Source of the DNA: Ancylothrix sp. D3o
GTDB lineage: Bacteria; Cyanobacteriota; Cyanobacteriia; Cyanobacteriales; Oscillatoriaceae
Reading direction: 5' to 3'
Assembly: GCF_025370775.1 (NCBI RefSeq)
Contig: NZ_JAMXEX010000002.1
Coordinates: 310,001-374,000 of the forward strand
Length of the DNA: 64,000 nt
Part shown: positions 1 to 64,000 of the stretch, one piece after another
Layout: each line of letters starts with the position of its first letter
Position numbering within the stretch: the first letter of the stretch is position 1
Notes under the pieces: generated by a model
The model's database searches: none
Told to the model about the DNA's origin: nothing
What the model saw: only the letters and a program-made list of their open reading frames with translations
Program-made: the position numbers and the translations under genes

Positions 1-291
1 CCATAGATATATCAATACTAAGCAACAACTGCACTGCCAATTGGCATCTGCACATTGCGGGGGCGAAATTCTTGGTTTTGGTGAATCAAGATTGCAACCA
101 ATGAAGGCTATATATACAGGTTTTCAGTGTTCTTGGCACAGTTTGGGAGAGCTAAAAATCTGCCGCCCTAGAGTCGGGTTTTTCCTGTACCGGGTTCTAG
201 CAAAACCACTATATATTTTAAATTCAAGAAAGATTGCTGCCTTAAAGTTGCTTCTCAACAAAGAGGCAAAAAACTATAAAGGGATGATGTT
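1..291. other. gene-free leader of the window
   Basis: I see no supportable gene here. An open frame runs through it into the following HAD gene, but its translation resembles no family and it overlaps the better-supported start at 292. Confidence 0.4.
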
Positions 292-930
292 ATGGCTATT
301 AAATTAATGGTTTTTGATTTTGATGGCACGCTGGTGGATACGTTTGAGCCATTGCTCAAAATTGTTCATCGTTTAGCTGATGAGTTTGGTTATCCCGCCC
401 CCACCTCCGAACAAATTGAACATTTTAAAAATTTACCATCCAGAGAAATTATTAAATGTGTAGGAGTTGATTTGATAAAAATTCCCTATTTGCTGAGACG
501 GGTAAAACTGGAATTAAATAAAGAGATGTCTGATGTCAAATTAATTCCGGGGATTCAAGAAACTTTAACTCAGTTAAAACAAGAAGGTGTCCAACTGGGA
601 ATCATTACTTCTAATTCTAAGGATAACGTTTTAACTGTTTTAGAAAAGCAGGGAGGGAAAGAATTGTTTAATTTTATTTATGCCGAAACAAGTTTATTTG
701 GCAAGCACCGAACAATTAACAAGTTATTAAAACAACAAAAAAACCGGCCCGATGAAATGATTTATGTGGGGGATGAAACCAGAGATATAGAAGCCGCAAA
801 AAAAAGTAAAATCAAAGTCATTGCGGTTAGCTGGGGATTTAATTCAAAACAGGCACTTCTGGCAAAAAATCCAGATTTTTTAATCGACCGGCCCCAAAGC
901 CTAGCATGGTGCTTAAACGGCATCAAATAA
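292..930 (+). CDS. HAD-family hydrolase, phosphoglycolate-phosphatase-like
   Basis: A 212-residue soluble haloacid dehalogenase-type phosphatase. Motif I is FDFDGTLVD near the N-terminus, with Asp9 the likely nucleophile and Asp11 the acid/base. Motif II is in IITSNSKDN near residue 105, and the metal-binding motif IV is GDETRD near residue 160. The helical cap between motifs I and II fits subfamily IA (Gph-like). Length is normal for the family. Family knowledge suggests hydrolysis of a small phosphorylated metabolite; the substrate cannot be read from sequence. It is transcribed alone and converges on the next gene. Confidence 0.85.
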   Translation: MAIKLMVFDFDGTLVDTFEPLLKIVHRLADEFGYPAPTSEQIEHFKNLPSREIIKCVGVDLIKIPYLLRRVKLELNKEMSDVKLIPGIQETLTQLKQEGVQLGIITSNSKDNVLTVLEKQGGKELFNFIYAETSLFGKHRTINKLLKQQKNRPDEMIYVGDETRDIEAAKKSKIKVIAVSWGFNSKQALLAKNPDFLIDRPQSLAWCLNGIK

Positions 931-962
931 ACCGCTATCACAGCCAATTTAAAATTCACCAA

Positions 963-981
963 GGGTGGGCAAAACCCACCC
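963..981. terminator. hairpin between convergent genes
   Basis: A perfect 7-bp stem (963-969 with 975-981) and a five-base loop lie between two convergent genes. There is no strong T run on either side, so a terminator role is inferred from position only. Confidence 0.35.
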
Positions 982-988
982 CGAACCT

Positions 989-1345
989 TTAACCGGGCTG
1001 ACCTTTTTCCAAAGCTTTTTTCACTAAGTCATCACTGACGCCTTCGGTAACGGAAGACTCCCTTTCAGTAAGATCCGCAGCCATACTGCGAAACTGTTGT
1101 GGATCACCTTTAGAAGTTGAAGAGTTGACAGTAGGCTTTATCGGTTCAGACACCCGAAACTTAGGAGCGGTTGCAGATTTGGCTTCGCTGGCGCTGGCAC
1201 CGCCGCTAAATGCTTTAGAGGCTTCATAATCAGCGGTCACATCAATCTCCGGCGCTTTTACCTCACCAGCTTGAATATTTTCTGCCAGTTCTTTTGCTTC
1301 AAAAGATTGAGATTCATCAACATTGGGCTGAATTGGTTCAGGCAT
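989..1345 (-). CDS. hypothetical small acidic protein
   Basis: A 118-residue protein rich in Ala, Glu, Ser and Pro, with no membrane segment or cysteine, and probably largely disordered. I do not recognise a family. The start is supported by AGGAG seven bases before the ATG. Two similar Pro-Ile/Lys-Pro phrases (PEPIQPNV at the start and SEPIKPTV in the middle) hint at a short internal duplication. Function unknown. Confidence 0.6.
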   Translation of the reverse strand: MPEPIQPNVDESQSFEAKELAENIQAGEVKAPEIDVTADYEASKAFSGGASASEAKSATAPKFRVSEPIKPTVNSSTSKGDPQQFRSMAADLTERESSVTEGVSDDLVKKALEKGQPG

Positions 1346-1810
1346 AACAATCTCCTATTCAAAGTTTGTTTATTCTTGACCTCGATAGTAACAAAGCGAT
1401 CCCCATTGATTTGTCCCTCTGGGGGTAGATCCCGGTCGGTGTTGAGGCGTAACGAGGGGAAGACTTTTCGAGGTGTAGTGGCGAATCTAGGGTAAACAGG
1501 CAACTTTTCCCAGGGTTGGGTAAGCAGGTTTTTGAGATACCGGCACAAACTTTTTTTTAAAATTCAAGCCTTACACCTATCGCCCCTTAAAAAGCAGAGA
1601 AATTTTCCTCTTCCTGTTTTTTTAGGAGGGGTAGGGGGGATTTTAAGGCTGAGGTTTTAACTAGCAACTTGGTTATTTCCAGGCATTTTTAGAAAGCCCA
1701 CCAGAAGCGTCTATTAATTAGGGGTGGATATTTGGGCTGATATTTGCCACGATTAAAGTTAGATTAGAGAAGTTAACGAAAAACCCTTGCATTTTATTTA
1801 AACTTGTACT
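1346..1810. other. intergenic, 465 bases
   Basis: A divergent spacer between the hypothetical gene at 989 and the TPR gene at 1811. It must hold both promoters. I see no gene, repeat or clear RNA structure. Confidence 0.4.
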
Positions 1811-2668
1811 GTGCCCAAGCCTAATTTTTTCCTGTTTTTGTCAATGGCTCTCGCTATCGGGAGTTTTGCCCCGGCTGCGTTTGGACAAGCACTCTTGCCC
1901 CATACTTTACAAGTCGATCCGGTGCAAATGGAAAAAACCGGCATCAGCGTTGCCGAAGAAGCCCTCCAGTTAGCCCGCTTTCGTCAATATGAACTTGCGA
2001 TTCCCAGAGCCGAACTGGCTACCCAACTGGCACCGCAAAGTTATCAAACCTGGGCCTTGCTAGGAACCCTTTACATTGAAACAAAAGAAGTAGAAAAGGG
2101 AATTTCTGCCCTACAAAAAGCTCGCCAGCTTAACCCAAAAGAAGCGGCAATCTTATTCTCGCTTGGTTCAGCACGCTTTCAGCAGGAAAACTATTCTGCT
2201 GCCATTGAAGAATTAAAAGCCGGTTTAGCATTAAAACCTAATGTTCCGGGTGCGTTATTTGATTTGGGAAATGCCTATTACAAACTCAGCCAATATTCAG
2301 AAGCGGTTGCGAACTACGAAAAAGCCTTTGCTGCGGAGAAAAACTTCTGGCCGGCCATCAACAATATCGGCTTAGTAAAATATGAAAACGGCGATATTGA
2401 AGGCGCAATTCAGAGGTGGCAAACAGCGATTTCTATTGATAGCAAAGCCGCCGAACCTATGTTAGCCCTGGGAGTTGCCTTTTACACCAAAGGCGAAAAA
2501 GAAAAAGGTTTAGCAACAGCCCAAGCAGCCCTTAAACTTGATGTCCGCTATGCTGATGTAGAATTTCTCAAAGAGAACTTGTGGGGAAATCGTTTGCTCG
2601 CAGATACCCAAAAATTATTACAAACACCCCAAATTCAAGCCACCGTTGCTCAGAGCCAAAGCCAATAA
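1811..2668 (+). CDS. exported TPR-repeat protein
   Basis: A 285-residue protein starting at GTG 1811; an in-frame ATG at 1844 is the alternative start. The first 25 residues form a signal peptide ending near AFGQA. From about residue 50 to 240 there are tandem tetratricopeptide repeats (phrases such as ALFDLGNAYYKLSQYSEAV), giving a helical solenoid for protein binding. Expected to act in the periplasm or thylakoid lumen as an assembly or scaffold factor. Some cyanobacterial TPR proteins assist photosystem assembly, but nothing here fixes a specific partner. Confidence 0.8.
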   Translation: MPKPNFFLFLSMALAIGSFAPAAFGQALLPHTLQVDPVQMEKTGISVAEEALQLARFRQYELAIPRAELATQLAPQSYQTWALLGTLYIETKEVEKGISALQKARQLNPKEAAILFSLGSARFQQENYSAAIEELKAGLALKPNVPGALFDLGNAYYKLSQYSEAVANYEKAFAAEKNFWPAINNIGLVKYENGDIEGAIQRWQTAISIDSKAAEPMLALGVAFYTKGEKEKGLATAQAALKLDVRYADVEFLKENLWGNRLLADTQKLLQTPQIQATVAQSQSQ

Positions 2669-2687
2669 ATAAATCGCTGCGGTAAGT

Positions 2688-2710
2688 TTTGGTGGGTTAT
2701 GCCCACCAAA
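2688..2710. terminator. hairpin between convergent genes
   Basis: A 9-bp perfect stem (TTTGGTGGG at 2688-2696 with CCCACCAAA at 2702-2710) and five-base loop lie between the convergent TPR and response-regulator genes. Probably acts in both directions. Confidence 0.5.
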
Positions 2711-2731
2711 GCTATTAACATCGAGGGGTTT

Positions 2732-3130
2732 TTATTCTTTCGGCAGCAAAGCCATAATTTGAGAGACAAATTCTTGATGATCAACTACTGGCTTAGAAAT
2801 ATAACCATCCGCCCCACTCTGCTCTAAAAATTGCTCACGATCACCGGCCATTGCATGAGCAGTTACTAGGATAATCGGAAGATTTGCCGTATCAGGATCA
2901 GACTTTAACATCTGGGTAATTTTAATACCATCTACCGCTCTTCCTTTGTACACACTGCGAGCCAGAGACACATCCATTAAAATAATATCCACTTCCCGAC
3001 GTTTAGCAATTTCCATTACCTCTTCAACATTTTCGGTATGTTTAACAGCTAAGCCCCCCCGCTTGGTCAATATTTTAGAAAAGACCCGCGCATTAACCTG
3101 ATCGTCCTCAACAATCAAAACCGTTTTCAT
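2732..3130 (-). CDS. single-domain response regulator (CheY/DivK-like)
   Basis: A 132-residue stand-alone receiver domain with no output domain. Asp9 and Asp10 form the acidic pocket, Asp53 (in ILMDVS) is the phosphoacceptor, the conserved Thr is in LVTAHAM, and the conserved Lys is in YISKP. The domain spans the whole protein. A ten-residue insertion after the phospho-Asp (ARSVYKGRAV) is longer than in CheY. No kinase is adjacent, so the partner is unknown. Confidence 0.9.
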   Translation of the reverse strand: MKTVLIVEDDQVNARVFSKILTKRGGLAVKHTENVEEVMEIAKRREVDIILMDVSLARSVYKGRAVDGIKITQMLKSDPDTANLPIILVTAHAMAGDREQFLEQSGADGYISKPVVDHQEFVSQIMALLPKE

Positions 3131-3598
3131 TGTAAATTTTCTTTTGCTAGATATCCAATTTATAGTTTTTTGGGATTGTCGCCCGATAGCCTCAGCACCA
3201 GTGACGCCCCGACGGCCACTGGAGCCAAAAATCTGTCTATCCTCACCCCAAGATAGAACTTAACGAGAGAATAGTTTAAAAAACCAGCTTTGGCCTTGAG
3301 TAGGTGCGGGGCAAACACAATCACGCTTTCATCTAGCATAATATAGCGCCTACTTGCGACCACACAGACAAGGAAGAGCAGTAAGGGTGTCGATGAGTCT
3401 TGTTTTGCGCTATGGATAAGTAAAGGCAAATTGCTTTTTTTTTCAAGGCTGGGCTATTGAAACCAGAGGCAAAGCAGGGGATAGATCCCTACCTTGAGGA
3501 AACCCTTAAACCGTGATGGGTATTTACAATACAATACCAGATCCCGGTTACGATTTTTACCGCAGCCCTTTAACCACCGCACTTAAGGAACAAAACTC
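3131..3598. other. intergenic with possible structured RNA
   Basis: The stretch 3196-3440 contains a 9-bp stem with one mismatch around 3200-3232, a 7-bp stem (ATAGCGC with GCGCTAT) enclosing about 60 bases at 3339-3413, and a short stem followed by a long T run near 3440. These suggest, but do not prove, a plus-strand small RNA ahead of the topoisomerase gene. An open frame on the minus strand here has no family resemblance. Confidence 0.3.
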
Positions 3599-6148
3599 AT
3601 GGCCAAACAGTTAAACTTGCTCTCCACAGGACAGGTTATCCCCACTGCCTTGCACACTGAGATGCAGCAGTCTTATCTCGAATATGCCATGAGTGTGATC
3701 GTGGGGCGAGCTTTGCCTGATGTGCGCGATGGCCTCAAACCAGTTCACCGGCGCATTCTCTACGCCATGCACGAACTGGGACTGACTCCCGACCGGCCTT
3801 ATCGTAAATGCGCCCGCGTGGTGGGGGATGTTTTGGGCAAATACCACCCTCACGGCGATCAGGCGGTTTACGATGCTTTGGTGCGGATGGTGCAAAATTT
3901 TTCTACCCGCTACCCCCTGCTGGATGGTCACGGAAACTTTGGTTCTGTGGATAATGACCCCCCAGCAGCCATGCGCTACACTGAAACCCGCCTTGCCCCC
4001 GTTTCTAGCGATGCGATGCTGAGTGAAATTGAATCAGCAACGGTGGATTTTATCGGTAACTTTGATAACTCTCAGCAAGAACCTGTTGTGCTTCCTGCTC
4101 AGTTGCCGGTGTTGTTACTCAATGGTTGTTCGGGTATTGCTGTGGGGATGGCAACTAATATTCCGCCGCATAATTTAAGTGAAGTTGTCGATGGTTTAAT
4201 TGCCCTTATCGATAAGCCAGACTTGACGGATAAAGAGTTATTTAAAATGATTCCGGGGCCCGATTTCCCGACTGGTGGCGAAATTATTGATACAGATGGC
4301 ATTAAGTCGGCCTACACCACCGGCAAGGGCAGTATTGTGGTGCGGGGAATTACTAAAATTGAGGAAATTCAAGCCAAAGGCAGACACCGCCGCAATGCTA
4401 TTGTGGTTACGGAGTTACCTTTTCAGGTCAATAAGGCCGCTTGGATTGAAAAAATTGCTGAACTGGTCAACGCTGGCAAAATTGAGGGCATTTCGGATAT
4501 TCGAGATGAAAGTGACCGTGAAGGGATGCGGGTGGTTGTGGAGTTGAAACGGGAGATTGACCCCCAGGTGATTTTGCAACATCTCTATCACCAAACGGCT
4601 TTGCAATCGACTTTTGGGGCTATTTTGCTGGCTTTGGTAGACCAGCAACCTCGTCAGCTTACGTTGCGTCAATTGTTGCAGCATTTTTTGAATTTTAGAG
4701 AGCAAACTCTGACTCGCCGCTATACGCATGAGTTGCAAAAAACTGAGGATCGTTTGCACGTTGTTGAGGGTTTATTGGCGGCTCTTTCTAATTTGGATAG
4801 ATTAATTGAAATTTTGCGATCTAGCCCAGATGGGACAACGGCGAAGGTAAGTTTGGGCACTCGGTTGCATTTGAGTGAGCGTCAAGCTGATGCGATTTTG
4901 GCGATGCCAATGCGCCGGCTAACTGGTCTGGAACGGCAAAATTTACAAACAGAATTTAATGAACTCACGCAAAGAAGGCAACAGTTAAAGTTATTGCTGG
5001 ATGACCGAGGTGAGTTACTAAAGGCGCTGAAAAAAGATTTGCGTTCCCTGAAGAAAAAGTACGGAGATGAGCGGCGGACGCGCATTGTCAAGGTTTCTGC
5101 GGTGTCTGCACCACCACCGGCATCTAGTAAAAAAGGGGACGGAAGCAAACGGGCAGAACCCGAAGCTAAAAAGGGGAAAAAGGCTGAGGTGGTTGAAAGT
5201 CTGCCCTCAGTGCCGGTGGAAGAGGCGGTTTTGGAGATGACACAGCGGGGTTATGTGCGCCGGCTGCCGGTGGAACAAAACGGGAAGAAGAAAGGCAAAA
5301 AGGTTGAAGTGGCGGTGGCGGAAGATGTGGTTTTAAGTGTGCCGGCAAAGACAAATCAGGATATTTTGGTTTTGACTCGCACGGGTAAGGCTTTTTCTCT
5401 GAAGGTGGGGGATGTGCCTGACTCCTCGCAGGCAGGGCGCCTCCGCCACAGTAAGGGCACTCCTCTAGTGACTTTGTTGCCGGCTTCTGCTCAAAGTGAT
5501 CCTGATGGCATTGTGGCGACTTTTGTTATTGATGATTATCTTGACAAAATGACGCTGATTATGGTAAGCGAACAAGGACGCATTAAACGGATTCCGCTTT
5601 TGGAGTTGGAGAGCGTTTCGGCGCGGGGTTTGGTGGTGATGAAGTTGAAAGACGATGATGCGTTGGTTTATGCGGAGTTGGCCGGTGCGGGAGGTGACGT
5701 AATTTTGGCGACTTCGGGGGGCCGGTTGTTGCGTTTTCCGTTGTCTGAGGAACAGTTGCCGGTGACTGGACGTGGGGCCCAAGGTTTGCAGGGGGTACGG
5801 TTGAGTAATGAGCATTTGGTGGGCTGTGCGGTGGTTTCTCCTGGTTCTGAGTTGTTGTTGGTAACGCAGTTGGGTTATGCCAAGCGGATGATGCTGAAGT
5901 CAGTACGAACGGCCAAACGCGGTGATATCGGCACTCAAATGATCCGGTTTGGCAGTAAAACCGATTCTTTGGCGGCGATGGTTTTGGTGTCAGGGGGTGA
6001 GGTGATGGTGGTTTCTTCCTTTGATCGGGTGTTGCGTGTGCCGGTGGGTGAGGTTGCGCCTGGGATGAAGGATGATGCGGGTAGCCGGTTGCGTGTTTTG
6101 AATGCTGGGGAAAAGGTTGTTTCTGTAAGGGCGATCAGGGTTGAATAG
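3599..6148 (+). CDS. type II DNA topoisomerase subunit A (GyrA/ParC family)
   Basis: An 849-residue DNA cleavage/rejoining subunit that partners with a GyrB/ParE ATPase encoded elsewhere. The N-terminal domain holds the catalytic pair Arg126-Tyr127 ([10 protein letters not shown]); Tyr127 makes the covalent DNA link. The tower and coiled-coil regions follow to about residue 500. A lysine-rich linker with KKGKK-type runs (about 510-585) precedes the C-terminal beta-propeller. I see no canonical GyrA box (QRRGGKG); the nearest match is KRGDIGT, so the protein may behave more like topoisomerase IV than a supercoiling gyrase. Cyanobacteria commonly carry two such paralogues, so the symbol is left open. 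Confidence 0.9.
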
Positions 6149-6171
6149 CGGGCCGGTGGGTTCCAAAAATC

Positions 6172-6197
6172 AAGCCCGCCAAGTGCGGGCTTTTTAT
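6172..6197 (+). terminator. Rho-independent terminator of the topoisomerase gene
   Basis: A perfect 8-bp stem AAGCCCGC/GCGGGCTT (6172-6179 and 6185-6192) with a five-base loop and a following T-rich run, 24 bases after the stop codon. Confidence 0.8.
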
Positions 6198-6275
6198 TGG
6201 GGATGGATTTATTTAGCTGGATATTGATATCTTTTTTTGATACCCTGATTTGATTGTGATAGGGGGTTTTTTTTG

Positions 6276-6311
6276 AACCGCAGATGAACGCAGATGGACG
6301 CAGATAGACGC
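6276..6311 (+). repeat. GCAGAT-type dispersed repeat, copy 1
   Basis: Three tandem units of the form CGCAGATGAACGCAGATGGA, introduced by AACCGCAG. Related copies lie near 34448, 35611, 36459, 37556 and 57881, all between genes. Confidence 0.7.
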
Positions 6312-6314
6312 ATT

Positions 6315-6342
6315 AGAGACGTAAGGCGCGGAATGTCTGTAC
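6315..6342 (-). repeat. 28-base dispersed repeat, copy 1
   Basis: The reverse complement matches 45503-45530 at 27 of 28 positions (GTACAGAC, one variable base, then TTCCGCGCC and TTACGTCTCT). Intergenic at both sites. Confidence 0.7.
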
Positions 6343-6603
6343 TTAATTTTTAACAACAGACTCAATAAATTTTTGTCTGGCTAGACGATAATTGTGTTCG
6401 GTTGCTTGCCAGGAGGCGAGATTTTTTTATATTTCTTGTAAATAAATTTAAGCCGGCCTAAATTATTCTTGGGTATAGGGCAAAATAACTTATCAAAATT
6501 GTTTCCTAAATTTTAGGTTTGGTTTCTTGCCTCAAGCCAACCTACAAACGAGATTATAAATAAGGCAAAATAAAAACAAACTCTAACCTTCTATCTATAT
6601 ACC

Positions 6604-7842
6604 GTGTCTGAAGTTATTTTAGAAAACATCTACAAAAGCTATAGCAAAACTGCTACTAATACCGGCACCCCCCCACAAGACACCCAAACTGCCGGAAACA
6701 CTATCTTGCGCCGCATCAACTTAAGCATCCAAGACCGCGAATTTATGGTCTTAGTTGGCCCTTCGGGTTGTGGAAAAAGCACTCTTTTGCGTCTCATTGC
6801 CGGCCTTGAACCGATCACCGCCGGCAATATCTGGGTGGGCGAACGCCTGATCAATGACCTTCCCCCAAAAGACCGTGACATCGCTATGGTCTTTCAAAAC
6901 TACGCCCTCTATCCTCATCTGAATGTGTACGATAACATTGCTTTCGGCCTTAGACGAACCCAACCAGAAAAGATCACCGGCAACTCCTATCAAAACCAAC
7001 TCGAAAAAACCCTAGTCTCCCTTACCCGCAAACTCCCTAAAAAACTCCGCTATTTTTCGGAAACAGAAAAACAAATTCACCAACAAGTCCACAGCGTCGC
7101 CCAACTGCTGCAAATAGAAACTTTTCTTGATCGTCTCCCCAAACAACTCTCCGGCGGCCAAAAACAACGAGTCGCCCTCGGACGGGCCATCGCCCGCAAC
7201 CCTGAAGTTTTCCTAATGGACGAACCTCTTTCTAACCTGGATGCTAAACTTCGCACCGAAACCCGCGCCCAAATTGTCAAGCTCCAACGTCAACTCGGTA
7301 CGACTACAATTTACGTTACGCACGACCAAACCGAAGCAATGACAATGGGCGACCGCATAGCCGTGATGAATGGGGGTCAAATTCAGCAAGTCGCCCCACC
7401 GCTAGAAATTTACAACCGGCCCGCCAACGTCTTTGTCGCCCAGTTCATCGGTTCTCCGCCTATGAACTTTGTAGCTGTTGAAGTTAAAGCGCCTTTGCAG
7501 ATCGTTAAAGGGCAATTTCGTCTCACCCTCCCCGAATTTTGGGCAAAAACCCTGCAACCCTACGACGGCCAAATGCTGACCCTGGGTATCCGTCCCGAAC
7601 ACTTAAATATTGCTGTCCCCGCTATCAAAAATTTGCCGGTGAAAATTGACCTTGTAGAAGCCCTGGGGAGTGAAACTTTACTTCATGTTTCTTTTAATGA
7701 TGGTGAGAATAATGTTACTTCTCTGCAAGTGAGGGTTGAACCTGACCGCAATGTGCGGGCCGGTGAGCAACTGTGGCTTGCCATCAACCCTGAAAGAATC
7801 CATCTTTTTGACCCCCAAACCGGCTTGGCTCTCTTTCCCTAA
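6604..7842 (+). CDS. ABC transporter ATP-binding protein (MalK/UgpC type)
   Basis: A 412-residue importer ATPase with a GTG start. Walker A is GPSGCGKST (52-60), the Q-loop is in VFQNYALYPH, the signature is LSGGQKQR, Walker B is VFLMDEP and the switch His is in VTHDQTEAM. The C-terminal third is the TOBE/MalK regulatory domain typical of carbohydrate (CUT1) importers. About 50 extra residues sit between Q-loop and signature, and a Thr/Gln-rich loop of about 20 residues precedes Walker A; both are longer than in MalK. No permease or binding protein is adjacent, so this may be a shared ATPase serving several sugar or polyol importers. Confidence 0.9.
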   Translation: MSEVILENIYKSYSKTATNTGTPPQDTQTAGNTILRRINLSIQDREFMVLVGPSGCGKSTLLRLIAGLEPITAGNIWVGERLINDLPPKDRDIAMVFQNYALYPHLNVYDNIAFGLRRTQPEKITGNSYQNQLEKTLVSLTRKLPKKLRYFSETEKQIHQQVHSVAQLLQIETFLDRLPKQLSGGQKQRVALGRAIARNPEVFLMDEPLSNLDAKLRTETRAQIVKLQRQLGTTTIYVTHDQTEAMTMGDRIAVMNGGQIQQVAPPLEIYNRPANVFVAQFIGSPPMNFVAVEVKAPLQIVKGQFRLTLPEFWAKTLQPYDGQMLTLGIRPEHLNIAVPAIKNLPVKIDLVEALGSETLLHVSFNDGENNVTSLQVRVEPDRNVRAGEQLWLAINPERIHLFDPQTGLALFP

Positions 7843-8166
7843 CTTTGTGTTTTGAAGTTTTTATACTTAAAATCACATAGCTGTTTTTTATTTGTTGGCG
7901 TTGGGGCCGGTTTAAAAAGGTTGTGTCTGGGATGCCGGTGTTTTGTTAAGAACCGCTCGGACTTCGGCGCGAGTTTTGACAAGAAACCGATTTTTCTTTC
8001 CCAGAGTAGGGGAAATCCCCCTGTGGCTGCCCCGTTGCTTCCCCCTTTAGAGAGAGTACGGTTTTCTCTACTCCTAGCGACATACCTCTACCGTTGCATC
8101 CTGAAACAAAACTTGTTACATTAATTTACATAGATTAACACAACGTTGCAAAAGGCGGTAAAAACG
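7843..8166. other. intergenic upstream of hlip genes
   Basis: Contains the HLR1-like element at 8115-8132 and presumably the hlip promoter. No supportable gene before that. Confidence 0.5.
8115..8132 (+). promoter_or_regulatory. HLR1-like site (RpaB binding)
   Basis: The sequence GTTACATTAATTTACATA is two direct octamers GTTACATT and TTTACATA separated by two bases. It fits the cyanobacterial HLR1 consensus (G/T)TTACA(T/A)(T/A)NN(G/T)TTACA(T/A)(T/A), bound by the response regulator RpaB at high-light genes. It lies 34 bases before the first hlip ATG, where it could repress under low light. The match is seen; binding is inferred from family knowledge. Confidence 0.8.
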
Positions 8167-8319
8167 ATGGAAAATCAAAATCGGAACGCTTGGCAATTTG
8201 GTTTCACAGCCGGCGCTGAAAATTGGAACGGTCGTTTAGCCATGATCGGCTTTGCCGCCGCTCTTATTATCGAACTTGTAAGCGGTCAAGGAGTGCTTCA
8301 CTTCTGGGGTTTGATGTAA
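8167..8319 (+). CDS. high-light-inducible protein (Hlip/Scp), copy 1
   Basis: A 50-residue one-helix relative of the LHC superfamily. The chlorophyll-binding signature [13 protein letters not shown] is present, followed by a single transmembrane helix (about 23-39) and a short tail. The start is fixed by the reading frame and the upstream AAGGCGG. Hlips bind chlorophyll and carotenoid in the thylakoid membrane and protect photosystem II assembly intermediates and free chlorophyll under stress. It shares most residues from the signature onward with the next gene, 68 bases downstream, and the pair is probably co-transcribed from the HLR1-controlled promoter. Confidence 0.92.
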
Positions 8320-8387
8320 TTTCAAACCGTCTCTTATCCTCATAAATTCTTTGAAAACTCTCTTCATTCGCACAGGAAATTACTAAA

Positions 8388-8546
8388 ATGCAAACCAACA
8401 ACGAAAACCCTAACGACTTGAAATTTGGCTTCACCGCTGGCGCAGAAAACCTCAACGGTCGTTTAGCAATGATTGGCTTTGCCGCCGCCGTGATCACCGA
8501 ACTCGTTACCGGCCAAGGAGTTCTCCACTTTTTCGGACTGATTTAA
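8388..8546 (+). CDS. high-light-inducible protein (Hlip/Scp), copy 2
   Basis: A 52-residue Hlip nearly identical to its upstream neighbour from the motif onward ([17 protein letters not shown]) and differing mainly in the N-terminal ten residues. The ATG is preceded by CAGGAAAT. A recent tandem duplication is likely. The role is as for copy 1: a pigment-binding one-helix protein of the thylakoid membrane. A terminator-like hairpin follows 44 bases after the stop. Confidence 0.92.
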
Positions 8547-8590
8547 CTGCTAACAATTAGCTCAATTTAGCAATCTAGGGCAACCTCGAC

Positions 8591-8624
8591 ACTGGGAATT
8601 TCCACAATTATTCCCAGTTTTTTT
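8591..8624 (+). terminator. terminator of the hlip pair
   Basis: An 8-bp stem ACTGGGAA/TTCCCAGT (8591-8598 and 8611-8618) followed by a run of T. Confidence 0.7.
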
Positions 8625-8671
8625 CAAAAAAAACGAGATTAAATTGCCCTTTCATAAAATACGCTTATTAA

Positions 8672-8704
8672 AACCCCAGCTTTTTAGAAAAGCCGGGGTT
8701 TTTA
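8672..8704 (-). terminator. terminator between hlip2 and sigA
   Basis: A 10-bp stem with one mismatch (8672-8681 with 8691-8700), with T runs readable in both directions. It sits 20 bases beyond the sigA stop on the minus strand and may serve both convergent units. Confidence 0.6.
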
Positions 8705-8724
8705 AGAAAACATTTTGCTAATTT

Positions 8725-9906
8725 TTAGCGGATGTATTCTTTCAAAATGCTATTGCGATTGGGGTGGCGCAATTTCCGCAGGGCTTTTGCCTCTATTTGG
8801 CGGATTCGTTCGCGGGTGACATTAAAAATTTGACCAATTTCTTCAAGGGTCTTCATCCGCCCATCATCCAAACCATAACGTAAACGCAATACATCGCGCT
8901 CACGGGCACTAAGCGTATCGAGGACACTTTCTAAATCTTCCCGCAACAGGTTTTTAGCCACCTGATCTTCGGGTGTTTCCCCATCCGACTCAATAAAATC
9001 GCCCAAACGAGAATCTTCTTCTTTACCAATCGGAGTTTCCAAAGAAATTGGCAATTGAGCAGATTTGGCAATAAAACGAAGCTTTTCGATGGTCATTTCC
9101 ATCCGAGTTGCAATTTCTTCTTCTGTGGGTTTGCGCCCCATTTCTTGAGAGAGAAGTTTGGTTGTTTTTTTAATGCGAGAAATGGTTTCATAAAGATGAA
9201 CCGGCAGACGAATTGTGCGCGACTGATCAGCAATGGCACGAGTAATTGCCTGACGAATCCACCAAGTAGCATAAGTTGAAAATTTGTAACCTTTTTCGTG
9301 ATCAAATTTCTCAGCCGCCCGAATTAAACCCAAGCTGCCCTCTTGAATTAAATCTTGGAACGACAGACCACGATTCATATATTTTTTGGCAATAGAAACC
9401 ACCAAGCGCAGGTTAGACTGCACCATTTTTTCTTTTGCGCGTCTGCCAATATGAAGACGCCGGCGAAATTCATTAATCGGCATTTTAACTGCTTCTGCCC
9501 ATTCCACATCCTTGGGAATGCGTTCGAGATTCTCACACAATTGCTCTCGAACCCGCTCTAGTTGTAACAAGTCAGCAATTTTCCGAGCTAATTCAATTTC
9601 CTCATCCGCCCGCAGCAGGCGAATCCGTCCTATCTCTTGCAAGTAAAGACGAATAGAATCTTCTGTATAGTGTTTCTTTTTAGCCTGAGCCTTGCGCCGG
9701 CTACCCCGACCTTTGCCGGCTTTCCCGTCCTCTTCTTCTCCAGGAGGATCGACAAATTCATCTGCATCCGTAACATCTAGCTCTACAAACTCATCATCTG
9801 TTTCTGCTATTAACGAATCATCTGCCTCGAATTCATTTTGAACAATGAAATCCAAGTCAGTTTGTTCGACTAGGGGGGGGTTGAGTAAATTATTAGCCTG
9901 TGTCAT
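8725..9906 (-). CDS. sigA: RNA polymerase principal sigma factor (group 1)
   Basis: A 393-residue primary sigma factor. The ATG at 9906 is preferred because GAGGAA lies seven bases upstream and cyanobacterial SigA begins MTQANN; an in-frame ATG at 9945 would add 13 residues. The acidic N-terminal region and a lysine-rich segment lead to region 1.2 ([11 protein letters not shown]), region 2 with the -10-binding helix ([17 protein letters not shown]), region 3, and region 4 with the -35-binding helix-turn-helix ([18 protein letters not shown]). This is the housekeeping sigma that directs RNA polymerase to most growth genes. The gene-free 1.5 kb upstream probably holds its promoters. Confidence 0.95.
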
Positions 9907-11396
9907 GCTGCGTTCCTCATGCTCCTTTATAAAACAATCAATCACTGGATAGCTTGCTCGGTTGAGCCTTATACAGACTAGCTGTTTAGCTGCTTTTTAT
10001 CAATAATAAGCAACTTCAAAAATTGTCGGCTAGCGAGCTTCAAAGATAGCAAGCTTTATCGTCACCAATGGTGCGACAAAGAAGCTTTCTGATGGGGTGA
10101 ATCTTGGGTATTGAGAAGACCTCTCCGATTGTAGCCTTTTTCACAAAAATAGCACGCTATTTTTTTGGCTTAATTTTAACTTTGGGAAGCCTTGGTTGCA
10201 TAGGGTTTTGCCTAGTAACCTTTTCATCTTAGCTTTGGTTAAGAAAAAACTACAAGAGACTTGGTAATACAAATCTACTACGAGCGTAAGATGACAATCT
10301 ACCTCTACCCTCATCCGCCGTTGATCTGCGATTCGTTGGAAAGCTAAGGTTTTGCTAATGTCACTTTCTTTATTCAGGGAAGCGAAAATCATTGATGCAC
10401 CCTTGAAGATCATTTTGTTGCTTTATCTGAGATCGTGCTGTCTGTAGATCAGCCGTTGAAACTTAAACAGCTATTGTCCGGTTTTGCCCTGCCTTTCTTT
10501 CTTGTGCCGCTTTTTTGCTTTGAAGAAACAAGACAGCCGCCGAGTTAGATTCCTGCGATTGCTGTGCAACTGCGGGCTAGGGGGAGATTTATTTAGGTGT
10601 GGGTGAATTTATTTCACCGCTTCGCACGCTCGGTACAGAAGGTGTGTACTCTCAGGCGCTCTCCCAGCCGCATCTCCAATCAAGGCAGAGTTTCATTTTT
10701 TGTTCGATGTTGCTTTATTTTCCAACAAATTCCATGAACCAGACATCAGATGACTACACTCCGATATTCTAATTAATGCTTTTGGTAGATGGCAGCCGGT
10801 GACGCTAAGAAATTAATATTTCCTCATGTACTTTGCTGTCAAGAGCGCCGCAAAAACTTCTAACTTGACGCTACGGTACGGTTTTCACGGAGACTCTGCT
10901 CAGGGGAGGTTTTTGGTAGTTTGCTTATTTAATTTGCATTTGCTGGTTTCTCATCTAAACGAACACAACAGTAGTGGTATGATGTTTAGATAAGGGCTTT
11001 GCGTTTATTTTCAAATGCTTAAAAAACTTTCTTGCATTTTAAATGTTGCCTAGCATTTTTGACTCCCCAAAATCGCAACCGAGCAATCCGCCACTCCTGC
11101 TGTGTGCAAAGTGCAGGGAAAAAACCAACTACGCCTCATTCACCGGCTTTTTTTTAGACATAATATTTTCCCTAAAACATTTAGCCAACCAGAAATCAGG
11201 TATAGTTTTCAGCCTTGTAAGGTAATGCAGGTTTATAGCAAAATCCTTGAACTTCTCCGTCGAAAAAGACAAAGTTTTACGGACACTTAGAAGCGAGTGG
11301 CTTCCACACTGCGAATTTTTCTCTCACCAACATTAAATTTTTGGTAAAGCGCCGCTTTCTTTTCTTTATCAAAAGTTTACAAATCGTTATAAAACT
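9907..11396. other. 1.5 kb gene-free region upstream of sigA
   Basis: The longest stretch without a supportable gene. Short open frames (for example minus 10141-10413 and plus 11043-11225) look random. The segment around 10540-10690 is more GC-rich and has small stems, for example GTGAA/TTCAC near 10600, so a long sigA leader or a small RNA is possible. I could identify no tRNA or known RNA family. Both flanking genes are on the minus strand. Confidence 0.4.
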
Positions 11397-12158
11397 TTAA
11401 TTCACCGGCCACCCTAAGCGAGTCGGTTGTTGGTAAATTCGCTTCAGGGTATTGATATCTCTAGCCGAAATCGACGGGGGATTGCGGACTTGGGAATAGT
11501 ACAGAACATCAGTTTCTGTAGGACTATGACCCCAAATTCCCAAAGCATGACCGAGTTCGTGACGCGCCGCCGCCGCCACAACAACCTCCGCCAAAGGACT
11601 GATCAAAATCTTCTGCCGGTGTAAAAAAACCGCCGGTGAATTTACGGAAGCACGAGTGTAATACTCATAGCGCGTTTCAGCAGAACGAGCGCGATCAAGC
11701 TTGCCATCGGCTGTCATTCGTAACGGCGGACGCCGGCGCAAAATTGTGATGTCTGCTTGTTCAGCATCCCCAACTATTTCTAAAGGCAGATATTCTGCCC
11801 ACTCTTGCACCGCCAACCTTACCGCCGTTGCCCACCGGCCCTGGGAACCTTCCGAAGAATCGACAAAAACCTTGACCGGAAACTTTGACCAAACCAAATA
11901 GCCTACTTCCAATGGCTGAACTTGCTCAAAATAATCGCCATTGTTCGCCGCATCTTCCCACAAAGCCAAAACATCTGGCAGAGGATGAGGTTTCAGCGTT
12001 GGTAACTGTGGAGGCTGTTGTGACGCAAGAGCCGGTGTTGCGTCCAAAAAAACCTTATCCCCACTATTGGGGCCGGTTGATTGAATCAACACCAACAACA
12101 GCGCCACACAAAGCGAAACAATTAACCCGCTTGCTTGTTTAACAATTTTGGGGCTCAT
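11397..12158 (-). CDS. exported metzincin-like zinc protease
   Basis: A 253-residue protein with an N-terminal signal or anchor helix (about 8-27). The zinc motif HELGHALGIWGH (residues 200-211) has the three His ligands and catalytic Glu of the matrixin/M10 metzincin pattern HExxHxxGxxH. I do not see a clear Met-turn methionine after it, so activity is not certain. Probably a periplasmic or secreted endopeptidase. It lies 34 bases downstream of secG on the same strand and could be co-transcribed with it. Confidence 0.75.
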   Translation of the reverse strand: MSPKIVKQASGLIVSLCVALLLVLIQSTGPNSGDKVFLDATPALASQQPPQLPTLKPHPLPDVLALWEDAANNGDYFEQVQPLEVGYLVWSKFPVKVFVDSSEGSQGRWATAVRLAVQEWAEYLPLEIVGDAEQADITILRRRPPLRMTADGKLDRARSAETRYEYYTRASVNSPAVFLHRQKILISPLAEVVVAAAARHELGHALGIWGHSPTETDVLYYSQVRNPPSISARDINTLKRIYQQPTRLGWPVN

Positions 12159-12192
12159 CTGCCGGCTTCATAAAAAACTACAGAAAAATTTC

Positions 12193-12426
12193 CTATTTTC
12201 CTAACCAACCGGCACTTAAAATCAAAGTCAAGCCCATAAACACCGCACATAAGGCCCAAGTAATGCGGTTCAGGCTGGTTTCGGCACTCTTGGCGCTCGA
12301 AAAAAGCTGAGCCTGTCCGCCAATCCCGCCAATGCCATCACCTTTAGGACTGTGAAGCAGAACAAAAACAATCAAACCCAGCGCAGACAAGGCCCAGACA
12401 ATTTGTAGAATCGTAACAGCAGTCAT
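12193..12426 (-). CDS. secG: preprotein translocase subunit SecG
   Basis: A 77-residue membrane protein with two transmembrane helices joined by a loop holding the conserved SPKGDGIGG and a Ser/Ala-rich segment. It is the accessory subunit of the SecYEG channel in the plasma and thylakoid membranes. The ATG at 12426 is preferred over an in-frame ATG at 12450 because homologues begin just before the first helix. It follows gpmI on the same strand with a gap of about 105 bases. Confidence 0.92.
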   Translation of the reverse strand: MTAVTILQIVWALSALGLIVFVLLHSPKGDGIGGIGGQAQLFSSAKSAETSLNRITWALCAVFMGLTLILSAGWLGK

Positions 12427-12532
12427 AGTTTTAATTGCATCCACTTCCAAAACAACAAAAAAGTTAGGGGTGATCGGGAAATAAGAATTTGCCCATCCCC
12501 CATCAGCACTTCCTAGACGCCTCGCCTACGAG

Positions 12533-14131
12533 TTATAGACGAATCCGAACTGGTGTCCGGTTAGCTTTTGGCTCAAACGAAGCCGGCTCAATCATAGAAA
12601 CACCAGTCATTTCTGGCGGTTGAGGCAACTTCAAGAGTTGTAAAATTGTTGGGGCCACATCCGCCAAACAACCGTCACTTCTCAGCGCCACATCAGCACC
12701 GTGACCTGGAATTTTCACGCCTTCGCCTTCGACCAAGATAAAAGGCACCGGATTGGTGGTGTGAGCCGTCCAGGGATTGCCCTGCTCATCGCACATATAC
12801 TCAGCATTGCCATGATCCGCAATAATAATCGCCGTACCCCCGGCCTTATTCACTCCTTCGAGCAAACGGCCCAGACAATTATCCACCATTTCAACCGCTT
12901 GAACAGTGGCTTCCACATTGCCGGTATGGCCCACCATATCGGGATTAGCGTAATTAATTACTACCAGCGAATAAATGCGCTTTTGAATGGCTGAGAGAGC
13001 AACTTCAGTCACCTCAGCAGCAGACATCAGCGGTGCGGAGTCATAAGTCGGCACCATTGGAGACTGAACCAATTCCCGCTCTTCTCCTTTGACAGGTTCT
13101 TCCAAACCGCCATTAAAGAAATAAGTTACATGAGCATATTTCTCTGTTTCAGCGGTGCGGAACTGTAGTAAACCGTGATTAGCAATCACCTCGCCGAGAA
13201 TATTGCTGAGGTTTTGCGGCTCAAACGCCACTAACACCGGCAACTCGCTGTCATATTGAGTAAAAGTCAAGAACGACAAATTCTCAATTTTGGGCCGGTC
13301 AAACCCCTTAAAGCTTTTGCCAACAAAAGCCTGAGTTAACTGCCGTGATCGATCTGGACGGAAATTAAAGAAAATCACGCCATCGTTTGATTCAACGGCA
13401 CCCGGAGCAATGCGTACAGGCAAGACAAACTCATCAGTTTTTCCAGCCACATAAGAAGTTTGGAGAAGCTCAACCGCAGAGAGACCAACGCCGGGGCCAT
13501 CTTCCACCATTACATCGTAAGCACGTTTAACACGATCCCAGCGGTTATCACGATCCATACTGTAGTACCGGCCACTGAGAGTGACGATCCGCCCGATCCC
13601 AAAGCGCTGAGTAGCTTCTTCAATTTGGCGTAAGGCTGTCAAGCCTTCTGTGGGAGAAGTATCGCGTCCGTCTGTAATTGCGTGAATGCAAACTTCAGAT
13701 ATATTTTGTGCTTTTGCCAACCCCAGCAAACCGAATAGGTGACTGAGGTGCGAGTGAACACCGCCTTCCGAACAAAGACCGACCAGATGCAGCTTACCGC
13801 CCGATACCGAGACTTGCTGACAAAGTTTAATCAATGCCGGATTACTCAGCAACGAGCCATCTTCAACCGCATCGCTGATCCGCATTAATTCTTGTTTAAC
13901 AACCCGACCGGCCCCAATATTCATGTGACCGACTTCCGAGTTACCCATTTGGCCTTCGGGCAACCCGACGGCTTTTCCAGAAGTACGAATTAAGGTTCTG
14001 GGATACGCTTCCCAGAGGCTATCCATCACCGGTGTGCGGGCCAGTGCAATTGCATTGCCAGCCGTTTCCTCACGGTAGCCCCACCCGTCTAAAATGACTA
14101 GCACCACTGGAGACACAGGTGCTTGCCTCAT
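12533..14131 (-). CDS. gpmI: 2,3-bisphosphoglycerate-independent phosphoglycerate mutase
   Basis: A 532-residue cytosolic enzyme interconverting 3- and 2-phosphoglycerate in glycolysis. The metal-binding Asp is in VILDGWGYRE (Asp15) and the catalytic Ser65 is in GQMGNSEVGHMNIGAGR. Further alkaline-phosphatase-fold ligands appear in ADHGNAEYM near the C-terminus. Length is normal for the family. It is manganese-dependent in characterised members. First gene of a probable gpmI-secG minus-strand unit. Confidence 0.96.
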   Translation of the reverse strand: MRQAPVSPVVLVILDGWGYREETAGNAIALARTPVMDSLWEAYPRTLIRTSGKAVGLPEGQMGNSEVGHMNIGAGRVVKQELMRISDAVEDGSLLSNPALIKLCQQVSVSGGKLHLVGLCSEGGVHSHLSHLFGLLGLAKAQNISEVCIHAITDGRDTSPTEGLTALRQIEEATQRFGIGRIVTLSGRYYSMDRDNRWDRVKRAYDVMVEDGPGVGLSAVELLQTSYVAGKTDEFVLPVRIAPGAVESNDGVIFFNFRPDRSRQLTQAFVGKSFKGFDRPKIENLSFLTFTQYDSELPVLVAFEPQNLSNILGEVIANHGLLQFRTAETEKYAHVTYFFNGGLEEPVKGEERELVQSPMVPTYDSAPLMSAAEVTEVALSAIQKRIYSLVVINYANPDMVGHTGNVEATVQAVEMVDNCLGRLLEGVNKAGGTAIIIADHGNAEYMCDEQGNPWTAHTTNPVPFILVEGEGVKIPGHGADVALRSDGCLADVAPTILQLLKLPQPPEMTGVSMIEPASFEPKANRTPVRIRL

Positions 14132-14335
14132 ACTAAGTCACCACGATTTTTTACCACTTTCGCCACCAATGATAGCATCCCCCCCCTCCTTATCGGTTGA
14201 ACCATTAGTAAGAATCTACATCTCTTGACGCAACAGGCCGCCATTGCATTCAATAATAGTAGCGAGAATAATTGCTCGTGTTAGCATTTTGTGGTAAATA
14301 GGCTTTTTTAGAATTTAAGCGGTTGGGGAAAGGCA

Positions 14336-15688
14336 ATGATGCGTCAAATATTATTGAAAGTGTCCATAGGAATCCTACTAGCAATGATGGCCGCCTGCGG
14401 GGGGGACAGCAGCGCACCCCCAGCGCCGCCTCCCAATGCCGCTACACCGGCAGCCCCGGCAGCCCCGGCAGCCCCCAGCACACCTGTAGCCTCAGCCCCG
14501 GCAGCAGCCCCGGCACCAGTCCCGGCACCAGCCCCGGCGGCACCACCTCCGATCCCCCCCGGCTTAGCGCCCTCGACTGACCCAGATCGCAGAGAAGAAC
14601 AAGTCAAGACCGGGCGCACTAATCCCTTTGTACCGCCTGTGCCGGTGCCCATTCAGCAAGCTAAAACAACAACCGGAACACAGGCAGGGCCAACCCTACC
14701 GAGACTGCCATCTCAAACAGGGCAAAGCACCACCTTGGCCGGACAGCCGAGGGCAATTGGGCCAGAACTGCCCCTGCCACTAAGAACTGCCAATGCCGGC
14801 CCAGGCGGCCAGATCAGACCTACCCTTCCCAATACATCCAGGGCACAAGTGCCAAATTTGCCTGAGTTGCCAACCAAAATAGGCCCAGAACTACCCCGCG
14901 CTGTCGCCGCTCGTCCGGGGGCCCCCCGTCAAACAGCGCAAAATCCCGCCGCACCGGGCCGACAAGTGCCAAATTTGCCTGAGTTGCCAACCAGAATAGG
15001 CCCAGAATTGCCGCGCACCGTCGCGGCTGGCCCCGGCACTCCCCGTCAAACGGCCCAAAATCCAGCCGCACCGGGCCGACAAGTGCCAAATCTACCGAAT
15101 TTGCCAAACAGAATAGGCCCAGAATTGCCAAATCGTACCGCCAGAGCCAATACACCCCCGACTGCGGGTGGACGCGGGCCAACAGCACCATCTCCGGCTA
15201 CGGGTGGACGCGGGCCAACAGCACCATCTCCGGCTACGGGTGGACGCGGGCCGGTGGCAGTCGCCCCTGCTCGCCCCACACCGCCCCCGCCGCCTTCGCT
15301 ACCAAAATCAGAAAGCCGGCAGGTCCCAAATTTGCCTGAGTTGCCGGCACAGATCGGGCCAAGTGTACCACCGGCCCCACCTGTTCCAGTCGCCCCCCAA
15401 GGCCCGCCGCCGCCGCCCGATCCGACTTTGGCGAGAGCAACTGAAGTCACCGGTGTTGTCCAGGTGGGCAATGAAACGCAAATTATTGTCAAAGCACCAA
15501 ACGAAGCCACTAGCCGTTATGTGAAGGTAGGACAGCGTTTATCTAATGGGGAAATCTTAGTTAAACGGGTGATCATCAGTGCCGGAGGCGAGCCGATTGT
15601 CATTTTGGAAGAAAATGGCGTTGAGGTCAGCAAAGCCGTCGGTGAAAAACCTGCCACCGCAGAAAAACCGGCTCAGGCAAGTTCATAG
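14336..15688 (+). CDS. proline-rich repeat lipoprotein
   Basis: A 450-residue predicted lipoprotein. The signal helix ends in LAMMAAC with lipobox Cys21. Residues 25-75 are almost pure Ala/Pro. The middle carries four copies of a VPNLPELP-IGPELP unit and short GGRGP-TAPSPAT repeats. The last 80 residues form a globular, beta-rich segment beginning ATEVTGVVQVGN. The NPF-PP phrase near residue 97 and this small C-terminal domain recall PilP/GspC-type secretion and pilus proteins, but the likeness is weak. It may span the periplasm or peptidoglycan with an extended polyproline arm. Function unknown. Confidence 0.75.
   Translation: MMRQILLKVSIGILLAMMAACGGDSSAPPAPPPNAATPAAPAAPAAPSTPVASAPAAAPAPVPAPAPAAPPPIPPGLAPSTDPDRREEQVKTGRTNPFVPPVPVPIQQAKTTTGTQAGPTLPRLPSQTGQSTTLAGQPRAIGPELPLPLRTANAGPGGQIRPTLPNTSRAQVPNLPELPTKIGPELPRAVAARPGAPRQTAQNPAAPGRQVPNLPELPTRIGPELPRTVAAGPGTPRQTAQNPAAPGRQVPNLPNLPNRIGPELPNRTARANTPPTAGGRGPTAPSPATGGRGPTAPSPATGGRGPVAVAPARPTPPPPPSLPKSESRQVPNLPELPAQIGPSVPPAPPVPVAPQGPPPPPDPTLARATEVTGVVQVGNETQIIVKAPNEATSRYVKVGQRLSNGEILVKRVIISAGGEPIVILEENGVEVSKAVGEKPATAEKPAQASS
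14841..15135 (+). repeat. tandem coding repeats, VPNLPELP units
   Basis: Three imperfect repeats of roughly 120 bases inside the lipoprotein gene, each carrying the VPNLP(E/N)LP and IGPELP phrases. A fourth, diverged unit lies near 15325. Such repeats can expand or contract by slippage. Confidence 0.7.
15165..15252 (+). repeat. 36-base tandem repeat in the lipoprotein gene
   Basis: About two and a half identical copies of a 36-base unit encoding GGRGPTAPSPAT. The near identity at DNA level points to a recent duplication. Confidence 0.8.
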
Positions 15689-16148
15689 TCTGGCCGATCA
15701 AAACCCCGCTATCCTTTGTCATAAGTCCTTTGTGGCCTGTTTTTCTACAACCAATGACCAAAGCCTTTTGACAAATCACATCTGTGTCTTCTAATTTCCT
15801 TCGTCCAGCAATTCCCAGAGGTGGAAAACGTCAACCAAAGTTGACACTCATCACAAATGTCCGTAATTGCGGACAATTTTTTAAATTTATACAATTGGAA
15901 AGTAGAAACCAGTACCCACTCCCAAGAAAAAAACATTGCCATCGCGGGCTTTAAATCCCCTATTACCCCGGCCCTAACTCGCGCAATTAGGCAGAATAAA
16001 AAAAAACACATCCGCACATTAAAAACCTAGCCGGCAAGAGTTTTTTCTGGTTTCTACTCCCAATTTCTTACTCATTTTTTTTCCCGGCTCAGGAAAATTC
16101 CGTCCCACAAAAGCCAAACTCAAAAATTTAAACTGGAGAACTCGATCA
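15689..16148. other. intergenic, 460 bases
   Basis: Lies between the lipoprotein and MORN genes, both plus strand. No gene or clear structure seen. Confidence 0.4.
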
Positions 16149-16889
16149 ATGCCACAAAACTTAAAAAAATTAGCCTGGGTTCTAGGGGTATCTGTTTTGC
16201 TAGAGCTAGGCAGTTCTATCACTCATCCTTTGCGCTCAGTAGCACAAGAGACTGGCCCCAGACCGCCTATCTGTATTCCGAACCCCAGCGGCCCCGGTTC
16301 TAAATGCAATTATGAGGGCGGAGACAACTATATTGGCAGCTTCAGTAATGGCGTACCCAATGGCCGGGGCATCTATGTCTACGCCAACGGCGACCGCTAC
16401 GAAGGTGAATGGCGTAATGGCCGGCCTAACGGTCGGGGCGTGTTTATTTTTGCCGATGATTCCCGCTACGATGGCGTGTTTCAAGATGGATTAATTGTCA
16501 ATGGCAGATCCATCTTTCCTGATGGCACTTATGAAGGGCCGTTTAAGATTGTCCGCAATGTAGAGACTAACGTCATTAGCAGCCAACCCGAAGGACGGGG
16601 CCGTTTCACCTTCCCCAACGGCGACCGCTATGAGGGTGAATTTTTTACAGGCGTTATTCTTGGCCGGGGTGTCTTAGTCCGTAGAGACGGCTCCCGCTGT
16701 GAAGCTCAGTTTTACAACAGCAACTTAGACGGCAAAGGTACTTGCCGGTATCGCAATGGTGACCGCTACGACGGCGAATTACGCCAAGGCCGGCCTCATG
16801 GCCAAGGCACCCTAGTTCAAGCCAACGGCAGACGCTACAGCGGGATATTTCGAGACGGTCAGCCTTTCGATCCAAAAGCTAAACAATAG
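16149..16889 (+). CDS. exported MORN-repeat protein
   Basis: A 246-residue protein with an N-terminal signal segment (about 8-30) and roughly seven MORN repeats of the YEGEWRNGRPNGRG type from residue 55 to the end. MORN repeats form an elongated beta-hairpin sheet that binds membranes or proteins. Two cysteine pairs (Cys42/Cys53 and Cys189/Cys203, approximate) could form disulphides outside the cytosol. No enzymatic domain is present. Role unknown, probably structural or surface-associated. Confidence 0.8.
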   Translation: MPQNLKKLAWVLGVSVLLELGSSITHPLRSVAQETGPRPPICIPNPSGPGSKCNYEGGDNYIGSFSNGVPNGRGIYVYANGDRYEGEWRNGRPNGRGVFIFADDSRYDGVFQDGLIVNGRSIFPDGTYEGPFKIVRNVETNVISSQPEGRGRFTFPNGDRYEGEFFTGVILGRGVLVRRDGSRCEAQFYNSNLDGKGTCRYRNGDRYDGELRQGRPHGQGTLVQANGRRYSGIFRDGQPFDPKAKQ

Positions 16890-16934
16890 AAATTCTCCAA
16901 CATTTAAACAGCATATTTAATTTAATTAAACTTC

Positions 16935-16976
16935 AGCAGCCGACTTGCCACTCAAAAAAAACCGGCTGCTTTAAGT
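16935..16976 (+). terminator. terminator of the MORN gene
   Basis: A perfect 8-bp stem AGCAGCCG/CGGCTGCT (16935-16942 and 16963-16970) followed by a T-rich run. Confidence 0.65.
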
Positions 16977-17129
16977 TTTATATAAATAAGCAAACTAAGT
17001 ATTTTTTACTAAAATCCAGGGACACCCATAAAATAAAATCCAGCTAAAAATTTTCCACAGCCTGTTTGAGGCAAAGCTAAAGTTGAAACAGACGCAAAAT
17101 AACTCAATCAGCTTTTGGAGGGTTGCTGT

Positions 17130-17771
17130 ATGACCACAGCCGATCAAGCTACCCCACAGGCGAGCCAGTCTCCCTTTGATTTTTCCCCCCAACCCACCCT
17201 AGATGCCGAATTCCTCAAGCAACTGGAATTTATCCCAGGGTTCAAAGAACTGCTCATGCTGCGGCAAGTACACGCTTTAGAACACGCCACAGTCTGGGTG
17301 CTCAGCGAAACCCAAACGCCCCCCACCTCCCCTCGCATTTCTCAATCCGCAGTGGATAACGAACTGTTGGGGGGAATGTCCACCGACTCCGGCTTTTATC
17401 TCTATGGCAACGTCAGCACCACCCAACTGCAACGCGCTGTTAAAACCGCTTTGCATCGCATCACCAGCGGCGAATGGGAGCTCGCCGTTCACCCCCGTTG
17501 CGGCACAAATGTTTCTGTGGGAATGCTGTTAACCGCCGGCCTCGCTTTGGGCATCCATTTAATTCTTCCGAGGGGCCCCATTGAGCAATTAATTGGTTTA
17601 GGCTTCGCCGCCAGCACTGCTGCTCAACTGGCCCCCGACTTAGGCCAACTTGCCCAACGCTATGTCACAACTGCCATCCCCTTTAACTTGGCTGTCGAAA
17701 ATATTTCCCAAACCCGCGACATTTGGGGCAGACAGGCTCATTTTGTCCGCATTCGTTGGCAAAATTCCTGA
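17130..17771 (+). CDS. DUF6391 family protein
   Basis: A 213-residue protein of unknown function that resembles the cyanobacterial DUF6391 family. The ATG at 17130 is chosen because GGAGG lies eight bases upstream. The conserved core contains LRQVHALEHATVWVL, with a His-x-x-Glu-His pattern that could bind metal, and a hydrophobic central segment (about 130-170) that may form one or two membrane helices. It precedes psaE on the same strand by about 150 bases. The family assignment is from memory of the motif. Confidence 0.65.
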   Translation: MTTADQATPQASQSPFDFSPQPTLDAEFLKQLEFIPGFKELLMLRQVHALEHATVWVLSETQTPPTSPRISQSAVDNELLGGMSTDSGFYLYGNVSTTQLQRAVKTALHRITSGEWELAVHPRCGTNVSVGMLLTAGLALGIHLILPRGPIEQLIGLGFAASTAAQLAPDLGQLAQRYVTTAIPFNLAVENISQTRDIWGRQAHFVRIRWQNS

Positions 17772-17919
17772 TTTTGCTCTGGGAAAAACTGCGGTTTTGG
17801 CCCTTTATTTCACGGTCAGTAACAAAAATTAAAAAACCGAGTGAGCAAACCACCGCTTAGGAATAGTACGCTGAACGCATAGCTGTGTGGTTAAAAACAA
17901 CACTTAGGGAGAAAAACAC

Positions 17920-18303
17920 ATGGTACAGCGTGGTTCTAAGGTTCGGATTCTCCGCAAAGAGTCGTACTGGTATCAGGATGTCGGCACTGTAGCGTCGATG
18001 GATCAAAGCGGTATTAAATATTCCGTCATCGTTCGTTTTGATAAGGTCAACTACGCCGGTGTCAACACCAACAACTTCGCGCCTAACGAAGTCTTTGAAG
18101 TTGAACCGCCCAAGGCCAAGGCCAAAGGTTCTACTCCGGCAGCCCCCGGTGGCAAGCAAACAACCCTCGATCCGGCTACCCGCCGCACTGGCCAAGGTAC
18201 CCAAACCAAGGCTAAAGGCAGTGCTACCCCAGAGTCCGGTTCAGACAAGAAGGGTGCAGTGCCGGTAGAAGGCGGTCCCAACCAAGGTACGGAACAGCGT
18301 TAA
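17920..18303 (+). CDS. psaE: photosystem I reaction centre subunit IV (PsaE), extended
   Basis: Residues 1-64 are a typical PsaE: an SH3-like five-stranded barrel ([38 protein letters not shown]) on the cytoplasmic face of photosystem I, where it helps ferredoxin docking and cyclic electron flow. The usual length is about 70 residues. This one has 127, with a C-terminal tail of about 60 residues rich in Ala, Gly, Lys, Thr and Pro and without predicted structure. AGGGAG lies upstream of the ATG. mutM begins four bases after the stop, so the two are probably co-transcribed. Confidence 0.95.
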
Positions 18304-18306
18304 GTT

Positions 18307-19179
18307 GTGCCAGAACTGCCTGAAGTTGAAACGGTTTGTCGGGGTCTAAATCAATTGACCCAGGGCAAAGTTATCTTGGGTGGGGATGTGTTGCGTGATA
18401 GCACCATCGCCCATCCTTTTCCTGTTGGGGAGTTTTTGACCGGCCTTAAAGGTATGACGATCTGCCGGTGGTACCGGCGCGGTAAATACCTTTTGGCGGC
18501 ACTCAAAACTGGCATGAACCCAGAAAAGGGGGAAATCATCTTTCCCGAATCTCCTCTTTTAGGGGTTCATCTGCGGATGACCGGCCAGCTTTTAGTTTTG
18601 CCTCAAGATACTCCTTTGCAAAAACACGCCCGCGTCCGCTTATTTTTGCCCGATAATCAAGAGTTACGGTTTGTTGATCAGCGCTGTTTTGGCCAAATGT
18701 GGTTGGTGCCTCCCCAAACTGATGCCGGTGCTATTATTTCTGGCCTTGCTCAACTTGGCCCCGAACCTTTCTCTGAAGATTTTTCCCTGGAATATTTCAC
18801 GAAAAAATTGCAGCGGACTAGACGGCCTGTAAAAACCGCTTTACTCGATCAAAGCATCGTGGCTGGGGTGGGAAATATTTATGCTGATGAAGCTTTATTT
18901 TTAGCTAAAGTACCGCCTACCAAGATTTGTAGCGATTTGAATCCTCAAGAAATTGAGCGTTTAAGGCTTGCGATTATTGAGGTTTTAGGAAAAGCTATTG
19001 AAGCAGGCGGATCTACGATTCGTAACTATGTTTCGGTGAAAGGCGTTAATGGAAACTATGCGGGGATGGCCTGGGTGTACAATCGGGCCGGTCAACCGTG
19101 CCGAGTTTGCAGCACGACGGTGGAAAAAATTCGCTTGGCCGGTCGATCTTGCCATTTTTGTCCCCGTTGTCAAATGTAG
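18307..19179 (+). CDS. mutM: formamidopyrimidine-DNA glycosylase
   Basis: A 290-residue bifunctional DNA glycosylase/AP lyase that removes 8-oxoguanine and ring-opened purines. The GTG start gives the essential N-terminal PELPEVETV, with Pro2 as nucleophile and Glu3 as acid. The C-terminal four-cysteine zinc finger (CRVCSTTVEKIR ... CHFCPRC) is complete. Length is normal. Coupling to psaE makes sense as a link between photosynthetic oxidative stress and repair, though adjacency alone does not prove it. Confidence 0.96.
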   Translation: MPELPEVETVCRGLNQLTQGKVILGGDVLRDSTIAHPFPVGEFLTGLKGMTICRWYRRGKYLLAALKTGMNPEKGEIIFPESPLLGVHLRMTGQLLVLPQDTPLQKHARVRLFLPDNQELRFVDQRCFGQMWLVPPQTDAGAIISGLAQLGPEPFSEDFSLEYFTKKLQRTRRPVKTALLDQSIVAGVGNIYADEALFLAKVPPTKICSDLNPQEIERLRLAIIEVLGKAIEAGGSTIRNYVSVKGVNGNYAGMAWVYNRAGQPCRVCSTTVEKIRLAGRSCHFCPRCQM

Positions 19180-19295
19180 ACAATGGGCCAATTGTCAAAT
19201 TACAAATGTAGGGGACGTGCCCCTGTGCCGGCGCTGACCAATGACCGTTAAAATTTTTAAAGAAATGTGAACTTATTAAAAGCAAAAAGCCAAAT

Positions 19296-19532
19296 ATGCC
19301 ACCAGAAAAAAAAGACGCAGCCCTCAAGAGAGGCGATCTCGTGCGTGCAGTCCGAGAAAAACTGCAAAATAGCCTCGAAGCCAAAGCAAGCGACCCCCGT
19401 TTCCCTCCTTATCTGTTTGAAAGCGATGGTGAAATAGTCGATATGCGAGGCGACTATGCCTTTGTTAAGTTTGGTAAAGTTCCTACGCCCAATATTTGGT
19501 TACGTTTGGAGCAACTTGAAAAAGCAAAATAG
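19296..19532 (+). CDS. ndhO: NAD(P)H-quinone oxidoreductase subunit O
   Basis: A 78-residue peripheral subunit of the cyanobacterial NDH-1 complex. It is recognised by [34 protein letters not shown] and [13 protein letters not shown], conserved with chloroplast NdhO. It acts on the cytoplasmic side of the thylakoid membrane in cyclic electron flow and respiration. It lies 116 bases after mutM and may be read from the same transcript or its own promoter. Confidence 0.93.
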
Positions 19533-19938
19533 TTAAGACCGGCAATAGCCCCAGCAAACTTAAGCTGGGGTAGACTGTCGTTCCCTTGCCGTGCTAGAAA
19601 TAAAGTAAAGAAACGTGGGAAGAAATCGGATTAAAAACTAGCCTTCTTGCAAACCTTCAAGGAAAAAATTAACAACCTATCCTATTCATCTGTTGTTTTT
19701 TCTAAGGACAGGTTCTCTTCAACGGGTTTGACTTTATTTTGATATTGGCGGTTCTGCCAAACCCAGAAGCAAGAAGCCTACAAAAATCCTCTGCCGGCGG
19801 GCCATAAATTAACTTGTGGGGACTTTAAAAAAAGCCGGCCACAAACTAAAGATATCTCGCTCGTTCTTTCCACATTCTTAATCCTGATGCCAGGACAAAA
19901 AGAAAAAGCAGAAAGAAAAGAAACGAGAGCCTTTAACA
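19533..19938. other. intergenic, 406 bases
   Basis: Holds a hairpin after ndhO (19549-19570) and otherwise no recognisable gene. The promoter of mdh is expected in the last 100 bases. Confidence 0.4.
19549..19570 (+). terminator. hairpin after ndhO
   Basis: A 7-bp stem CCCCAGC/GCTGGGG (19549-19555, 19564-19570), 17 bases after the stop. There is no T run, so it may stabilise the 3' end rather than terminate. Confidence 0.45.
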
Positions 19939-20907
19939 ATGACTTCTATATTTTTCCCGCCTACTTGTGTAAACCGGCGCGTGTCGGTAATTGGTGCCGG
20001 TAGAGTTGGCAGTACCCTTGCTCAACGCATCGCTGAAAAAAACCTAGCGGATGTGGTATTGCTAGATGTTTTGTCTGGAATGGCAAAAGGCATTGCCCTA
20101 GATTTAATGGAAGCACGCGGCGTAGAAAACCACGACCGCCAAATTATCGGTACAAATGATTATAAAGATACTGCTGGCTCCGATGTGGTTGTTATAACTG
20201 CCGGTTCGCCTCGCAAACCTGGCATGAATCGAGAAGATTTAATTAAAATTAATGCCGGTATTGTTAGAAATGCAGCTAAACAAGCTATCGCTAATTCACC
20301 AGATGCGATTTTAATTGTTGTTACAAATCCTTTGGATGTGATGACTTATTTGGCTTGGGAGGCTTGCGGACTGCCAGAACGTCGCGTTATTGGCATGGCA
20401 GGGGTTTTAGATTCAAGCCGGTTTAAAACGTTTATTGCGATGGAATTGGGAATTTCGATCCAAGATATTCAGACGATGGTATTAGGAGATCATGGTCAAT
20501 TAATGGTGCCTTTGCCTCGTTATTGCACCGTTGGCGGTGTGCCTATTTCTGAATTAATGAGCAAAGAAACCATTGATCGCCTCGTAGAACGTACCCGAAA
20601 TGGAGGCTCAGAAATTTTAGAATTAATGCAAACCGGCAGTGCCTATTTTGCCCCCGCATCTTCCGCTTATTTAATGGTAGAAAGTATTTTGCTTAATCAA
20701 CAGCGCACGATGTCGGCAGCCGTTTATGTTAAGGGAGAATATGGTTTGCATGATGTGTTTTTGGGTGTTCCTTGCCGGTTGGGGTGCCGGGGGGTGGAAA
20801 GCGTGGTGGAATTGCCTTTAACGGAGGCAGAACAAACCGCCCTTAAAGCTTCCGCCGAAGCGGTACGCGGCAATATTGAACGAGCTAAAGAGACTTTGGC
20901 CGGTTAA
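19939..20907 (+). CDS. mdh: malate dehydrogenase (LDH-like type)
   Basis: A 322-residue NAD-dependent enzyme interconverting malate and oxaloacetate. The Rossmann motif is VIGAGRVGST, and Asp after the second strand (VLLDV) selects NAD. The substrate arginines are in AGSPRKPGM, and the catalytic His is in VLGDHGQLMVP. The sequence is of the LDH-like MDH group used by cyanobacteria. Length is normal; stand-alone gene. Confidence 0.94.
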   Translation: MTSIFFPPTCVNRRVSVIGAGRVGSTLAQRIAEKNLADVVLLDVLSGMAKGIALDLMEARGVENHDRQIIGTNDYKDTAGSDVVVITAGSPRKPGMNREDLIKINAGIVRNAAKQAIANSPDAILIVVTNPLDVMTYLAWEACGLPERRVIGMAGVLDSSRFKTFIAMELGISIQDIQTMVLGDHGQLMVPLPRYCTVGGVPISELMSKETIDRLVERTRNGGSEILELMQTGSAYFAPASSAYLMVESILLNQQRTMSAAVYVKGEYGLHDVFLGVPCRLGCRGVESVVELPLTEAEQTALKASAEAVRGNIERAKETLAG

Positions 20908-21474
20908 CTTATTGACAAGGGTAGGTTGGGGAAATTCACTCAACCTACTTTAGGGGGAAAAAAATAAACAAGGAATGCACCGCAAAAAATCAACATAATG
21001 GCCGGCTTTTAAAAAGATAAAAATTTTTCCGGGCTGGGAGAATAAATTTAGGCTGGCATAAATGTGTAAGCAAGTTTTTCAGCAGTAGAAACCAAAGCGG
21101 GGAGGCGACAAAACCCAGAAAGCCTGCTCGCAAAAACTAGAGGTTTCATAGGGATATATTGGCGAACTTCGCTAAAGAGAATAGCTGATTTGATTTGAAA
21201 AAACTTTAGCTATTGTGGGGATATTATTGGGTTGAGGGGCTATGTAGTTTTACTGAGAATGGCAAAAATTGATAAAATATATTAACTTAAGATAAAAACT
21301 ATGCCTCACCACTGTGGAGGCGGCCTTTAAAATACCTACGACAAAAAAATCTACCCATTTTATAAGTATTTTGAGGATCAGGGGCGGTGTTTTGAGTTTT
21401 AACAAGCAACAATAGTAAATAGAGACTCAGAAAACAATCCTCTCAAAGAGGGGAAACTTCATCACCTTGTAACA
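20908..21474. other. intergenic, 567 bases
   Basis: Starts with a perfect 8-bp hairpin (GTAGGTTG at 20921-20928 with CAACCTAC at 20941-20948) after mdh. The rest is AT-rich with no gene seen. Confidence 0.45.
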
Positions 21475-23349
21475 ATGGCTATGGCTCGTGATTTTATTTC
21501 TCCGTTAAAATCTATCAATGCTGCAATTGCCGGTGATAACCCCTTTGACCGCTTGGCTGCTGTCAGAGAATCCGAGATTTGGGCTCCTGGTATGGCAGAT
21601 GTGCGGACACTCAACCAACACGCCTCCGATGCCGTTTTTCAACTGCTTCACCACACCGGCAACTTAAAACTGCAAGCAACCACGATCACCGGCAACTCAG
21701 GCACCGGTAAAAGTCATTTAATATCCCGAATTCGCCATCGCCTCCAAACCGAACAAAACGGTTTATTTGTTTATATAAATGCTAATCATTTTAACGATGT
21801 TAACCTTTTGCGAACGCAATTTCTGCACAGCTTAATTGACAGTTTGCGCCGTCAAGGTAGTTACGGCACAGTGCAATCTCAACAGTTAGCAACAGCAATC
21901 ATAAACACTGCCTTAAAGAACTTAACGCCTACAGCTAAAGCCTTTGGGCCGTTGGAATTACTCAAAAAACTGGCCGGCTACAGTCAAAGCAAAAATCAAG
22001 CCTGGATCAATCAATTAACCGAAACTATTTTTAAAACCCGGCCTGATATTCCCGAACCTGATATTGTCAGAGCGCTTGTCTGGACACTTTGCAACGCTCA
22101 AGCACCTTTTGCGCTCAAATGGTTAGCCGGAAAAATGCTTGCTCCTTGGAAAGCGGATGAATTGGGTTTGCCAAATCATAATAGCCCAATCCTCGAACCG
22201 ATGGCCTGGGAAATGGTGGTAAAAATTTTAACCTTAATGGCAGATTATTATCCAGTTGTAGTTTGTTTTGACGATATTGATGCTGGGGAAATTGGCGACA
22301 ATAGCTTCAAACGTGACCGAATTGTTGCCAGTTTAGCTAAACGTTTGTGTGATAGTTTGCAGGGAGTTTCGCTGGCTCACAGTATTGCCATTGTTACGGT
22401 GATGAGTCCCGCTACTTGGACAGAAAAAATTTTAACATTGCCGGCCGGTATTCCAAATTATCTTTCAGGTAAACGAGAAGTAATTCAATTAAAAGAAATC
22501 ACCGAAGCGGAAATTATCGAGTTTGTTTCTGTAACTTTACAAGAATTTTATAGGGGCAATTTTTTAACGCCGCCAACGCCGATTTATCCTTTTGATAGCG
22601 GTCAGTTAAAAGCTTTAGCAAGAGAACAAATCACCCTACGGCAACTGCTGGAATGGTGCGCCCAAAATTTCCGTCCTGCTGAAATAGATCCAGCCGAAAA
22701 AATAAAAGAAGCTTTTGAGAAAGCCCTGAATGTTGATTTAGGCCAACACTGGGAAGAAAATAATTTAATGGTGGGGGCGATTTTATTTAGCTTGCAAGCT
22801 TTAATTGGCCAAACAATTAATGATTTTAAAATTGAAGAAGTTACGCAGGAAGTTCGCCCAACTTCTGCTAATCGCGGCTGCATTCAATTTCAAGTTAGTG
22901 GAACAAAAAAGGGTAAATTTGTCAAGCTAGGAGTAGCCCTTATGCAAGACGAACACCCGCAAAAAGTTGCCGCCGTTTTAAAACGTTTAACGCAATACAA
23001 AAAATTTAATTTAACTGCCGGGTGTTTAATTCGTTCCGCAGACAAAGTAATTCCCAATCATTGGCAAGCAAGCCATTATCTTCAGCAGTTAACCGGAGAG
23101 TTGGGCGGCAAGTGGCTAGTATTGAAGCCAGAAGAAATTAGACCATTATTAGCAATTTGTGTAGTTTATCAAAACCGGCATCCTGAAAAGTTTACACAAG
23201 CCCAAATTTTTGAGTTTATGACGGCTAAAAAGTTAGTGATAGATAATCCCTTAATTCAAGAAATTCTTTCTTTTCAAGGCATTGCTGAGGCAGAAAATAC
23301 TGCTGAAATTATCAGTGAAAATATTAGCGAAGTGGTTGAGCGGGTGTAA
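21475..23349 (+). CDS. orphan P-loop (AAA/STAND-like) ATPase
   Basis: A 624-residue protein of unknown role; starting at the second ATG (21481) would remove two residues. Walker A is GNSGTGKS (73-80) and Walker B is VVVCFDDID near residue 265. The layout resembles Orc/Cdc6-type or STAND NTPases. After a helical middle, residues about 455-570 form an alpha/beta domain (FVKLGVALMQ, LTAGCLIRSADK) that could be a degenerate nuclease-like or sensor fold. No obvious partner gene is adjacent. Such large lone ATPases occur in defence and in plasmid or replication control; nothing here decides between these. Confidence 0.7.
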   Translation: MAMARDFISPLKSINAAIAGDNPFDRLAAVRESEIWAPGMADVRTLNQHASDAVFQLLHHTGNLKLQATTITGNSGTGKSHLISRIRHRLQTEQNGLFVYINANHFNDVNLLRTQFLHSLIDSLRRQGSYGTVQSQQLATAIINTALKNLTPTAKAFGPLELLKKLAGYSQSKNQAWINQLTETIFKTRPDIPEPDIVRALVWTLCNAQAPFALKWLAGKMLAPWKADELGLPNHNSPILEPMAWEMVVKILTLMADYYPVVVCFDDIDAGEIGDNSFKRDRIVASLAKRLCDSLQGVSLAHSIAIVTVMSPATWTEKILTLPAGIPNYLSGKREVIQLKEITEAEIIEFVSVTLQEFYRGNFLTPPTPIYPFDSGQLKALAREQITLRQLLEWCAQNFRPAEIDPAEKIKEAFEKALNVDLGQHWEENNLMVGAILFSLQALIGQTINDFKIEEVTQEVRPTSANRGCIQFQVSGTKKGKFVKLGVALMQDEHPQKVAAVLKRLTQYKKFNLTAGCLIRSADKVIPNHWQASHYLQQLTGELGGKWLVLKPEEIRPLLAICVVYQNRHPEKFTQAQIFEFMTAKKLVIDNPLIQEILSFQGIAEAENTAEIISENISEVVERV

Positions 23350-23600
23350 GACAAACTTCATCTAACAAATAGAATTTCTTATTTTCTAGGATAATTATTT
23401 GGTAATCATGTTCGCATATCCCTTATTAATATCCTTAATTTTTCTGTCAACTTACTATTTCCTAATTTTGGCAATAACGTTTAAGACAAAGGTTTTCTAG
23501 CTTATAGCAGACCTATTTTTTCCGGGGAAAGCGCTGGATCTCATACTTCATAAAGCTTTCCCCCTTGTTGTTAACTTTTGAGGAAGACGTGACAACATTT

Positions 23601-24845
23601 TTAAACCCAACCTCTAACAACAACCTCCCGACGCTGTTGCACCATTTCTTGATAAAGCCGTTCCAACTGCGTAATATTATTGCTGAGTGTATAACGTTCA
23701 ATCACCCGCTGGCGAGCCTTTTGACCAAGAATCTTAGTAAACTCAGGTTGCTCCTCCAACATTGGTAAAAGCGTCCGCAACTGACCGGCCACCCCTTCAG
23801 TTTTCAAAACAACACCAGCGCCGTCAGAAAGCACCTCACCATCAGCCCCCGCATCAGTAGCCAAACAAGCTACACCACAAGCCATCCCTTCCAACAAAGA
23901 AAGCGATAAACCTTCAACCAGAGAAGGCAAAATAAACACATCCGAACCCCGCAAAATCTCAATGCGCCGGTCTTCATCCCCCACAAAACCGAGCCAAATA
24001 ACCCCATGATCCTCATTATAAGAAGACTTTAAAGAAGGCGCTAAAGGCCCATCCCCAACAATAACCAGCCGGGAACTTGCAGACATCTCCGACTTTTTCC
24101 AAGCCTTCAAAAGAGACTCAACATTTTTTTCTATTGCCACTCTACCCTGATAAACAAAAATTCTTTTAGCCCCAATTTCTTCTTTAAAATTAGAATAACC
24201 GGGAGAATATTTTAAAGCATCAACACCATTAGGGATCACCGCCAACTTTTGAGCCGGCACCCCCAACTTAATCAACAACTCCCGCTGAATTTCTGAAAAC
24301 ACAATCGTACAATCATAATTAGCCAAAAAAGGCGCATATAACTGATACATTAACTGTTGAGTTCCCGAAGTGATATTGCGAGGCTTGCGGTCAAAAGGCG
24401 GGTGAAAAGTAGCAATTAAAGGCAAATCCAAATCTTCGCAAATTTCCGGCAAAACAAAATCCAGAGGCGAAAGCGTTAAAGAAGCGTGAACTAAATCAGG
24501 TTTAAGCTTTCGCAGAGACTCACTTAAAACCTTACTAGATCGTAAAGTAGGAATCGTGTAAATAGTAGACTTAAACAAACAAGGCAAAGAAACTTCACTA
24601 CTTAACCAACCATTGGTTTCCGGAGAATTAGAATTAATTAAAGGCTTGGGAGAACTCAAACGAGAGAAACCTGCCATCCTACTTGATGAACGTAAAGACG
24701 GAAAAAAGTTTTCCGGATCAAAAGCCTCTTCAAAATGAAAAAAACTCACATCGTGATTACGGTCTAACAACAAATTAGTAATTTCACGAGAGTAAGTAAC
24801 ATTGCCGCAGAAAGGAGATTTTTTTCCAAGCCAAGCGATGTGCAT
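23601..24845 (-). CDS. glycosyltransferase family 4
   Basis: A 414-residue GT-B glycosyltransferase. The N-terminus MHIAWLGKKSPFCGN carries the glycine-rich acceptor loop. The nucleotide-sugar domain has VIPNGVDALKYSPG and the E-x7-E retaining motif in EGLSLSLLEG. Soluble or peripheral at the membrane. The N-terminal motif recalls cyanobacterial digalactolipid synthase candidates (DgdA), but I cannot confirm this without alignment. It is the last gene of the run deoC, recO, MFS, GT, separated from the MFS gene by about 140 bases. Confidence 0.85.
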   Translation of the reverse strand: MHIAWLGKKSPFCGNVTYSREITNLLLDRNHDVSFFHFEEAFDPENFFPSLRSSSRMAGFSRLSSPKPLINSNSPETNGWLSSEVSLPCLFKSTIYTIPTLRSSKVLSESLRKLKPDLVHASLTLSPLDFVLPEICEDLDLPLIATFHPPFDRKPRNITSGTQQLMYQLYAPFLANYDCTIVFSEIQRELLIKLGVPAQKLAVIPNGVDALKYSPGYSNFKEEIGAKRIFVYQGRVAIEKNVESLLKAWKKSEMSASSRLVIVGDGPLAPSLKSSYNEDHGVIWLGFVGDEDRRIEILRGSDVFILPSLVEGLSLSLLEGMACGVACLATDAGADGEVLSDGAGVVLKTEGVAGQLRTLLPMLEEQPEFTKILGQKARQRVIERYTLSNNITQLERLYQEMVQQRREVVVRGWV

Positions 24846-24987
24846 TATCGTTTAAAAAAAGAATAAAAAATTAGAACTTTGACGCAGCAGGGAAAAGAAA
24901 AGAGACGGACTTTTACCTTTCCCCCAGGAGATTTGCCTAGCATTTGATTTACCTTGGTAAACAAAATAGCAAGTGATGCTAAATTTG

Positions 24988-26544
24988 TCACGATTGATGA
25001 TTTGGGGAATTCCCGTACCGAGAAATGTACCAAGTTAAAACCCCACCGCCAAGCGCCAAAGCAGCCAGCCCTAAAAAGACAACTTTAAGACCAAAAAAAG
25101 TTTCAGCCACACCGGCCAAAGCCAAAGGTAAACTCAAAGCAATATTAATCGCATTATTTTGTAAACCAAACACCTTACCGCGCATTTCTTCCGGCGTATC
25201 TGCTTGGACAGTTGTTTGCATAGGAACGCCAACAATAGCCCCAAAAGCGCCTAAAAAAGCCACCAATAAAAGCGTCGTCACGAGTTCTTGAGCAAAAAGA
25301 GATAAACCCAGCAAAGAAGCCGCCATTCCAAAAGAACCGGCTACGCTTAACTGGAGGTGAGAAAACCGGCTACCAAAATAACCCAAAGCCGTGCTACCGG
25401 CAGCCATACCAACACCACCGGCAGCCATCAAAAAGCCAAACTGAGAAGCCTTCATTCCTGGAATCACTTCCGCCAAACGAACCGCCAAAACAGCCAAAGC
25501 AGCAAAAATCGAAAATAAAATCACCAATTGAATCAAAGCATTACGAACGCGCACATTAGCTTTGAGATAACGCAAACCATCGCGGATATCTTCAAAAACG
25601 TGAGGATATTCGCCTTGTTGAGGAGTAATATTTTCGCCTGTTTTTAACATCAACAAAAGCAAACCGGCAATGCAATAACTACCCCCCACGACAATTTCTT
25701 TACCAATTGCCAAATGACCTAAAAAGCTGTCTGCAAGAGCCAGCAAAGGTTCTCCCACCGCAAAACCAACAATAACACTCGCCATCATTGTTGTAGTGTA
25801 GAGAGAATTAGCAGCCAAAAGTTGACGACGTTCAACAATCAAAGGAATGGCCGATTGTTCTGCCGGTGCAAAAAATTGAGTGAGAGTAGAAACCAAAAAA
25901 GTCACACCCAACATAGCGCAGAAACCCAAAGGCAAAGCAGCCAATTGTTTGCCCTCGCACAACCACAAAAGAACCGGCAAAGAGAGAACTAAAAAACCGC
26001 GCAATAAATTAGTAGCTACCAGAACCGCTTTTTTAGGCCATCGGTCAACAAAAGCGCCGGCCAGCGAACCGAGCAACACGGCAGGTATAGTAAAAGCAAT
26101 CATAATTGCCGATACCCAAGAGCTTATAGTTTGACCAGAAGCTTGAAACCGCGTAGCGATAAGGGCAATCATCAAGACCAGATAAATTTTATCGGCCAAT
26201 TGAGAAAAAACCTGTCCACTCCAGAGGGCCAAAAAATTGCGATTTTTCAACACCGGCCCAAAACCTTCTTCATTTGGAGGAGGAGGCGAGGGCGGTTCTT
26301 CGTTTTGGGGGTTTTTGCCGTTTGTCGAGCCGTTGTTTTCTGGAATAGTAGAATCTGGGGGAGGCGAGTCAATAGAATGACTAGAAGGTTCTGAGTTAGA
26401 ACCTGGGCCATTGGTGTTAGAACGGTAGGGAGAAATACTATGAGTCCCTGTATTGGGATGGTGGCTAATGGGGGAAGCCTCCAGAGACGAGTTTTTTAAC
26501 GCTGGCAGATGAGTTTTTATTTCCGTTTCAGATAGTAGCATCAT
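24988..26544 (-). CDS. MFS transporter with disordered N-terminal extension
   Basis: A 518-residue major facilitator protein. Residues 1-95 are hydrophilic, rich in Ser, Pro, Asn and Glu (ending in a poly-Pro patch) and predicted disordered. From about residue 100 follow roughly twelve transmembrane helices, with an AGAFVDRWPKKAV loop 2-3 signature. The substrate is unknown; the family includes enterobactin-exporter-like proteins. Its start overlaps the recO stop as ATGA, so translation is probably coupled. Confidence 0.85.
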   Translation of the reverse strand: MMLLSETEIKTHLPALKNSSLEASPISHHPNTGTHSISPYRSNTNGPGSNSEPSSHSIDSPPPDSTIPENNGSTNGKNPQNEEPPSPPPPNEEGFGPVLKNRNFLALWSGQVFSQLADKIYLVLMIALIATRFQASGQTISSWVSAIMIAFTIPAVLLGSLAGAFVDRWPKKAVLVATNLLRGFLVLSLPVLLWLCEGKQLAALPLGFCAMLGVTFLVSTLTQFFAPAEQSAIPLIVERRQLLAANSLYTTTMMASVIVGFAVGEPLLALADSFLGHLAIGKEIVVGGSYCIAGLLLLMLKTGENITPQQGEYPHVFEDIRDGLRYLKANVRVRNALIQLVILFSIFAALAVLAVRLAEVIPGMKASQFGFLMAAGGVGMAAGSTALGYFGSRFSHLQLSVAGSFGMAASLLGLSLFAQELVTTLLLVAFLGAFGAIVGVPMQTTVQADTPEEMRGKVFGLQNNAINIALSLPLALAGVAETFFGLKVVFLGLAALALGGGVLTWYISRYGNSPNHQS

Positions 26545-27455
26545 AACTGCACCGGGGAAGAAGGCAGGGGAGAAAAATAGGTATCGATGAGGGCGGCAGA
26601 TCGAATTGACCGCTCTAAGTGATATTCAGCATAGTGGCGCAAAATGCGCTCAACGGCTACCCATGACTGTTGAATATAGCCTGCCTCAGCAGTGGTTATT
26701 GGCTGGGGGATAGCATTTAAGTCTGGTTGAGCAAGTTGTTGCAAAAAAGCGAGTTGAAGAGAATCAAGTTTGCTATCTATTTTTATGGGTCTTTCTACAG
26801 TGGGCGTGCGCTCAATGCCGAGGTTTTGGCTGGGGTTGGTTGGTTCGGGTTTTTGGGTTTTTGAGTTTAATCGCTCGATTGCTTTGAGGCTAAGACAGCC
26901 ACCGGCAATAATACTGAAGCCGGTTAAAAACGAGGGATTCTCAAAATCAGCAATCAAAGACTGCTGGCTGAGACAACAAGAGTGAACCTGGGGAGCGATG
27001 CCATCAAGGGCCAACAGGTGATATACTCCGTGAGAAAGCAGAGCCAGTAGACGCGAGTCTGGGTGGTGGCCACTTAATTGCTCAATTCGACTCAGGTGTT
27101 CACACAGCAAAGTAAAAAGTGCCTCTTGGGGATGTTCACTGAGGGCAAAGCTGAGGGCAATTTCGGCTAGATATTGTGCCGATGCTAGTTTACCTAAGTT
27201 TCGGCTTAAGCCTGGGTAGGATTCTACGGTTTCGGCTTGGGTGATTTTATCCAAGGATCGGCCTTTGTGTAGAAGCAAATGGTTGATGGTAAATACGCCA
27301 CTGCGTCCCGATAGCGTTGAGTTTTGTTTTCTGGCTCCGGGTGCAACGGCTCTAACTAAACCATGTTCTTTTGTTAAAATTGTTAGCAGCCGGTCGGATT
27401 CTCCCATCGGTGCGCTTTTGAGGTTGATTCCTGTGGCTGTGTAAGTTCGAGACAT
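26541..27455 (-). CDS. recO: DNA repair protein RecO
   Basis: A 304-residue RecF-pathway mediator. The N-terminal OB fold carries YTATGINLKSAPMGESDRL and the LVRAVAPGARK strand. A helical domain follows with two close cysteines (HSCCLSQQ) but not a full zinc knuckle. A Pro/Thr-rich insertion of about 40 residues (about 200-240) lengthens the protein compared with the usual 240-270. RecO anneals single strands and loads RecA with RecR. It is translationally coupled to the MFS gene downstream. Confidence 0.9.
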   Translation of the reverse strand: MSRTYTATGINLKSAPMGESDRLLTILTKEHGLVRAVAPGARKQNSTLSGRSGVFTINHLLLHKGRSLDKITQAETVESYPGLSRNLGKLASAQYLAEIALSFALSEHPQEALFTLLCEHLSRIEQLSGHHPDSRLLALLSHGVYHLLALDGIAPQVHSCCLSQQSLIADFENPSFLTGFSIIAGGCLSLKAIERLNSKTQKPEPTNPSQNLGIERTPTVERPIKIDSKLDSLQLAFLQQLAQPDLNAIPQPITTAEAGYIQQSWVAVERILRHYAEYHLERSIRSAALIDTYFSPLPSSPVQL

Positions 27456-27604
27456 CAGAGGTTTTTAGATTTAGGGAATTTTAGAGAGCGCTTGGGGCGG
27501 GATTTTTGGGTTGGGTAGCAGGGTAAGAGAAAATACTTAGATTTTTAACGCTGCAACTTTTCCGACTCGCCAATAAGCGAGCTACCACGCTCCGTGAGCA
27601 GTTT

Positions 27605-28282
27605 CTAATTCTCTTCTAGGTTATCGCGCTGGCCGAGTAAATCGATGCTGCGGGAAGTACCGAGACGGGTGGCACCGGCCACTATTAAATCTAGGGCTTC
27701 TTGATGGGTGCGGATACCACCGGCAGCTTTTATACCTACTTTGCCCCGTGTTATTTGTTTAAGCAGCCTTACATCGCTGATATTTGTGCCGCCATACCAG
27801 CCGGTGCCGGTTTTGAGGTAAGCAACACCGGCATCCATACATAGTTCGGCGGCGAGTTTTTTTTCTTCGTCGTTGAGCAGGTTGGTTTCAAGGATCGCTT
27901 TAACAGGAATGCCGGTTTCGCATATCTCCGCAATTTCACGGTGTAGCTCGTTGGTGTTGCCGGCCTTGAGGAAACCCAGGTTAATTACAACGTCGAGTTC
28001 TTGGGCTCCGTTGTCGATGGCTTCTTGAGCTTCGTAGAGTTTGGTGGCGCTGGTGGTGGTGCCGGTGGGAAAGCCAATCACAGTACAGACTTTGGGGCGT
28101 TTGTTGTGTAATAAATTTGCGGCTATCCGTACATACGCAGGATAAACGCACACGGCTGCAAAGTTAAAGCGATCTGCTTCTTCACACCATTTTTCTACAA
28201 GGGGGGGAGTGGCGGTATTGTTTAGGAGTGCGTGGTCGATATAGGGCGCAATGTCAATTTCGGCGCGTTGTTGTTGTGCCAT
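27605..28282 (-). CDS. deoC: deoxyribose-phosphate aldolase
   Basis: A 225-residue class I aldolase splitting 2-deoxyribose-5-phosphate to glyceraldehyde-3-phosphate and acetaldehyde in nucleoside salvage. TIM-barrel motifs: IDHALLN at strand 1, ELDVVINLG, the Schiff-base Lys in YLKTGTG and the activating Lys in GIKAAGGIR. Length is normal. It lies 149 bases upstream of recO on the same strand. Confidence 0.94.
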
Positions 28283-28629
28283 CGTGGTATTTTTCCTGGG
28301 ACGTCTTGTTAATTTTTATCAGAAATTCAACAACCTTTAAACAGGAATGTCGCTCGGCTGTCCTTGTTGTATATAGTTGAAATGCCGATATCGCAGGGCT
28401 TGCCGGTTTAAATGTTCTCGCTGTGGTACGCTAGTCCAGAAATCTCTGTCAACCAGAACCCATGTTTGCGGATGCGGATTTGTGAGCGATAGAGACTGGA
28501 ATGCACTATTAATATTGTGAAATTAGCCTTGAGTACGGTAGGGTAGCGAAGCTTGCTAAGGGTGTCAGTTGGGCCATGATCCTTGCCCAAAGCGGGATTT
28601 GGGAGGCAAAGCAACAGTTAAGGCGGTTT

Positions 28630-28664
28630 GGGTTAGGCAAGTTTGCGTATAACTACGGGTAGAG
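28630..28664 (+). repeat. direct repeat, copy 1
   Basis: Shares GGTTAGG-CAAGTTTGCGTAT, then TAC and GGTAGAG, with copy 2 at 28714-28750, with small gaps. May be a duplicated regulatory element upstream of the gene at 28914. Confidence 0.55.
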
Positions 28665-28713
28665 TAGGTGTACTTGAGGCCGGTATAACTTTAAATAGTC
28701 TTTAATTATTTTT

Positions 28714-28750
28714 CGGGTTTAGGACAAGTTTGCGTATTTACCCGGTAGAG
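28714..28750 (+). repeat. direct repeat, copy 2
   Basis: See copy 1. The CAAGTTTGCGTAT core is exact in both copies. Confidence 0.55.
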
Positions 28751-28913
28751 ATATTTAAAGTTTGTGTAAAGTTAGTTTTTTTTTCGTAGAAGCCGTCTAA
28801 AGTAGATACAAGTCAGTCAACCAGCCTGCCCAAAGAAATAAGAACGGGATATACCCAGCGGAAGAATGACTTAAACCCCCCAGTATCTACATACACAAAG
28901 TGAGGAAAATCCT

Positions 28914-29201
28914 ATGGTCTCTTTATTTCTTGGTTCGTTGGGCGCAATTTATTTAGTGTCTGCTCCTTGTTTCTTTAAAAATTGGTTTTCTATCTTTGAG
29001 CAAGAAGCGGACAAGCTGACTCCTGAAGAAAAGCAATTGTCGATGGCTACGTTGGTGACGGCGAGTGTGTTGTGGCCGGTTGTGGTTCCGTTTGCTTATA
29101 TGGAAAAAGTTTCCAAAGCGAAAATCACTGTGGAAATTGAAGAAGAGAAAGTTGGCTGTAATAAGAGTATGAGTTCGGCTCAGATAGAAAGTCTTTGTTA
29201 A
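28914..29201 (+). CDS. small membrane protein of unknown function
   Basis: A 95-residue protein with two hydrophobic segments (about 2-20 and 44-62) and a charged C-terminal tail (KAKITVEIEEEKVG). GAGGAAAA is well placed before the ATG. I do not recognise the family, though similar short two-helix proteins are widespread in cyanobacteria. Stand-alone gene, convergent with the WD40 gene. Confidence 0.7.
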   Translation: MVSLFLGSLGAIYLVSAPCFFKNWFSIFEQEADKLTPEEKQLSMATLVTASVLWPVVVPFAYMEKVSKAKITVEIEEEKVGCNKSMSSAQIESLC

Positions 29202-29531
29202 GAAAGTCTGGTTCTGAGCGTTGCTTTTAAACGGCCTTTTAAAGTTGTGTTCAATAATTGAGACAACCGCTCAACAACCGAACAATTTTTGTTTAAATTT
29301 GTTTGGTATTGGGAGTTTAATAAGATGGTGACAGGCATGATGAAGCTTGTTATTATGAAATCTAAGGTATCTCCCAGCATGAAATAGTTTAGTTGAGCTA
29401 AAACAAGCAACGCTTTCCAGATTTTTCAGTTGATAAAAAAAGAATTTTTTAAGTTGAATAAAATAATTATTTAAATTCGTATGTATGTAGCTTTAGCGCT
29501 AAAACGCAACTACATACATACGAAAAATTGT
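29202..29531. other. intergenic, convergent
   Basis: AT-rich, with the long inverted repeat at 29476-29524 at its right end. No gene seen. Confidence 0.45.
29476..29524 (-). terminator. long inverted repeat at the operon end
   Basis: A perfect 15-bp stem (29476-29490 with 29510-29524) whose loop holds the palindrome TTTAGCGCTAAA. It ends eight bases from the WD40 stop and is followed on the minus strand by AT-rich sequence, so it probably terminates the metal-cluster transcript. It could instead be a protein-binding palindrome. Confidence 0.6.
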
Positions 29532-30626
29532 TTAACCGAAACCTTTGCCGCGTAAAGATTTTGACCAGATTGTTAATTGTCCTTCGTTACCACCGGCAGC
29601 GAGTTGGTTTCCTTGTTTATCCCACTGCAAACAAGTAAAAGAATTGTCTCCTTCTAAAAGTTGGCCGAGTTGTTTGGCTTTTTCCCAGATACAAACTTGT
29701 CCGTCTTCGGCGGCGGTGGCGAGTAAAAATGTATCTGGTTGAAAGCTTGTGGCGGAGACAAAACCTTGATGAACATCTAATAACCAAGCTTGCCATCCGA
29801 TTGATTCATCTTTTTGTTTTTCCCAGACAGAAATGCTAAAAGCACTGGCTGCTGCTAATAACGGGGCGCCGGTGGGGCTGTTTTTGCTTGACCAAGCTAG
29901 TGCTCGCAGTTTCCCAGAAAAGCCTCGCATTACCCAAGGATGGGGATTACCCCATTCTAGGAGGGTGAGGGTGTTGTCTTGGTTTGCTGCTGCTAAATAT
30001 TGGCCGTTTGGCGACCAGGTGATGTGGTTGGTGGCTGAAGGAATGCTGAGAATATAGGGGTCATCTTGCCAGTCTTTGGCATTCCAAATTTTTGTGCCTT
30101 GATATCCGCAAACAGCGATGAAGTCTTGTTTGGGATGCCATGCTAAATCAAGTACAGTTGAAGATTGAAAGTTGAGGGTGGTAAGGAGGGATGCTTGGCC
30201 GGAGTTGAGGGAGTTTTCGACATCTAATATTTGTACTTGCCGGCCGGTGCTGAAGGCAAGATGATTGCGTTTGGGACTCCAGGCAAGCCGGTCGATCCAA
30301 GCCGGGGAATAGTTAAAGGAATGGGGGGGCGTTTTTTCAATTTCTGCGGGGGAAGAAATGCGCCAAATTTTGAGGATTCCTTGTTGGCCGCCGGCGGCTA
30401 AGTATTTGCCATCAAAAGAGAATTTAAGGCAATCTATGGATTCTCCGCTGCCGGTTTGGAGGGTGTAAAGTTTGTTAGATTGCCATAATACAACGTCTCC
30501 GTTGCCGGTGGAAGCCGCGAGGATTTTGCCATTGTCTGACCAGGCAAGTGCGGTGATAAAATCTGAGAGGTTGCCTTGCCATTTGAATTCGAGTATTTTT
30601 TTGCCGAGGTCTTTTACACCAAACAC
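29532..30626 (-). CDS. WD40-repeat protein
   Basis: A 364-residue beta-propeller with about seven WD units of the form [18 protein letters not shown]...W, beginning near residue 20. No signal peptide, so cytosolic. Its start overlaps the stop of the upstream COG0523 GTPase by 13 bases, so the two are translationally coupled. The coupling suggests it scaffolds the GTPase or its client protein. That is inference; the family has no enzymatic activity. Confidence 0.88.
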
Positions 30627-31654
30627 TTGCGGAAGTCCTCTTTGAGTTGTTTTTCGTCTAAGTTACGACCAATAAATACGAGTTGATTTTGGCGTTTTTC
30701 TGCTGGCAACCAGGGCCGGTCGGTGGTGCCTTCAAAGACCATGTGGACTCCTTGAAAAACATAGCGTTTGTCTTCACCGGCAATGTTTAATATGCCTTTC
30801 ATGCGAAAAATATCTGGGCCTTGGGTTCGCAATAATTCGCCTAACCAGTTGTTTAATTTTTCGCCATTTAATGCACCTTCTTCGACGATGGCAACTGAGT
30901 AAACGGTTTCATCGTGGTGATGTTCGTGTTCGTGGTGGTGTTCGTGTTCGTGGTGATGTTCGTGTTCGTGGTGATGTTCGTGTTCGTGTTCGTCGTGTAA
31001 AAATTCTGGGTCTATTTCTAAGGCGTGTTTTAAATCAAAGGCTTTTACTCCCAGCAGTGCATCCATGCCTATTTCTGCTTTTTGAGTGCGATAAATTTTT
31101 GCCATTGCATTCATTGTCCGAATGCGTTTTTCGAGTTGTTGCAGTTGTTCGGGGGTGACTAAATCGGTTTTGTTTAGTAAAATGATGTCGGCAAAGGCGA
31201 TTTGTTCTTTTGCTTCGTCGCTGTCCCAATGTTGCCAAATGTGTTTAGCATCTACGACGGTGACAACGGCATCTAAATTTGTGAGGGTACGAACATCTTC
31301 ATCCATGAAAAAAGTTTGAATCACCGGCCCAGGATCGGCTAGTCCTGTGGTTTCGATAACAAGATGATCAAATTTATTACGGCGTTTCATTAAGTTGTTA
31401 ATGATGCGTATTAAGTCGCCGCGAACGGTGCAACAAATGCAGCCGTTATTCATTTCAAATATTTCTTCATCAAGAGATTGAACAACGAGTTGGTTATCAA
31501 TACCAACTTCGCCAAATTCGTTGATAATGACGGCGACTTTTTTGCCGTGTTCGTGGGTAAGAATGCGGTTAAGGAGGGTGGTTTTACCGGCGCCCAGATA
31601 GCCGGTGAGGACTGTTACCGGCACAGAGTTATTGATCAGGGTTGCTTCTACCAT
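30614..31654 (-). CDS. COG0523 GTPase with long His-rich loop
   Basis: A 346-residue G3E-family metallochaperone-like GTPase. Walker A is GYLGAGKTT (18-26), the metal motif is GCICC near residue 72, and the guanine-specificity motif is NKTD near residue 160. Between the two domains is a run of about 30 residues almost entirely His and Glu in HEHEHHH repeats, which should bind Zn, Co or Ni. The C-terminal CobW_C domain ends in [13 protein letters not shown]. Known relatives insert metal into client enzymes or act under zinc limitation. Third such gene in this cluster. Confidence 0.9.
30912..30993 (-). repeat. 18-base tandem coding repeat (His-rich loop)
   Basis: About four copies of an 18-base unit encoding HEHEHH within the GTPase gene. 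Prone to length change, which would alter metal-binding capacity. Confidence 0.75.
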
Positions 31655-31728
31655 TTTTGTCTCAGATTTTTGTTATTCTTTTTCTTGTTATACAGCGTTG
31701 ATGAGATAACGACAACTACTGATTTTTT

Positions 31729-32736
31729 TTAGGTTGTGGGTTTGTTGCTGTAGGCGTTGGCAATACAGGCGTTGAGATTGCGGCGCAACTCGTCTGCATC
31801 TAAGTTTCTGCCTATAAAGACAAGTTGGTTGCGTTTTTGTCCTGTCCATTTGTCTTCTTGGAGTTCAAAACGTTTACCGCTGAGTTGAAAGATATGTCTG
31901 TGGGGGCTTTCAATAAACCAAATTAATCCTTTGGCGCGAAAGACGTTTTCGGGTAATTTTTGTTGCAAAAAGTCTTGAAATTTATTTACATAAAATGGCT
32001 GATCGCTTTCAAAAGATACTGATACAAAGCCATCATTTTCTAAATGGTGAGAATGGTTGTGATCATGGTGGTGGTGATCATGGTGGTGGGAGGTTTGAAT
32101 ATTAGAATAAGTGTCGATTTTGGTGAGTTCGACATCTAAAATTAGGGGTAAAGGAACGATGCCTTGGTTGCATTTAAGAATTCGCGCACCGGCCTTAACA
32201 GAATGAATATAATTTTCGAGAGATTGGATTTTTCCTTCGGGGGCTAAATCAATTTTATTGAGGATGATGATATCCCCGTAGGCAATTTGATTGTGGGCTG
32301 CGGAACTGGAATAATGACTGGGGGTAAAGGTTTCGCAATCAACAAGGGTTAAAATCGAATCTAGGCGGGTTAAATCGCGTAAATCTTGGCTGAGGAAGGT
32401 GAGGGCGATGGGGAAGGGGTCGGCGATGCCGGTGGTTTCTACGACTAGGTAATCAATTTTATCGGGTCTTTCTAAAACTCGATAAACGGCATCAATTAAG
32501 CTATCGTTAATGGTGCAACAGATACAGCCATTAGTTAGTTCCATCATATCTTCATCGATGGATACTAAAAGCTGGCTGTCGATGTTGATATCGCCAAATT
32601 CATTGACTAAGACTGCTATTTTCAAATCCTGGTTATTTTTGAGGATATGATTGAGCAGGGTTGTTTTGCCGCTTCCCAGAAAGCCGGTGATGATTGTTAC
32701 CGGCATCCCGCGTTTTGGAATTTCTAAGCCAACCAT
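31729..32736 (-). CDS. COG0523 GTPase with His/Asp-rich loop
   Basis: A 335-residue G3E GTPase. Walker A is GFLGSGKTT (18-26), the metal motif is GCICC near residue 73, the specificity motif is NKID, and a HHHDHHHHDHNHSHH-type metal-binding loop lies near residue 220. The C-terminal domain ends in [14 protein letters not shown]. It is clearly paralogous to the next gene downstream (31654) but not a recent copy, because the sequences differ throughout. Its start lies 30 bases after the sufE stop, so it is in the same transcription unit. Confidence 0.9.
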   Translation of the reverse strand: MVGLEIPKRGMPVTIITGFLGSGKTTLLNHILKNNQDLKIAVLVNEFGDINIDSQLLVSIDEDMMELTNGCICCTINDSLIDAVYRVLERPDKIDYLVVETTGIADPFPIALTFLSQDLRDLTRLDSILTLVDCETFTPSHYSSSAAHNQIAYGDIIILNKIDLAPEGKIQSLENYIHSVKAGARILKCNQGIVPLPLILDVELTKIDTYSNIQTSHHHDHHHHDHNHSHHLENDGFVSVSFESDQPFYVNKFQDFLQQKLPENVFRAKGLIWFIESPHRHIFQLSGKRFELQEDKWTGQKRNQLVFIGRNLDADELRRNLNACIANAYSNKPTT

Positions 32737-32766
32737 AGAATTTTAGATTGTAGATGCGTGAATTTT

Positions 32767-33225
32767 TTAGTCGGGGGTAGCAGTTATGGCTTCTGCGGAA
32801 TTGATTAACTCAAAGGTTAAAGCCCGTTCTCGCATAAGTTTAAAGATGTTGTAAAAGCCGTTGGCGCGAGAGGGGGTGAGGCTGACATTGAGGCCGGTTT
32901 CTTGAATAAAATCGGGGGTTACTTTTAAAATTTCGGAGGGAGTTAACCCGCTTAAACCTTCTACCAAAAGGGCTACTAATCCTTTGACTAATTGCGAATC
33001 AGAATCGCCTTGATATACCACTTTTCCGTCTTTTAATTCTGCGGTAATATAGACTTGAGAAGTGCAGCCGTGTACTTTATTTTCGCTGATTTTTTGTTCT
33101 TCGGGAAAGGGTGGTAAACGTTTGGCGAGGGTGATGAGTAATTCGTAGCCTTGTTTGGGGTTTGTGTAGCGTTTGAAACGCTGAACGATGCGGGCGAGGG
33201 AGTCGGGTAGTTGGCTGGTAGTCAT
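32767..33225 (-). CDS. sufE: SufE-like sulfur acceptor
   Basis: A 152-residue cysteine desulfurase partner. Cys54 in KVHGCTSQVY accepts persulfide sulfur from SufS for iron-sulfur cluster assembly. The RANGF helix near the C-terminus is typical of the family. Length is normal. It sits between hemB (78-base gap) and a COG0523 GTPase (30-base gap), away from the main suf genes, which are not in this window. Confidence 0.93.
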   Translation of the reverse strand: MTTSQLPDSLARIVQRFKRYTNPKQGYELLITLAKRLPPFPEEQKISENKVHGCTSQVYITAELKDGKVVYQGDSDSQLVKGLVALLVEGLSGLTPSEILKVTPDFIQETGLNVSLTPSRANGFYNIFKLMRERALTFELINSAEAITATPD

Positions 33226-33303
33226 TGACTTGATTGGTATTTTTCACTTTGATAGTAGCGAAAATTCCCTGCCAAGTAAAGCTGGGCGATGCCCAGCCTT
33301 GTT

Positions 33304-34353
<1,050 letters not shown>

Positions 34354-34447
34354 TCATACCTTGGTAGGGGGACAGGTGAGCGGTTGATTGTGGAAATGTA
34401 AAATTTATTTACATTTTTTGCAACGTTCTGCTGTCTGCTATTTCTTT

Positions 34448-34504
34448 AAACGCAGATGAACCCAGATAGCCTATCCGCGTTTATCTGCGTTAATCTGCGG
34501 TTAA
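34448..34504. repeat. GCAGAT-type dispersed repeat, copy 2
   Basis: Has units in both orientations (AACGCAGATGAACCCAGAT, then TTATCTGCGTTAATCTGCGG), so it can form a hairpin. It lies between cobW and hemB. Confidence 0.65.
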
Positions 34505-34516
34505 AAATTGCCTTAT

Positions 34517-35554
34517 TTATGCACTTAAAAGGCTGTGAATGTTAGTTTGGTCAAGGTCACGTCCGATGAAGACAAGGCGGGTTTGGCGGGGTTCGCTGGG
34601 TTGCCAGGGCCGGTCATAGAAATGCTCGAAGCGTGTACCGACTCCTTGTAATACTAATCGCATCGATTTGTTGGGGACGGAAACAAAGCCTTTGATGCGA
34701 TAAATTTCCTGATTTTTGACAATTTCTTGCAGTCTTTTCGTCAAAGTCTGGGGGTCAAATTGTTGGTCAGAAATAAAGTTAACAGAGTTGATGTTGTCGT
34801 CGTGGTCGTGTTCTTCTTCGCTGTCGTGGTGAGAGGGCCGGCTGTCTAAATTATCTTCGACGGCTGCGTTAAATCCTAGTAACACATCTGGGCTAATTTT
34901 TCCACTTTCACAAGGCACAATTTTAACTCCGGGGCGGAGTTCTTTTTGTAGCCAATTAGTGATTTTTTCGCGGGTTTGGCTGTCTACTAAATCGACTTTG
35001 GTTAATAATACTAAATCGGCACAGGCTAATTGATCTTCAAACAGTTCTTCAATGGGGGTTTCGTGTTCTAAATTGGGGTCACTTTGGCGTTGTTCATTTA
35101 AGGCGTCAAGATCGGGTGCGAGGGTGCCGGATGCGACGGCTTCACAGTCAACAACAGTAATAACACCGTCTACGGTGGCGCCGGTGCGAATTTCGGGCCA
35201 GCGAAAGGCTTGTACAAGGGGTTTTGGTAAAGCTAACCCAGAGGTTTCTATAAGCATACAATCGATTTTGTCGCGCCGTTTGAGAATTTCTTGCATAGTG
35301 GGTAAAAATTCCTCTTGAACAGTGCAACAAAGACAGCCATTTGTAAGTTCTACAATGTTGTTTGTCGGAGTTTCTTCTTCATCGCAAACTTGACAAGATT
35401 TTAGTAAATCTCCATCAATACCAATTTCGCCAAACTCGTTAACTAACACTGCTATTTTACGGCCTTGATTGTTTTGCAATAAATGACGAATAGTAGTAGT
35501 TTTGCCACTACCAAGAAAGCCGGTGATTACTGTTACAGGAATTTTTGCTGACAT
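34517..35554 (-). CDS. cobW: cobalamin biosynthesis protein CobW
   Basis: A 345-residue G3E GTPase. Unlike its two neighbours it matches CobW proper: PVTVITGFLGSGKTTTIRHL, GIDGDLLKSC with extra cysteines, GCLCC, ETSGLALPKPLVQAF, and a modest His/Glu/Asp loop (SHHDSEEEHDHDD) near 245. CobW is thought to supply cobalt to the CobNST chelatase in aerobic B12 synthesis. It sits directly behind the riboswitch-led DUF1636 gene. The NKxD element reads TKVD. Confidence 0.92.
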   Translation of the reverse strand: MSAKIPVTVITGFLGSGKTTTIRHLLQNNQGRKIAVLVNEFGEIGIDGDLLKSCQVCDEEETPTNNIVELTNGCLCCTVQEEFLPTMQEILKRRDKIDCMLIETSGLALPKPLVQAFRWPEIRTGATVDGVITVVDCEAVASGTLAPDLDALNEQRQSDPNLEHETPIEELFEDQLACADLVLLTKVDLVDSQTREKITNWLQKELRPGVKIVPCESGKISPDVLLGFNAAVEDNLDSRPSHHDSEEEHDHDDNINSVNFISDQQFDPQTLTKRLQEIVKNQEIYRIKGFVSVPNKSMRLVLQGVGTRFEHFYDRPWQPSEPRQTRLVFIGRDLDQTNIHSLLSA

Positions 35555-35610
35555 AAATCGCTCTTAGATTGTGAATTGTGTACTGTAAAACGGCCTTGTA
35601 AAAACCAAAA

Positions 35611-35652
35611 ACCCATCCTATTTATCTGCGTTTATCTGCGTTTATCTGCGGT
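35611..35652 (-). repeat. GCAGAT-type dispersed repeat, copy 3
   Basis: Three units TTTATCTGCG in the reverse orientation between the DUF1636 gene and cobW. Confidence 0.65.
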
Positions 35653-35658
35653 TTTTTT

Positions 35659-36045
35659 TTAAACCCCGGCAAAAACAGGAGGAATTTTAGCAATAATGCC
35701 TTTCTTTAAAACTTCAGGACGTTCTGACCAAGGCAAATTTCCGTCAGATTTAGAATAATATAAACCGGCACATTCTAAAACAGCATCGGCAGATTCATTA
35801 ACCGGCAAATCACCAAAAAGATAGGTGTATTTTCCGGGTGCAGAAAAAGAGATAGCACAAGCGTGACTGCAAGCACTCATGCACTCCACCGGCACTAGAG
35901 AAAAGTTTTCTCGCAAGTCCCAATTTTGGTATTTTTCTGTTAAGTTTTCGATGAACTCTTGACCGCCGCTTTTGCCTTGACGCTTGCCGTCTTTCCAAAC
36001 GGATGCACAAGTTTTGCAAATAAATAATGTGTGTTGGGGCTGCAT
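35659..36045 (-). CDS. DUF1636 metal-binding protein
   Basis: A 128-residue ferredoxin-fold-like protein with a Cys pair in FICKTCASVW and further cysteines in ECMSACSHACA, enough for a 2Fe-2S or zinc site. DUF1636 proteins are repeatedly found with B12/cobalt genes, which fits the riboswitch in front and cobW behind. The ATG at 36045 is preferred over a TTG at 36096 that would add 17 residues. It is the first gene of the riboswitch-controlled unit. Exact activity unknown. Confidence 0.8.
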   Translation of the reverse strand: MQPQHTLFICKTCASVWKDGKRQGKSGGQEFIENLTEKYQNWDLRENFSLVPVECMSACSHACAISFSAPGKYTYLFGDLPVNESADAVLECAGLYYSKSDGNLPWSERPEVLKKGIIAKIPPVFAGV

Positions 36046-36269
36046 ATTCGTGATTATTGTTTGACAATGGACAGGGAAATTTATAGCTTTTCTCAAGTAA
36101 GTGAATTCGTCAAGAAACCCTGTTTTTCAGCCAGGGGAATGTCACAGAGATAGCTGATAGAAATAGGGATAACCGGCTAGTTTCTGCGGCGCAAGGGGGC
36201 CGGTTAAAGACTGGATTTTTCGCTGATAAATGTTGTTTTCATCTGTACCTCGCAGATGGGTTGAAGGGT

Positions 36270-36410
36270 TAATTTGTTGGCCGGCGGGCGTTCTGACTTT
36301 CTTGATGTTTGCTGCATCAAATTACAGTTGCGGGACAGTGCTGGATTTGCACCAGGCTTTCCCCGTTTCCTTTGGTGGCTGCTCCCCACCAAAACCGGCT
36401 TGTGTTTTAT
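36270..36410 (-). promoter_or_regulatory. cobalamin riboswitch
   Basis: Read on the minus strand the element contains the conserved B12-box parts: a GGGAAAGC segment, GGTGCAAATCCAGCACTG, then GTCCCGCAACTGTAA, and the 3' AAGTCAGAACGCC segment. An outer P1-like GCCGG/CCGGC pairing closes it. This is the adenosyl- or methylcobalamin aptamer seen in front of B12 synthesis and transport genes. It lies about 225 bases before the DUF1636 ATG and should lower expression of the cluster when cobalamin is plentiful. Aptamer recognition is strong; the extent of the regulated operon is inferred. Confidence 0.93.
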
Positions 36411-36458
36411 GATTCTATCTCATTGGGGTTGTTTTGGGAAGTGGGCAGTTTTTTATTT

Positions 36459-36497
36459 AACCACCGAAGTGGGATTAACGCAGATGAATAGGATGGG
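36459..36497 (+). repeat. GCAGAT-type dispersed repeat, copy 4 (degenerate)
   Basis: AACCACCG then ATTAACGCAGATGAATAGGA; it shares the 3' half with copy 5. Confidence 0.55.
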
Positions 36498-36522
36498 TTT
36501 GGGGTGGGTTTGATGAGGGTTT

Positions 36523-37485
36523 TTATTGGGGTTGTTGATCTTCTTCTGGGGTGGGATAGGTGGGACGGGAAAGGAATTTTTTTAGGAAGGGGATAATGGT
36601 TTCTGCGAGGCCGGTGGGGTTTTCTTCGTGTAAGCCTAATGACCCCGGTAGCCAACATTTTTGGGTGGCGCTGAAGCTTACTAATACTTCCATTTCCATG
36701 CGCGATTTTGGGGGGCTTTGTTCGGGAATGGCTACTAATACGGGGACTGGTAATGGTTGGAATAAGTCAATAAATTTGGCGCGGTTTTTAATGATATCTA
36801 GTCCGCCGGTGACGAAGGCTGCTGAGGCAAAACGCGCATTTTTTTTCTGGGTAATTTTGTGTTTTTCTTTGATAAAAGTGGGGGTGACGGTGTTGGGGTT
36901 GGCGAAGACGTGCCGGCGGATCATTAAGCTGAGAAAGGGGGGTAAGGTGTTGAGAAAATAAAGAAATTGTCCGATAATTGGAAGGTAAATAATTTTTTTG
37001 ATTATGTTGAAAAGCCACCTTTTTTCTCCCATGAAGGTCGGCAAGGGGCCGCGCCAAGTAGGGGCAATTAATACTACCCATGACCACAGTTGCGGCAGTT
37101 GCATTACATAACCCGCCCCATGTCCGGCTGTTATAACAACTATTTGTTCGTTAAAATTATCTCTAACAAAGTCTCCTAAAAATGTTAAATAAAGGGCCGG
37201 TTCGTAGTTAAAGGGCGGACGTTCTGAACTGCCAAATCCCGGCCAGTCTAGGGCTATGACTTGAAAATGTTGGGCTAAAAGTTCGGCTAGTCCGCGCATT
37301 TCTGTGCGTGAGGATATGCTGCTGAAGGCTGGTAGTAATAAGATTGGGGAACCGTAACCAAGGGTTTCATAAATGACGCTGACGCGGCGTTTTTTCCACG
37401 TCCATTGATATTCGTGTACGCTGCCGCCAATGCCTTGATCGGTGGCGGGGGAAAATCCAGAATGTGCTTCTACTGTTGGGGTCAT
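36523..37485 (-). CDS. alpha/beta-hydrolase-fold protein with altered nucleophile elbow
   Basis: A 320-residue protein with the hydrolase fold: oxyanion strand ILLLPAFSS, LDWPGFGSSERP after strand 4, and the elbow ITAGHGAGYVMQ. The nucleophile position of GxSxG is His122 instead of Ser, Cys or Asp, so ordinary ester hydrolysis is unlikely. It may be a non-enzymatic binding protein or use another mechanism. Upstream of the B12 riboswitch on the same strand but outside its control. A hydrophobic lid segment (about 160-190) could contact membrane. Confidence 0.8.
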   Translation of the reverse strand: MTPTVEAHSGFSPATDQGIGGSVHEYQWTWKKRRVSVIYETLGYGSPILLLPAFSSISSRTEMRGLAELLAQHFQVIALDWPGFGSSERPPFNYEPALYLTFLGDFVRDNFNEQIVVITAGHGAGYVMQLPQLWSWVVLIAPTWRGPLPTFMGEKRWLFNIIKKIIYLPIIGQFLYFLNTLPPFLSLMIRRHVFANPNTVTPTFIKEKHKITQKKNARFASAAFVTGGLDIIKNRAKFIDLFQPLPVPVLVAIPEQSPPKSRMEMEVLVSFSATQKCWLPGSLGLHEENPTGLAETIIPFLKKFLSRPTYPTPEEDQQPQ

Positions 37486-38263
37486 GGGGTTAGGGAGTTG
37501 AGGGATAATTTTTAGAATAGCAGGGCTGTTGTTTGTTTGGGAGTTTATTTATTTTAACCGCAGATGTAGGCGCAGCCGCGCGTAGCGCTAAGCTTGCGAA
37601 CGCAGATGAATAGGATGGTTTTTTGATTATTGGGTTTGATAAGTATGATGGTATTATAAGTTAATTTTAAAATGTTGGGTTACATAGTTTTTATGTTGGT
37701 TGATTTTGCTTGAATTTTTAGGTTTATTAATTTCTTTGTTTCTGAGATGCCCTAGGTTAAAATTATATTTTGACTACGCCTAAAAGTCGCATTTTAGAAT
37801 GTAACAGTCTTCTACGTTGGGACAAAAATTTTAATTAAAATCGCTTTCTTATCAGATATTTTTCTCCGGGGTGATGAGTGCTTAACCATCGGCTTTATTT
37901 ATTTTTAACCCCTGTTTTTCCTTAGAAAAAATCTATTTTTTCGGACTTGACATTTTTTTCTTAATATGATATGTAGAGATAGTTTTTATGAAGAATACAA
38001 ATAGTTACCCCCGGAAATAAACTATATATTAATTCTACAAAAGCAAGTTACAATTAAAGTGTTGAGGCCGTTGTCAAACAAGATTCCCTGACAAAACCTA
38101 TTTCATAACAGACCGTCCCTAATCTTACCTGCATTAACAACCTTTTGAAAGGAGGAGTAGGAAAATCAATCAATTTATTAAACTGAAAAACCTAAACTTG
38201 TTGATTGCTTGTACCTGCAATCTGCTGTAACTACGAAGAACCCTCACCCAACAGGCAAATACC
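37486..38263. other. 780-base intergenic before the Mrp operon
   Basis: Contains GCAGAT repeat copy 5 (37556-37620) and AT-rich sequence with the presumed mrp promoter. A strong Shine-Dalgarno-like run (AAAGGAGGAGTAGG, near 38147) is not followed by a canonical start codon at proper distance. Confidence 0.45.
37556..37620 (+). repeat. GCAGAT-type dispersed repeat, copy 5
   Basis: AACCGCAGATG, then an insert GCAGCCGCGCGTAGCGCTA shared almost exactly with copy 6, then GAACGCAGATGAATAGGATG. Confidence 0.7.
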
Positions 38264-38599
38264 GTGTTAGAAGCCTTTGTTTTCGCAACAATTATGTGCG
38301 GATTTTTCGGTATCCTCCTCAAAAAAAACTTGGTGATGAAAATCATCTCGATGGATGTGATGAGTGCAGGGGTTGTCGCCTACTATGTACTGATTGCATC
38401 GCGTAATGGTTTATTCACCCCCATTTTGTCAGATGCCAAAAATCTCGCTTTTGCCGATCCAGTCCCGCAAGGAGTGATCTTAACAGCTATTGTTATCGGT
38501 CTTTCAATTCAAGCATTAATGTTAGTCGGGGTAATGAAGCTGTCACGGGATAACCCCACCTTAGAAATCGACGAAATTGAAAAAAATAATACCCCATGA
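38264..38599 (+). CDS. mrpC: Mrp-type cation/proton antiporter subunit C (NuoK-like)
   Basis: A 111-residue membrane protein with three transmembrane helices (about 4-22, 28-46, 73-95), homologous to MrpC/MnhC and to NuoK of complex I. The GTG at 38264 is the first in-frame start after a stop codon; no clear ribosome-binding site precedes it. Its stop overlaps the mrpD start (ATGA). The complex exchanges Na+ (or K+) for H+ across the plasma membrane and supports pH and salt tolerance and carbon uptake. Confidence 0.88.
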   Translation: MLEAFVFATIMCGFFGILLKKNLVMKIISMDVMSAGVVAYYVLIASRNGLFTPILSDAKNLAFADPVPQGVILTAIVIGLSIQALMLVGVMKLSRDNPTLEIDEIEKNNTP

Positions 38600-40044
38600 A
38601 TAACCTTACAATTGCCTGGATCGTATTCCCGTTTATTGTGGGGTTCGTTATTTATTTGTTCCCCAAACTTGACCGCTATCTCGCTCTTTTGGGAGCTATT
38701 GTTTCCGGCGGCTATGCCTTTTCTCTGTTAGTCCAACAGTCACCGCTAAAACTCCAATTAATCGATACTTTTGGTGTCACCCTAGAAGCAGATCAATTAA
38801 GCGGTTTCTTTATCTTAACCAACGCTCTTGTCACCGCTGCCGTTATTCTCTACTGTTGGGACACTGGAAAAAGCGCGTTTTTTTACGCTCAAGCAATTAT
38901 CTTACATGGCAGCGTTAATGCTACCTTTGTTTGTTCAGATTTTGTAAGTTTATATGTTGCCTTGGAAGTAAGCGGTATTGCCGCCTTTCTCTTAATAGCA
39001 TATCCCCGGACAGATCGCTCGCTTTGGGTGGCGTTGCGTTATCTATTTACTAGCAACGTCGCTATGTTGTTTTATCTCATTGGCGCAGTGCTCGTTTATC
39101 AGGCGAATCATTCGTTTGCTTTTGCCGGTTTGCGTGAGGCTCCTCCAGAAGCTCTTGCTTTAATTTTTCTGGGATTATTAGTAAAAGGAGGGGTGTTTGT
39201 ATCGGGTTTATGGCTACCGTTAACTCACTCAGAATCAGAAACGCCGGTGTCAGCTATGCTGTCGGGAGTTGTTGTTAAAACCGGCATTTTTCCCCTTGTT
39301 CGCTGTGCATTAGTTATCAGTGAAATCGATCCCATTGTCCGGTTTTTTGGCGTTGCTACCGCGCTTTTTGGGGTGTTTTATGCCGTCTTTGAAAAAGATA
39401 GCAAACGGATGCTTGCCTTTCACACAGTTTCTCAGTTAGGGTTTGTGCTTGCTGCACCAGAAGTCGGTGGTTTTTATGCGCTGACGCATGGTTTAGTTAA
39501 ATCAGCACTGTTTTTAATTGCCGGTTCTTTACCGAGTCGCAACTTTAAAGAATTGCAACAAACACCCATAAATACCCCCATCTGGATAGCCTTGGTTATA
39601 GCTAGTTTTTCTATCTCTGGCTTTCCCATGTTATCTGGTTTTGGCGCGAAGGTTTTAACTATGAAAAATCTCGTACCTTGGCAAGTAATTGTGATGAATC
39701 TTGCTGCACTGGGGACGGCAATATCTTTTGCCAAATTTATCTTTTTGCCGCATCAAAAGGTAGAAAACGCAGAAAAAATGCGGGCCGGTTTCTGGGGTGC
39801 GTTGATTGTATTACTCGGTGGGCTAATCTTAGCAAATGTTATCTATTATGATGCCTACACCTTGGAAAATATCATCAAACCCCTGGCAATAATTGCCCTG
39901 GGATGGTTGGTTTATTATTTTATCTTGAAAAAATCGACCATCAAACTGCCGCGTTTTGGCGAAAAATTTGATGATTTAGTTGGTTTTATGAGTCTGGTTT
40001 TAGTGTTTCTATTTTGGATGGGGTTTGCATGGTTGGGCATTTAA
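38596..40044 (+). CDS. mrpD: Mrp-type antiporter subunit D (NuoN/NuoM-like)
   Basis: A 482-residue polytopic membrane protein with about 13-14 helices. It has the proton-channel Glu of helix 5 (LYVALEVSGIAAF), the Lys of helix 7 (LVKGGVFVSGLWL) and the later Lys in LTHGLVKSALFL, as in complex I antiporter subunits. This is the only large antiporter-like subunit in the operon. Overlaps mrpC by four bases and mrpE by 16. Confidence 0.9.
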   Translation: MNNLTIAWIVFPFIVGFVIYLFPKLDRYLALLGAIVSGGYAFSLLVQQSPLKLQLIDTFGVTLEADQLSGFFILTNALVTAAVILYCWDTGKSAFFYAQAIILHGSVNATFVCSDFVSLYVALEVSGIAAFLLIAYPRTDRSLWVALRYLFTSNVAMLFYLIGAVLVYQANHSFAFAGLREAPPEALALIFLGLLVKGGVFVSGLWLPLTHSESETPVSAMLSGVVVKTGIFPLVRCALVISEIDPIVRFFGVATALFGVFYAVFEKDSKRMLAFHTVSQLGFVLAAPEVGGFYALTHGLVKSALFLIAGSLPSRNFKELQQTPINTPIWIALVIASFSISGFPMLSGFGAKVLTMKNLVPWQVIVMNLAALGTAISFAKFIFLPHQKVENAEKMRAGFWGALIVLLGGLILANVIYYDAYTLENIIKPLAIIALGWLVYYFILKKSTIKLPRFGEKFDDLVGFMSLVLVFLFWMGFAWLGI

Positions 40045-40412
40045 TTTTTCGCTTAACAATTTGGTTTCTCCTCACGGCTAATTTGAGTCTGGAAAATATC
40101 ATCATCGGTGTTATCATCGCACTTTTATTGCCGCGAAGTTACACAGAGCCAGAAGTTTTAAAAGATTGGGTTTCGGTGGTGGGGAAGATTTTATGGGCGC
40201 TTCCCCAGGCATATATTGAGGCATTTGAGCTTATTTTTCGCCCCCATAATGAAGAAGATGTGATTTTGGAGAGGGTGACAACACAGCGCTCACGTCGTCT
40301 CATTTTCTTGGATATCTTTTTGATTACTTTTACGCCGAAAACCATTGTTATCAAATACAACCAAAATGGCTGGTATGAAGTACACCGCGTAATCAGGAGG
40401 AAGCCGGCATGA
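40029..40412 (+). CDS. mrpE: Mrp-type antiporter subunit E
   Basis: A 127-residue protein with two or three N-terminal hydrophobic segments and a soluble tail (TFTPKTIVIKYNQNGWYEVH) typical of MrpE. The ATG at 40029 lies inside the mrpD end in another frame and is preferred to an upstream TTG. It overlaps mrpF by four bases. Confidence 0.82.
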   Translation: MVGHLIFRLTIWFLLTANLSLENIIIGVIIALLLPRSYTEPEVLKDWVSVVGKILWALPQAYIEAFELIFRPHNEEDVILERVTTQRSRRLIFLDIFLITFTPKTIVIKYNQNGWYEVHRVIRRKPA

Positions 40413-40660
40413 ATTGGTTACTAATTGCGATGATTGGCAGTCTACTGATTCCCATCTATGATGCTTGGCAAAATGATAATATCTGGCAGAGAATGTTAGC
40501 TTTTGCTAGTCTTTCGACTAAAGCATCAATCATTATTTTGTTTGTCTCGGTTTTGCGTGATGATTGGATGATTGGCATTGTAGCAGTTATTATTTTGACT
40601 GTGGGAAATGCCGGTTTAATGTTGTTGTCACACATCATAAAAAGAATGAGTGAAGCATGA
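40409..40660 (+). CDS. mrpF: Mrp-type antiporter subunit F
   Basis: An 83-residue protein with three transmembrane helices and the polar DRDW-like turn replaced by RDDWMIG. Assigned by size, topology and position between E and G. Overlaps both neighbours by ATGA. Confidence 0.78.
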   Translation: MNWLLIAMIGSLLIPIYDAWQNDNIWQRMLAFASLSTKASIIILFVSVLRDDWMIGIVAVIILTVGNAGLMLLSHIIKRMSEA

Positions 40661-40938
40661 TTAATTTCTTAAGTTATGGCTGCATAGTGATAGGAATTTT
40701 CTTCTGGTTTTGGGGGACTTCTCACCTACTAAGTGATCGTTCAGTTTTGTTTAAATTGCATAGTCTTTCGGTTTCAGATACTCTTGGCTCGATGATTATT
40801 ATTATCGGTTTGCTGTTGAAGATTCCGAAGCAATGGCCTTTTCTAATTCTGGCGCTTATTTGTTTGGCGCTTTGGAATACGATGTTAGGTTATGTGTTGG
40901 CTTATTGTTCGACGAAGAGGAGTAAATATGACGGATAA
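40657..40938 (+). CDS. mrpG: Mrp-type antiporter subunit G
   Basis: A 93-residue protein with three helices, the LFKLHSLSVSDTLG segment between helices 1 and 2 (compare R-HA-S-A-TLG of MrpG) and the GLLLKIP turn. Overlaps the next gene by 11 bases. Confidence 0.82.
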   Translation: MINFLSYGCIVIGIFFWFWGTSHLLSDRSVLFKLHSLSVSDTLGSMIIIIGLLLKIPKQWPFLILALICLALWNTMLGYVLAYCSTKRSKYDG

Positions 40939-41482
40939 TTATCTTTATTTCATAACCGCTTTGATGCCCTTGGCGGCTTGTATTTTGGTGATTCAAACTA
41001 ATCCCTACGATGCTTTGGTGATGCGGGGGATTTTGGGTGGGGTATCGGCAATGTTGTATGCAGTTTTCGGCGCGGCGGATGTGGCTTTGACGGAAGCTTT
41101 AGTGGGAACGATGCTATCAGTTACGCTTTATGCAGTGGCGGTGCGTTCTTCTCTGGTGATGCGTTTGGGTGTGGTGAAAGATGAGTTGGTTGAGGCTGAG
41201 GCGGAACATCCTTTTCGCACAGTTATTGAGCAGTTAAGGGAGATTTTTCGTAAGCGTTTTTTGCGTCTTGAGTTAGTGCCTTATTTGGATAGGGAAGAGT
41301 TGCAACAAGCGCTGATTGAAAAAGAAGTGCATGGGATTTGTATAAGAGGAAAAGATGGGGAAGAAAAACCAGTTTATGACACGGTAGTTCGCCTGCATCG
41401 TCTTTATGAAATTCTGCAAACTGAAGTTTCTACAACAACGAATTTGAGTTATAAAAGTTATTCTGATTTAGGGGGTAAGTAG
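40928..41482 (+). CDS. Mrp subunit with DUF4040/MbhD domain (MrpA C-terminal-like)
   Basis: A 184-residue protein. The first 80 residues form three helices with RGILGGVSAMLYAVFGAADV and TEALVGTML, matching the DUF4040 domain that is fused to the C-terminal part of MrpA in other bacteria (MbhD in archaea). The rest is a soluble charged tail (about 85-184) with no recognised domain. The ATG at 40928 follows GAGGAG closely, so it is preferred to an upstream start. It replaces the C-terminal portion of MrpA; the large NuoL-like part is absent. Confidence 0.8.
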   Translation: MTDNYLYFITALMPLAACILVIQTNPYDALVMRGILGGVSAMLYAVFGAADVALTEALVGTMLSVTLYAVAVRSSLVMRLGVVKDELVEAEAEHPFRTVIEQLREIFRKRFLRLELVPYLDREELQQALIEKEVHGICIRGKDGEEKPVYDTVVRLHRLYEILQTEVSTTTNLSYKSYSDLGGK

Positions 41483-41484
41483 TT

Positions 41485-42144
41485 ATGAAGTGGGTATATA
41501 TTGCTGCGGGAATAGCGATGTATTTCAAGATGTTTGCACTGCCAAATGCGGCACCAGATTTTGGGGCTTCAATTGTGGAAACGCTTGTTAACGAAAGTGG
41601 GGTTCCTAGTGCGGTGGCAGCGATTATTTTAAGAAATCGTCTCTATGACACGATTTATGAGGTGATTGTTTTTACTATTGCGATTATGGGCTGTCAATTT
41701 TTGCTGGCTAATGAAAAGCCGGTGACTAAAATGGTTCAGTTTAGTGATGAAACTTCGGTGATTTTGGCTCGTTTGGGGGCTACGATTTCTGCTTTGGTGA
41801 GTGTTGAATTGGCGATCCGGGGGCATTTGAGTCCGGGTGGTGGTTTTGCGGCGGGGGTGGCCGGTGGTACTGCGATTGGTTTGGTGGCGATTACGTCTTC
41901 TACTGAGTGGATGCAGGGGGTTTATAAGCGTTGGAAAGCGGCGATTTGGGAGAAAATTTCGGTGCTTGCTTTTATTGTTTTGTCGGCTGTTACTTTGGCC
42001 GGTTATGAGTTACCACACGGTGAGTTAGGCGGACTTTTTAGTGGGGGTATTCTTCCTCTTCTTAATGTTTTGGTTGCGGTGAAGGTGGCTTTGGGTTCTT
42101 GGGCTGCTGTTTTGATTTTTATTCGTTATCGTGGTTTGTTGTGA
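41485..42144 (+). CDS. mrpB: Mrp-type antiporter subunit B (MnhB)
   Basis: A 219-residue protein with about six helices. The MnhB core has IRGHLSPGGGFAAGVAGGTAI and the last helices LGGLFSGGILPLLNVLVAVKV. The N-terminal 80 residues (DTIYEVIVFTIAIMG) match the MbhE-type segment, so the gene looks like an E-B fusion. Last gene of the operon, starting three bases after its neighbour's stop. Confidence 0.82.
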   Translation: MKWVYIAAGIAMYFKMFALPNAAPDFGASIVETLVNESGVPSAVAAIILRNRLYDTIYEVIVFTIAIMGCQFLLANEKPVTKMVQFSDETSVILARLGATISALVSVELAIRGHLSPGGGFAAGVAGGTAIGLVAITSSTEWMQGVYKRWKAAIWEKISVLAFIVLSAVTLAGYELPHGELGGLFSGGILPLLNVLVAVKVALGSWAAVLIFIRYRGLL

Positions 42145-42234
42145 GTGATGGGGGGTGGTTTTTTTTGATGGATTTTTGGCCGGTTTTGGGGTTTAAAATA
42201 GAAAGCAGCGTTTGCTGAAGTTAAGGAGGAAAAT

Positions 42235-42816
42235 ATGAGTGTTATTCAGGCGAAACGTTTTACGCTGGATGAGTATCACAAACTCGGCGAATTGGGGTTT
42301 TTACATGAGGATGATCACATCCAATTAATTCGAGGAGAGTTGATACAAATGGCTTCAAAAGGTAGAGCGCACGAAACTTGTTTGAGGAATTTATTAAGAG
42401 AGTTGCCAAAACTGGTAGGGGATAGGGCAATACTACAATGTCAGGCTCCGATTAGTGTACCGCCTAATAGTGAACCGGAACCGGATTTTGCGATCCTTCA
42501 AAAGAGGGATGATAATTATTTATCGGCTCATCCATCGGGGAGGGATGTGTTATTGGTGATGGAGGTTTCGGATTCATCGATTGATTATGATCGGGATGTG
42601 AAACAGTCGCTTTATGCTGAGGCGAGAATTTCGGATTATTGGATTTTTAATTTGTTTGATTATCAGCTTGAGATGTACAGTGAACCTTATCAAGATAATA
42701 AAGGGAAGTTTGGGTATTTGAATAAGCGTATTGTTTTGCCACATCAAAGGGTGGCGTTGTCTTGTTTTCCAGATTTGTTGTTAGATTTAAGTCGCGTTTT
42801 TCCGCCTAGATTGTAG
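42235..42816 (+). CDS. Uma2-family (DUF820) putative endonuclease
   Basis: A 193-residue PD-(D/E)xK-type protein. The Asp of the catalytic core is in EPEPDFAIL, Glu in VMEVSDSS and Lys in DRDVKQSLYAEARI. N-terminal TLDEYHKLGELG and LIRGELIQM are typical. AAGGAGG lies at a good distance from the ATG. This family is hugely expanded in filamentous cyanobacteria, often near mobile or repeat DNA; its biological role is not settled. It directly precedes the hairpin element. Confidence 0.88.
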   Translation: MSVIQAKRFTLDEYHKLGELGFLHEDDHIQLIRGELIQMASKGRAHETCLRNLLRELPKLVGDRAILQCQAPISVPPNSEPEPDFAILQKRDDNYLSAHPSGRDVLLVMEVSDSSIDYDRDVKQSLYAEARISDYWIFNLFDYQLEMYSEPYQDNKGKFGYLNKRIVLPHQRVALSCFPDLLLDLSRVFPPRL

Positions 42817-42946
42817 GGTAAAGTGGGGCCGGTGGGCCGGTGTCAATATTTTTTTATGCAAAACCTTGACAAAACCTCAGCGGTATGCTTAGCTTAATTT
42901 AACGCAGAACAAATGACAAATTCTAAAGCGTTAAACGTCGGAGTTT

Positions 42947-43220
42947 GTCTCATGTCCTGAAATGTCAGGATACTGCGGTGCCTCTGGGTGTAATACTCGG
43001 AGGCAAAGTGAATAGGTCGTTGGAAGTGTGTTGATTTTGGCAGAAGTTTCCCTCTGTTAAATTCAATGCCTTTAAAACTACTCGTAGTGTAAAAGCTAAT
43101 TGCAGCTTAATATCGGGTAATTTCTCTCGAAATCAATGCACTTTTAACGATTTATTCACTTTGCCTTCAACTATCGTGCCCAGAAGCACCACAGTATCCT
43201 CACATTTCAGGGTTTGAGAC
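42947..43220 (+). ncRNA. 274-base near-perfect hairpin (candidate structured RNA)
   Basis: Two arms fold back around a CTCG tip at 43081-43084. The outer 92 positions (42947-43038 against 43129-43220) align without gaps: 72 Watson-Crick matches, 13 differences that would be G-U pairs on the plus-strand RNA, four A-C and three transversions. The inner arms continue with small bulges, and weaker pairing extends to about 42937 and 43231. The strong G-U bias says pairing is kept at RNA level from the plus strand, the same direction as the HNH and RNase III genes. It could be an RNase III substrate, a guide-like RNA or a fold-back element; no known RNA family was recognised. Confidence 0.75.
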
Positions 43221-43380
43221 TAAACCCGAACCAACCACCCACCGTAAAAAGTGGTTTACAGATCAACTTGCTGAAACTCATGTAGTAGTGATGAGTTTCT
43301 TAAAAGTTTTTCTATTAGCGCTTAAATATTTGATTTTGTGCTGCTTTTGCAAACATTAACTGCAAAGGAGCTTAAAGACA

Positions 43381-43617
43381 ATGAACCCTCAACAAAAACG
43401 AAGCAAAAAGCAAAAACTCATCGCTTTATTTGGCGCTAAGTGTTGGTGGTGCTGTGAATGTCTTCCAGAAAACCAGTTAACTCTTGATCATCTTATACCA
43501 AAAAGTCGTGGAGGTTCTAACTCTCCTGAAAACTTGCGGCTTGCTTGTGAAAAATGCAACAAATCTCGTGGAAACAGTCTTTATCCTCCTAACTCGAAAC
43601 AGGGAAGCTGTCTCTAG
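43381..43617 (+). CDS. small HNH endonuclease
   Basis: A 78-residue protein that is essentially one HNH domain. It has a zinc-type Cys pair CWWC near residue 22, the catalytic LTLDHLIPKSRGG with His38, the Asn in SPENLRLA and the second Cys pair CEKC. A lysine-rich N-terminus may bind nucleic acid. CAAAGGAG precedes the ATG by about ten bases. Much smaller than IscB or group I/II intron-encoded enzymes and without their other domains. It lies 160 bases after the long hairpin and 77 bases before the RNase III gene. Confidence 0.85.
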   Translation: MNPQQKRSKKQKLIALFGAKCWWCCECLPENQLTLDHLIPKSRGGSNSPENLRLACEKCNKSRGNSLYPPNSKQGSCL

Positions 43618-43632
43618 GTAAAATTTATATTC

Positions 43633-43667
43633 AAAACTCTATTTAATATGCTAAAATAGAGTTTTGA
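43633..43667 (+). terminator. stem-loop between HNH and RNase III genes
   Basis: A perfect 13-bp AT-rich stem CAAAACTCTATTT/AAATAGAGTTTTG (43633-43645 and 43655-43667) with a nine-base loop. With the next hairpin it forms a two-stem block in front of the RNase III gene. Confidence 0.6.
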
Positions 43668-43674
43668 AATCCCA

Positions 43675-43694
43675 CCGCTTTTAGCGGTTTTTTT
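43675..43694 (+). terminator. terminator-like hairpin abutting the RNase III start
   Basis: Stem ACCGCT/AGCGGT with a four-T loop and a short T run that ends at the ATG at 43695. It could stop HNH transcripts or act as an attenuator for the RNase III gene. Confidence 0.6.
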
Positions 43695-44462
43695 ATGACT
43701 ATAACCCCAGTCAACCTTGAAAACAAAATCACTTCTAAACTTCCTGACAAAATAACCGAACAAACCCAAAAACCCACAGATATGCACAAAATTTTGAATT
43801 TCCGAAATCAACAACTTTTACTCCGTGCCCTAACTCATCGCTCCTATGCCAACGAAAATAACGGCGAATGTGAACACAACGAACGCCTAGAATTTTTAGG
43901 AGATGCTTTGCTGAATTTTTTAAGCGGTGAATATCTGTACAAAAATCATCCAGAAATGGCAGAAGATCAACTCACCCGCCGGCGAGCAGCACTTGTAGAT
44001 GAAAAACAACTCGCAAGATTTGCTGAAATAATAGGTATCACCTTCAAAATGCGTCTCGCACAAGGCTTAATTAAAGAAGGAGGCTTTTCTAACCCTAATT
44101 TACTCAGCAGCACCTTTGAGGCTGTTGTTGGCGCCTACTATCTTGATAACAATTCAAACATTGAAGCAGTCCGTCCTATTGTGGAAGAGTTATTTAGTTC
44201 TGTCCCTGAAAATGTGGTAGAAACTCGCTCTATTGTAGATGCAAAAAATCGATTTCAACAATGGGTACAAGCAAACCTTGACCCAAACCCGCCTAAATAT
44301 GAGACATTCCATGCCGGCGGACTACCTCACGCCCCCGAATTTTTATCTAAGGTTTATGTGGGTGAAAAACTCTACGGAGAAGGCAAAGGACGCAGTAAAA
44401 AAGATGCCGAAAAACGCGCTGCTGAAGATGCTTTATCCAGGGTAAAAACCCACACACCTTGA
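43695..44462 (+). CDS. rnc: ribonuclease III
   Basis: A 255-residue double-strand-specific endoribonuclease. The catalytic domain has ALTHRSYANE, the signature NERLEFLGDALLNF and the second acidic cluster in STFEAVVGAYYLDNN. The C-terminal dsRNA-binding domain (about 185-252) includes GEGKGRSKKDAEKRAAEDAL. The ATG at 43695 gives a 29-residue extension; ATG 43782 (MHKILNFRNQQL) matches the usual start better, and neither has a clear ribosome-binding site. RNase III cuts rRNA precursors, sRNA duplexes and often its own leader. The long hairpin upstream is a plausible substrate. Confidence 0.92.
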   Translation: MTITPVNLENKITSKLPDKITEQTQKPTDMHKILNFRNQQLLLRALTHRSYANENNGECEHNERLEFLGDALLNFLSGEYLYKNHPEMAEDQLTRRRAALVDEKQLARFAEIIGITFKMRLAQGLIKEGGFSNPNLLSSTFEAVVGAYYLDNNSNIEAVRPIVEELFSSVPENVVETRSIVDAKNRFQQWVQANLDPNPPKYETFHAGGLPHAPEFLSKVYVGEKLYGEGKGRSKKDAEKRAAEDALSRVKTHTP

Positions 44463-44633
44463 CCAAAAAATTCTACGTTTGCATTAACACAAGTTAGTAG
44501 AAAAAAACCAGAAACAGAAGAAACATAAACAAACCGGCCCCCAAAACAGCAACCGGCCCACTTATCAAAAGCAGGCCGGCTATTCAAGTTCAATTCCTCA
44601 AAGTTGTGTTTAGTTTTAAAAAGAAACCAGGAG

Positions 44634-44987
44634 TTATTTACGAACCCTGCGTTTAGTTTTTTCATGCCAATAAGCAGTGAGTATTTCTGGATCTGGAGGG
44701 CCGGCAAGACAAACAACAGTTAGACCTCTTAAGTGATCAACAAACTGATAATAAGGGCTGTGTCGCAAGCTGCGGTCATTTAACGTATAAACAAGCGCCC
44801 CTCGGCTAAAACCCTTCGTTCCATACATCAAAGCAACTTCAATCATCGCATTACTAATAGCGCGTTGTTGTTGCCTTCTTTCCAAATGATTAACATCCTT
44901 TTTGCGATGTACAGAATTCAGATGGCCGATTTCTGACTTATGACTGTCGCCCTCGACTAATCGAGAGATTTTTCTGTTGGCATCCAT
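44634..44987 (-). CDS. hypothetical protein
   Basis: A 117-residue basic protein of unknown function. The N-terminal third is polar and likely disordered; the core (about 45-105) has QRAISNAMIEVALMYG, YTLNDRSLRHSP and LRGLTVVCLAGP. The arrangement resembles DUF4258-like proteins, a group that includes small toxins, but I am not sure. The ATG at 44987 has GAGGT nine bases upstream. No partner antitoxin is evident. Confidence 0.65.
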   Translation of the reverse strand: MDANRKISRLVEGDSHKSEIGHLNSVHRKKDVNHLERRQQQRAISNAMIEVALMYGTKGFSRGALVYTLNDRSLRHSPYYQFVDHLRGLTVVCLAGPPDPEILTAYWHEKTKRRVRK

Positions 44988-45570
44988 TTTGTTTGACCTC
45001 AATTTTTGAATTCATCTGCACAAATGTTCGGTAAGTTGATAACATAGCGACAAAAAATAGCGAAAATCTGACAGAAACTTAATCGAAGGCGCAAGCGCCA
45101 CTGCTGTAAACGAAGAACCCAATGGCAAAACGTACAGATTTGTAGATTTTGCGCTAAATTTTGGCTTCGGCAGGGCCCAAATGTCCCTACCCTAACCTAG
45201 CCTTTTTTGTGAAAAAACTGCTTTGCTGAAAATTTTAACAAAACAACCAGCCTGTCGGCTCGTTATTTTAGTGACCCACACTTTCTCACAAAAACCTTGA
45301 CTAGGTTATAACAAAAGTTTTCCCTTTATTTAGTAAGAATTCACACCGGCACTCGCAGCCAGTGTTACAAATTATTGACATTGTTGCGAAATTTATAGAA
45401 AATTAAAGTAAAAATTGATACTTTTCCTGAGCAAGCCGGTAGAGCAGACACTAGAATAAAGCATTCAGTACAGCCATAAACAAACAGATAACCCCACGCC
45501 CCGTACAGACGTTCCGCGCCTTACGTCTCTACCCTCACCGGCACTGCAAACCATAAAAAATAAACCTTTC
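44988..45570. other. intergenic with dispersed repeat
   Basis: No gene seen. Contains the second copy of the 28-base repeat at 45503-45530. Confidence 0.45.
45503..45530 (+). repeat. 28-base dispersed repeat, copy 2
   Basis: Matches the reverse complement of 6315-6342 at 27 of 28 bases. Confidence 0.7.
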
Positions 45571-45771
45571 CTAGTGAGGTGAGTTGCCACGAGGAAACAA
45601 ATAACAAATAGCCGCGATACCCGATAAAGTCAGCGAACTTACAACCAAGATAGACAATAATAGAGGAGTCATAGCTGAAAAAAAGGTAAATTTCAACTTT
45701 TTAACCAAATAATTACCAATCCCAAAACAAGCCAAAGCCAGAAAAATTTTAATAACAAGGTTCGGGCGCAT
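45571..45771 (-). CDS. small two-helix membrane protein
   Basis: A 66-residue protein with hydrophobic segments at about 5-20 and 32-57. It overlaps the 3' end of the RRM gene by 23 bases in another frame, which supports coupling if real. No family recognised. Confidence 0.5.
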   Translation of the reverse strand: MRPNLVIKIFLALACFGIGNYLVKKLKFTFFSAMTPLLLSILVVSSLTLSGIAAICYLFPRGNSPH

Positions 45772-46045
45772 AAATCACAGACCGCGTATTTACTCCCCAG
45801 AAATAATCTCTTAAATCTGCTTGCTTCACCCTTAACTTTTGACCTTGACAAACAACATCATTTAATTTAGAAAGAGCGTCATTTTCTTGACTAAAACTCG
45901 ACAACTTGACCCAAGCACAATTTACTTTTTCACCGGCCACAGGGAACCCCATAATCATTTCTTTAACCGTCCCATATTTAGCCAAAAATTCTAAAACCTT
46001 CTCCCCAGAAAAATCAGCCGGTAAATTCTCAATAAAAATCGTCAT
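45749..46045 (-). CDS. RRM-like RNA-binding protein
   Basis: A 98-residue protein with one RNA-recognition motif related to the cyanobacterial Rbp family. RNP2 is IFIENL near the start. RNP1 is degenerate (CAWVKLSS instead of K-F-GFVEM), lacking the usual aromatic pair, so RNA binding may be weak or altered. It has no glycine-rich tail. Downstream it overlaps the small membrane protein gene. Confidence 0.8.
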   Translation of the reverse strand: MTIFIENLPADFSGEKVLEFLAKYGTVKEMIMGFPVAGEKVNCAWVKLSSFSQENDALSKLNDVVCQGQKLRVKQADLRDYFWGVNTRSVIYAPEPCY

Positions 46046-46184
46046 ATAAATTGCCCTCCCAAGGAATTATTACAACCTCTAAAACTGCACAATCCCAGCA
46101 AAGCAAAGCTAGGCTAGACATTTTCAAACTATCAGGCCGGTGTGACAAAGCCAACTCGCTGTTATGTCAATCATTTGTCAAAAA

Positions 46185-47276
46185 TCAAGCCAAAAGCAAC
46201 CAAAACCGAAACGTTGTCCCCACTCCCAGACTACTTTCCACAAAAATCTCACCCCCTTGCAACTCCACCAACCGCCGCGAAATAGCCAAACCCAAACCAC
46301 TCCCCCCAGAATGCCGGCTGCGAGCGCGATCCGCCCGCCAAAACCGCTCAAACACATGAGGTAAATCTTCCGGCGCAATCCCTGGGCCGGTGTCTTTCAC
46401 CGCCACCCAAACCTTACCCGCCTCCGTCCAAGCGCGAACAGTAATAGAACCGGCCGGCGTATAACGCAAAGCATTTCCCAACAAATTCACCAAAACCTGC
46501 TCCGTTCTATCAATATCCGCCAAAACCAGAGGTAAACTTTGCGGACAATTTAAACTCAAAACCGGCCCATCTTCTAACACCTGTGATGAAAACTTTTCAA
46601 TTAAAGAAACCAACAACAAACGCAAATTTACCGGCTGTAAATTAATCGCTAAATATCCCGACTCCGCCTTAGAAATCTCCTGTAAATCATTCACCAACCT
46701 CTCCAAACGCTTCGTTTCTTTAATCAAAGTTACATACACCTCCGGCGAAGCATCAATCCTCCCCTCAGCCAACTCCTCCAAATACCCCCGCATCACCGTT
46801 AAAGGAGTTCGCAACTCATGCGTTAAATCCCCCATTAATTGCCGGCGTCGGCTTTCCACATCCTCCAAACTCGAAGCCATTCGATTAAAACTCCTACTCA
46901 ATTTATTAAGTTCGGGAATTTCAGTCATCGGCATCCTTTCTTCCATCTCCCCCGCCGCAAACTTTTGAGTAATTTCATCCATTTGCATCAAAGGCAAAAC
47001 AATCCGCTGCGCCACCCAATAACTCAACCCACCCGCCGCCGTTGTCCCCACCACAACCGCCCAAAACGTGCTCCGATTCCACGCCAATTCAAACCCCTCT
47101 AAAATTTGCGTCCGCGCATAACGCAAAGTAAAACCCGGCCCTTCCAACTGTTCCAAATGCCGCACAAAAAACTGCGGCGAAGAAACCTTACTAATCGTCA
47201 CCAAACTCCCCACTCCCACTATCATCACAAATAAATGGGATAAAAATAATCGTGGTTGCAATCCTATTTTTTTCAT
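46185..47276 (-). CDS. sensor histidine kinase (HAMP, HisKA, HATPase)
   Basis: A 363-residue membrane kinase. Two transmembrane helices (about 10-30 and 70-90) flank a short extracytoplasmic sensor of about 40 residues. HAMP follows (about 88-145), then the dimerisation domain with phospho-His153 in LTHELRTPLT, and the ATP-binding domain with N box NLLGNALRYTP, G1 DTGPGIAPE, F box and G2 GGSGLGLAI. It lies downstream of the response regulator at 47346 on the same strand with a 69-base gap, forming a two-component pair. The signal is unknown. Confidence 0.93.
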   Translation of the reverse strand: MKKIGLQPRLFLSHLFVMIVGVGSLVTISKVSSPQFFVRHLEQLEGPGFTLRYARTQILEGFELAWNRSTFWAVVVGTTAAGGLSYWVAQRIVLPLMQMDEITQKFAAGEMEERMPMTEIPELNKLSRSFNRMASSLEDVESRRRQLMGDLTHELRTPLTVMRGYLEELAEGRIDASPEVYVTLIKETKRLERLVNDLQEISKAESGYLAINLQPVNLRLLLVSLIEKFSSQVLEDGPVLSLNCPQSLPLVLADIDRTEQVLVNLLGNALRYTPAGSITVRAWTEAGKVWVAVKDTGPGIAPEDLPHVFERFWRADRARSRHSGGSGLGLAISRRLVELQGGEIFVESSLGVGTTFRFWLLLA

Positions 47277-47345
47277 TTTTGTTTTGTCATTTTTCTTTTG
47301 TCAAGGCAGGCACAGGGACACTGCCCTTAAAATCCAAATTTTATC

Positions 47346-48053
47346 TTAAGCACCGCTATCTTCAAACTTATAACCAACACTAATCACCGTCTTAATAAAA
47401 GTCGGATTCGCCGGATCAGGTTCAACTTTTTTCCGCAAACGAGCCACATGAGTATCAACCACCCGCTCATCCCCAAAAAAATCATCTCCCCAGAGTTTCT
47501 CAATTAATTGAGAACGATTCCAAACTCTTCCGGGGTGACTTACAAAAGTAGCCAACAAATTAAACTCTAATGTCGTTAAATCCAGCTTTTCTTCTGCATT
47601 TGGGCTGAGATATCGTGAGGCAGTATGCTGGTCTAAATCCACCGTAAAATGTTGAGTACGATAAACTTGGCTTTGCCCTCCTTGACGTAAACTTCTCCGC
47701 AACAAAGCCCGCACTCTTGCCACCAATTCACGCGGACTAAACGGCTTCACCATATAATCATCCGCGCCGGTAGATAACCCAATTACGCGGTCAATTTCCT
47801 CTCCTTTTGCCGTTAACATCAAAATATAAGGATCTTTAGCCCCTGGTTTTTGGCGAATCCTAGCGCAAACCTCCAAACCATCCAACCCCGGAATCATTAA
47901 ATCCAAAACAATTAAATCTGGTTGTTGTTCCCGAAAAACTTGCAACGCATTAATACCATCCCGACATACCCGACAAGAAAAACCCTCAGAGTCAAGAGTA
48001 TGCTGGATCAGCTTAGCAATTTCTGGCTCGTCTTCAACAATTAAAATATCCAT
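47346..48053 (-). CDS. OmpR/PhoB-family response regulator
   Basis: A 235-residue transcription factor. The receiver has acidic pocket Glu7-Asp8, phospho-Asp51 (VLDLMIPG), Thr in MLTAKGEE and Lys in YMVKPFSP. The C-terminal winged helix includes LTTLEFNLLATF and VDTHVARLRKKVEPD. It is first in the operon with its kinase. It is not RpaB, whose N-terminal motifs differ. Targets unknown. Confidence 0.93.
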   Translation of the reverse strand: MDILIVEDEPEIAKLIQHTLDSEGFSCRVCRDGINALQVFREQQPDLIVLDLMIPGLDGLEVCARIRQKPGAKDPYILMLTAKGEEIDRVIGLSTGADDYMVKPFSPRELVARVRALLRRSLRQGGQSQVYRTQHFTVDLDQHTASRYLSPNAEEKLDLTTLEFNLLATFVSHPGRVWNRSQLIEKLWGDDFFGDERVVDTHVARLRKKVEPDPANPTFIKTVISVGYKFEDSGA

Positions 48054-48655
48054 CTTTGATCAGTTTATATTTTTAATATTAGATTTTAAACCAAAAGTCG
48101 GCAGCACGATGTGTCGCCCTTAGCCAACCCTCCGCAGAGTTGATTCCTAAAAGCCCTCCACCGAGAGGCTTTTTGTTTAACACCGGCCCTCATTTATTAG
48201 AATAAACATAGCCACCGGCACGAGATTTATTTTACTTTTTCCTTATCGAGAAGAATTTAAGGGTGCGTTCGGAAATCGGCTGTCATCAAGTTTTGATGGG
48301 GAATCCGCGATTTTTGACTTCAGAAAGCATTGCAATTGATTGTTTATATGCAGTGCATCCGTCTCAGCCTTACAGAGAACAAAAGCATTTAAAGAGTTTG
48401 ATTTTTGGCAGTAAATCTTTGATATATGTGGCGCGAAATAGTTAATAATAAATAATTTTGTAATATAAATATCCAACGATTAGGCTGCATTTGCTGACGA
48501 CGACTGTGATCTAAAATAGCAGTGCTATTGCGTCACTGTTGAAGGGTTTGCGCCGGTTAACTAAACATTAGTTAAAATGGCCGGTGAAACCCCCCGAACT
48601 TTAGGGGCAAACGGTGTCTGGGGTTGCCCCAGGCGAAATTTTGCCAAAATTATCA
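48054..48655. other. intergenic, 600 bases
   Basis: A stem-loop with a T run (around 48140-48170) reads as a terminator on the plus strand. A 60-codon open frame at 48263-48445 (GTG start) ends like a real protein (KSLIYVARNS) but resembles nothing I know; it may be a remnant. Confidence 0.4.
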
Positions 48656-49102
48656 TTAAGACTTGAATTGTCGCAAATTCAGCAATTCTTGAGGAGAAGC
48701 CACTAATTTAATAGTTGCCGAGGTAATTTCTTGATGTTCGTTTAGCAGAAATAACCAGTTTATATTCACCCCAAAGTACGGAGTTTCTACCCTCCCAGAC
48801 ACACTCACTTTCAGGATATTTTCAGCTTCTAATTTTTCAACAATTCCTTGCTGGGGATAAAGTTTCATCGATTTAGCTTCAGCTTCCAAATACCGGCCAA
48901 TCGCTTCATTTCCCACCACCGGCTCTTCAAACGGCGGATTCAATTCTCCATCAGGTGCAAACAACCGTGCGGTTTCCATAAAACTCCCGCTATTCATCGT
49001 TTCAAAATAACGCACAACCACCGGCTCGTTAATACCTTCAAATTGAAAGTCATTTAATTTAAAAGCTTCAGATTTAGGAGTCATTTTTTCCACAGATTGC
49101 AT
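48656..49102 (-). CDS. orange carotenoid protein C-terminal-domain homologue (CTDH)
   Basis: A 148-residue NTF2-fold protein like the C-terminal half of the orange carotenoid protein. It has YFETMNSGSFMETARLFA, LNPPFEEPVVGNEAI and NINWLFLLN, including the Tyr and Trp candidates that hydrogen-bond the ketocarotenoid carbonyl. CTDHs shuttle carotenoids from membranes to helical carotenoid proteins and quench singlet oxygen. There are no cysteines, so it is not of the disulphide-linked CTDH type. No OCP, HCP or FRP gene is nearby. GAAGG precedes the first ATG. Confidence 0.85.
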   Translation of the reverse strand: MQSVEKMTPKSEAFKLNDFQFEGINEPVVVRYFETMNSGSFMETARLFAPDGELNPPFEEPVVGNEAIGRYLEAEAKSMKLYPQQGIVEKLEAENILKVSVSGRVETPYFGVNINWLFLLNEHQEITSATIKLVASPQELLNLRQFKS

Positions 49103-49431
49103 AATAATTAACCTTCAAAGTAAAAATGGGTACACATCTACACAAAACTTATTATTAACCAGCATAAAATCCTTCAGCAAAAATTGCCAATCACCCAAAA
49201 GTCTGATTAAATTCACCCTTAACAAATCGGTAATTTCCATCAAAAGCAGTAAAAATTTTAATCTTATTAGTGCTAAGAAACCCCCAATTGCCCAGCCGCT
49301 GGTATGCTATGATACTCTCACTATATCTCAAACCCCTGCGTGACTATTGACTTGCTTTGAGAGTTTGCCAAAACAAACCGCCTGAAAATAAAAGCTCAAA
49401 ATTCCTTATAAAACTACTCAATTTCAAACCA
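49103..49431. other. intergenic, divergent promoters
   Basis: Spacer between the CTDH gene and queG. AT-rich, no gene seen. Confidence 0.4.
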
Positions 49432-50376
49432 GTGAACTCCCATCCCAACGCCGCACAAATTAAACAAAAAGCCTTAGAAATCGGATTTCATAAAGTTGGA
49501 ATCACACCGGCAGTTTCGCCTCAAGATAGCCCCGAAGTCGCCCGTTTGCAAAACTGGTTAAACCAAGGCTATCAAGCAGATATGAATTGGATGGCGAACC
49601 CGAAACGGCAAGATATCCGCCAAGTCATGCCCGAAGTGCAATCGGTGATTTGCGTAGCGCTTAATTATTATACACCAAACAAACACTCCCAAGACCCCCA
49701 AACCGCCAAAATTTCCCGCTATGGATGGGGGAGAGACTATCATAAAATCCTCCACAAAAAGCTCAAACAATTTGCCAACTGGTTACTAGAACAAAACCCA
49801 GAAATTCAAGCTAGATATTATGCAGACACCGGCCCCATTCAAGATAAAATGTGGGCACAGCGAGCCGGCATTGGATGGATAGCAAAAAACAGCAACGTCA
49901 TTACAAGAGAATATGGATCTTGGGTATTTTTAGGAGAAATTTTAACCAACTTAAAATTAACCCCAGATCAACCCCATACAGAACATTGTGGCACTTGTAC
50001 GCGGTGTATAGAAGCTTGTCCCACCAATGCAATTGTTGAGCCGTTTGTAGTAGATGCAGGCCGGTGTATTGCCTATCATACAATCGAAAATCGAGCCGAA
50101 AAACTGCCAGAAGAAATTGCCTCAAAAATGCAGGGATGGGTAGCAGGATGTGATATTTGTCAAGAGGTTTGCCCTTGGAATATTCGATTTTCTCAACCTA
50201 CAGACGTTAAAGAATTCGAGCCTTATCCAGAAAATATTGCTCCCAGCTTAGGAGAATTAGCCGAAATTTCTGAGCAAGAATGGAGCCGGCGTTTTACAGC
50301 CTCAGCACTGCGAAGAATTAAACCCGAAATGCTACGCAGAAATGCCAAAGCTAATACAGAAACCTCTTCCCCCTAA
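49432..50376 (+). CDS. queG: epoxyqueuosine reductase
   Basis: A 314-residue cobalamin- and iron-sulfur-dependent enzyme that reduces epoxyqueuosine to queuosine at the tRNA wobble position. DUF1730 domain first ([32 protein letters not shown]), then two 4Fe-4S motifs, [13 protein letters not shown] and [11 protein letters not shown]. The GTG at 49432 is chosen because homologues begin close to it; a TTG at 49357 would add 25 residues. Queuosine reduction needs B12, which links it biochemically to the riboswitch cluster although it is not nearby. Confidence 0.92.
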
Positions 50377-50536
50377 CCTGTTTTACAAGGGGAAGATTTT
50401 TCTCCAAAATCGCCTTTAATAAAATTAAAATTAGCCCATATATTTGAGCAAATTCTCTGGCGCGACAGGCATCACTTTGCGATAATTCATCAGCCATGCA
50501 AGTTTTCCTAAAAGGCTCAATTAACAGCCGCCGCCA

Positions 50537-53500
50537 CTATTCCCCAGCAGCCAAATTCAGGGGAAGAGAAATCGTAAAACGAGAACCCTTACCCGCCTCA
50601 GAATCAACAGAAATCGAACCACCTTGCAACTCAGCCAACTTGCGAGTAATTACTAAACCCAAACCCGTCCCCTGGTACTTGCGAGACAAAGAAGAATCAA
50701 TCTGAGAAAACGGAGAAAACAAACGCCGCTGGTTAGCCGGCTCAATACCAATTCCCGTATCCCAAACCATAAAATTAATCAACTCACAATTATTTGCCCC
50801 ACGAGAGCGATAAATTTTTAAACCCACCGCACCTTCAGGCGTAAACTTAGTAGCATTCACCAACAAATTTAACAGCATTTGTTTAAGCCGGCGCGGATCA
50901 GTGACCATAAACTCCAATTCTGGATCTACGTCCAACTCTAAACCCAAACCCTGCGCCATCACACGCTCTTGAATTAAACTTGTCACCCCCTCACAAATAT
51001 CCTCAATAAACACCACCTGTAAATCCAATTCCAGCCGGTCAGCCTCAATTCGAGACAAATCTAAAATATCATTAATCAAATCCAACAAATGCTGACCACT
51101 GCTATGAATACGGTCAATATAAAGCTTTTGCTTAGGATTAAGCAAACCAAAAGACTGCTCCAACAAAACACTAGAAAACCCTAAAATTGCCGTCAAAGGC
51201 GTGCGTAACTCATGGGAAGTATTAGCAATAAACTCCTCCTTAAGCCGGTTAATTTCTGCAAGCTGTTGATTTTGATGTTGCAGCAACCCCCAAGAAGCGC
51301 GAATTTCCGTCACATCTCGCCCAATCCCAATCACCCGCTGTACCCCACCCGCTGCATCCAAAATTGGCGCGTAAACCGTCTCAAAAGAGCGAACTTCTCC
51401 ACAAGGCAGAGAAAAATCGTGATTGGCAACAACCTTTTGGGCGGTGCTATAAACCTGAGATAATAACTCCTCAATTGCCGGCGCATCAGGTATCCTTAAA
51501 TCATTATTCGTTTGCCCAATTATTTCACTAATACTGTAGCCCAACAAAGCCGCACCGGCAGGATTAATGGAAAGATAACGCCCTAGAGAATCATATTCAA
51601 CAAAAATATCATTAGACTGCTCAATAAATAACCGAAAATACTCCGCACTTTGCCTTGCCGAAAACTCTTGTTGAAATAAACAAGCGCGGCGAATAGCCAC
51701 AGCACATTGCGCCGCCACCTGCTCAACCCAATGTATCTCCTCTGGCAAAAAAGGCCGGTTCATACCGAAACAAAGACAGATCACCCCCATTAAACCATCG
51801 CTATCTAAAATCGGGCAAATCAACTCCGAAATCTTCCCAGAAGATCCAGGCCGGTCAATCAACAAACTTTCACCCTTAGAAAGCCGGTTAATCGCATCCA
51901 CCGGCCATGAAGATAAAGCATCAATACATGAATTTTCCCTTCCGCACCATTCGTATTTAATTTTAAAAAAATTCGCTTTAATTTCCAACAAAGCCCCATA
52001 GCAACTTTCCACACCCAAAGTTTCACTCAAACCCCCCAAAGCCGCCTTTAAAACCCCAGTTTCCTCAAAACAATTTCGCAACCTTTGGGTTAATGACTGC
52101 ACAAATTCTTCAAATTTCAGCAATCGTTCTAAAGTTTGAGTACGCTGAGAGATATTCTCTTCTAAATGCCGCGTGTGCGCTTGCAACTTACTTAACTGAC
52201 TTGTTTGTTCAATCGCAATAGAAATTTGAATTGCCACCTCTTGCAAAAGTTGTTGTTCTTCTTCCGTCCACCGGCGCGGAGTCTGACAGTGATGAACCAC
52301 CAACAAACCCCATAAAGGCTTATAAGCATCACCGCCACCGCGCTCATTCAAAACATCCGAGCTACTATTAGAAACAATCCCCACCACCATCATACTGCGG
52401 ACGTGCATTTCCTCCAAAAGATGCCGGTGACAATCCGAAATATCCGCCGATTGAATATCATTTCCCACCCACAAACGTCCAAAACGATAAGCATTCAAAT
52501 AAGGAGGCGGAATACAATTATCAGAAAAACATTGTCCATTGAGCCCAGGATAAAGAGGATTCACATCTTCAGCAACACAACACATCCCTGTTTTTTTTGA
52601 AATAAATTCGCCCCCCGAAACTAACTGTAAAACCAAAATTCTATCCGTTTCTAACATCAGCCTCAAACGTTCACCAGTTTTTCTTAAAACCTCATTTAAA
52701 TCATTTTTTGAGCGGCAAATACTAGCCACCTCACTTAAAAACTTTTCCCTTCTATTTCGCTGCTGAATTTGGGTTTCCGCAACTTCTCGCTCACTCAAAT
52801 CTGTAATAAAACTCAGCAGATAACTGTCCTCAGCCTCATCACCAATCAAAGACAAACACACTTCAGCCGCGAAAAAAGAACCATCACGGCGCAGGTAACG
52901 TTTACGAAACTTAATTTGTTTAGCACCACCATTGCACATTTGTTGAATCAGGCGCAATTCAGCCGCAAAGTCTTCTGGATGACAAATATAGCGCCGATCT
53001 AAATGCCGCAATTGAGTTTCTGTATAACCAAGCCAACGACAAAAAGCCGGGTTGGCATTCAATATTCCTCCATCCAAACTTTCATAAATAATGCCAATAG
53101 GAGCCTCGCCAAATACATTTTGTAGATACTCTAGCGGCAAGCTATTAAGCATAGGTAATAACATTAAATTAGACGGCTGCACAGTGGATTTTTCCGGCTC
53201 ACTACCGGCTCGGATTTTTGATAAGTGGAGGCTGGCGGTATTGTTAGTGCTGACATTCATTTCGGGGCGAGGATCTAACTCATCTGATAGGGCAACATCA
53301 CCGTCAGCCATAGAAGCAATTTTAACTAATTGTAAGCATAACCGCCGCAACATACTGTCATTATTACTCAGTTCACAAGCTTGGAGATGCGAACAATGCG
53401 GTAAAGCAGTCCTCACCGCTTCTGTGTGCAGAAGTTCTGCAATTAGTTGGGGTTGAGAGACAAAAACCACCCGCCACAGAGAAGCCGTAGCAGACGGAAG

Positions 53501-53965
53501 CATAGGAAGTCCTGACTCAGACAAGGATGTATCGTTAACCGGCTCTAAGTGAACCCAGACATTTAAGTTAGAACTCAACACCAGCAAACTTGCTTCTACA
53601 TCGGGAAACAAAATAATCTCAGAGTTTGGTGTGAGTAAATTTCGGGCTTCTGAGTGAGAATACGCCGCTGTTAACTTGGTGTCTCCAGAGGCGATCATTG
53701 AAGCCGGTGCAGCACTAAAATTGCCAGTTTTGACAACAGTTTCCGGTTGACAGCAACATTGATTATCTGGTTCGTACAACAGGGCCATTTCCTGCCAAAC
53801 CACCTTGATTGTTTCACAGAGTTTTTTATTTTTTCCCAAAACCAACAGCCCTCGCAGCCGAGAATGATGACAGGTTATGGTTGTTTGGAGCATTTGTACG
53901 GTCTGCACTACATGGGGCCAAGTCAAATGAAGAACAATGTGTCCAGGGAGAGATAAATAGGTCAT
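50537..53965 (-). CDS. multi-sensor histidine kinase (PAS, GAF, PAS, HisKA, HATPase)
   Basis: A soluble kinase of 1142 residues. Residues 1-260 form an N-terminal region I do not recognise. A PAS domain follows (about 275-395, FGEAPIGIIYES), then a GAF domain (about 410-600), a coiled coil (LEENISQRTQTLERLL), a second GAF (about 630-780) and a second PAS (about 785-910). The dimerisation helix has phospho-His in FIANTSHELRTPLT and the ATPase ends with GTGLGLVITRKL. There are no transmembrane helices. Cysteines in the GAF domains are not obviously placed as in phytochrome bilin sites. The ATG at 53965 is preferred to a TTG at 53998. No response regulator is adjacent. Confidence 0.88.
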   Translation of the reverse strand: MTYLSLPGHIVLHLTWPHVVQTVQMLQTTITCHHSRLRGLLVLGKNKKLCETIKVVWQEMALLYEPDNQCCCQPETVVKTGNFSAAPASMIASGDTKLTAAYSHSEARNLLTPNSEIILFPDVEASLLVLSSNLNVWVHLEPVNDTSLSESGLPMLPSATASLWRVVFVSQPQLIAELLHTEAVRTALPHCSHLQACELSNNDSMLRRLCLQLVKIASMADGDVALSDELDPRPEMNVSTNNTASLHLSKIRAGSEPEKSTVQPSNLMLLPMLNSLPLEYLQNVFGEAPIGIIYESLDGGILNANPAFCRWLGYTETQLRHLDRRYICHPEDFAAELRLIQQMCNGGAKQIKFRKRYLRRDGSFFAAEVCLSLIGDEAEDSYLLSFITDLSEREVAETQIQQRNRREKFLSEVASICRSKNDLNEVLRKTGERLRLMLETDRILVLQLVSGGEFISKKTGMCCVAEDVNPLYPGLNGQCFSDNCIPPPYLNAYRFGRLWVGNDIQSADISDCHRHLLEEMHVRSMMVVGIVSNSSSDVLNERGGGDAYKPLWGLLVVHHCQTPRRWTEEEQQLLQEVAIQISIAIEQTSQLSKLQAHTRHLEENISQRTQTLERLLKFEEFVQSLTQRLRNCFEETGVLKAALGGLSETLGVESCYGALLEIKANFFKIKYEWCGRENSCIDALSSWPVDAINRLSKGESLLIDRPGSSGKISELICPILDSDGLMGVICLCFGMNRPFLPEEIHWVEQVAAQCAVAIRRACLFQQEFSARQSAEYFRLFIEQSNDIFVEYDSLGRYLSINPAGAALLGYSISEIIGQTNNDLRIPDAPAIEELLSQVYSTAQKVVANHDFSLPCGEVRSFETVYAPILDAAGGVQRVIGIGRDVTEIRASWGLLQHQNQQLAEINRLKEEFIANTSHELRTPLTAILGFSSVLLEQSFGLLNPKQKLYIDRIHSSGQHLLDLINDILDLSRIEADRLELDLQVVFIEDICEGVTSLIQERVMAQGLGLELDVDPELEFMVTDPRRLKQMLLNLLVNATKFTPEGAVGLKIYRSRGANNCELINFMVWDTGIGIEPANQRRLFSPFSQIDSSLSRKYQGTGLGLVITRKLAELQGGSISVDSEAGKGSRFTISLPLNLAAGE

Positions 53966-54395
53966 TTTCGGAAAGGGTTTTTTTACTAAGTTGGTCAATG
54001 CCCAGAAATTAAAGTAATATCTGCGGAGCGGACTTTATCTAAAAATAGAATTGCCAAAAAAATCGTTTTTTTATCAAATTTAAAAATTTGTTACCTAGTA
54101 TCATAAAACGCTTATTTCCGGTATAGGGGACGGCAGCCAGATCAAGACATCGCCTTCGTCTTGGGGAAAGCCTGCATTTTTGATACCGGCTCGTCTGCCA
54201 AATCGCCCACCAGGGAACAAACAGAAATCGAGCCATAGCAGCAAAGGTTTTTCTTATATCATTGTGCCTTGCTTGGTAGGGGATAAAGCAGGGAAAGCTC
54301 AAGAATTTGTATTGTGAGCTACTTTGTTGACCGGCCATAGTGAGCATTATTGGGCGGCAGAGCTTGTTTTGTGGGCCGCCACAACCGGCACGCAT
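53966..54395. other. intergenic before the TnpB element
   Basis: No supportable gene. A 118-codon minus-strand open frame here is rich in Arg and Cys and looks random. Confidence 0.4.
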
Positions 54396-54515
54396 TTACC
54401 AAGAAAATGGGTCTAAAGCCCCGTCACTTCGACAAGCTCAGTACAAGCCTTTTAGGACGGCTTTAATTTCCCCAGAACTGTGATAGAGTGTTTTATATCC
54501 AGTTCCAAGACGTAA

Positions 54516-55721
54516 ATGTTAGTATTTGAAGCCAAGCTAGAAGGAAAGAGCGAGCAGTACCAGAGGCTAGACGAAGCCATTCGTACTGCTCGCTTTATTC
54601 GTAATAGCTGCATCAGGTACTGGATAGATACGAAGGGTGTGAATCGATACGACTTGAGTGCCTACTGTGCGGTGCTTGCCAAAGAATTCCCTTGGGCTGC
54701 CAAGCTCAACTCAATGGCAAGGCAAGCTTCCGCAGAGAAAGCTTGGTCATCAATTGCTCGTTTCTACGACAACTGCAAAAAGGCAAAACCGGGTTTGAAA
54801 GGATTTCCACGTTTCAAAAAGCATGAAACCCGCGGTTCTGTTGAATACAAAACCTGTGGCTGGAAGCTTTCAGAAGATCGCAGAAGCATAAACTTTAGCG
54901 ACGGTTTCAAAGCAGGAAGTTTTAAGTTGTGCGGAACTCGCGACTTGCATTTTTATCAATTAAATCAAATCAAGCGGGTGCGCGTAGTTCGTCGAGCCGA
55001 TGGCTATTATGTGCAATTCTGTATTGATGCTCAACGGAATGAAAAGCGAGAGCCTACGGGACGAACCATTGGTTTAGACGTAGGATTGACCCATTTCTAC
55101 ACAGACTCGGATGGTAATACCGTCGAGAACCCGCGTCATTTAAGAAAGTCTGAGCGGTCACTCAAAAAGCTTAATCGCAGACTTTCCAGAACCCAGAAAG
55201 GTTCTAAGAACAGAGAAGCGGCGCGGAATCGATTAAGCAGAAAACACCTCAAGGTAAGTAGGCGGCGTAAAGACTTTGCTGTGAAATTAGCAAGGTGCGT
55301 AGTCCAGTCCAACGACTTGGTAGCCTACGAAGACTTGTCGGTGCGTAACATGGTTAAAAACAGAAAGCTGTCTAAGTCCATATCAGATGCAGCTTGGACA
55401 GCTTTTAGGAATTGGATTGAATATTTTGGCAAAGTGTTTGGAGTAGCTACTGTTGCCGTCGCACCGCACTACACTAGCCAAAATTGTTCTAATTGCGAAA
55501 AGGTTGTGAAGAAATCGCTAAGTCAAAGAACACATATTTGTCCGCATTGTGGATTTGTTTTAGACCGCGATTGGAATGCTGCGCGAAATATATTAGAACT
55601 GGGATTGCGTACCGTGGGGCACACGGGAACCTATAACGCCTCTGGAGACATCGACAAGAGTTTGAGTGAGGAAACTCCTTCAAGTAAGTCGGGTCGCAGA
55701 AAGAGGAAGCCCAAACAGTGA
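54516..55721 (+). CDS. tnpB: TnpB RNA-guided nuclease
   Basis: A 401-residue protein. The N-terminal recognition region holds the family phrase SCIRYW and KAKPGLKGFPRFKK. The split RuvC nuclease is intact: Asp188 (GLDVGL), Glu272 (YEDLSVRNM) and Asp352 (DRDWNAARN). The zinc finger has Cys324, Cys327, Cys342 and Cys345. TnpB uses a right-end RNA overlapping its 3' end to cut TAM-flanked targets and keep the element in the genome. All catalytic residues are present, so it may be active. It sits 112 bases upstream of speA, in the same direction. Confidence 0.93.
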   Translation: MLVFEAKLEGKSEQYQRLDEAIRTARFIRNSCIRYWIDTKGVNRYDLSAYCAVLAKEFPWAAKLNSMARQASAEKAWSSIARFYDNCKKAKPGLKGFPRFKKHETRGSVEYKTCGWKLSEDRRSINFSDGFKAGSFKLCGTRDLHFYQLNQIKRVRVVRRADGYYVQFCIDAQRNEKREPTGRTIGLDVGLTHFYTDSDGNTVENPRHLRKSERSLKKLNRRLSRTQKGSKNREAARNRLSRKHLKVSRRRKDFAVKLARCVVQSNDLVAYEDLSVRNMVKNRKLSKSISDAAWTAFRNWIEYFGKVFGVATVAVAPHYTSQNCSNCEKVVKKSLSQRTHICPHCGFVLDRDWNAARNILELGLRTVGHTGTYNASGDIDKSLSEETPSSKSGRRKRKPKQ

Positions 55722-55765
55722 TGTTTGGAATCACCGTGGCTTTAGCCCGGTGAGGATGTCAAAAC
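55600..55765 (+). ncRNA. candidate TnpB guide RNA (omega/reRNA) scaffold
   Basis: By analogy with characterised IS605 TnpB systems, the 3' end of tnpB plus the right-end hairpin (55731-55753) should be processed into the guide scaffold, with the guide read from flanking DNA after about 55765. The hairpin is seen; the RNA is inferred. Confidence 0.45.
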
Positions 55766-55832
55766 CCGCAAACTCGATAAGATAAACTGTCAGAAGCTCG
55801 AATGCTGCTCAAACTGGGAGATAACAAAGAGG

Positions 55833-57833
55833 ATGGGTTTGGAGTCCGACACTTCTGAGAATACGCACGCCTTACCGGCCAAATCAGCCAATTTAGTCCA
55901 ACGTGCTGCACTAAAAAAGGCTGACGCTATCACCAGGGTAGAAAAACCCTGGACAATCGAACAGAGTGAGGAACTCTACCGCATTAAAGGCTGGGGAGAA
56001 CCTTATTACTCGATCAATGCTTTAGGTCACGTTACAGTTTCTCCCAAAGGAGATCGCGGTGGTTCGTTGGATTTATACGAACTAATTGAAGCATTGCGCC
56101 GGCGTAATTTGGGTTTACCTTTGGTGATTCGTTTTTCTGATATTTTAGAAGACCGCATCGAACGCTTAAATGCTTGTTTTGCGCGGGCTATTGCTCGCTA
56201 TAACTACGGTGGAGTCTACCGGGGAGTATTTCCAGTCAAATGCAACCAACACCGCCATCTGGTCGAAGATTTGGTGAGGTTTGGTGCGCCGCATCAATTT
56301 GGTTTAGAGGCCGGTTCTAAACCAGAATTGATGATTGCTTTAGCCGCTCTCACAACTCCGGGCGCACTTTTAATTTGCAATGGCTATAAAGATCGGGAAT
56401 ATGTGGAAACGGCTATTTTAGCAAGCCGTTTAGGCAAAACTTCAATTATTGTCATTGAGCAAGTTGAAGAAGTACAAATGGTCATTGATGCCTCTCGGAA
56501 ATTAGGCATTGAGCCGGTGGTGGGAGTCCGCGCTAAACTTAGTACAAAAGGCAGTGGTCGTTGGGGTTGTTCCACCGGCGACCGGGCAAAATTTGGCTTA
56601 ACAATTCCGGAAATGATGGCTGCGGTTGAAAAACTTTCTGAAGCCGGTTTACTGAATTGTTTACAGCTTTTGCATTTTCATATTGGCTCGCAAATTTCCT
56701 CGATTAGTGTTATCAAAGATGCCATCCGCGAAGCTAGTCAAATTTATGTGGAACTGCTGAAGTTAGGCGCCAATATGAAATATCTGGATGTCGGCGGTGG
56801 TTTAGCGGTTGATTATGATGGCTCAAAGAGCAAATACCATGCTTCTAAAAATTACAATATGCAAAACTACGCGAATGATATTGTCGCGGAAGTTAAAGAA
56901 GCTTGTGAGGAACGCTCGATGCCGGTGCCTACTTTAATTAGTGAAAGTGGCCGCGCCATTGCTTCTCATCAGTCGGTTTTGGTGTTTGATGTTTTGGGGG
57001 TTAGTGATGTTAGCACCGGCACACCGCCAGAAGTGACTGAGAAAGAGCATTTAATTCTACGCAACCTCTATGAAACGTATCAATCAATTGCGCTTTTAAA
57101 TTATCAAGAAGCGTATCACGATGCAATTCAGTTTAAGGAAGAAGCGATTAGTTTGTTTAATTTTGGCTATCTAAGTTTGCCAGAACGAGCGAAAGCGGAA
57201 AGGCTTTATTGGGCTTGTTGTGCGAAGATTCGGGAAATTTTGCGGCTCCAAAATTATGTGCCGGATGAGTTAGAAGATTTAGAGCGTACAATGGCATCAA
57301 TTTATTATGTCAATTTGTCGGTTTTTCAGTCGGCTCCTGATAGTTGGGCGATTGATCAATTGTTCCCTATTATGCCGGTTCACCGGTTGGATGAGGAACC
57401 CACCGAACGGGCAACACTGGCAGATTTAACCTGCGATAGTGATGGCAAAATTGACCAATTTATTGATTTACAAGCCACGAAGCCGGTGTTAGAAGTTCAC
57501 CCTCTTAAACCAGATAAGCCTTATTATTTGGCAATGTTTCTGGGAGGCGCTTATCAGGAGATTATGGGTAATTTACATAATCTTTTTGGCGATACTAATG
57601 CGGTGCATATTAAGCTGACTCCAACGGGTTATCAAATTGAGCACGTTGTCAAGGGTGATACGATGACTCAAGTGATGAATTATGTGGAATATGACCCTGA
57701 AGATTTAATTGAAAGTATGCGCCAACAAACTGAGCAGGCTTTGCAAGATAAACGCATTACCATTGAAGAATCGCAGTTATTATTGCAAAATTATGAGCGC
57801 GGTTTGACGGGTTATACTTATCTGTCGAGTTGA
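55833..57833 (+). CDS. speA: biosynthetic arginine decarboxylase
   Basis: A 666-residue PLP enzyme converting arginine to agmatine, the first step of polyamine synthesis and an arginine-catabolic route in cyanobacteria. The PLP lysine is Lys136 in GVFPVKCNQH. Further barrel motifs are LLHFHIGSQ and DVGGGLAVDYDG, with the C-terminal beta domain active-site loop ISESGRAIASH. Length is normal. The TnpB insertion lies just upstream and may have displaced or supplied its promoter. A G/C-rich terminator follows. Confidence 0.96.
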   Translation: MGLESDTSENTHALPAKSANLVQRAALKKADAITRVEKPWTIEQSEELYRIKGWGEPYYSINALGHVTVSPKGDRGGSLDLYELIEALRRRNLGLPLVIRFSDILEDRIERLNACFARAIARYNYGGVYRGVFPVKCNQHRHLVEDLVRFGAPHQFGLEAGSKPELMIALAALTTPGALLICNGYKDREYVETAILASRLGKTSIIVIEQVEEVQMVIDASRKLGIEPVVGVRAKLSTKGSGRWGCSTGDRAKFGLTIPEMMAAVEKLSEAGLLNCLQLLHFHIGSQISSISVIKDAIREASQIYVELLKLGANMKYLDVGGGLAVDYDGSKSKYHASKNYNMQNYANDIVAEVKEACEERSMPVPTLISESGRAIASHQSVLVFDVLGVSDVSTGTPPEVTEKEHLILRNLYETYQSIALLNYQEAYHDAIQFKEEAISLFNFGYLSLPERAKAERLYWACCAKIREILRLQNYVPDELEDLERTMASIYYVNLSVFQSAPDSWAIDQLFPIMPVHRLDEEPTERATLADLTCDSDGKIDQFIDLQATKPVLEVHPLKPDKPYYLAMFLGGAYQEIMGNLHNLFGDTNAVHIKLTPTGYQIEHVVKGDTMTQVMNYVEYDPEDLIESMRQQTEQALQDKRITIEESQLLLQNYERGLTGYTYLSS

Positions 57834-57842
57834 AGTGGTTGT

Positions 57843-57880
57843 CCCCCCCTGCTTTGAGTGGTGCTGGGGGGGGTGTTTTT
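57843..57880 (+). terminator. terminator of speA
   Basis: A C-run (57843-57849) pairs with a G-run (57866-57873) around a 16-base loop, followed by TGTTTTT, ten bases after the stop. Confidence 0.7.
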
Positions 57881-57952
57881 AACCGCAGATGTTAGGCGTA
57901 GCCGCGCGTAGCGCTACGCAGATGAACGCGGATGAATGGGGATAGGGGGTTT
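57881..57952 (+). repeat. GCAGAT-type dispersed repeat, copy 6
   Basis: AACCGCAGATG, then the insert GTAGCCGCGCGTAGCGCTA shared with copy 5, then GCAGATGAACGCGGATGAAT. Confidence 0.7.
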
Positions 57953-57972
57953 ATTGGGTGGGAGGGGGTTTT

Positions 57973-59139
57973 TTAAATTTCTTCTACACCGAGTAATTCT
58001 GCAATTGCTTGGTGTTCTACTGCTGGCTCGTTGGGTAGGGTTTTGCGGGTATCGGTAATCAGCCAATCGAGGGCGGCGGCTTCTAAGTCTATTCGTTCGC
58101 CGGTTTTGTCGATACAGTAACGTCCGAATACTAATTTATCGACTAACCGCGCTCCTTGTCCTAAGCGGGAGTATTCAAATATCACGCTGTTTTCGACAGT
58201 TGCACCTCGACAAACGCAGCAATTTGGGCCGATGGCGGTGGGGCCAATAATTTTAGCGCCGTCTTCTATGCGAGTCATTCCGCCAATGTAAACCGGCCCT
58301 TGAATGTCTACTTTATCCCAATTAACTGCCACATTCAGGCCGGTGTAGACGCCGGGTTTTACTTCTTGGCCCGGTATTCTCACATTTTTAACTTCTCCCA
58401 ACATCACACCGCGTATAGCTCGCCAGTAGTCGGGGACTTTTCCAATATCTACCCATTGAAAATCCATTGCAATGCCGTAAAACGGAGCGCCAATCTCAAC
58501 CAAGTGAGGGAACAATTGACCCCCGATATCAAATTCTTTCCCAGACGGAATATATTTCAGCACTTCTGGCTCAAAAATATAAATGCCGGTATTGATATCG
58601 GTGCTGAGGGCTTCTTCAACAGGCGGTTTTTCTTGGAAGGCAATAATGCGGTTATTTTCGTCTGTTACCACCACACCATAACTAGAAACTTCCTCACGCG
58701 GAACCGATTTCATAATCACAGTGGCGATGGAACCTTTTTCTCTATGCCACTTGACGGCCTGGGTTAAGTCTAAATCAATAAGAGCGTCACCGCACAAGAC
58801 CACAAAAGTATCATCGAAAAACGGGTAAAAGTCTTGAATGCGGCGCATCCCACCGGCAGATCCCAGCGCCTCGCCCATCAATTCGCCTTCAACGATGCGA
58901 CCTTCAAAAGAATAAGCAATTTGGACACCAAAACGCTGTCCGTCCCGAAAATAGTCTTCAATTTCTTTTGCCAAGTGGCTGACGTTGACCATAATTTCGT
59001 CAAAACCATGTTGGCGCAGCAATTCTACCAAAAATTCCATCACTGGTTTTTGCAGGATGGGGATCATGGGTTTGGGGATAGTGTAGGTAATGGGACGAAT
59101 ACGAGTTCCCTTACCGGCTGCGAGAATCATGGCTTTCAT
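57973..59139 (-). CDS. NDP-sugar pyrophosphorylase (nucleotidyltransferase with hexapeptide domain)
   Basis: A 388-residue sugar-1-phosphate nucleotidyltransferase. The N-terminal Rossmann-like domain starts ILAAGKGTRIRPIT and has IPKPMIPI, CGDALIDLDL and FQEKPP. The C-terminal left-handed beta-helix (about 265-345) has GPVYIGGMTRIEDGAKI-type repeats. Relatives make GDP-mannose or dTDP/UDP-glucose for surface polysaccharides; the substrate cannot be decided here. Stand-alone on the minus strand. Confidence 0.9.
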   Translation of the reverse strand: MKAMILAAGKGTRIRPITYTIPKPMIPILQKPVMEFLVELLRQHGFDEIMVNVSHLAKEIEDYFRDGQRFGVQIAYSFEGRIVEGELMGEALGSAGGMRRIQDFYPFFDDTFVVLCGDALIDLDLTQAVKWHREKGSIATVIMKSVPREEVSSYGVVVTDENNRIIAFQEKPPVEEALSTDINTGIYIFEPEVLKYIPSGKEFDIGGQLFPHLVEIGAPFYGIAMDFQWVDIGKVPDYWRAIRGVMLGEVKNVRIPGQEVKPGVYTGLNVAVNWDKVDIQGPVYIGGMTRIEDGAKIIGPTAIGPNCCVCRGATVENSVIFEYSRLGQGARLVDKLVFGRYCIDKTGERIDLEAAALDWLITDTRKTLPNEPAVEHQAIAELLGVEEI

Positions 59140-59351
59140 AAATGTTTTTCTCTTAACATAGAGCGCGAATCAATTATAAGTTTTTGCTTGGCAAGTGTTG
59201 AGTCACTCGATCCAACGGCCTGCAATGCCAGACATTGTAGTGACTTAACTGGCTGGTGACTGAGTGTAACATTTCCTCGCACTGATTTTAGATTTTCGAT
59301 TTTAGTCTTTACAGCAGTTGGCGGTTTTTTAGCGAGGAATTTCTGCGCCCT

Positions 59352-60263
59352 TTATGTAGCATTATTTAAGTTAATGTTATTCTCGGTTGATGCTGATGGG
59401 GGTGTATTTTCGTTGATTGCTCGGATTTTTAAGTCTTGGTAAAATTCTTCTTGTAAAAGTTCTACTTTAGACTGCGAACACAGTAGCAGCAATCCCCAAA
59501 AAACAGCCACCCGCTCGCTCTGGGGTTCGGGGGGGTGGTCGAGTTCAGGCGGCGCTGAAGGTTCCCAAAATGAAAGCAACTCATCTAAATTGATCCACTC
59601 TTGGTTTTGAGAAATTTCTGGCCAACGCTGGGCTAAAAATTTTTCTAAGGCGGCGGCCACTTCGTTAAGGTTTTCGTGGTGGGCTAAACCGGCAATGGCG
59701 CGGGCTGTTTGGGCGCTGCTTTTGGGCCGGTGTTTTTTTGTCCTAGGCCGGCGGGGGCGTTCTTGAATTTCTGTCGCCATCACCTGCAATTGTTCAATCA
59801 GTTCTTGCAGGGTAACGCGGCGTTTTTGCGGTGGTTGAGCAACAGCACGCCGGCGGATACAGCGATCAAGTTGCACACTATTCCGCACAGAAATTAGGCC
59901 GTCTCCTTCCAAAATCGGCGCTTCTTCTTCAAGCAGTTGCTCTTCTTCGCTTTCTTCTTGCAAGCGAGCCAGCGTATCTGCTTTGAGCAAAACCAGCATT
60001 GAGGCGTACAAAAACGCTTGACCCGACTGGGAGAGGGCGGCTTCTCGCTCAAGCAAACTCGCCGCATTCCCAGGCGAGACACCGGCAACGGGAACAGCGG
60101 CGAGGGTGCTTAAAAATCGGTCAATCACATCTATAACTTGCACATCCCAAGGGTCAATTTCTCCCTGTTCCGCCATTTCCATCAGCATAGCAATACCCAG
60201 TTCTGGGGCTGAGGCTCCTTGACTGTGTAAGTTTGCGGCTTGTTGGGAAAGTGAACCGGTCAT
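59352..60263 (-). CDS. scpA: segregation and condensation protein A
   Basis: A 303-residue kleisin that bridges the SMC heads. The N-terminal helical domain has the family phrase EIDPWDVQVIDVIDRFL, the acidic linker is about 100-125, and the C-terminal winged helix contains VAVFWGLLLLCSQSKVELLQEEFY. A basic stretch (RPRRPRTKKHRPK) near residue 175 is unusual. ScpA compacts and separates sister chromosomes with SMC and ScpB. Its ATG overlaps the stop of the LapA-like gene by four bases. Confidence 0.93.
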   Translation of the reverse strand: MTGSLSQQAANLHSQGASAPELGIAMLMEMAEQGEIDPWDVQVIDVIDRFLSTLAAVPVAGVSPGNAASLLEREAALSQSGQAFLYASMLVLLKADTLARLQEESEEEQLLEEEAPILEGDGLISVRNSVQLDRCIRRRAVAQPPQKRRVTLQELIEQLQVMATEIQERPRRPRTKKHRPKSSAQTARAIAGLAHHENLNEVAAALEKFLAQRWPEISQNQEWINLDELLSFWEPSAPPELDHPPEPQSERVAVFWGLLLLCSQSKVELLQEEFYQDLKIRAINENTPPSASTENNINLNNAT

Positions 60264-60691
60264 TGGTTTCTTGTGAAAAAATGTTTGAATTTAACAACAC
60301 GATTCTCAACAGCCGCCTCCTCTTGATCTACCAGAACTGCTGTTTGCTCTGCGAGAGGTTCTGGGGCTACGGGCAAGCGAAGCTGTTGTGTTTGAAGTTC
60401 TGCTTTATAGCGTTCGATATCTTCTTCTAAAGCTTCGATGCGGTTTTGTTGTTTGCGGATGCGGAGATTTTTGGGCCCAAGGGTGAGGAGGCGTTCTAAT
60501 TGGCTCCACATTCCATATAACCATGCTAAACCGGCTCCCAATCCCATCGCTATGATCAGTTCAACGGCGAGAGGGGCTTGAAATTCTATGTTTTCATAAA
60601 TTTGAACGGTGGCCGGTTGGGTGTTTTGAACGCCAAAAAAAACGAAGGCTAAACAAAATACAAACAGAAGGGAGAAGTTAAGCGTCCGCAT
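60260..60691 (-). CDS. LapA-domain membrane protein
   Basis: A 143-residue inner-membrane protein with two helices (about 4-22 and 40-62; FFGVQNTQPATVQ lies between them) followed by a coiled coil (about 75-110) and an acidic tail. This matches the DUF1049/LapA family, which in other bacteria helps lipopolysaccharide assembly. The ATG at 60691 is preferred (GGAG upstream and the helix near the N-terminus); 60730 is an alternative. It is translationally coupled to scpA. Confidence 0.8.
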   Translation of the reverse strand: MRTLNFSLLFVFCLAFVFFGVQNTQPATVQIYENIEFQAPLAVELIIAMGLGAGLAWLYGMWSQLERLLTLGPKNLRIRKQQNRIEALEEDIERYKAELQTQQLRLPVAPEPLAEQTAVLVDQEEAAVENRVVKFKHFFTRNQ

Positions 60692-60805
60692 TGCAAAAGT
60701 CTCCGGTTGTGGGGGGAGTGATATTGCCATTTTACGGGATACCGGCCCCTAAAAAACATCGAGTTTGAGCAGGACACAAAGGGTGTCCTAAGCATACTTA
60801 CTCTC

Positions 60806-61579
60806 TCAAACCGCTGCTTGACGTTTGCCGATCCCAAGGGCCGGTAATAGCCGATATTTTAAAAAGCTGCCAAGGGCAACCAATAAAATAATCACCAATG
60901 CACCTATACCAATGGGACTCGGCACCCAAAACACTGTTTCTAAGTGATTAACTTCGCCTGATTTAAGCTTCCAAGTAAGCTGACTGTTTTGTTTTTCTGT
61001 AACAAGAGTTTCAAGGCCGGTTTCGACGTTGGTAGCTCCCCAAGGTGTGTTTAAACTGAAATCTAAATCTAAAATAGACCCCGGACTCAATAAAACATTG
61101 CCGTTGGCAGCAATCACACTCAGAGAGCGCAAATCTAAATCATAAACAAGCTGGTTTCTAATTGCTAAAATCCAATTACTCTGAGTCACACTCAGATGAG
61201 ATTTAATATCTGGGAGATCCGGAACAGGACGGGCTTTTTTCTTTTCTAGGGGATTAAAAAAATCGTTAAATTTTTCTTCGAGTTCAGCCCCATTATTAAA
61301 AGGAATCGTCACCAAAATCTCTCCTTCTTGGAGTTGTTTGGTGCGGCCACCCAATTGACTAGCTCTTTGTTTAATACTATCTAGCCATTCTTGGACGGTT
61401 GTACCGCTAAAATTGGTGAACTGTTGTCCTAACTGAATGTGCTGGACAATTTCCCCGTGAGTCTGGCTTTCAAAGTTGATGGCTACATCATAGTCAACAC
61501 AGCCAGAAAGCAAACAAGAAGCTAAGATAATTGTCCAGAAAATCCGCAATTTGCTAAAAATTTTATGGAGATGTTTCAT
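60806..61579 (-). CDS. DUF3153 lipoprotein
   Basis: A 257-residue membrane-anchored protein. The signal helix ends in the lipobox LLSGC (Cys27), an extracytoplasmic domain follows, and a second transmembrane helix lies near the C-terminus (about 222-242) with a short basic tail. It has the features of the cyanobacterial DUF3153 family, also found in chloroplasts. Function unknown. It precedes the lapA-scpA pair by about 110 bases. Confidence 0.8.
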   Translation of the reverse strand: MKHLHKIFSKLRIFWTIILASCLLSGCVDYDVAINFESQTHGEIVQHIQLGQQFTNFSGTTVQEWLDSIKQRASQLGGRTKQLQEGEILVTIPFNNGAELEEKFNDFFNPLEKKKARPVPDLPDIKSHLSVTQSNWILAIRNQLVYDLDLRSLSVIAANGNVLLSPGSILDLDFSLNTPWGATNVETGLETLVTEKQNSQLTWKLKSGEVNHLETVFWVPSPIGIGALVIILLVALGSFLKYRLLPALGIGKRQAAV

Positions 61580-62072
61580 ACAACAAATACCAGAGATAAT
61601 ATGCCTTAAAGATGGACAAGTTACTTAAATTTTACCCCGACAAAAACCTCTTAATTCCTCCTTTTGCTCTGGGTTGATTTGTGGTTTTTTGTGTAAATTA
61701 AACCCTCAACTGCCTATAAGAAGCCGGCCTTTACCAATTCTGGGTTTATGGCCCAACTTTTGTTAAAAACTCACAGAGGAATGGAAAATTTTCCCTGATT
61801 GTACAGGCACCTGGGCCGGTGTGCGGGGTTGCTTTATTCATCTTAGGCCGTGTGGTGTTGTTGTTGCTAGTCACGACAATGGCAACCGCAGCTATCATGT
61901 CAAAAAAATCTAACCATCACACCCGACTTTGTAGCTTCCTCGAACCTATTAGACTGAAAACCTACAAACCGGCGCTCCTCAAAGTGTCGGTTTTTTAGTT
62001 CCTGGGGTAAGGTGGAATCTTAGAACACTAGAGAGAAAACAGCACAAGCCCAGAGCGAGATTAGAAAAAAAG
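61580..62072. other. intergenic, divergent, with a plus-strand hairpin
   Basis: Contains the terminator-like hairpin at 61966-61996. No gene with family resemblance. Promoters of both flanking genes must lie here. Confidence 0.45.
61966..61996 (+). terminator. terminator-like hairpin without an upstream gene
   Basis: An 8-bp stem AAACCGGC/GTCGGTTT with one G-T pair, followed by T residues. It reads on the plus strand although no plus-strand gene precedes it, so it may end a small RNA or act as an attenuator for the gene at 62073. Confidence 0.45.
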
Positions 62073-64000
62073 ATGGATACTTTAGATACGCGAGAATGGT
62101 TGCTCACAAATGGTTTAGGCAGCTTTGCCAGTGGAACTGTATGCGATGCGAGGACGCGGACTTATCATGGTTGGTTAATTGCTGCTCTTGAGCCTCCTTG
62201 CCAGCGTACTTTGTTGCTTTCTCATTTGGAGGCAACTTTGGAAGTGGGCGGTCAGGTTTGGCAGTTGGGGACAAATTTTTGGCAGGGTGGAACAGTTGCA
62301 CCGGCAGGTTTTCAATTGTTGCGCTCGTTTGAAAGAGAACCGGCCCCGACTTGGACTTGGGGTGAGGGCGACTGGCAGCTTAGGCGACGTTTGTTGATGC
62401 CGCATCGGGGTTTAGAAAAAGTTTCTCACAATATTTTGATTGAATATGAATATCGCGGTATTTCACCGGCAATTTTGAAACTTCGTCCTTTGATTGCCGA
62501 TAGAGATTTTCATTATCAGCAAAGCTCGGCGGAGCAGTTACATTTTTCCCGCAGCATCGGTGAGCAAGAAGTTGTTTTTCAAGGATTTAGGAATGGTCAA
62601 GCCTTGACGGCGTGGCGGTTGCGTTGGAGTTCTGGGGAGTATGATGGTGAGAGTTTCTGGTATTGGAATTATTATTATCCCGAAGAAAACAAGCGAGGTT
62701 TAAATGATATTGAAGATTTATATAATCCGGGGTGTTTGACTGTGGTTTTGCAACCGCGTGGTTGTGTGGTTTTAGAGGCATCTGTAGGGGAAGAAATTGG
62801 AAATTATCAGCTTGATAAAAATTCGTTTGAAAAAGCTCTTTTATGGGAAAATCAGCGATTAACTGAGGTATTTGGAAAGGTACTTGTTAAGGGTAATAAT
62901 AATGAGAAAAAGCTTAAAAATCGGTTGTTAAAAGCAAGTGATCAGTTTATTGTTTATCGGGCTTCAATTGATGGGCCTACGGTGATTGCGGGGTATCCTT
63001 GGTTTAATGATTGGGGACGGGATACGTTAATTGCGTTACCGGGTTTAGCTTTGGCTACGGGGCGTTTTGAGCTTGCGAAGGGCTTGCTGAGAACGTTTGG
63101 AAAATATTGTAAGCATGGCTTAATTCCGAATGCGTTTCCTGATGCGGGGAGTCAGCCTTTTTATAACAGTGTTGATGCGGCTTTGTGGTGGGTAGAAATT
63201 TTGGGGCTTTATCTGGAGGCGACGCAGGATTGGCAATTTTTGAGGGAGCAATATGGGGTGGTAAGGCAAATTTATAAAGGCTTTAGTGCGGGGAGTTTGT
63301 ATAATATTGGCGTGGATGCGTCGGATGGGTTGGTGATGTGGGATGCTCTTGGGGCGGCGGTGACGTGGATGGATGTGGTGCTTGATGGGGTGCCGGTGAC
63401 TCCGCGCCGGGGCAAGCCGGTGGAGATTAATGCTTTGTGGTATTCGCTTTTGTGTTGGGGGGCTGTTTGGGCGGGCCGGTTGGCGGCGGAGGGTGGTGAG
63501 TTCGGGGTTAAGTATCAAAATCAAGCGGTTAGATATGCACATCACGCCGAAATTGTCAAGGCTTCTTTACAAAAATTTTGGAATGCTAAGAAAGGTTATT
63601 TATATGATGTGATAGACCCGGAGGGTGTAAGGGATGGGAGAATACGCCCGAATGCGGTTTTGGCCTTGTCGTTGTCTCATTGTGCGTTTTCGCAGGCACA
63701 GGGGCGCCAGGTGATGGAGGTGGCGCGGGAGAGGTTGTTGACACCGTATGGGTTGCGGAGTTTAGATTGGGAGGATGGGGGGTACAAGGGGCGCTATGAG
63801 GGGGGCCGGTATGGTCGAGATCGGGCGTATCATCAGGGGACGGTTTGGAGTTGGTTGATTGGCGCGTTTGTGCGGGGTTGGGTGCGGTTTTACCCGGAGG
63901 TAGAGGTGCCGGTGGATTGGGGTGCAATGTTGCAGCATTTTTGTGAGGAGGGTTGTATAGATAGCGTTTCGGAGATTTTTGATGGGGATGCGCCGCATTT
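62073..64000 (+). CDS. glycogen debranching enzyme / amylo-alpha-1,6-glucosidase, truncated by the window end
   Basis: The frame is open for 642 codons to the end of the window. The N-terminal domain starts with LLTNGLGSFASG and ARTRTYHGWLIAA, and the catalytic (alpha/alpha)6 barrel has PWFNDWGRDTLIALPG, with an acidic catalytic candidate, and the substrate phrase TWMDVVLDGVPVTPRRG. This is the GH133-like bacterial debranching family that removes alpha-1,6 branches from glycogen. The ATG at 62073 is the first good start; no strong ribosome-binding site precedes it. The C-terminus is missing. Confidence 0.9.
   Translation, partial: MDTLDTREWLLTNGLGSFASGTVCDARTRTYHGWLIAALEPPCQRTLLLSHLEATLEVGGQVWQLGTNFWQGGTVAPAGFQLLRSFEREPAPTWTWGEGDWQLRRRLLMPHRGLEKVSHNILIEYEYRGISPAILKLRPLIADRDFHYQQSSAEQLHFSRSIGEQEVVFQGFRNGQALTAWRLRWSSGEYDGESFWYWNYYYPEENKRGLNDIEDLYNPGCLTVVLQPRGCVVLEASVGEEIGNYQLDKNSFEKALLWENQRLTEVFGKVLVKGNNNEKKLKNRLLKASDQFIVYRASIDGPTVIAGYPWFNDWGRDTLIALPGLALATGRFELAKGLLRTFGKYCKHGLIPNAFPDAGSQPFYNSVDAALWWVEILGLYLEATQDWQFLREQYGVVRQIYKGFSAGSLYNIGVDASDGLVMWDALGAAVTWMDVVLDGVPVTPRRGKPVEINALWYSLLCWGAVWAGRLAAEGGEFGVKYQNQAVRYAHHAEIVKASLQKFWNAKKGYLYDVIDPEGVRDGRIRPNAVLALSLSHCAFSQAQGRQVMEVARERLLTPYGLRSLDWEDGGYKGRYEGGRYGRDRAYHQGTVWSWLIGAFVRGWVRFYPEVEVPVDWGAMLQHFCEEGCIDSVSEIFDGDAPH

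Follow-up and report, generated by a model that had tools for sequence, protein, structure and literature searches.

A long hairpin in the window, i.e. the whole stretch of 64,000 nucleotides analyzed here, belongs to a family of conserved double-stranded RNA structures with strong covariation and lies between a promoter-like TTGACA box and a small HNH nuclease gene, which is followed by the RNase III gene rnc, all on the plus strand. The structure, the wobble bias of the sense strand, the compensatory changes, the position, the promoter-like box, and the retention of the leader with rnc despite a changing accessory gene are observations. RNase III is an enzyme that cuts double-stranded RNA. 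Because a long duplex kept by compensation leads the gene for a double-stranded RNA endonuclease, an RNase III autoregulatory site is the best reading: the element is probably a 5′ leader acting in cis, and RNase III would regulate its own operon by binding and cleaving this leader; transcription, binding, cleavage, and feedback are inferred. The leader family is old and apparently undescribed.

Hairpin and operon in the window

The following features were located in the window:

42866-42871 (+): promoter-like −35 box TTGACA
42889-42894 (+): TTAGCT, weak −10 candidate, 17 nt beyond TTGACA
42938-43229 (+): full leader hairpin, 292 nt, 124 predicted pairs by folding (locus label L003:1058-1349)
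42947-42952 (+): 5′ end box GTCTCA, identical or as a compensated variant in related leaders
43215-43220 (+): 3′ end box TGAGAC, within GTTTGAGAC, identical or as a compensated variant in related leaders
43273-43299 (+): short hairpin of 9 bp with a T-rich tail behind it, located after the long stem and before the HNH gene; possible attenuator
43381-43617 (+): small HNH nuclease-like gene, 78 aa (PF14279 5e-13; PF01844 1e-11)
43695-44462 (+): RNase III gene rnc, 255 aa (TIGR02191 219 bits, cut-off 166; PF14622, PF00636, PF00035)

The hairpin had originally been predicted with a length of 274 bases. Folding supported its existence but not this length, as the stem actually reaches from 42938 to 43229. 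Gap-free alignment of the outer 92 bases of the arms yielded 72 Watson-Crick pairs, 13 G-U, 4 A-C, and 3 other combinations, exactly the predicted counts for the first three classes. The argument drawn from 13 versus 4 is weak evidence when taken alone (two-sided binomial 0.049) and becomes strong only together with the related hairpins. The proposed folding of both strands resulted in −145.7 kcal/mol (z −17.6) for plus-strand RNA, with 0 of 200 dinucleotide shuffles being equally stable, and −132.4 kcal/mol (z −17.9) for the minus strand, again without an equally stable shuffle. Among 1062 segments (280 nt, step 60) scanned over the 64 kb, the element gave the strongest fold (−132.1 at 42961), while the runner-up outside the element reached −114.1 at 15181. 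The element is single-copy and occurs at one place in its own genome. This genome encodes reaction-centre proteins of photosystems I and II (PF00223, PF00124), which only Synechococcus elongatus had among 14 named control genomes, and is therefore taken to be cyanobacterial. In line with the original statement that no known family was matched, Rfam 15 returned nothing on the hairpin at gathering score; the only match in the window was a cobalamin riboswitch elsewhere (36266-36414, minus strand, 51.9 bits vs. a gathering score of 31.5).

Since a promoter-like box is present upstream, the hairpin is inferred to be part of the 5′ UTR; transcript data were not available. TTGAC[AG] is common upstream of related hairpins and was found within 110 nt in 35 of 37 cases, 57-86 nt ahead of the end box, L095 and L049 being the two loci without it. 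Related loci also have short hairpins before the gene, some with T-rich tails, which are inconsistent in sequence, place, and strength. Among NCBIfam profiles, the 78-aa HNH protein is closest to that of the IscB HNH part, with a score far under the cut-off. The rnc product comprises both the catalytic and the double-stranded RNA-binding domain. While the prediction of plus-strand pairing is supported, the membership of the hairpin in the adjacent HNH-RNase III operon and in a larger family had not been recognized. Directly upstream of the leader, a gene for a Uma2-family putative nuclease is located (42235-42816, plus strand).

Related leaders and sub-types

Relatives of the hairpin were recovered only via neighboring genes and not by DNA similarity; a DNA-level search of 60 genomes with the window element found only the element itself, without a match in the 59 others. 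An HNH gene adjoining the RNase III gene recurs across the same order, and 17 of 25 such loci have a hairpin with paired GTCTCA...TGAGAC or GTCGCA...TGCGAC ends, the latter variant being present in L004 and L070. One of the 8 loci without a paired-end hairpin, L072, is truncated at the HNH gene. Among the loci sampled from the class, 17 of 23 had a paired-end hairpin, the sequence of L104 being incomplete. The spans between the boxes range from 133 to 274 nt, and the stems comprise approximately 60-124 predicted pairs across the leaders.

The leader interiors split into several sub-types that differ in the stem interior, while the end box is common to diverged ones. Family 1, the sub-type found through the class, has ends approximately 154 nt apart, located approximately 100 nt before the gene, and a conserved box around GAATAT upstream. 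The window leader resembles family 1 in its ends, promoter-like box, position, and genes, and its membership in the larger family rests on these common features; its interior is unalignable with family 1. The window stem is too diverged for an end-to-end alignment with the covariance model described below, and the best partial match reached 26.9 bits with filters off.

No paired end boxes were found upstream of a second group of HNH genes (approximately 50% identity; e.g. L012, L013, L079, and L082), whose loci contain no rnc. Also, comparison of the HNH protein with named genomes yielded three loci, of which the only one inspected (L063, Calothrix) has neither rnc nor paired end boxes. At four loci (L009, L010, L068, and L071), a second hairpin starting at about GTTGTTCTCAT and ending with TTGAGC is located between the leader and the HNH gene.

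Evidence for selection on RNA pairing

For 26 family-1 sequences, RNAalifold predicted a structure of 53 pairs, of which 26 show compensatory changes. In this structure 94.8% of the cells pair, compared with 29-39% when the partners were slid by 1-3 columns. The 26 pairs with changes on both sides compare with 6-11 in the slid structures and 14.8 after shuffling, and this number was reached in 0 of 500 shuffles, which were not corrected for relatedness.

The wobble pairs agree with this. G-U exceeded A-C in 35 of 37 related hairpins (329:119), with one tie and one reversed case (L010); here, boundaries were taken from the end boxes only and the alignment was blind to wobble. Counting each sub-type once (six representatives) resulted in 54:21 (p 1.8e-4). 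A further count of 149:50 (15 of 15 hairpins) was not relied on, because its boundaries came from sense-strand folding. The excess of G-U over A-C points to selection on the strand reading into the operon. The original claim that pairing is maintained as plus-strand RNA thus holds for both the wobble bias and the compensatory changes, and homologues lacking compensatory change, which would have refuted it, were not what was found.

Retention of the leader with rnc and exchange of the accessory gene

A covariance model was built from the 26 family-1 sequences and applied to two samples of 388 genomes with partial overlap. Filters were strict and 7 candidates were scored in each genome, so that additional or weak copies may have been missed. 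Matches were obtained for 10 genomes in the order and 32 in the class, i.e. 42 distinct genomes with one place each. These include all 26 training members, while the genome of the window is absent. RNase III follows the leader on the same strand in 40 of the 42 genomes, and in 15 of 16 outside the training set. The gene directly after the leader encodes HNH in 33 genomes, NYN in five (G424, G437, G567, G607, and G613), an unassigned ORF in one (G446), and a transposase ORF in one (G676); two genomes have no accessory gene (G029 and G246). Since the leader occurs with RNase III in 40 of 42 genomes while the gene between them varies, the leader stays with rnc and the accessory gene is exchangeable. 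The two genomes without rnc in the locus are G357, in which leader and HNH gene are kept, and G676, the sole exception among the 16 non-training matches. The well-conserved leader of locus L126 is immediately followed by a DDE transposase ORF, and neither rnc nor HNH was found there. In L044, the reported match of the model and rnc are on opposite strands, and the segment separating NYN from rnc contains a palindromic repeat of the GTAGGGGCGATTCGC type that folds into a second, likewise strong hairpin.

On a tree with 83 rows of RNase III, 20 changes are needed to explain the distribution of four accessory labels, one of which is 'none'; several forks of the tree are weak. For these labels, the L134 ORF was set as HEPN, and L066 and L069 were set as HEPN and NYN, respectively, despite an HNH gene in front. 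The L134 ORF was taken to be HEPN-like by eye from an R-x4-H motif; Pfam gave no match for it, and it is therefore reported as unassigned. In L066, RNase III carries an N-terminal Swt1-like HEPN domain, and in L069 an N-terminal NYN domain, both behind an HNH gene.

As controls, rnc loci in 60 relatives were analyzed, with 1225-2300 nt of upstream DNA covered for 54 operon-type rnc loci and 1724-1856 nt for 20 loci of a diverged RNase III paralogue, hand-picked from more than 50. An ends-type hairpin (GTCTCA/GTCGCA) was present at 12 of 23 operon-type loci with an accessory gene, compared with 2 of 31 without (Fisher p 2.9e-4, uncorrected for relatedness), and at 0 of the 20 paralogue loci. 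The remaining 29 of 31 loci without accessory gene have no leader, so the leader is dispensable for RNase III as such. The table of 54 loci omits fragmentary rnc matches in G033 and G054 as well as weak partial paralogues; G050, with HNH fused to a double-stranded RNA-binding domain, is counted among the 23 loci with accessory gene, and the HNH match in G012 scores only 47 bits and is possibly unrelated. NYN-rnc operons with an ends-type hairpin are L181, L182, L183, L184, and L192. The 11 of 23 accessory loci without such a hairpin include all three rows of HEPN-type RNase III and the HNH-dsRBD row L008. In L185 and L186 (NYN-rnc; −76.7 and −135.1) and in L166 (HEPN type; −72.1), the stems are strong but differ in their ends, and these loci were not counted as members. 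Stems below −70 kcal/mol without end boxes were also found at 2 of the 20 paralogue controls (L200, −90.6; L203, −81.8). In L008, HNH and a double-stranded RNA-binding domain are encoded in one frame of 167 aa (1213-1713, minus strand), from which the RNase III catalytic domain is absent.

Proposed mechanism and alternative explanations

For autoregulation by RNase III, a promoter just upstream would drive transcription of the leader of the HNH-rnc operon, and the RNA would form an extended duplex whose ends are held together by the GUCUCA/UGAGAC stem; transcription is inferred here. RNase III made from the operon would bind and cut the leader duplex, which may lower stability or translation of the operon mRNA, the sign of this feedback also being inferred. 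Thereby, free RNase III activity could set the level of RNase III and of the accessory nuclease in the variable slot. A role of the end stem in regulation is likewise an inference.

It remains possible, if unlikely, that the leader regulates the operon via another sensor, either a protein bound to the end stem and its internal loop or the short hairpin acting as an attenuator, with RNase III being regulated and not the regulator. Diverged sub-types with a common end box, the box around GAATAT in family 1, and the short hairpins before the gene, some with T-rich tails, would fit such a sensor. However, the invariance of the end boxes in the 26 alignment rows proves nothing, because these rows were chosen by exact end boxes. 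In the 16 model matches outside the training set, the end stem is paired in all 16, with GTCTCA/TGAGAC in 7, GTCTTA/TAAGAC in 8, and ATCTCA/TGAGAT in 1. The compensated boxes in 9 of 16 indicate that pairing is favored over a fixed motif, which slightly lowers the case for another sensor. Also, variable sequence and length with kept pairing suits an enzyme acting on double-stranded RNA, and the short hairpins are inconsistent among loci.

We consider it quite improbable that the hairpin is a double-stranded RNA precursor diced by RNase III into small RNAs acting elsewhere, alone or with the accessory nuclease in an RNA-interference-like manner; a long duplex of up to 124 pairs beside RNase III and nuclease genes would suit this, but the frequent exchange of the accessory gene and the different stem interiors of the sub-types do not. 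A DNA-level element (a MITE, another palindromic repeat, or a recent inverted duplication), suggested by inverted ends resembling a terminal inverted repeat, is already largely refuted and hardly tenable, as dispersed copies were not met in its own genome, each of the 42 genomes has one place among the 7 candidates scored, nearly always before rnc, and compensatory changes and strand-biased wobble are present.

Beyond autoregulation, the leader might be the activity sensor of a guard module, in which the accessory slot holds swappable effectors under one conserved RNA sensor. If RNase III were titrated or inhibited, e.g. by phage double-stranded RNA or an inhibitor, the hairpin would stay uncut and the operon would release the exchangeable effector nuclease (HNH, NYN, or HEPN type). 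This is speculative, and we rate it as doubtful.

Comparison with known systems

HEARO/IscB omega RNA is a structured RNA beside an HNH-bearing gene, and the 78-aa HNH protein of the window resembles the HNH part of IscB. In contrast to omega RNA, the leader has no Rfam match, and it is also found ahead of NYN-rnc and of rnc without an accessory gene.

Autoregulation by RNase III is already known from other systems. In Escherichia coli, a structure within the 5′ UTR of rnc is cleaved by RNase III itself, and other targets can titrate the enzyme away (PMC5371410); cleavage of its own leader is likewise stated in PMC8708148. Like the leader described here, this element, rncO, is double-stranded and precedes rnc within the 5′ UTR of its operon (PMC5371410, PMC8708148). 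A location in the 5′ region of the operon on the same strand as rnc, as expected for an rncO-like element, is given in the window and in 40 of 42 genomes, with transcription as 5′ UTR being inferred, and a conserved double-stranded RNA structure is given, too. Unlike rncO, the cyanobacterial leader is one long stem with a common end box and precedes a variable accessory nuclease gene, and its cleavage is only inferred. In Streptomyces, RNase III autoregulates its own operon; for the absB (rnc) operon of Streptomyces coelicolor, RNase III acts on its own polycistronic transcript, as inferred here, whereas a comparable leader family is not mentioned in the part of that source available (PMC10126417). 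HEPN-RNase III fusions ('two-headed RNases') have already been noted in Lyngbya, where RNase III is likewise joined to another predicted ribonuclease, L066 being such a fusion beside HNH; the available part of that report mentions no leader RNA, HNH partner, or partner exchange (PMC3710099).

The leader family itself seems undescribed. It adds an apparently new structured RNA family that shows strong covariation and is associated with a well-known enzyme. The operon is modular: RNase III and the leader are retained, whereas the 83-row tree implies approximately 20 exchanges or losses of the partner gene. Thereby, the little-studied control of cyanobacterial RNase III becomes directly testable, and the question arises why RNase III pairs with other nucleases.

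Literature and database searches

In open-licence PMC literature, no description of the leader RNA or of an HNH/NYN-rnc operon was found. In the main text of PMC2864571, as far as available, the terms RNase III, ribonuclease, and HNH do not occur. According to a review on cyanobacteria, each genome carries between one and three genes for RNase III, and no such leader was seen in the accessible part of this review (PMC10989914). Scanning IMG/VR for a single exact pattern taken from the 5′ end of family 1 gave 0 matches.

With the PADLOC 2023 defence models, none of five proteins was matched over most of the model length, and RNase III, the L134 ORF, and the L066 fusion had no match at all. HNH matched 31 families, the best 25 of the 31 with at most 32 bits and over a short part only (PtuB, PDC-M01B, Cas9 HNH), and one NYN protein had an NYN match of 24 bits.

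The leaders of 15 related loci had no Rfam match at gathering score. Sub-threshold matches at these loci were to microRNA precursors and a Wolbachia sRNA, far below the gathering score and some of them on the stems. In L004, a c-di-AMP riboswitch (2849-3064, 64.5 bits) was detected outside the leader.
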